A stretch of DNA of 22,515 bases from a virus: positions 1-22,515 of IMG/VR virus record IMGVR_UViG_3300006480_000032; one strand, written 5' to 3'. A model generated the notes under the pieces. The model saw nothing but the letters and a program-made list of their open reading frames with translations. It was not told the origin of the DNA and searched no databases. Below are positions 1 to 22,515 of this stretch, one piece after another (the stretch's first letter is position 1; every line of letters begins with the position of its first letter). The translations under genes and the position numbers were made by a program.

Positions 1-271
1 TTCTTTTGATGACAACTATGGGTTCATAATGACCAGCATTTTCACACGCCTGTTTATATGCCTCCCATATGTTTAGTTTTTCTTGATTTTTACATTCAAT
101 AGAATATGGAAACTTTTTTCTTGCAGCTCTAGCCATAATTAAATCTTCACCACCAGCACCCATTGAACGACTTTCAATGTCTTCTTTGTGTATATTTAAT
201 TTTTCTATGAGTTGTTCCCTAACCCAATTCTGTAATCGTCTACCTTTAGATTTTTTACTCTGTGTCTTCAT
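1..271 (-). CDS. PD-(D/E)XK nuclease, resolvase-like (3' end outside window)
   Basis: Ninety codons are readable before the frame leaves the window at its left edge. The protein opens with a Lys/Arg-rich helix (residues 6-24, KKSKGRRLQNWVREQL). It then shows a core typical of Holliday-junction-resolvase-like PD-(D/E)XK nucleases: SMGAGGED with E42/D43, followed by FPYSIECKNQ with E59-x-K61 and Q63. These fit the metal-binding acid and the ExK catalytic pair. Family members bind and cut branched or duplex DNA; a role in phage recombination or DNA degradation is inference. The start ATG at 271 has GAGG 9 nt upstream and overlaps the end of the zinc-ribbon gene by 17 nt, so the two are probably translationally coupled. 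The missing C-terminus prevents a closer family call. Confidence 0.75.
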   Translation of the reverse strand, partial: MKTQSKKSKGRRLQNWVREQLIEKLNIHKEDIESRSMGAGGEDLIMARAARKKFPYSIECKNQEKLNIWEAYKQACENAGHYEPIVVIKR

Positions 272-401
272 CTACATTATCCTCATCAAGTTCTTCACCA
301 CAAAATGGACAATACTTTATTTCATAATATTCATCGTCCATATTGTGATTTATTTTAAATTCTGCATCACAAGAATCGCAATAAATTGTTTTTCCTGGCA
401 T
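255..401 (-). CDS. 48-aa zinc-ribbon protein
   Basis: A very small gene of 48 codons plus TAA. It has two CxxC knuckles, C8-D-S-C11 and C31-P-F-C34-G, separated by 19 residues, which is the geometry of a single zinc ribbon. The C-terminus is strongly acidic (EELDEDNVDEDTE). Its ATG overlaps the stop of the ribonucleotide reductase gene as TAATG, and its end overlaps the nuclease gene, so it sits inside a continuous operon. The function is unknown. Zinc ribbons of this size often act as adaptors in transcription or nucleic-acid binding, and pairing with the following nuclease is possible. The reading frame, the conserved-looking cysteines and the coupling at both ends make it a real gene in my view. 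Confidence 0.75.
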   Translation of the reverse strand: MPGKTIYCDSCDAEFKINHNMDDEYYEIKYCPFCGEELDEDNVDEDTE

Positions 402-2317
402 TACTGAATCTCACAAGAACCAGCTGAACACGCAAGTTCTTGTGAACCTACTGTCATATCGGATTTTTCATACTCAGATAATTTATTCCAATCAACACTA
501 GTAGGCATTTTATTCATCAAATCTTTATATTCCTTTTCATTACAATCTTGATAAGGTGCTTGTTTATATGTATGTTCACTATATGGTAAGAAACTTACTC
601 CACTCATTAAATCAAAGTTTTTATATACCCAAGCTCCAACATCAATCCATTCTTCTTCTTTAACAGAGATAGTTACAGAAGGTTTGTGTTCACACCAATG
701 TACTTGATATGTTTTCCAAAGTTCTAGTTGTTCAATCGCAGATAAATCTTGTCTAAATACTGCATCTGGACTACACTTTATTGGAAATGAAAACACAGTA
801 GTATCATTTGGTTTCATAACATCATCTTCGGCAGGAAATCCTTGTTCTACCATCATCTTTGTAAGTGGGTCTTTCTTATCACCTCTTACAGTTCTTATGT
901 AATAAGGATTATGTCTAGCGTGAATACCACTTGCACTATCTACTAATTGTGAAACTGTACCAGAGGGTTTCACACAAGTGATTGCAGCCGATTGATTAAT
1001 CTTTAATTTATTAGACCATTCTTTATTTGTATCTACTGACATTTGTTTTAGATTTTTCAATAGCACATCTAAACCAGGCAATTTACCAGCAGTCCATTTA
1101 TTATCCATAATACCAGTAAGTGATACACCAAGTAATCTTTCTTCAATACAATTCTTTTTCCAATCTTTACTTACATATTTAAAATTAGTTAATGTAGATT
1201 GAAATGTTCCAAGTATTGTTGCAAGTCTTACCTTATTTAATAATGTATCTTCTGTATCGTCTGGTCTAACAACAACTTCAGATAAGTTACAGAATTCTCT
1301 ACTTCGTAAAATTATCTCTGAACAAGGATTTGTTCCAAAGTCGTGTCCAACATCTCTTCTTTCATTCTTCTCTGCAATCTTTTTTGCAGACTCTCTATTG
1401 AATATACCTCTCTCACCAGACTTGGAATCATAAAGTGCTTTCCATTCGTCCATAAAAATACCTATATCTGGTTTCTCTGTATAACACGCAGAGTTATTTG
1501 CAAGTGCTCTCTGTCCATTATCAATCCACCATTGACCAGACTTTGCAACTCTCATTCTATCATCTGATAGATTAGACAAACTAATCAATGCACTTCGTCT
1601 AACACCACCAACAACGACAATCTCTGCCGTTTTACAAACAATATCGTGACATTCAATAGAACTTAATTTTCTTCCGTGTGCATTTTGAAATATTTCTTTT
1701 GTAAATTCAAATAATCTTCTCAAAGGTTCAGGCCCAGATGCACGACCACCAAAAGTTTTTAGTGGAGCACCAGCTGGTCTAACTTTACTTAAATCCCATT
1801 TAGGTATTTGTCCGTGATACAACATTGCAACAAGTTCTTTAAATGCTTTTGCCCAACCCATTTTACTATCTTGAACAACAATAGTCGTATCACTAGGGTG
1901 AAACTCATCTGCAACTGTTGGTAGATTACTAACAAACTGTCTTTCAACTGAGAAACCTACCCCAGTTCCATTCATTAGTACATATAATATTTCATCAAAT
2001 GCTTGTGGTCTATCAACTGCAACATAACTACAATTATAACCAGCAATATTTTCTCTTTTTAACGCTTCACCAGCAGTCATTAAACATCTCATAGAAGGCA
2101 TAATTTTAAGATGTATTACTGCATCTTCCAACTCTTCTCTTAATGATTTATCTAAACTATATTTACAACTTTGTTTTAAGTGTTCTTGAAAAAAATCAAA
2201 GTATCTTGTTACTGTTTCTCTCCAAGTTTCTCTTCTACCTTTTTTTGGTAGCCACCTTGAGTATCTTGAAAGGTGTATAAATTCTTGATATTTTGTTGGA
2301 AGTTTACCATTAAGCAT
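401..2317 (-). CDS. nrdJ: Adenosylcobalamin-dependent (class II) ribonucleotide reductase, short monomeric type
   Basis: Reduces ribonucleotides to deoxyribonucleotides for phage DNA synthesis in the host cytoplasm. Residues with the spacing of the monomeric RTPR of Lactobacillus leichmannii are visible: C96 (first active-site cysteine), NPC332-S-E334 and C343-N-L-S-E (radical cysteine, glutamate and second active-site cysteine; C332 to C343 is 11 residues, as 408/419 in RTPR), KPSGTVS at 450-456, and a C-terminal swinging-arm pair C630/C635 near the end (SQELACSAGSCEIQ; five apart, as 731/736). At 638 aa it is about 100 residues shorter than RTPR (739), with most of the loss between C96 and C332. 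No NrdB-like small subunit follows, which fits class II. The start overlaps the primase stop by 8 nt (ATGCTTAA). The enzyme would need host or imported B12. Confidence 0.92.
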   Translation of the reverse strand: MLNGKLPTKYQEFIHLSRYSRWLPKKGRRETWRETVTRYFDFFQEHLKQSCKYSLDKSLREELEDAVIHLKIMPSMRCLMTAGEALKRENIAGYNCSYVAVDRPQAFDEILYVLMNGTGVGFSVERQFVSNLPTVADEFHPSDTTIVVQDSKMGWAKAFKELVAMLYHGQIPKWDLSKVRPAGAPLKTFGGRASGPEPLRRLFEFTKEIFQNAHGRKLSSIECHDIVCKTAEIVVVGGVRRSALISLSNLSDDRMRVAKSGQWWIDNGQRALANNSACYTEKPDIGIFMDEWKALYDSKSGERGIFNRESAKKIAEKNERRDVGHDFGTNPCSEIILRSREFCNLSEVVVRPDDTEDTLLNKVRLATILGTFQSTLTNFKYVSKDWKKNCIEERLLGVSLTGIMDNKWTAGKLPGLDVLLKNLKQMSVDTNKEWSNKLKINQSAAITCVKPSGTVSQLVDSASGIHARHNPYYIRTVRGDKKDPLTKMMVEQGFPAEDDVMKPNDTTVFSFPIKCSPDAVFRQDLSAIEQLELWKTYQVHWCEHKPSVTISVKEEEWIDVGAWVYKNFDLMSGVSFLPYSEHTYKQAPYQDCNEKEYKDLMNKMPTSVDWNKLSEYEKSDMTVGSQELACSAGSCEIQ

Positions 2318-3317
2318 CTATTTTTCTCCATTCGTTAAATCGGACTTTTGCCTCAAGTCCCTTATATGTGTTATCGTCTATTAGTTTCTTTATGTCTTTT
2401 ACTCCAGACACAACCATTTCATTAATGTCTTTCTGTTTTATTTGTTCTGGAAACAAACATACAGAAAAATCATCTTCTATAAAACTTCTAATTCTTTTTA
2501 CTATTTCCCTATTTCTTGGTTCATTATCTGGTATCAATGTCACATTATCTTTCTTATCAATTCTCAAATCAGAGTGTGCAGTTGCAACACAATTATCTAG
2601 AAATAAACTATCAATCGGGCCTTCAACAACATAAACTTTCCTACCCCAGTTGATACTGTCTAAACCATATAGTTTCTTTTCATCACTCAATCTAATGGTC
2701 AAATACTTTGGTTCTTCTTTACCAAATGCACGACCTTGTAGTGCGAACATTTTATTACTCTTATCTAAAAAAGGTATCACAAATCTTGGGTGGTCACCTT
2801 TTAAAGATGGAAACTTGTTCGGTATAAAAGTATTAACCCACTCATAAAATCTGTTGCAGAAAAACAACTTGTAGTGAAAACGACTTTGAATATGTCTATT
2901 TCTTACCCATTTAGTTACTGGGTGGTCTGGACTAAGTTGTGAAATTTTCTTGAGTTTTTTGAGTGGAGAATCTCCTTTTAGAAATACTGGTTTAGTTAAG
3001 TTCAAATCTTTTTTATTATCGTCTGATTGTATATATACATTCTTATTTTTATAGATTTCAAATGTATATTCTTTATGCAAATCACTATTTACATATCTTA
3101 ACAGACTACCAAAGTCAGTAGATTTCTCACAATTATGACATTTATAAACATAAAATGTCTTATTGAATATCAGATAACCTCTTGCTTTAGTTTTAGACTT
3201 TTCTGAATCACCACAGTATGGACATCTGAAATTGTATAGATTACCAGATTTCTTTTTAAACTGTGATAACTTTGAAGATAAAAGACCAATATATTTTGTA
3301 TCAACAAAAGTGTTCAT
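2310..3317 (-). CDS. DNA primase, T4 gp61-like
   Basis: Synthesises RNA primers for lagging-strand replication with the gp41-type helicase encoded at 19041-20447. The 335-aa length is close to T4 gp61 (342). The N-terminal zinc-binding domain has C32-P-Y-C35-GDS and C60-H-N-C63, with KARGYLIF between them. The TOPRIM core follows: VYVVEGPIDSLFL with E232 and D236, LIPDNEPR with D264, and KQKDINEMV with D297. Only 39 bp separate it from the gene upstream, and that gap holds a perfect sigma70-type promoter. No ribosome-binding site is visible; the predicted transcript starts about 2 nt before the ATG, so the message is probably leaderless. No in-frame ATG exists between this start and the zinc domain, which supports the chosen start. 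Confidence 0.93.
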   Translation of the reverse strand: MNTFVDTKYIGLLSSKLSQFKKKSGNLYNFRCPYCGDSEKSKTKARGYLIFNKTFYVYKCHNCEKSTDFGSLLRYVNSDLHKEYTFEIYKNKNVYIQSDDNKKDLNLTKPVFLKGDSPLKKLKKISQLSPDHPVTKWVRNRHIQSRFHYKLFFCNRFYEWVNTFIPNKFPSLKGDHPRFVIPFLDKSNKMFALQGRAFGKEEPKYLTIRLSDEKKLYGLDSINWGRKVYVVEGPIDSLFLDNCVATAHSDLRIDKKDNVTLIPDNEPRNREIVKRIRSFIEDDFSVCLFPEQIKQKDINEMVVSGVKDIKKLIDDNTYKGLEAKVRFNEWRKIDA

Positions 3318-3325
3318 AGATAAAC

Positions 3326-3354
3326 ATTATATACCATAATTAAAAGATTGTCAA
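3326..3354 (-). promoter_or_regulatory. Consensus sigma70-type early promoter before primase
   Basis: On the minus strand TTGACA (3354-3349) is followed by exactly 17 nt and TATAAT (3331-3326), a perfect match to the bacterial housekeeping consensus. The -10 box ends 8 nt before the primase ATG, so the start of transcription should fall at about 3319, two bases from the start codon. It would drive primase, ribonucleotide reductase, zinc ribbon and nuclease as an early transcript. Confidence 0.88.
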
Positions 3355-3356
3355 TA

Positions 3357-3767
3357 CTATATAGCGAACATAATTACTTTGTGAAGAATAAATCCAGCGA
3401 CTATTGAACCACCGATAATAATCCACCTCCACTTTTCTAATATACCTACCCTATTAGATAATTCTCTTTGAAGTTGATGAAATCTTTCAATATCATCTGA
3501 ATTGTGTTTACTTATAAGTGTGACTATTTCTTTGTAATTTGATGTAACTCTTGAATGTAATTCTTGTATTTCTTTTTTTATTTCTTTTTCGTTTTTTATT
3601 AATTCTTCTTCTTGTCTTGCAAGTTTTTCTTCGTGTACTGCAAGTATTTTATTAATACAGTTTGATACATCTGTAAGTTTAGTAATCGCAGTATCAAGGC
3701 GTGAGTGAATATGTTTCATATCACTTACATCTTTTTTAAGAAGTTCTAGTTCGGTTTTTATTGTCAT
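3357..3767 (-). CDS. Coiled-coil protein with C-terminal membrane anchor
   Basis: A 136-aa protein made of heptad-rich helix over residues 1-110 (LELLKKDV, HEEKLARQEEELIKNEKEIKKEI) followed by one hydrophobic segment near 113-136 (WRWIIIGGSIVAGFILHKV). That makes it a tail-anchored inner-membrane protein with a long cytoplasmic coiled coil. The architecture resembles small XhlA-type and marine-phage proteins found near holins. With the holin-like, DUF1353 and spanin genes directly upstream, a role in lysis timing is a reasonable inference, but there is no catalytic motif. A late promoter box ends 8 nt before the ATG and no ribosome-binding site is seen, so the transcript may be leaderless. 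An internal ATG at 3716 is an alternative start but also lacks a good ribosome-binding site. Confidence 0.8.
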   Translation of the reverse strand: MTIKTELELLKKDVSDMKHIHSRLDTAITKLTDVSNCINKILAVHEEKLARQEEELIKNEKEIKKEIQELHSRVTSNYKEIVTLISKHNSDDIERFHQLQRELSNRVGILEKWRWIIIGGSIVAGFILHKVIMFAI

Positions 3768-3775
3768 AGTATAAT

Positions 3776-3783
3776 TATTTATA
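3776..3783 (-). promoter_or_regulatory. T4-type late promoter box
   Basis: TATAAATA on the minus strand (TATTTATA on plus) is the exact -10 element of T4 late promoters recognised by the gp55 sigma factor. It lies in the 52-bp gap between the small membrane protein gene and the coiled-coil gene. Transcription would start about 3 nt before the ATG at 3767. Confidence 0.7.
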
Positions 3784-3795
3784 TGTGTTCAAATT

Positions 3796-3820
3796 TTTGA
3801 CACCAATTATAATTTGACAC
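3796..3820. repeat. Two GTGTCAAA direct repeats, 17 bp apart
   Basis: GTGTCAAA occurs on the minus strand at 3820-3813 and again at 3803-3796, just after the stop of the 61-aa membrane protein gene and upstream of the late promoter box. The 17-bp period would place the copies about 1.6 helical turns apart. It may be a factor-binding site or chance in AT-rich DNA. No hairpin or T-tract is present, so it is not a terminator. Confidence 0.4.
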
Positions 3821-4005
3821 TACCATTCAGATTTAACTAAAGTCCAAACTCCATATGCAATAGCGATGTATGCAGCCCATGTAACAATCCCTTGAAATAA
3901 CAATGCAATAAGACCCATTGCAATTAATACAACACCATCAAGACTTGTTCTTTCTTCTAATCTATCTTTTACCCAATCTATTGAATCTTCAAACCATTCT
4001 TTCAT
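3820..4005 (-). CDS. 61-aa membrane protein, holin-like
   Basis: A 61-residue protein with an amphipathic charged N-terminus (MKEWFEDSIDWVKDRLEERT) and a long hydrophobic stretch from about 23 to 56 that could form one or two membrane helices (GVVLIAMGLIALLFQ, TWAAYIAIAYGVWTLV). AGGAG lies 7 nt before the ATG. It starts one base after the DUF1353 gene ends. Size, topology and neighbours (spanins two genes upstream) suggest a holin or pinholin, but holins are too diverse to call from sequence alone and no endolysin is in the window. Other options are a small membrane regulator or superinfection-exclusion protein. Confidence 0.75.
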   Translation of the reverse strand: MKEWFEDSIDWVKDRLEERTSLDGVVLIAMGLIALLFQGIVTWAAYIAIAYGVWTLVKSEW

Positions 4006-4006
4006 G

Positions 4007-4597
4007 TTAGTCTCCTATTTGTAAATTTCTTTTTCTATGTTTATTCCAAGCAAACCAACCACCTAATCTAAGTGCCCAGTACGCAAGATAGTTTAGAAAA
4101 TAGAAACCATTTATTTCTATGTTTATATCTCTGAAAATTTTATCTGCTTGTTTTTGGTCAACCACCAACAAAGAACTTTTTTGTAAAGCAGGTTTCAGAG
4201 CTGCATATTTATAAGCATAATCGTGGATTAAACCACCTAAAAGTAATACCCCAACTGGTGATAAAAAAGTTGCTAAAAACTTAGGTACACTTGCACCATC
4301 AAAAGAAAAACCTTTTGGTATTACATATTTAATACCATTTAGTTCATAATGAAAATCTTTTGATATTTGCCATCTTCTTCTACCTAATAACCACATCAAT
4401 ATTGCACCCCAAAAACCTTTATCTCTGGTTGCAATTCTGATAGGTCTCATATGTGGATACTCATCATATTTAAAATTGACTCTCCACTTATTTGCTTGTT
4501 TTTTATCTAAAAAATTTATAATCATACCAATGATTATCAATATGATTACAACTGTCCACTGCCAGAACTGTTCTGCAAGTGATAATATCATTTCCAT
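4007..4597 (-). CDS. DUF1353 family membrane-anchored protein
   Basis: A 196-aa protein with an N-terminal membrane helix (about 14-30, TVVIILIIIGMIINFL), then a domain with the DUF1353 signature: Y91-V-I-P-K-G-F-S-F-D100-G-A-S-V-P105 and I124-H-D-Y-A-Y. The conserved Asp, Ser/Pro and His-Asp look catalytic or metal-binding, but the biochemical role of the family is unknown. DUF1353 genes are frequent in tailed-phage tail/lysis regions, often beside holin and spanin genes as here. The ATG overlaps the stop of the outer-spanin-like gene as TAATG, and the stop is one base from the next start, so the cassette is co-translated. The N-terminal anchor suggests it acts at the inner membrane facing the cytoplasm or periplasm. 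Confidence 0.85.
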   Translation of the reverse strand: MEMILSLAEQFWQWTVVIILIIIGMIINFLDKKQANKWRVNFKYDEYPHMRPIRIATRDKGFWGAILMWLLGRRRWQISKDFHYELNGIKYVIPKGFSFDGASVPKFLATFLSPVGVLLLGGLIHDYAYKYAALKPALQKSSLLVVDQKQADKIFRDINIEINGFYFLNYLAYWALRLGGWFAWNKHRKRNLQIGD

Positions 4598-4971
4598 TAT
4601 TTCTTTTCCTTTGGTTCGTAATATTCTTTATACGATTTGATGATTTCTGATTTAGTTTTGAGATTGTGTCTTATCTGTGCAAAGTTTTTTGCAATCAGTT
4701 GATAGTCATTGTCTGTAAGACCAAATAAAACTGGGTCAATACCCTCTTCTTCTAGTTTCTTAAATACTTCTTCTGCATTTTCTGATGTGATAACAATCCA
4801 CTTTATTGATTCTAACTTACCTAAAATTGGTTCTTCTAAACCAAGAGGTTCTCTTTCAACTGGTGTGAAAAATGTTTCTATTTTCTTTATACTAGAACAA
4901 CTAGTAAGGAACATAATTAGGGTTAGCGATAGAAGGACATTCCCTATTGATTTCACTTTTCTTTGTTGCAT
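4597..4971 (-). CDS. Outer-membrane spanin-like lipoprotein (Rz1-like)
   Basis: A 124-aa lipoprotein precursor: positively charged start (MQQRKVK), hydrophobic core at 11-24 and a lipobox L22-T-S-C25, so signal peptidase II would leave an N-terminal lipidated cysteine. The mature part begins with a Pro-containing stretch (FFTPVEREPLGLEEP) and continues with KWIVITSENAEEVF and a helical C-terminus. It starts inside the last 71 bp of the inner-spanin-like gene in the +1 relative frame, the overlapping arrangement classic for Rz/Rz1 pairs. Spanins fuse inner and outer membranes in the last step of lysis of Gram-negative hosts. The function is inferred from architecture and overlap; the sequence is not close to lambda Rz1 and is longer than most o-spanins. 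Confidence 0.7.
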   Translation of the reverse strand: MQQRKVKSIGNVLLSLTLIMFLTSCSSIKKIETFFTPVEREPLGLEEPILGKLESIKWIVITSENAEEVFKKLEEEGIDPVLFGLTDNDYQLIAKNFAQIRHNLKTKSEIIKSYKEYYEPKEKK

Positions 4972-5374
4972 TTATTTCTTTCTCTGTTAGTGGTGAACCA
5001 GATGATATTTCTACACATCTAAGTGCAGCTGCACTTGCCTTATTTATTATTCTTTGAATCACTTTATCTTTTGCGATTGCAGTTTTACCTATATCTCTAT
5101 CACCTTTAGTAAATCGTTTATCTAAATCATTGAGTTCTTGTTGAAGATTGTTTGAGAGTGTTGTGAGTTTTTTATTTGTTTCAAGTATGGTTTCAAAATC
5201 TTTTTTCTGTTGTTCTATTACCATTTTTTGTGATTCAACACTTTGTTCTAATACCAGATTGTTTGCTTTGAGTACAGCGTTGTCTGCACGAAGTTTGAAA
5301 ACATAAGTCAACGCACCACCGATACCTATAATCATCACTAAAGTGATTGCCATTTTTGCATAACCAAATATCAT
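4901..5374 (-). CDS. Inner-membrane spanin-like protein (Rz-like)
   Basis: A 157-aa type II membrane protein: one N-terminal transmembrane helix (about 8-27, MAITLVMIIGIGGALTYVF) followed by a long periplasmic coiled coil (about 28-90, VLKANNLVLEQSVESQKMV and onward), then a tail with two cysteines (RCVEIS, NRECPSI). This is the i-spanin plan. The distal 71 bp are shared with the lipoprotein gene in another frame. The ATG directly follows the TAA of the 91-aa gene, with only a weak ribosome-binding site; an ATG at residue 8 is an alternative start. The cysteines could allow disulphide-linked dimers in the periplasm, as in lambda spanins. Confidence is limited by weak sequence conservation of spanins. 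Confidence 0.75.
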   Translation of the reverse strand: MIFGYAKMAITLVMIIGIGGALTYVFKLRADNAVLKANNLVLEQSVESQKMVIEQQKKDFETILETNKKLTTLSNNLQQELNDLDKRFTKGDRDIGKTAIAKDKVIQRIINKASAAALRCVEISSGSPLTEKEINATKKSEINRECPSIANPNYVPY

Positions 5375-5650
5375 TTACTTAAAATCTTTCTCTGATATTC
5401 CACGCATTAGTGCTAAAAAATTTCTATGTTGACTATGTGGTACATCTATTGTATCTGTTCCTATTTGTATCATCATTTTTTTACCACCAAATCTATCATC
5501 ATCAAAAGATAATCTAATACCACCTCTCATAAATCTATTTTCATCAACTTTTTCTTTTTTCTTCTTCTTTTTAGATGCATTTAAATCAGCCATAGGTTTG
5601 GAAGTTAAATCTGCATAAGGGAAGTTGTAATATTCTTTAAACTTTTTCAT
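5375..5650 (-). CDS. Conserved small basic protein with CTS-like start, unknown function
   Basis: A 91-aa protein that I do not recognise. It begins MKKFKEYYNF, similar to the capsid-targeting-like starts of its upstream neighbours but without the Glu at position 10. A run of lysines (KKKKKKEK, about 27-34) is followed by a compact domain with RGGIRLSFDDDRFGG and IQIGTDTIDVPHSQHRNF. The basic tract suggests nucleic-acid contact. AGGA lies 8 nt upstream of the ATG, and the gene sits 6 bp after the 459-aa structural-like gene, so it is probably a late virion or morphogenesis protein. Confidence 0.65.
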   Translation of the reverse strand: MKKFKEYYNFPYADLTSKPMADLNASKKKKKKEKVDENRFMRGGIRLSFDDDRFGGKKMMIQIGTDTIDVPHSQHRNFLALMRGISEKDFK

Positions 5651-5656
5651 CTTATC

Positions 5657-7036
5657 CTACGCAAACTTCACTTGTTTCATTGCAAACTTTTGTAATTTTA
5701 AAAAGTCAACAAGTGTTCCGTTCATCAATTTCTCTATTTTCTTTTTATTATCTGGTTTTACTGCGTCATATACTTTCATAATCGCACTTGCAGTAAATAA
5801 ATCAACAGTTGCCTGTTTGTCTTTGAACTTAACTTTTTGATTTTGTTTTTTCTTCACTATGTTTTGTAAAACTTTTAAATTAGTTTCTACAAGTTCGTGT
5901 TCGTTTCCAAAGTCATTTACTTTTTCTAGAATAGATGCAGTAAATGTTGTTTGAATTTCTAGTTCTTCTTTCAACCTTTTATTTAATATTCTATCTTCTT
6001 GTGGTATATTATCTATTTGAAGAGGCTTTAATTCAGTAGGACTACCCATTGATGATTTACCAATAACTGTTCTTCCAAAATCGTTTACTTGTTTTTTACT
6101 ACCTTTAACTCTTACATATTTTCCTAAGAGTGCAGCTTTTAAACCTAAGCCTTTTGCACCATTATATACCTTGAGTCCCATAACAGCATCTTTTGTTTTA
6201 AGAGTCATAACTTCTTCTTCAAGGTTATCAAATTCAACATCTTCTTTTTGAAAAGTATAATTAAAATTATCTTTACCTATTTCTTTTTCTATCTTTGATA
6301 ATATACTTTTTTGGTCTTTCATAGATATAGGAGCTTTACCTCCATCTTTACCTATAAATAAAAATTTTCTAGAAAATTTGTCATACTCAATTTTCTCTTT
6401 ATCTAAAAGTTTCATTACTTTTTTTCTTAAAGTTGGTGTAAGTGTTAATGCAAAATGTTTTCCATAACCTCTAAAATCTTCATCTGTCATTATTTCTTCC
6501 TTGACTGTTTCTTCTACCTTAATATTATATTTTTTAGCACTTTTTTTAAGGTAGTTCACTATGGATTGAGTTGACCTACTATCCATTTTTGCGTGTACTT
6601 TTATTTTATGTGAGTCTTTAGGGTCAGATTCAATACTTGCAATCTGTTGAGCACCCATACCACTTTTCTCTAAACTTCTTCCTTCATAATCTACTATGTT
6701 ACCTCGTTGAGTAAAGTTTTGTACTCCAGTACCTTTATTCGCCTGAACAAAATCATCTATAACTTTTTTATCTTTTGGTTTTAATACTTCATCAAGTTCA
6801 ACTTCTTCTTTGTTAAGTCTTCTTGATTCTCTTTGTTTCAATATTCTTTCAACAAACTTTTTTGCAACTGTTGTTCTTCCATCATATAATTTTTTCTTTT
6901 TCTTTCTCACAACAACTGTTGGGTCATCACCAGTAGCTGCAACACCAGCAGTAGATGTTGTCGGTGCATCTTCTTTTACATCTTTCTCTGGAAATCCAGT
7001 GAAAGGGTCTACTCTTACATATCTTTTCTTTTCCAT
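5657..7036 (-). CDS. Structural-like protein with DGRT...KQRESRR segment, unknown function
   Basis: A 459-aa, Lys/Glu-rich protein. The N-terminal 45 residues are low-complexity and Thr/Ala/Val-rich and end in RKKKKK. A segment DGRTTVAKKFVERILKQR (about 53-70) resembles stretches seen in other marine T4-like phage virion proteins. The middle contains alternating basic and hydrophobic segments (MKLLDKEKIEYDKFSRKFLFIG near 208-229; KVYNGAKGLGLKAALLGKYV near 292-311) and the C-terminus is a helical basic tail (FLKLQKFAMKQVKFA). No catalytic motif is evident. It starts directly after the TAA of the 212-aa gene with GGAG upstream. LDE at 82-84 is a possible prohead-protease site, since the preceding part is disordered. 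A head or internal protein is the best guess. Confidence 0.75.
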   Translation of the reverse strand: MEKKRYVRVDPFTGFPEKDVKEDAPTTSTAGVAATGDDPTVVVRKKKKKLYDGRTTVAKKFVERILKQRESRRLNKEEVELDEVLKPKDKKVIDDFVQANKGTGVQNFTQRGNIVDYEGRSLEKSGMGAQQIASIESDPKDSHKIKVHAKMDSRSTQSIVNYLKKSAKKYNIKVEETVKEEIMTDEDFRGYGKHFALTLTPTLRKKVMKLLDKEKIEYDKFSRKFLFIGKDGGKAPISMKDQKSILSKIEKEIGKDNFNYTFQKEDVEFDNLEEEVMTLKTKDAVMGLKVYNGAKGLGLKAALLGKYVRVKGSKKQVNDFGRTVIGKSSMGSPTELKPLQIDNIPQEDRILNKRLKEELEIQTTFTASILEKVNDFGNEHELVETNLKVLQNIVKKKQNQKVKFKDKQATVDLFTASAIMKVYDAVKPDNKKKIEKLMNGTLVDFLKLQKFAMKQVKFA

Positions 7037-7675
7037 TTAAATTTCTCCTAATGCATCTTCTACTGATACTGGTTCAATATCATCCATACTTACAAAAATC
7101 TTACTATTGCTATTAGTATGTAGGACTGCAAAAACTGGAACACCTAATACTGTATCAGACGGTAGTGTGTCTTCTAATGTTTCTACATCATCATCTTTTT
7201 TTAGTAAAGGTATATCTTCATCATCATCTTTTATAATATCGTTTGACAGTTTATAAACACCTTTTGGTAATTTACCATCAACTAATTCTACCTCTTCAGT
7301 AATTGTATCATCTAATTTAATATCGTTTTCTTTTATAAACTTTAAAAATTCCCTTTCAAACATTTTAGGGTCAACACTTTCTTTAAAAGTGTCTTTTAAC
7401 AAAAAAAGTGCAGCTGCATAAGTTCCAACTTTAGAACCTAATCCAGGCACTTTTGCAAAAATTCTTTTAATATTGAATACTAATTTGTGAAGGACTGTGT
7501 ATGCATTTCTCTCTTTTATCGTTGAGAGTTTTGTTGGTACATTTGTTCCAGGCATAACTTGTCTTATACCTTTATCATCAATAATACCAAGTTTGAATGC
7601 TTCAGTTTTATTGAACGGTGTAACTAATAGTTTTATAAATCTATAAGTTACAAATAAATCTATCGCAGTTCCCAT
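7037..7675 (-). CDS. Conserved marine T4-like phage protein (YRFIKLLVTPF family)
   Basis: A 212-aa protein whose first half has a sequence I recognise as recurrent in cyano- and pelagi-myophages: AIDLFVTYRFIKLLVTPFNK (5-24), AFKLGIID, KERNAYTVLHKLVFNIKRI (about 54-72) and TYAAALFLLK. The second half is acidic (DDDEDIP, KKDDDVETLEDTL) and ends with VLGVPVFAVLHTNSNSKIFV. It is neither a membrane protein nor an obvious enzyme. It overlaps its upstream neighbour as TAATG and is followed directly by the 459-aa gene, within the virion-protein transcript. It is probably a structural or head-assembly protein; this is context-based inference. Confidence 0.78.
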   Translation of the reverse strand: MGTAIDLFVTYRFIKLLVTPFNKTEAFKLGIIDDKGIRQVMPGTNVPTKLSTIKERNAYTVLHKLVFNIKRIFAKVPGLGSKVGTYAAALFLLKDTFKESVDPKMFEREFLKFIKENDIKLDDTITEEVELVDGKLPKGVYKLSNDIIKDDDEDIPLLKKDDDVETLEDTLPSDTVLGVPVFAVLHTNSNSKIFVSMDDIEPVSVEDALGEI

Positions 7676-8037
7676 TAAATATTCCTTAAAATACTTTCTA
7701 CTTTTTCATCATTCTTTATATCTTTTAGTTCACCATCTGGAAGAATGTTTAATAATTCCATAAATGGTTTAACATATTTCCATAACGAAGTTTCTAACTT
7801 AAATAACAATAATGTTGAACACGCATCTGCACCAAAGACATTATTTAAAACAATTATATGATTTAAAATCAATCGTTCTTTCAAAGACCCATTGTCTTGA
7901 TACTTTCTCAACAATCTCTTGATATATTTAAATCTTTTCATATCATCAAGAAATTCTTTTTCATTATCCCCTTGAGGATTATTATAATGTTTCATTGCAT
8001 ACATCATAACATTATCAGGCGTTATTTTTTCAAACAT
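7675..8037 (-). CDS. Conserved marine T4-like phage protein (FEKITPDN family)
   Basis: A 120-aa, largely alpha-helical protein. Recognisable conserved segments are FEKITPDNVMMYAMKHYNNP (2-21), FLDDMKRFKYIKRLLRKY and LKERLILNHIIVLNNVFG (about 53-70), followed by a helix with KLETSLWKYVKPF. This small protein recurs next to the 212-aa gene product in marine T4-like phages in my memory, but no function is assigned to it. It joins both neighbours by TAATG overlaps, so the three proteins at 7037-8468 should be made in coupled amounts, consistent with a shared complex. Confidence 0.8.
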   Translation of the reverse strand: MFEKITPDNVMMYAMKHYNNPQGDNEKEFLDDMKRFKYIKRLLRKYQDNGSLKERLILNHIIVLNNVFGADACSTLLLFKLETSLWKYVKPFMELLNILPDGELKDIKNDEKVESILRNI

Positions 8038-8468
8038 TATTTAATTTCGGCAGTTACCTTAAATTTTCCATTTTCTTTTTTTTCATAAACAAAGTTAATG
8101 GAACGACCACCTTCAACCCTATGCGAAATACCATCATCGTTAACAAACTCATCGTGTGGAGTATCAATATCTTTACCAAATCTTCCACCAAATTGTGTAA
8201 GTGGTGCAGATATACTTCCAGAATCTTCTACTATATCAACATTTGGAAAACTTAATCCAATACTTGCAAGTCTTCTTCTTACAACACCAATAGTTTGTTC
8301 TGGTAACATATGTTCCATATCAGCGATGCAACCTAGAAATGAGTTTAGTTTTCTAACAACACTATCATCAGATACATCAATCATATCGTGGTCAGAATCG
8401 TGTTGTGCATTAGAGTTCGCAGGCTTCGGCCCTCGTAGTTCAGTGATATACTGTTTAAAATCTATCAT
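8037..8468 (-). CDS. Virion-associated protein with capsid-targeting-like N-terminus
   Basis: A 143-aa protein starting [13 protein letters not shown]. This resembles the T4 internal-protein targeting sequence MKTYQEFIAE, with a possible prohead-protease cut after Glu10. The body contains VVRKLNSFLGCIADM, a helix with VVRRRLASIGLSFP (about 63-76) and a C-terminal beta region (GGRSINFVYEKKENG, FKVTAEIK). The segment around LASIGLSFP occurs in marine phage structural proteins. Its role is unknown, and a core or head component is inferred from the N-terminus and from coupling (TAATG) to neighbours on both sides. Confidence 0.75.
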   Translation of the reverse strand: MIDFKQYITELRGPKPANSNAQHDSDHDMIDVSDDSVVRKLNSFLGCIADMEHMLPEQTIGVVRRRLASIGLSFPNVDIVEDSGSISAPLTQFGGRFGKDIDTPHDEFVNDDGISHRVEGGRSINFVYEKKENGKFKVTAEIK

Positions 8469-8641
8469 TATGATTTCCCTAATTTACCTTTTTTCTTTGA
8501 ACCATCAGCACGAGGAATTAAACCTCGTGCCTTTAGTCTTGCAAGAGCGGTGAAACCTATTTTCTCACCTCTCTTATATTTCTTCAACATAGTATCAAGA
8601 TGGTCACCCATCTTTTTACCTTTCATCTTTAAATCAGACAT
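8468..8641 (-). CDS. 57-aa basic protein, start corrected
   Basis: A 57-residue, very basic protein ([12 protein letters not shown] ... [15 protein letters not shown] ... KKKGKLGKS). The open frame extends 33 codons further upstream, but that part is the shadow of the preceding structural gene read in another frame. The ATG at 8641 overlaps the stop of that gene by 8 nt (ATGTCTGA) and is the natural coupled start. The protein pattern '[21 protein letters not shown]' resembles small conserved phage proteins of unknown function. Nucleic-acid binding is plausible from the charge alone. The downstream gene overlaps as TAATG. Confidence 0.78.
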
Positions 8642-9104
8642 TACTGAATGACTGTTGCAATGTTTGTTGCAAAGATGAAGTTGCAACTGCAGCCCAAGCA
8701 GTACCAGTATAAAGTAGTTGTACTGATTCACCAGCTGCATCTAGTACAACAGTAGTACCAGAACCAACTGTGGCGGCAGGAGTTACAGTGATGTTATTAC
8801 CAGCAGTAGTACAAATAATTGTTTTCAACTGACCAGTTACACCAGCTGCAAGTGTTACAGTTACTGCACCACCAGATGAGTCAACTGTTGAGATTGCAGT
8901 AGAAACTGAAACGGCAGTTGAAGTGTTAGTTAGTGCTTCTGTACTATTAGTTGCAACGAATGTTGGAATATAATTAAATACATTCGCAGCTGAAATTTTC
9001 TTATTGATAGGTGTACCAGTTGGGTCATCTACAATGTGAAATAAATCAGCAGATGCGATACCAGACCCTAAGTCTGTTAACGCAGTAATTTTCTTATCAG
9101 CCAT
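8634..9104 (-). CDS. Head/tail fibre-like structural protein
   Basis: A 156-aa protein beginning [27 protein letters not shown] and rich in Thr, Ala, Val and Ser. Openings of the [10 protein letters not shown] type introduce many marine phage appendage and decoration proteins. The rest is beta-rich ([47 protein letters not shown]), compatible with a beta-helix or fibre stem as in tail-fibre and head-fibre proteins. AGGAG precedes the ATG by 7 nt. Lying in a late-promoter transcript with the repeat protein at 9370-10890, it is most likely a virion surface protein. The precise location on the particle is unknown. Confidence 0.8.
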
Positions 9105-9121
9105 ATTTTATCTCCTATGGT

Positions 9122-9346
9122 CTAAACCCCAGCAATAGTTTGGGGAATGTTACTGTCGGCATTGTTTCCGACATCAGTTTTTTCACCGAATTCATTACAA
9201 AGCGCTATGGCACCAGCGATAGAGAATTTAGTTTGTTTCAACGACTCTACTTTTTTGAGTGCCTCTACAAGTTGATTCTCTACCTTTGATAATTCAACTT
9301 GTAATTCTTTTTTTCTCGTTTCAATATCTTTTAATTCCAAAGACAT
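9122..9346 (-). CDS. 74-aa coiled-coil protein
   Basis: The first 40 residues form a clear heptad coiled coil (LKDIETRKKELQVELSKVEN, LVEALKKVESLKQ), followed by AGAIALCNEFGEK and a short polar tail. AGGAG lies 6 nt before the ATG. It stands between two structural genes, so it may be an assembly chaperone or an oligomerisation factor for one of them. I do not recognise the family. Confidence 0.75.
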   Translation of the reverse strand: MSLELKDIETRKKELQVELSKVENQLVEALKKVESLKQTKFSIAGAIALCNEFGEKTDVGNNADSNIPQTIAGV

Positions 9347-9369
9347 AATATACTCCTATAATTTAGATT

Positions 9370-10890
9370 CTAACTATCTGGTAGTGCGATATCATCAGCA
9401 GCATCACCAGAAATACTAGAAGCGGCAACTAGAGTTTCATATTGAACTCTACCAGCACGACCACCAGTACCAACAGTTTTCTTAACCCAACCGACATGAG
9501 AAATCTCAGTTGTATTAGTATCACCATCGTTACCTAAACCAAGTGAAGCGACAGCAGTTGCCGTTGTTGCACCAGTAACAATAGTAAATGTCTGTGCATT
9601 ATGACCAGTACCAATATTAATCGCAGTTCCACCAGAAGTGGCTGCAATTTTAAAGGTATCGTCAGTTTTATCTCTAACAAATACAGTTTGTCCGTTAGTT
9701 ACATTGGTCATCAAAGTACCACCACCTACTTGGTTGTAAGTGATTTGGTCAGTATCTGATAAACCATGTCCAGCAAATGTGATTACATTTGAACTAGCAT
9801 TTACAGCACTTGTAGGAATAGTCATTTTAGGTGCTTCAACTGTTACAGCTGGTGTAGATTGATAATCAGAACCTACTGCTGTTACAGTAATTGCAGAAAC
9901 TGCTCCACCAGAAATTGTTGCAGTTGCAGTTGCAGTAGTACCAGTTAATGTTTGTGAGTTATTACCAACATTACTAGAACCACCAGTAAAATCAATGGCA
10001 GTACCAGCTTGTGCATTAGAAAGTGAACTTGCTAACTTAATAGTGTCTGCATCTACACGAATAACAAATAATTCAGTATCATCTGCAATGTTACCACTAT
10101 TTTGTGCAAGATTAGTTCCACCTTGACTATTATAAGTCAATGATGTACCAGTTCTTAAATTGTGGTTTGTTAGTGTAAATGTATCGTTTGCAAGTGAAAC
10201 ATTTGCAGTTGCAAGAGTTCTTGCAGTTGGGCCTGCAACTGTAATAGTTGGTGCTTGTACATATCTTGCACCAGTAGTTGATGTTAATGCAATATCAGTT
10301 ACATTGTCAACACCAGCAACAGATTCGCCCTCATCTATACCTAATACATTAGTGTCAATAGTTCCACCGTGTCCGTCTATTGGTGGTCTTGATACAGTAG
10401 CGGCGACACCACTTTCTGTACTTCCACCAAAGTCAGATGTTAATGTTATACCAGTATTTGTTTCACCAATAAATGTTTGTGAATTATTACCAGTACCAGT
10501 TAAGTCAATTACTGAACCACCCTCTGTTGCAGATACATCTATTGTATTTGCATCGTGAACAGTTTTAACAAATACGATTTGTCCGTCTGTTAGTCCAGCG
10601 ATTGCAGTTCCACCAGCTGCACTATATGTGAGTGGTGTGTTTGCAGTATATCCGTGTGCAGTAATGGTAATTCTTTCATTACTTGCGTTCACATCAGATG
10701 TAGCAACTGTTCTAGGTGGTGTAAGGTTTTTTACTCTCACTTTTTCTCCACCAGCCGTAGTCATTACATCACCGATTTTTAATTCGGATTTATAAGCTCC
10801 ACTAGCATTAGCTTGTACAATCGCACTTCCATTTGTAAAAGTGTGAGTACCAGATAATGAGGAGCCATCATTCATACTCCATAAACTCAT
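9370..10890 (-). CDS. Structural protein with three tandem beta repeats
   Basis: A 506-aa virion protein. Three diverged copies of an 80-90-residue module are visible: about 62-142, 225-316 and 357-437. Each shows the pattern [N-A-S/L]..ITITAHG(Y/L)..(T)PLTYS..GGT....(L/V)T(D/N)GQ.VFV....(D)T..(I/V)..T.GG..I(D/N)(L/F)TG.GNNSQTF. The last 50 residues (ISHVGWVKKTVGTGGRAGRV, ETLVAASSISGDAADD) are a C-terminal signature seen in head/tail decoration proteins of marine T4-like phages. Almost no lysine in the repeats and a high Thr/Ala/Gly content suggest an extracellular beta structure. AAGGAG precedes the ATG, and a T4 late promoter lies about 30 nt upstream. The exact position on the virion is unknown. 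Confidence 0.85.
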   Translation of the reverse strand: MSLWSMNDGSSLSGTHTFTNGSAIVQANASGAYKSELKIGDVMTTAGGEKVRVKNLTPPRTVATSDVNASNERITITAHGYTANTPLTYSAAGGTAIAGLTDGQIVFVKTVHDANTIDVSATEGGSVIDLTGTGNNSQTFIGETNTGITLTSDFGGSTESGVAATVSRPPIDGHGGTIDTNVLGIDEGESVAGVDNVTDIALTSTTGARYVQAPTITVAGPTARTLATANVSLANDTFTLTNHNLRTGTSLTYNSQGGTNLAQNSGNIADDTELFVIRVDADTIKLASSLSNAQAGTAIDFTGGSSNVGNNSQTLTGTTATATATISGGAVSAITVTAVGSDYQSTPAVTVEAPKMTIPTSAVNASSNVITFAGHGLSDTDQITYNQVGGGTLMTNVTNGQTVFVRDKTDDTFKIAATSGGTAINIGTGHNAQTFTIVTGATTATAVASLGLGNDGDTNTTEISHVGWVKKTVGTGGRAGRVQYETLVAASSISGDAADDIALPDS

Positions 10891-10917
10891 TAGTTTTCTC
10901 CTTAAAGTTCTTTATAA

Positions 10918-11442
10918 CTATTTATAACCTAATCGCTTTAGTGCACTTAAGGTTGTGCTCACAGATAAATGATGTATTCCTATACCACCTTTTGATTCCC
11001 ACTCTTTAATATTTTTAGCATGGTCATCAATTAAAACATTAGGTTTGTTGTTTGTCATAGCAAAATTCTTCTTTTGGGCTCTTAATACTAAATGTATTCG
11101 ACTTCTTTGAGTTAATTTAGCATTCTTTCTTAACCATTTCAATTTACCTGGTATACTATTACTATCTGATTTTGTATATGCAGATAATATATGTGAGTCA
11201 TATTTATTCACAAATGTCCATAATCTCTTTGCACCAGGCATCCATTCTAAAGTTTCCCAAAAATCTTTCTTATCGTGAATAAGTGGCCATCTTCTATCTT
11301 TGTCAAACTCTATAAATGATTTACCAAGAACTTTTTCTGCACCATCTAAAAAGTTGCATAATACTTGGTCCATATCACAATATAAAGTAGGTAATTCAGC
11401 CTCACTTAATTTAGAATCATATACATCATAAAAATTTTTCAC
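10918..11442 (-). CDS. HAD-superfamily 5'(3')-deoxyribonucleotidase-like phosphatase
   Basis: A 174-aa protein with all four HAD motifs: Y21-C-D23-M-D25-Q-V-L (nucleophile and acid/base Asp), I85-L-S87-A-Y-T90, K124/K125 in LRAQKKNFA, and V136-L-I-D139-D140. The size and the WETLEWMPGAK cap resemble 5'-nucleotidase, deoxy (NT5C) type enzymes, which dephosphorylate nucleoside monophosphates; the substrate is not shown. The first 18 residues (MKNFYDVYDSKLSEAELP) resemble a capsid-targeting start, with LSE|A as a good prohead-protease site immediately before the catalytic domain. The start codon is GTG with GAGAGG 5 nt upstream. A consensus early promoter lies in the gap upstream, so it may be made early, unlike its virion-protein neighbours. 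Confidence 0.85.
   Translation of the reverse strand: MKNFYDVYDSKLSEAELPTLYCDMDQVLCNFLDGAEKVLGKSFIEFDKDRRWPLIHDKKDFWETLEWMPGAKRLWTFVNKYDSHILSAYTKSDSNSIPGKLKWLRKNAKLTQRSRIHLVLRAQKKNFAMTNNKPNVLIDDHAKNIKEWESKGGIGIHHLSVSTTLSALKRLGYK
10919..10926 (-). promoter_or_regulatory. T4-type late promoter box for structural genes
   Basis: TATAAATA on the minus strand, overlapping the stop codon region of the HAD nucleotidase gene. Transcription would start near 10913 and give a leader of about 22 nt that carries AAGGAG before the ATG at 10890. It separates the structural genes at 10890 and below from the early promoter further upstream. Confidence 0.75.
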
Positions 11443-11470
11443 TAATACCTCTCTCTTTAATTATATTCTT

Positions 11471-11498
11471 ATTATAACATAAAATCTTGATTTGTCAA
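11471..11498 (-). promoter_or_regulatory. Consensus sigma70-type early promoter before HAD gene
   Basis: Minus-strand TTGACA (11498-11493), 16-nt spacer, TATAAT (11476-11471). The predicted transcript starts near 11464, giving a leader of about 22 nt with GAGAGG before the GTG start at 11442. It lies in the 57-bp gap after the 97-aa gene. Confidence 0.85.
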
Positions 11499-11499
11499 C

Positions 11500-11793
11500 C
11501 TATAAGGCACCCATAACTGCTCTTGCATTGTCTAATTCATCAAAAGCTCTAGATAACAATTCTTTATCTAATTGTTGTCTAGTTTTTTGTAAAGGTCCTG
11601 TTAAAGAACCAGCCTTATCCTGGTCTTTTTTAAGTTTTTCATACTTCTTAATTAAACCTTTATCACCAATAATTTTTGCAATCTGAAGTCTTACTTCAGT
11701 ATGTTGATTTTGGTCTGTCATTTTGGCAAACTTTTTAATTGTTGAGTCTGGTACTCTTCTGCCTTCTTTTATAAATTGTTTTAGTGTTCTCAT
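11500..11793 (-). CDS. 97-aa protein with capsid-targeting-like N-terminus
   Basis: Starts MRTLKQFIKE|GRRVPDS, one of the closest matches in the window to the T4 targeting sequence MKTYQEFIAE, with IKE followed by Gly as a standard prohead-protease site. The remainder is helical and charged (HTEVRLQIAKIIGDKGLIKK, LQKTRQQLDKELLSRAF). Cleavage would leave an 87-residue mature internal protein. The start overlaps the preceding gene by ATGA. I do not recognise a family, and no catalytic motif is visible. Confidence 0.72.
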   Translation of the reverse strand: MRTLKQFIKEGRRVPDSTIKKFAKMTDQNQHTEVRLQIAKIIGDKGLIKKYEKLKKDQDKAGSLTGPLQKTRQQLDKELLSRAFDELDNARAVMGAL

Positions 11794-12446
11794 TTCATTT
11801 TTTTCCCAATTTTCTTTTCAGGCATATTAACTGCTACATCATTTTGTTTTTGACCAGTCATAGTTTTACCATTTTTCTTTTTAGGTTCTTCTTCATCTTC
11901 TTCTTCTTCTTTTTTAGGTGAAGCTTTCTCCCAAACTTTTTTTAATGCATCTCTCATAGTATCTACTTTGAAATATGCATCTGATTCTTCACTTCTTACA
12001 GATAACTTAATAGTTTCTTCAACATCTTTTACTTTATATTTTTTACCAGAAACAACCATTTCATCATCACCATTATCTCTGGCTTGTTTTAATGCCATTG
12101 TAAATTTGTTACCTTCTTTTTTGATAGCTTTAGATATTGCCTTTCTTCTTTTATGAAGAAATTTATCAGAATCATCAACATCACCATCGTTGTCAATGTC
12201 TTTATCTTTTCTATCTTTAAATTTCTTTTTGACAGCATCAGGTTGTACTTTATCTAAACCTTCACCATCATCAGACTTATCATTTGTATTATCTTCAATT
12301 TTTAATTTATTAGCTTTCAAACGATTATCACCTTCTTTAACTCTTCTTTTAGTTCCGTCTGCTTGAACATATTCTTTAACATCTTTACTTACAGCTTCTA
12401 AAACTGCTTCTTCAAGACTACCTTTTTTATGTTTTAAATAACTCAT
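11790..12446 (-). CDS. Acidic/basic core-like protein with EF-hand loop
   Basis: A 218-aa, extremely charged protein. It opens MSYLKHKKGSLEEAVLEAV; the 'SYLKHKxGS' start is recurrent in marine T4-like phages, and LEE|A at 11-14 could be a prohead-protease site. A canonical 12-residue EF-hand calcium loop is present: D83-x-D85-x-D87-G88-D89-V90-x-x-x-D94, flanked by KFKDRKDKD and KFLHKRRKAISKAIKKE. A Glu/Asp tract (EEEEDEEEP, about 180-188) precedes a basic tail. The composition resembles scaffold or internal core proteins. AAGGAG lies upstream of the ATG. No enzyme motif is present. Calcium binding is inferred from the loop alone. Confidence 0.78.
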   Translation of the reverse strand: MSYLKHKKGSLEEAVLEAVSKDVKEYVQADGTKRRVKEGDNRLKANKLKIEDNTNDKSDDGEGLDKVQPDAVKKKFKDRKDKDIDNDGDVDDSDKFLHKRRKAISKAIKKEGNKFTMALKQARDNGDDEMVVSGKKYKVKDVEETIKLSVRSEESDAYFKVDTMRDALKKVWEKASPKKEEEEDEEEPKKKNGKTMTGQKQNDVAVNMPEKKIGKKMK

Positions 12447-12457
12447 CAGTTTACTCC

Positions 12458-13267
12458 TTATTTCATCATACCGATGTGAGCTGCAACTCTTTTAGATTGA
12501 CCTAAATGCATTTTAGAAGCATTTTCTAGCTCTTTTACAATTTTTTTCATATCTTCTAAATCACCAGGAGCTTCATGTATAACATTTTCCTGTACCGGAT
12601 TTAGAATATAATCTCTTAATTTATTCATACTGTTTGATGCAACAGCAAGTTTATTAGTCCACCAACTAGGTAGTGAATCTTCTTTTCCCATAGTGTTTAA
12701 TTTATTCATAATCTCATTTGCATCTTCAATCATCGTTTTACATTGTCTAATTGCAGATGAAACATCAGCGTGCCCATCTTCATTAAGTTCTTCTTTTAGT
12801 GCCTTTTCAACACCTTTAGAACTGTCTTTACCATATTTCTTTTCAAGTGCCTTCATTAATTGTTTATCAAACTTTTTAACTTCAGGCCCCTTTGTAATAC
12901 CTTTTTTTTGTAATTCACGATAATACTTAAATAGTGCTGGTGCTTTCAGTTCTATAAAATTACCAACCTCTATTCTTGCTTGTAAAGGGTCTGGGTTTTT
13001 TCTTTTCATAAGTTGAGCAATTCTTGCAACTATAGCTTCTTTCGGAGGTAATGCCTGAACATATTTAGATTCATAAGATTCTTTTTTTGCCATCTTTGTT
13101 GCAGTTGCCATTTTTACAGATTTCCAATCATCACCATATCTTTTTTTAAATTCATCGTCTGGAAGGTCTTTTGCAATCTCTTCTCTTCTTTTAAGTTCTT
13201 TAGGAGTTAGTTCTCTTTCTTGAACTTTTTTGTACGACTCTGATATACTTTGTCTATAATGTGTCAT
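12458..13267 (-). CDS. Mosaic internal/virion protein
   Basis: A 269-aa protein built of small modules seen in many phage virion proteins. Residues 1-12 (MTHYRQSISE|SY) look like a capsid-targeting start with ISE|S. Residues about 18-63 (ELTPKELKRREEIAKDLPDD, then FKKRYGDDWKSVKMATATKMA) form a recognised recurrent module. Residues 163-222 (NEDGHADVSSAIRQCKTMIE, then SLPSWWTNKLAVASNSMNKL) form another. The end (NASKMHLGQSKRVAAHIG) is a third. The junctions at LNE|D (161-164) and IHE|A (230-233) fit prohead-protease specificity, so the protein may be cut into separate peptides in the head. AGGAAG precedes the ATG. No catalytic residues are evident. Confidence 0.78.
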   Translation of the reverse strand: MTHYRQSISESYKKVQERELTPKELKRREEIAKDLPDDEFKKRYGDDWKSVKMATATKMAKKESYESKYVQALPPKEAIVARIAQLMKRKNPDPLQARIEVGNFIELKAPALFKYYRELQKKGITKGPEVKKFDKQLMKALEKKYGKDSSKGVEKALKEELNEDGHADVSSAIRQCKTMIEDANEIMNKLNTMGKEDSLPSWWTNKLAVASNSMNKLRDYILNPVQENVIHEAPGDLEDMKKIVKELENASKMHLGQSKRVAAHIGMMK

Positions 13268-13275
13268 AGTTCTTC

Positions 13276-15798
13276 CTAGTTATCTACTTTTGCACCTTTT
13301 CGCCATTGAAAACAACTCCAATATCTGGCTTTAGTTTTAGGCCCTGGATTATCACAATTATGTCTTGCTCTAAAACTTTTTCTTCTACCAGGGTCATCTC
13401 TTTTGATTTCCATATTTGGGTCACCAAAAGTTACTTTAATTATGTTACCTTTTTCATTTTTTACATAAACACCAAACTTTTTATTACTTCCAGAAGGTAA
13501 TCTAAATGGGTCATTTAACTTGACTTTTTTACCTTGATATTCGGCTTCACCTAAGGTATCGTTTTCTATATATTTATTATTACAATCATCGCAGCTCACT
13601 TTCTCTAACATTCTATTATATGTTTCTTTGAGTCTTTCTTTCCAGTTTTCTTTGTATCTATTTTGATACTCTTCTCTAGTAGATTTCCTCTCAAACCAGT
13701 CTTTGATATTTTGTTCACTTGCTTTCTTTGATTTGAAAGTCTGTTCATATTTCTGACCTGGTGTAGTGGAAAAAGTGTGTTTAGCATAATCTACTCCTAT
13801 ATCATAAGATTCTTTTTTAGAACCTCTTGCCTTTGCAGCTAAATCTTTATCTGCTCCGCCCCATGTTCCTTTTGATTTTGTAACAAATGAATTAACTCTC
13901 GCAAATCCCCATTGTTGTGGTGTAGTACCTGGTCTATGACCTGTTCTCCAAGCAGCCATACCTCTATCATATACTTTTTTAAGTATACCATAAGCGATAC
14001 CTGACTTCTCTGATTTCTTCACTAGACCTGCAACTTTTTCGTCTAATTGAAAGCTTTCATCTATTTCAAAATCTACTTTGGCTGCCAATTTACTTGGTAA
14101 CTTACCCTTTTTAATTAGACCATTAATATAGTAAGCTATATCTCTAGCCTCTACACCTCTAATCATTTGACCTAATGCCTGAGCAGGATTTTTATGTCCT
14201 TGTTTATGTAAATCGACATACATTTTCATAATTTTTTCATAACCTTTAGGGTGAGTTATTTGATGTATTTTATCATAGATTTTTCTATAATAAGGCATCT
14301 CTTCAATGTTCTCTTCACCTTGTGCTCTTTTCATTTGTGCTGGTGTAGGTGCACCTTTATCACCAACTTTTCTCATCTTCTCACCTGAACCTTGTTTAAT
14401 TCTTTGTCTTTTCTTATGAATATTTGCCCATAAACTTTCACCAAACATTTTCTTATATTTAAGTGTATGTTTAGATGGTTTTGTTTTTGCACCTTTATCA
14501 CCTGGTGCTGGTTTATATGCATCAGGATTATCATCGTCCATTTTTGTACCTTTTGCAAAATGTCTTGCTCTTGCTTGTTTTGTTGACTTTGCTAATTCAT
14601 TATCTTTTCCTGGCATATCATAATACTTTGCAGGTTGTGTACCTTCTCTATCTTTTATATCTGGGTCTTGTTTAGTTTTCTTTGGTGCTTCTTTTTCTTT
14701 CTCTTTCTTTTCTCTTATTGTATTTAAAAATGCCTTATAGAAATTTTCACCATCATAGTATTGTACATAATTAGGACCTCTTCTTACTACTTCACCTGAT
14801 GTACCATCAACTGTATTTTCTACTAAATCACCTACTCTGTATAAAACACCTCTTACATATAAATCTCTTTCTACTTCTTCTTCAGAAAATTGAGAAGTTT
14901 CTTTCAGGCCCATACCTTGTCTAACATCTTTAAATAGTTTTTCACCATTTCTATAACCTTTAGGTAGACCTTTTACAAATTCTTTAAAATTATTTTGTGA
15001 GGCAGCTAACCTCATTTTTGATGCACTCATTCCTGTTACTCCTTCAGCGTCTGGGTCCCTATCGCCTGCACTAAACACTTGTATATTATCAAAATCGTAA
15101 AACCCATGTCTTTTTTCTTGACCATTGTATGTCTTCAACAGTTTTTGAAACTCTGCAACTCTATCTGAACCAACGACCATATTTAATTCTTTGTATCCTT
15201 GTTCATGAAAATAAACTGCAATATCTAAAGCTGTCTTTAATTTATTATTTGCTACTATGTTTCTTTTATGTTTAGGAAACATATCTCTCATATATGCAAC
15301 TTTTTTAGAAAAAGGTAAAGGGTCTTTTTTAGGGTTTTGAGAATGTGATGGAAATATATAATAGTCATCTCCACCAGCAATCTTTCTAACTTTTTCTATC
15401 AACTTCTCATGACCAGTTGTTGGTGGATTAAATCTACCAAATGTAAATACAACTGATTCAGTTTTTTCCATAAATGTTCTAAAAGTTACTGATTCTTTTT
15501 GTTGTTTTTGTTTTGTAATCTTTTTCATTTTTTCTATATATTTTCTATACACTGCTGCTTCTGCAGTCTTACCCATAACTCTTGCTCTTTGTTCCATTGC
15601 AATAGCTGCTTGTATTTTATGTGCATGAGTTTTTCCACTATTCTCTATTTTCTTAACAGAAGCTTCTGCTGTCTTAACATCTTTAAAACCAAGACCATGA
15701 ATAGTACCTTTAGGGTTCTCATCAGTATATAAATCTGAATGTTTATCAGAACCTGCAGGCTGACCTTTCTTTCTTGGTATTCTAGGTGCTTCTTGCAT
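13276..15798 (-). CDS. 840-aa mosaic protein with HxGH-type nucleotidyltransferase domain
   Basis: Modules in order: (a) residues 5-95, a small domain with KGQPAGSDKHSDLYTDENPK and HAHKIQAAIAMEQRA; (b) FRTFMEKTE at 106-114, a CTS-like junction; (c) 114-295, a cytidylyltransferase-fold nucleotidyltransferase with G121-R-F-N-P-P-T-T-G-H130 and M257-S-A-S-K-M-R263, closest in look to NadM/NadR-type NMN adenylyltransferases; (d) 311-360, an SH3/KOW-like beta segment; (e) 451-490, the common phage segment ESLWANIHKKRQRIKQGSGE; (f) about 585-660, a DUF5824-like module (RGMAAWRTGHRPGTTPQQWG); (g) CxxC at 736-739; (h) 751-838, a module ending RARHNC...YWSC. The start overlaps the upstream stop as TAATG. 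IDE|S (579-582) and LGE|A (749-752) sit between modules and fit prohead-protease cleavage. The substrate of the transferase is unproven. It may be a virion polyprotein. Confidence 0.82.
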   Translation of the reverse strand: MQEAPRIPRKKGQPAGSDKHSDLYTDENPKGTIHGLGFKDVKTAEASVKKIENSGKTHAHKIQAAIAMEQRARVMGKTAEAAVYRKYIEKMKKITKQKQQKESVTFRTFMEKTESVVFTFGRFNPPTTGHEKLIEKVRKIAGGDDYYIFPSHSQNPKKDPLPFSKKVAYMRDMFPKHKRNIVANNKLKTALDIAVYFHEQGYKELNMVVGSDRVAEFQKLLKTYNGQEKRHGFYDFDNIQVFSAGDRDPDAEGVTGMSASKMRLAASQNNFKEFVKGLPKGYRNGEKLFKDVRQGMGLKETSQFSEEEVERDLYVRGVLYRVGDLVENTVDGTSGEVVRRGPNYVQYYDGENFYKAFLNTIREKKEKEKEAPKKTKQDPDIKDREGTQPAKYYDMPGKDNELAKSTKQARARHFAKGTKMDDDNPDAYKPAPGDKGAKTKPSKHTLKYKKMFGESLWANIHKKRQRIKQGSGEKMRKVGDKGAPTPAQMKRAQGEENIEEMPYYRKIYDKIHQITHPKGYEKIMKMYVDLHKQGHKNPAQALGQMIRGVEARDIAYYINGLIKKGKLPSKLAAKVDFEIDESFQLDEKVAGLVKKSEKSGIAYGILKKVYDRGMAAWRTGHRPGTTPQQWGFARVNSFVTKSKGTWGGADKDLAAKARGSKKESYDIGVDYAKHTFSTTPGQKYEQTFKSKKASEQNIKDWFERKSTREEYQNRYKENWKERLKETYNRMLEKVSCDDCNNKYIENDTLGEAEYQGKKVKLNDPFRLPSGSNKKFGVYVKNEKGNIIKVTFGDPNMEIKRDDPGRRKSFRARHNCDNPGPKTKARYWSCFQWRKGAKVDN

Positions 15799-16967
15799 TA
15801 CTTATATCCAAACATTTGTAACCCAGATGTTTCAACTTTTTCTGGTTCTATTTCAAAAAAACGAAGTATAGCATCAATACCATATTTAGCTAACTCTTTT
15901 AATCTAGTCATAATTTTTATAAATAAATCTTTTAACCAATTTTTAATTTTCACAAATAAATTTTCATTTAAAGTCTGTTCATTCAGTATTTCATTTTCTA
16001 ATTTATGTGCATGCGAATTAACAATTAATCTAAATGCACCAACTGTATCTGCAGTACCTTTACTACTTACTCTACTTCCTGTTGGTGTTTTTACTGACAC
16101 TCTAATATCTACTTTTTTAGCTATACCTTTTATATAAGAACTAGGTGATGCTCTACCTTCAGATAATTTTTCTACTAAATTACTACCACCTTTATCATCA
16201 AATTCAACTAACCAATTTGCTTTGGCATATGTATCTGGTAAAAATTTTGTTTCTCCTGTTGCAGCTTCATAACAAAAAAACTGACTAAATATAGGATTCT
16301 TTTGAAAGTAATCTCTAACAATAGGTTGAACACCTTTTAATGCCTTCTTCATATCAATTAAAGATTTCATTGACTCTTGATACTTTGCTTGGTCTATATC
16401 AATATCGACATTCTTTTTTCCAAACTTTGCTCTGACAGTTTTTGGTATTACATTCTTTTTTATTGCATTTACTAGTGAATTAATATTACCTTGTACTGTA
16501 AGTTTCTTCATTACAGGTTCTAATTGTTTTACAAGTCTAGCTGCATCTTCTGGTGCTTCTTTACCCATATATTCTACTGCAGCATCAAATGTGGCTAATG
16601 TTTCATCTTTGTAACCAGACATTAATTGAGAACCACCTTTTTTCTTTAAAGATATATTAATACCATCAGTTGAGTACAAGTCTGTTTTAGGTGTATTGTT
16701 TGTACCTCTCCATTTAGGATTTAATTTACCTGCACCACTTCCAAAGTGAATCATTGAATTTTCAGATGCACCTGTTTTATCTCTAATATCATTTGCAATT
16801 TTTTCAACGACATCTGCATATTCATTATAAAGATTTTCTTCTATACCATATCTATCTTTTGCATTATTGAAACCACCGTTAAAAGCAATTACAATTAACT
16901 CTTCAAATTTAGCAGCAGGTATTTTAGTTTTTGCTTGTTCATTTATATGTTGTTTGAAACTTCTCAT
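15798..16967 (-). CDS. PD-(D/E)XK-like protein with capsid-targeting-like N-terminus
   Basis: A 389-aa protein starting MRSFKQHINE|QAK, CTS-like. A candidate nuclease core lies at 20-115: acidic residues E22/E23 in a helix (KFEELIVIAF), then NPKWRGTNNTPKTDLYSTDG with D96, and ISLKKKGGSQLMSG with K108. This is the pattern of a PD-(D/E)XK fold (acid...D...(S)xK, then a Gly/Gln turn), similar to restriction-enzyme-like phage proteins. The middle is helical; VSVKTPTGSRVSSKGTADTV (about 295-314) is beta. The C-terminus is an amphipathic helix (LFVKIKNWLKDLFIKIMTRL) that could contact membrane. It overlaps the ligase-like gene by ATGA, so the two are coupled and may act together on DNA ends. The nuclease call is inference from motif order. 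Confidence 0.72.
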   Translation of the reverse strand: MRSFKQHINEQAKTKIPAAKFEELIVIAFNGGFNNAKDRYGIEENLYNEYADVVEKIANDIRDKTGASENSMIHFGSGAGKLNPKWRGTNNTPKTDLYSTDGINISLKKKGGSQLMSGYKDETLATFDAAVEYMGKEAPEDAARLVKQLEPVMKKLTVQGNINSLVNAIKKNVIPKTVRAKFGKKNVDIDIDQAKYQESMKSLIDMKKALKGVQPIVRDYFQKNPIFSQFFCYEAATGETKFLPDTYAKANWLVEFDDKGGSNLVEKLSEGRASPSSYIKGIAKKVDIRVSVKTPTGSRVSSKGTADTVGAFRLIVNSHAHKLENEILNEQTLNENLFVKIKNWLKDLFIKIMTRLKELAKYGIDAILRFFEIEPEKVETSGLQMFGYK

Positions 16968-18208
16968 TTATCCCATGCCTTTCTTGCTGTAAAATTATTA
17001 TATGAAAATTCCATTCTATCTACTAGTTTAACAGCATTTCCAGCTTTGTCAATAGCAACATAACCTTCTGGATTGACTGCTTTAAAACCTTTATCTGTTT
17101 TTATAAATGTATTTGCTAATTGTTTTACTTCGTTTAATTTATTTACAATCATCATCTTGGCAGAAACTAAAGAGTTTTGAAATAAAATAATATTTTCTAA
17201 ATTTTTTAAATGTTTAGTAAACTCTCTAATGTATTCTTTTTTATTTCTATCAAACTTATCTTTTGCACCTTGAGTTTTTACTTTTTGTTTTAGTTTTTCA
17301 AAATGCATTTCAATATGGTCTATATAACCTTTTGCATGTTGTTTTACATTTTTAATTGTTTCACCTTGTCTAACTTTAATATTATTATATGTTTTCAAAC
17401 TTGCACCAGATAAATTACCAGTCATCGCATTTTGTAGTCTAATAAACTTATCAAGTAAACTTGAATTGATTCTTCTAAATATACTACCAGTTTGTGATAA
17501 TAATTTTGTTACTTGTTCTGTTTCTGATTTTGTAAATGTTGCTTTACCAGATACATCTTTATAAGAAGCATCGTCCATCCAAACACTATTTACTTTATTT
17601 AATCCTTTGATATTAGCACCAAAGCTTGCTTTCATGCCTTGTAGTGTATCTCCTTCGTAGGTGGTGTGCCATACGACTCCAATTTTTGCTTGTGATATTC
17701 GTTTACCCAAATCAGAACTAGGTAATGTAGCATACACGATAGTATTAGGCTGAAAGGAAATATAAGTTTCGCCATCAATTTTCTCCTTCTTTAAATCTTC
17801 ACTGGTAAACATCAAATCACCTTGAAGAACATTTTTTATACCCAATTTAGAAAATTCTTTTAATGCAACTTTAAATTTAGAGTTAAGACCACCAGACACA
17901 TCTGCATCTATTTCAGCATTTGATTTATACAATTTTGGATTTACATTGAATACAGATTTTTTAGCGACAAAGAACTTGCCATCTGAAGGGTCTACACCAG
18001 CAAATATAGCAGGAGCACCGTCCCACTTTACTGTCATATTTACACCACCAGATGCTGTACCAGCCAACATATTTCTTAACTCTTGTAAGAAATTTATTGC
18101 ACCTCTAGCACCACCTACACCGAAGTTGATTATCTCATCTTCTAGATGTTCTAAATGTAAATTTTTACCCTGCTTATCTTCTAATAAGAATTCTTTAAAT
18201 GTTAACAT
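16964..18208 (-). CDS. DUF6267-like protein with polynucleotide-ligase-type motifs
   Basis: A 414-aa protein that matches, from memory, a family of marine T4-like phage proteins (HLEHLEDEIIN...GG..GAI.FL) usually left as DUF6267. It shows motifs in the order of covalent nucleotidyltransferases (DNA/RNA ligases): motif I K61-W-D-G64, FVAKKS (80-85), a GDLMF segment at 130-134 in the place of motif III, motif IV E381-G-Y-V384 and motif V K394-L-V-D-R398. If correct, K61 would be adenylated. The start MLTFKEFLLE|D is CTS-like. Residues 285-365 form an inserted helical region. An early/late double promoter and a palindrome lie just upstream. The ribosome-binding site is weak (GAG 3 nt from the ATG, GGAAAA further up). 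The enzyme call is inference, while the conserved-protein call is firm. Confidence 0.75.
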   Translation of the reverse strand: MLTFKEFLLEDKQGKNLHLEHLEDEIINFGVGGARGAINFLQELRNMLAGTASGGVNMTVKWDGAPAIFAGVDPSDGKFFVAKKSVFNVNPKLYKSNAEIDADVSGGLNSKFKVALKEFSKLGIKNVLQGDLMFTSEDLKKEKIDGETYISFQPNTIVYATLPSSDLGKRISQAKIGVVWHTTYEGDTLQGMKASFGANIKGLNKVNSVWMDDASYKDVSGKATFTKSETEQVTKLLSQTGSIFRRINSSLLDKFIRLQNAMTGNLSGASLKTYNNIKVRQGETIKNVKQHAKGYIDHIEMHFEKLKQKVKTQGAKDKFDRNKKEYIREFTKHLKNLENIILFQNSLVSAKMMIVNKLNEVKQLANTFIKTDKGFKAVNPEGYVAIDKAGNAVKLVDRMEFSYNNFTARKAWDK

Positions 18209-18222
18209 TTCTCAATTTTTCC

Positions 18223-18242
18223 ATAGTTGTTATAACAACTAT
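18223..18242. promoter_or_regulatory. Perfect 20-bp palindrome over the predicted transcription start
   Basis: ATAGTTGTTATAACAACTAT is an exact self-complementary 20-mer (18223-18242). Its centre lies at about the +1 of the early promoter, and its right arm overlaps the -10 box and touches the late box. It could be an operator for a dimeric repressor. In RNA starting at +1 only half of it would be present, so a hairpin would need a start further upstream. It has no T-tract, so it is not a terminator. Confidence 0.7.
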
Positions 18243-18266
18243 ATTTATATAATTAAGGAATGTCAA
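18238..18266 (-). promoter_or_regulatory. Sigma70-type early promoter before the ligase-like gene
   Basis: Minus-strand TTGACA (18266-18261), 17-nt spacer, TATAGT (18243-18238; one mismatch from TATAAT). The transcript should start near 18231, about 23 nt before the ATG at 18208. It lies in the 64-bp gap after the oxygenase-like gene. Confidence 0.8.
18242..18249 (-). promoter_or_regulatory. T4-type late promoter box overlapping the early -10
   Basis: TATAAATA on the minus strand, sharing two bases with the early -10 element at 18238-18243. The same 64-bp gap could therefore be read by both the host sigma factor early and the phage late sigma factor. The late start would be near 18236. Confidence 0.68.
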
Positions 18267-18272
18267 GTGCTT

Positions 18273-18845
18273 TTAAAATAAACCAGACCTACAATTCAGA
18301 TTACCAGCAACCATTACTCTCTCATGGTCACTTTCTTGAGGTGGTACTTTGTGTTTAACCCAACCAGGAAACATTACTAATAATCCATTATATGGTTGTA
18401 CTTTGTAATCTGTATTAGTAAAAACTAATGGTGCACATTCACTCGTTACATTAACATAATAAGTCCAAGACCAAATAGCTGGCCAGTGGTCATGTGAAAC
18501 AGTATGATTACCTTTTTTATAAACTGCACCCCAACAATCATAACAATCTGGTATAAATTGTACTGGTGAACACTCCATTGATACTTCTCTAACAAAATTA
18601 ACTAATTCTTGAAAATGTTCACCACCAGCTTCTAATTGCATATTCCACTCTGTCATTTGTGCTTTGACATTTGATTGAAAATTTATTCTATCACCTTGTT
18701 GACGAATATATTTTTCTAGTAATGGATTTAAATCTTTCCAATCTTTATAATCTTTTAGAATAACTGGATATCTTTCTTTGAACAAAATATGATTGTCTGA
18801 TTTACCCCATATTACTGGGTGTTCTTTTACTGGGTCATCTTTCAT
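18273..18845 (-). CDS. 2OG-Fe(II) oxygenase-like protein
   Basis: A 190-aa protein whose C-terminal half has the cupin-type core of phage 2-oxoglutarate/iron(II) oxygenases: VYKKGNHTVSHDHWPAIWSW (H118 and H120 as possible iron ligands), SWTYYVNVTSECAPLVF, then NGLLVMFPGWVKHKVPP (distal H165) and R176 in DHERVMVAGNL as the likely 2OG-binding arginine. The spacing fits the 'H.H...YYV...L.FPSW..H.V.P' family that is common in marine myoviruses. Reported or suspected roles of the family include hydroxylation of proteins, lipids or nucleobases; the substrate here is unknown. The N-terminal 60 residues are family-specific. The ATG overlaps the upstream stop as ATGA with only a weak ribosome-binding site, which suggests coupled translation. 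Confidence 0.8.
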   Translation of the reverse strand: MKDDPVKEHPVIWGKSDNHILFKERYPVILKDYKDWKDLNPLLEKYIRQQGDRINFQSNVKAQMTEWNMQLEAGGEHFQELVNFVREVSMECSPVQFIPDCYDCWGAVYKKGNHTVSHDHWPAIWSWTYYVNVTSECAPLVFTNTDYKVQPYNGLLVMFPGWVKHKVPPQESDHERVMVAGNLNCRSGLF

Positions 18846-19069
18846 ACTTTATCTTTCAAAAATTTAGGAAGAGTATCTTTACCAAATGGTCTTACTTTCA
18901 TTAAACTTTGAACCATTTCTTCAGCATCTTCCTTGAATGTGAATACCTTAACAATATCATTTGTTGGTAATTCAATAACTGCATATTCAGCTTTGTTATC
19001 TCTCCATAGTATATCAACAAAATATTTAACCTTATATTTATTATACCTTGAGGTCGGAAAATTTCTCAT
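18842..19069 (-). CDS. 75-aa basic protein, start corrected
   Basis: A small basic protein (MRNFPTSRYNKYKVKYFVDI ... AEYAVIELPTNDIVKVFTFK). The open frame continues 22 codons upstream inside the helicase gene, but the ATG at 19069 has GGAGA with about 8-9 nt spacing and reduces the overlap with the helicase to 29 nt, so I prefer it. The pattern of alternating beta strands followed by a helix (EDAEEMVQSLMKV) suggests a small alpha/beta domain. The family is unknown. Position directly after the helicase hints at a replication accessory role. Confidence 0.65.
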   Translation of the reverse strand: MRNFPTSRYNKYKVKYFVDILWRDNKAEYAVIELPTNDIVKVFTFKEDAEEMVQSLMKVRPFGKDTLPKFLKDKV

Positions 19070-20447
19070 AGGTCTTCTCTCCCAATCTTTTACCAACATT
19101 GGTATTATCAAAGACTGGTTCACTCTGACCTGCATCTACAATGTCATCTTGTGCAACTTGTTCTACATCATACAATTTCATTTTGGCTCTATCTATACCT
19201 ATAATAAATCTTTTATTTATTGTTGGGTCATTATATCTATTCTTTAATTGTTTAATCATTATCTGATTTAAATCTTCTAGTTCTTCAGTAGAAATAATTG
19301 CTAACATCAAATCAGCAGTAGCAGGTAAACCAAAACTTTCTGAAGTATCTTCTAGACCAACATCAGAAGAAGTATATGCACTTCTCGTTGTTTGTGTTGC
19401 TGATACTATTGGTAAGTTACTTTCTACTGCAAGACCTCTTAATTCTTCAGCGATAGCTTTGATGTAAAAATAAGAACCTACACTTGCATTATTTCTAAAT
19501 CTTGATGATGAGCAGATATTTAAATAATCTACAAATATGATATCAGGCTTGAATGATTTTTTAATTGCAAGTTCTTTCATTAAACTTTTAAAATGTCCAC
19601 AATGTGCAGATGCAGTTGGATATTCTTTGATTACTATTTTACCAACTGTTTTATTTTTTATTTTTTTGATTTTATCATCAAACATTTTTTTAGGTAATTC
19701 GTGTAATTCATCTATTGTAATATTCATAAGATTGGCATCTATTCTTTCAGCGATTCTCTCTTCTGCCATCTCAAGAGTTATATACAATACATTTTTACCT
19801 TGCATTAATGTTGATGATGCAAGATGGCACATAAACAATGATTTACCAACACCTGTACCAGCAAGTGCAATATTCAATGTCTTTTGTGGTAATCCACCTT
19901 TTGTTATTTTATTAAAATATTCTAAATCGAAAGGTATTCTATCTTCAACTCTGTGATAATAATCATATCTTCTATCTGACTCTTCAATATAATCATGACC
20001 AATATGATTGTCAAAAGATACAGAAAGTGCATCTGATAATAGTTCAGGTATAGCTTCTGAAGTTTTATCTTTTACTTTATTGTCAATAATTTTTATACTA
20101 TCGACTACTGCATTATATACAGCTTTGTCTTTACAAAACTTTTCTACTGTATTTAATAACCAATCGTAGTCTACTTCACTATTCTCTAATGAGTTTAATA
20201 AAGTTAAAACAGATTTATGGTCGTTATCAGATAAATCTTTTCTATTTTCAATCTCTATTTCTAAAGATGTTTTAGTTGGTGGATTAGAATACTTTTCAAC
20301 GAATTCATTTATTTCTTCAAAAAGAATCTGTTCACTTCTTTGGTGAAAATATTCTTTTTTTAAAAACGGTATAACCTTACGATTAAATTCTTCATTATGT
20401 ATCAGTTGACTTAGCGTTGTCTTCTCTATCGTCTGATTTTGTTCCAC
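19041..20447 (-). CDS. Replicative DNA helicase, T4 gp41-like (DnaB family)
   Basis: A 468-aa hexameric 5'-3' helicase; T4 gp41 has 475 aa. The N-terminal helical domain (1-165) is followed by the RecA-like motor: Walker A A196-GTGVGKS203, the catalytic Glu in YITLEM (E226), Walker B PDIIFVDYLNI (D307), and the DnaB-type SATQTTRSAY with sensor residues near 355. KNRYNDP and DRAKMKLYDV form the C-terminal region. It unwinds the fork and partners with the primase at 2310-3317. The start codon is GTG with AGAGG 6 nt upstream, and it overlaps the preceding gene by 53 nt. Confidence 0.94.
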   Translation of the reverse strand: MEQNQTIEKTTLSQLIHNEEFNRKVIPFLKKEYFHQRSEQILFEEINEFVEKYSNPPTKTSLEIEIENRKDLSDNDHKSVLTLLNSLENSEVDYDWLLNTVEKFCKDKAVYNAVVDSIKIIDNKVKDKTSEAIPELLSDALSVSFDNHIGHDYIEESDRRYDYYHRVEDRIPFDLEYFNKITKGGLPQKTLNIALAGTGVGKSLFMCHLASSTLMQGKNVLYITLEMAEERIAERIDANLMNITIDELHELPKKMFDDKIKKIKNKTVGKIVIKEYPTASAHCGHFKSLMKELAIKKSFKPDIIFVDYLNICSSSRFRNNASVGSYFYIKAIAEELRGLAVESNLPIVSATQTTRSAYTSSDVGLEDTSESFGLPATADLMLAIISTEELEDLNQIMIKQLKNRYNDPTINKRFIIGIDRAKMKLYDVEQVAQDDIVDAGQSEPVFDNTNVGKRLGEKTYEKFSDLKV

Positions 20448-20817
20448 TAAAAACCTCTTTCCTTGAATAATGTCTATCTACTATATCACATAGTATATCA
20501 CCAATTAAATTTTTAAAATCTCTACCAAAATAATCTGCATCGTCTTCTGGTAACCCATTTCTGTCGATTATTTTATAATTAAATTTTAATGTTGCAGGTA
20601 GTGTACCATTATTAGCATCTTCTACTTGTGCTATTTTACCATACTTGTAAATGACACCTTCATACTTTCCACCTTTAATACCAATGCAATCTTCGTGTTC
20701 TTTTTTATTAGTTACCATAACATAATCGTCTGCAATTATACCTAAATATCTTTTAGAGTAATCAAAAGCAGGCCTATTCGCTGCTAGTGTCACGGTCTTC
20801 GGGTCTTTGTCCACCAT
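20395..20817 (-). CDS. 140-aa protein between uvsX and helicase, start corrected
   Basis: A conserved-looking acidic protein in the position that gene 40 occupies between uvsX and gene 41 in T4. The best start is the ATG at 20817 with AAGGAG 7 nt upstream; a GTG at 20838 lies further inside uvsX and has no such site. The sequence has beta-rich segments ([40 protein letters not shown]) and an acidic tail ([11 protein letters not shown]). It overlaps uvsX by 44 nt and the helicase by 53 nt, so the three are tightly coupled. I see no sequence evidence that it equals T4 gp40; a recombination or replication accessory role is inferred from position only. Confidence 0.75.
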
Positions 20818-21823
20818 ACCTAAACTCCTTCTTTGCACACTCTTCTAAAATGTCCATAACATCTTGAGTGAAATATTTCTTTGGACTACCTAATATTGTT
20901 TTACCATATTGTTTAGAACCATCTGGTAATTCATATCTAGTTGCCACTTTTTTAAATACATTATATTTTTCAGCAAGTTCTAACAAGCCATAATATCTAT
21001 CCAGACCTTTATTATATGTTAATCTCACATCAACCATTTTATTTTCTATTGTCATTCTAGATTTATGATTCTTACAATGTATTATATTACCTACAACTTC
21101 ACTGCCTTCTTTTTCTTTTCTTTTAGAAAGGTATACAATAGATGAAGCTGCATATTTTAATCCAGAACCACCACCCATTTCTTTTGTTGGAAACATAGAA
21201 CCAACAACATCATATGTGTGATTCGTTACAACCATAGGTACTTTTGCTTTACCAAGTTTTAAAGTCAACACTCTAAATGCTGCTTTCAATACTTGTGCTC
21301 TAGTCATATCTCTTGTTTCTTTTCCTTCAGCAGTATCTTCAACTTCTTTTGTTGTTGATAACATACCTAGTGAATCTAATGCAAGAAACAATGGTCTACG
21401 AATAGATGTATCTTGTTCTATATACTTATCTAAAACTTTTAATGATTGAGTTCTAAATTCTTGTACTGTTGTTACTGGTAATATTACCATTCTATCAGCA
21501 TCTATACCTCTATCAATAACCATTTGTTTTGTAATTGCACTTTCTGATTCAAAATATATGACACCACCATCTGGATGCTTATCAAGAAAATGTTTACACA
21601 TTCCCATAAGAAAAAATGTTTTACCAGTTGCACTTTCACCAGCAACTGCTGTAATTTTATTGGCAGGTAAACCACCATATAGTGAACCCGACAACAATGC
21701 ATTAAATGCATACGAACCAGTATCTATAAATGTATCAACATCACCAGCTTCAACACCATCAGATACTAAAGATGCATATTCGTTACCTGTTGTTTTGATA
21801 ACTTCTTTTAAAAAATCTGTCAT
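20774..21823 (-). CDS. uvsX: UvsX RecA-like recombinase
   Basis: A 349-aa strand-exchange protein (T4 UvsX is about 390). It shows Walker A G62-ESATGKT69, a Walker-B-like strand LFLALDSLG (about 144-152), a catalytic Glu in [10 protein letters not shown], and [19 protein letters not shown] followed by [20 protein letters not shown], the typical UvsX/RecA L2 region. It would form filaments on single-stranded DNA in recombination-dependent replication and repair. AGGAG lies 6 nt upstream of the ATG. It is 8 bp from the CmoA-like gene, in one operon. The order uvsX - small gene - helicase matches T4-like phages. Confidence 0.95.
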
Positions 21824-21831
21824 ACTATCTC

Positions 21832-22515
21832 CTATTTTATTGCCAATGCACCAACGAATAAATGATTACTCCAGAAACATTGTACATCTTGAAACCCTGC
21901 ATTAAGTATCATAGTTTTAATTTCTTTCCAAGTATTTGGTTTTAACATATGTCTTAATGTTCTCTCTTTATCCATAATATCTTTGGCTTCAAAATGTTTT
22001 CTTTTATAATCATAATAATTAAATGTCATCATTTCTTGTAATTTTGCATTTGTACAAATAAGTTTTTCTGCAAATAAAAAACCACCACCAACATTTAAAC
22101 CATTATAAATTTTTTTTATTATATTTTCTCTATCTTTCATTGACATAAATTGTAAAGTAAATATCGATGTAACAAGCGAACAGTTTTTAAAATCATAATA
22201 TTTTACATCATCTTTTATGAAATTAACTTTTGTATTTGGAAACATCTTATTAAGTTCTTTTTCTCTATTGTCTAATGATTTAGAAAAACCTTCTGCCAAT
22301 TCAACACCCTCATATACTGCATCATCTATATTAGCATCTATGTGAGCACTTATCATTCTTTTAGTAACTTTACCTGTTGAACAACCAACATCTACTACTT
22401 TAGTATCTGGTTCAGCAAAATACTTTGATAAGTTCACAATGTCTTCTAACAGATTAGAATACCCACGAATAGAATGTTCTATGTGTTCATCAAAACCTTC
22501 TTCATTTGTAAATCC
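21832..22515 (-). CDS. CmoA-like SAM-dependent enzyme (5' end outside window)
   Basis: The frame is open to the right edge, so the start lies outside. An internal GTG at 22437 should not be taken as the start, because the 26 codons before it ([26 protein letters not shown]) match the N-terminal part of CmoA (FDERV...RSVPGYSNI). The Rossmann core has [12 protein letters not shown], followed by [36 protein letters not shown] and [13 protein letters not shown]...ERTL. The last Arg aligns with R199 of E. coli CmoA, which binds the carboxylate of carboxy-SAM (E. coli numbering from memory). CmoA converts SAM and prephenate to carboxy-SAM, which CmoB uses for the cmo5U34 tRNA wobble base. A plain methyltransferase remains possible. 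It directly precedes uvsX. Confidence 0.75.

Follow-up and report, generated by a model that had tools for sequence, protein, structure and literature searches.

A DUF6267 protein of T4-like marine phages is a predicted divergent member of the covalent nucleotidyltransferase superfamily and a candidate polynucleotide ligase

The window analysed here is a 22.5-kb virus record (22,515 nt, IMGVR_UViG_3300006480_000032), and one of its genes encodes a protein of the Pfam family DUF6267 which, as judged from its predicted fold and its core motifs, is a divergent covalent nucleotidyltransferase. With moderate confidence we propose that this protein is a divergent polynucleotide ligase, most likely dependent on ATP, that would act with a nuclease encoded by a coupled gene and that, depending on the phage lineage, would be delivered in the capsid. 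A preliminary description of the same DNA had called the protein DUF6267-like, and the match to PF19782 bears this out (E 8.4e-103, 345 bits as compared to a cut-off of 27), covering the full length of the profile, positions 1-376 of 376. The open reading frame also matches PHROG 455; both families are of unknown function. The window is close to Methylophilales phage Melnitz, with 65% identity in the DUF6267 protein, and to Pelagibacter phage HTVC008M, family Kyanoviridae. A cellular home of the family was not found among the GTDB matches, which were metagenome bins or large phage-looking contigs. The features of the region are compiled in Table 1.

Table 1. Features of the DUF6267 locus, with positions in the window.
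Feature	Position	Strand	Basis
DUF6267 ORF, 414 aa, predicted covalent nucleotidyltransferase (ligase-like)	16964..18208	(-)	Pfam PF19782, AF2 model, VIA-align
Capsid-targeting-like N-terminus MLTFKEFLLE, predicted gp21-type cleavage after E10	18179..18208	(-)	Conservation; T4 rule
Conserved N-terminal element NLHLEHLED, aa 16-24	18137..18163	(-)	H18, H21, E23, D24 invariant (72-sequence alignment)
Motif I KWDG, K61 predicted AMP-accepting lysine	18017..18028	(-)	K61 255/255; paired with T4 Rnl1 K99
Motif Ia-like FVAKKS, from aa 80; K84 conserved	17954..17971	(-)	K84 255/256
Motif III-like QGD, D131 (GDLMF from aa 130)	17816..17824	(-)	D131 255/255; in model strand 127-135
FxPNT element, aa 152-156	17741..17755	(-)	Near-invariant among 256 homologues
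Motif IIIa-like KIGVVWHTTY, aa 175-184	17657..17686	(-)	H181, T182, Y184 each 256/256
Mostly helical insert, aa 215-362, between IIIa and IV	17123..17566	(-)	DSSP of model
Motif IV EGYV, E381	17057..17068	(-)	256/256; paired with T4 Rnl1 E227
Motif V KLVDR, K394 and R398	17015..17029	(-)	K394 256/256, R398 254/256; K394 paired with T4 Rnl1 K240
Coupled partner, 389 aa, MspI/HinP1I-like PD-(D/E)XK nuclease fold	15798..16967	(-)	AF2, VIA, Foldseek
840-aa protein, NMN-adenylyltransferase/cytidylyltransferase-like domain (aa ~115-300) and DUF5824	13276..15798	(-)	Pfam, PHROG

Searches by sequence only (phmmer and profile searches against the PDB; Pfam, PHROGs, NCBIfam and PADLOC) identified no ligase relative of the protein, and none of the Pfam ligase families, PF09511 and PF09414 included, was matched up to an E value of 1; thus, the assignment is not built on such searches. 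Similarly, PF01653, the adenylation domain of NAD+-dependent DNA ligases, was found neither in the open reading frame nor in the phage records examined. The motifs lie where the preliminary description had placed them, KWDG at residue 61, FVAKKS at 80, GDLMF at 130, EGYV at 381 and KLVDR at 394. Within one DUF6267 sequence such motifs are weak evidence: when the protein is shuffled with its composition preserved, KxDG turns up in 20.6% of the shuffles and the series KxDG...EGhh...K, in this order, in 0.41%. We judge the motif set to be real because it is conserved across homologues, which were gathered from viral contigs, isolated phages and genome contigs. K61, D63, G64, K84, D131, E381, G382 and K394 are invariant in 72 representatives with 25-76% identity to the protein of the window. 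In a set of 256 homologues, which takes in jumbo phages of Xanthomonas and Vibrio, K61, D63, G64 and D131 are kept in 255 of 255 (one sequence has a gap) and E381, G382, V384 and K394 in all 256, so that the only departures at the eight core positions are this gap and a single K84Q. The invariant set further includes the N-terminal HxEHxED, the FxPNT element and H181-T182-x-Y184. Throughout the 256 homologues, motifs IV and V are separated by 12-14 residues, while the spacing from motif I to motif IV ranges from about 210 to 320 residues, the short-form members having a helical insert that is about 70 residues shorter. A constant distance between IV and V together with a variable one between I and IV is what one would anticipate if the active site were fixed and the insert variable.

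Two positions depart from the textbook pattern. At the apparent position of motif III (the register is inferred) the residue is Asp131, acidic where the textbook has Glu, in 255 of 255 sequences, and the second lysine of motif V is replaced by Val396 in 256 of 256, with R398, two residues further on, being nearly invariant. Apart from these two residues, the core residues of the nucleotidyltransferase motifs that the preliminary description had recognized are kept across the family, and K61, whose poor conservation would have counted against the reading, is invariant.

Structural modeling with AlphaFold2 from the homologue alignment yielded a model with a pLDDT of 85.7 and a pTM of 0.82. Foldseek alone returned no significant match in the PDB (best ligase, E 0.4), with T4 Rnl1 and an NAD ligase being among its top five. 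The best VIA-align match is the RNA ligase of Naegleria gruberi (Z 8.6 over 181 residues at 3.7 Å), further matches being TbREL1 (8.2), T4 Rnl2 (7.5), T4 Rnl1 (7.3) and human LIG1 (6.6), with a fungal tRNA ligase between T4 Rnl1 and the human enzyme. Z values of 7-8 are common for unmatched models, and a value of about 8 would not settle the assignment alone. In contrast, we regard as decisive for the modeled protein that its match list consists of a single superfamily, all 50 of the 50 PDB entries listed being RNA or DNA ligases, and that the catalytic residues of this same superfamily are, independently, invariant. In the model, K61 ends a strand, E381 precedes one and K394 lies within one, the same placement as in ligases. 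The earlier suggestion of a divergent DNA or RNA ligase, which an unrelated fold would have contradicted, is thus supported at the level of predicted fold and motifs. A chance occurrence of the motifs in an unrelated fold, for which it might be argued that KxDG alone is present in 21% of shuffles, appears extremely unlikely, being contradicted by the fold matches to ligases only, by the conservation in 256 homologues and by a profile alignment to the T4 Rnl1 family.

For this alignment, the DUF6267 profile was compared with profiles of ligase families, the insert being omitted. T4 Rnl1 gave the best alignment, with a score of 28.4 and pairing K61 with K99, E381 with E227 and K394 with K240; none of 100 column-permuted profiles reached this score (maximum 25.7), and the undisputed relatives Rnl1 and Rnl2 reach no more than 18.0 when compared with one another. 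The Rnl2 and gp30 profiles yielded no signal with DUF6267, but neither did Rnl1 with Rnl2. DUF6267 resembles T4 Rnl1 (PF09511) in its KxDG, its basic motif Ia, its EGYV 13 residues ahead of the motif V lysine and its phage origin. Unlike Rnl1, it has no sequence-family match, lacks the C-terminal domain, carries a helical insert of 145 residues between IIIa and IV, and has D131 and V396 where Rnl1 has Glu and Lys, so that the two-lysine motif V, KxK, characteristic of Rnl1 and RNA_ligase is not present. The best structural matches, the Naegleria ligase (NgrRnl), TbREL1 and Rnl2, do not fit entirely either. NgrRnl possesses an extra domain at its N-terminus and Rnl2 one at its C-terminus, and, in contrast to DUF6267, NgrRnl and Rnl2 are not coupled capsid-tagged phage genes. 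T4 gp30 DNA ligase belongs to the same superfamily but has an OB domain, as do DNA ligases and capping enzymes; no OB domain is seen in the model of DUF6267, which stops 20 residues past K394 and has no beta-barrel elsewhere. In DUF6267 about 145 residues, mostly helical, are inserted between motifs IIIa and IV. The ligase domain of bacterial Pnkp likewise has a helical module inserted in its ligase core; unlike DUF6267 it is fused to a kinase and a phosphatase, and Pnkp is absent from the structural matches listed. A good analogue, judging from its published description, is RLIG1 (C12orf29; Yasminevirus RLIG1), which shares the motif set and consists of the nucleotidyltransferase domain alone: the structure of the viral enzyme shows KxDG, a motif IIIa His, no C-terminal domain and, in motif V, only one named lysine, located 13 residues past the motif IV Glu, and its top Dali match is the Naegleria ligase (PMC11494293). 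Unlike DUF6267, RLIG1 has no link to a nuclease or to head targeting. Since the fold and core motifs of the superfamily are present while the features that define DNA ligases, capping enzymes and the Rnl1 and Rnl2 families are not, DUF6267 is best called a new family inside the covalent nucleotidyltransferase superfamily. Speaking against a ligase are the lack of a match to any curated ligase model, the Asp in motif III, the Val in motif V and the missing OB fold.

The altered motifs III and V and the absent C-terminal domain are also compatible with an enzyme that transfers AMP (or a different NMP) onto a protein, a small molecule or a 5' end without joining, such as an AMPylator or a capping enzyme, and so is the constant association, and occasional fusion, with an NMNAT-like nucleotidyltransferase. 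We consider such an activity quite unlikely, as the KxDG Asp, the motif IV Glu and a basic motif V are invariant as in end-joining enzymes, and as capping GTases need an OB domain.

The genes around DUF6267 give a second line of evidence. The 389-residue partner overlaps the DUF6267 open reading frame by 4 nt, and its homologues directly adjoin DUF6267 in related contigs, mostly upstream at -4 or +3 nt and within this range in about 46 of 50 loci. In its alignment E22, TPKTD96 and SLK108 are invariant. The AlphaFold2 model of the partner (pLDDT 80.3) matches MspI with a VIA Z of 9.9 and HinP1I with 9.3 and 9.0, the next entry reaching only 4.3, and Foldseek gives MspI a probability of 0.96. 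Based on this model and on the E...TPKTD...SLK pattern, the neighbour is assigned to the MspI/HinP1I restriction-endonuclease fold; in contrast to these enzymes it is phage-borne, has no methylase partner shown and carries an extra C-terminal helical tail. No profile link was found between the nuclease family of the window and the family that lies upstream in cyanophages, and the assignment is therefore not extended to the latter. The 840-residue protein matches CTP_transf_like (8.4e-5), DUF5824 (2.2e-16) and phrog_3041 (4e-99), and NMNAT equivalogs weakly. A member of this NMNAT/cytidylyltransferase-like family lies downstream of DUF6267 in 254 of 296 loci, while a helicase precedes it in 175. 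A single polypeptide combines ligase-like and NMNAT-like parts in S-PM2 and in one further phage protein. In HTVC008M, a P-loop kinase (Zeta_toxin/AAA_33) is encoded between DUF6267 and the NMNAT-like gene; the Melnitz homologue is encoded elsewhere.

The preliminary description had also suggested that the protein may be packaged in the capsid. Internal proteins of T4 enter the head by means of a 10-residue N-terminal sequence after which gp21 cuts, following L/I-X-E (PMC9026906). The DUF6267 protein of the window begins with MLTFKEFLLE|D, and thus shares with the T4 internal proteins and Alt a 10-residue extension of this kind; no ligase is among the latter, Alt being an ADP-ribosyltransferase. 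In single sequences [LIVMF]xE is unspecific, occurring in 11 of the 27 genes of the window, and for this reason only conservation over many homologues was counted. The N-terminal extension changes fast between relatives, yet hydrophobic-x-Glu is retained in 73 of 73 close and 77 of 78 pelagiphage homologues of DUF6267, as opposed to 0 of 80 from cyanophages; as a control, the helicase family of the close and pelagiphage lineages has it in 4 of 78. It is also found in 127 of 157 members of the NMNAT-like family and 70 of 102 of the nuclease family, the 389-residue partner itself starting with MRSFKQHINE. In methylophages, pelagiphages and several other branches most members bear T4-type capsid-targeting N-termini on all three proteins of the cassette. 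An NMNAT-like protein, which in cyanophages carries a capsid-targeting-type N-terminus, was detected in three cyanophage virion proteomes (PMC9146016, PMC9602691, PMC10665884). DUF6267 is not among the listed virion proteins of S-SZBM1, S-CREM2 and S-SCSM1, the three cyanophages concerned, and the S-SZBM1 copy is also devoid of the targeting sequence. Where it can be checked, the signal hence predicts packaging, since the tagged NMNAT-like protein was detected and the DUF6267 protein of the same phages was not listed. In S-SCSM1, DUF6267 is encoded by gene 257, which is not listed as a virion protein; an identification with genes 89 and 90 proved erroneous, gene 90 being a member of the family that lies upstream in cyanophages. 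Judging from the predicted tag, DUF6267 is likely to be packaged in the lineage of the window, and to this extent the suggestion stands, but it does not carry over to the cyanophage branch. The capsid-targeting-like N-terminus in some branches might also indicate a structural or scaffolding head protein of ligase descent that has lost catalysis; this is highly improbable, as the catalytic residues are invariant over 256 sequences and the cyanophage branch keeps the active site without the signal.

Starting from the computed fold, motif invariance, gene coupling and lineage-specific N-terminal signal, we infer catalysis, cofactor, substrate, packaging and the joint action of DUF6267 and its partners as follows. 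As a putative member of the covalent nucleotidyltransferase (ATP-grasp/RAGNYA) superfamily, the protein would accept AMP from a nucleotide cofactor on K61, aided by D63, D131, H181, E381 and K394, and would pass it to a 5'-phosphate end, which would then be attacked by a 3'-OH. The helical insert might serve as a substrate clamp that replaces the missing OB or C-terminal domain. DUF6267, the co-translated nuclease of MspI/HinP1I fold and the NMNAT-like protein would constitute one cassette within the replication/recombination region. Where tagged, the three proteins would enter the prohead, lose their N-terminal extension to a gp21-type protease and be delivered with the DNA; cyanophages, in contrast, probably produce the ligase only once the cell is infected.

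With regard to the substrate, DNA ends or nicks are slightly favoured, at a little below even probability, because the partner has a DNA-cutting fold and the neighbourhood is one of replication; RNA is somewhat less probable, favoured by the RNA ligases as nearest folds, the absent OB domain and the P-loop kinase that adjoins in HTVC008M, and any other substrate is clearly less probable than either. A more specific proposal on the RNA side is that DUF6267 is an RNA (tRNA) repair ligase, delivered by the virion in the lineage of the window, which counters anticodon nucleases as T4 Rnl1 and polynucleotide kinase do. The closest folds and the closest profile are indeed those of RNA ligases, an OB domain is lacking, the motif set is RLIG1-like, and a Zeta_toxin/AAA_33 P-loop kinase is present at the HTVC008M locus, with a homologue in Melnitz. 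Nevertheless, the constant coupled partner has the fold of a DNA restriction endonuclease, the kinase lies outside the common cassette, the neighbouring genes showed no phosphatase or 2H domain, and XaC1 and Vibrio 2.275 already possess Rnl1 and Rnl2, so that RNA repair is possible but rather unlikely compared with our preferred reading of a polynucleotide ligase acting with the coupled nuclease.

DUF6267 was found in 464 phage records as compared to 474 with a close UvsX, corresponding to about 97% of Kyanoviridae. In seven Kyanoviridae examined that have a full-length DUF6267, none of four Pfam DNA/RNA ligase families was found, and S-SCSM1 and S-CREM2, both with DUF6267, have no DNA or RNA ligase recognized by Pfam; in T4, as positive control, the same searches pick up gp30, Rnl2 and Rnl1. 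A review of 2010 noted that cyanomyoviruses have no recognizable homologues of the g30 ligase and of the nucleases that degrade host DNA, and left open whether unrecognized distant homologues or undescribed substitutes exist (PMC2984593). DUF6267 may be the missing ligase of the Kyanoviridae, and the coupled nuclease is a candidate substitute for the missing nucleases in lineages that have the 389-residue family. DUF6267 is not simply a replacement ligase, nor is its role purely redundant, since the jumbo phages XaC1 and Vibrio 2.275 keep it alongside a DNA ligase, Rnl1 and Rnl2. It might further be speculated, as an unlikely but far-reaching extension, that DUF6267 is the unrecognized DNA ligase of the Kyanoviridae and is, in several lineages, injected with the nuclease and the NMNAT-like enzyme as a cut-and-seal kit, in which the nuclease would attack host or rival DNA, the ligase would seal the incoming genome and the NMNAT-like enzyme would regenerate the cofactor.

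Among the most abundant viruses of the sea are the T4-like phages that infect cyanobacteria, SAR11 and OM43. To our knowledge, a ligase delivered in the capsid would be new. A nearly universal gene of the Kyanoviridae that has been of unknown function is now placed, by predicted fold and motifs, in the ligase superfamily, and the questions of the missing ligase and the missing nuclease of cyanomyoviruses become testable with two purified proteins.

In the composite protein of the window, an NMN-adenylyltransferase-like (NMNAT-like) domain is joined to DUF5824 and a C-terminal part whose counterpart is a separate ORF in the Pelagibacter phage HTVC008M. In this pelagiphage, a Zeta_toxin/AAA_33 P-loop kinase (L085:6742-7404) lies between the gene for the ligase-like DUF6267 protein and the NMNAT-like gene, and a homologue of this kinase is encoded far away from the cassette in the Methylophilales phage Melnitz. 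In cyanophage Syn1, the position immediately 5' of DUF6267 is occupied by a member of the Syn1_159 family, proteins of about 450-500 aa which include gene 90 of S-SCSM1, annotated as a virion protein.

In the deposited record of Synechococcus phage S-PM2 (L087:2992-4771), DUF6267 is divided between two ORFs, the second also containing the NMNAT-like domain; another S-PM2 protein entry gives both domains as one 591-aa fusion. A DUF6267 region of metaG-MbCM1 (JN371769.1, 145359-145721) bears the label 'NrdB ribonucleotide reductase A subunit', apparently an annotation error. DUF6267 occurs on GTDB contigs (L327-L364) whose bins are assigned to archaea, Planctomycetota, Chloroflexi and other groups; the contigs appear to be of phage origin and to have been binned with these genomes.

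Further ORFs of the window and the basis of their assignment
Feature	Position	Strand	Basis
T4-like capsid-targeting N-terminus	8037-8468	-	N-terminal sequence
T4-like capsid-targeting N-terminus; 5'(3')-deoxyribonucleotidase-like	10918-11442	-	N-terminal sequence and resemblance
T4-like capsid-targeting N-terminus	11500-11793	-	N-terminal sequence
T4-like capsid-targeting N-terminus	12458-13267	-	N-terminal sequence
840-aa composite: NMNAT-like domain, DUF5824 (aa 596-651), C-terminal part	13276-15798	-

Since four further ORFs start with putative capsid-targeting extensions of the T4 type, their N-termini suggest that the window encodes an entire cluster of internal head proteins.
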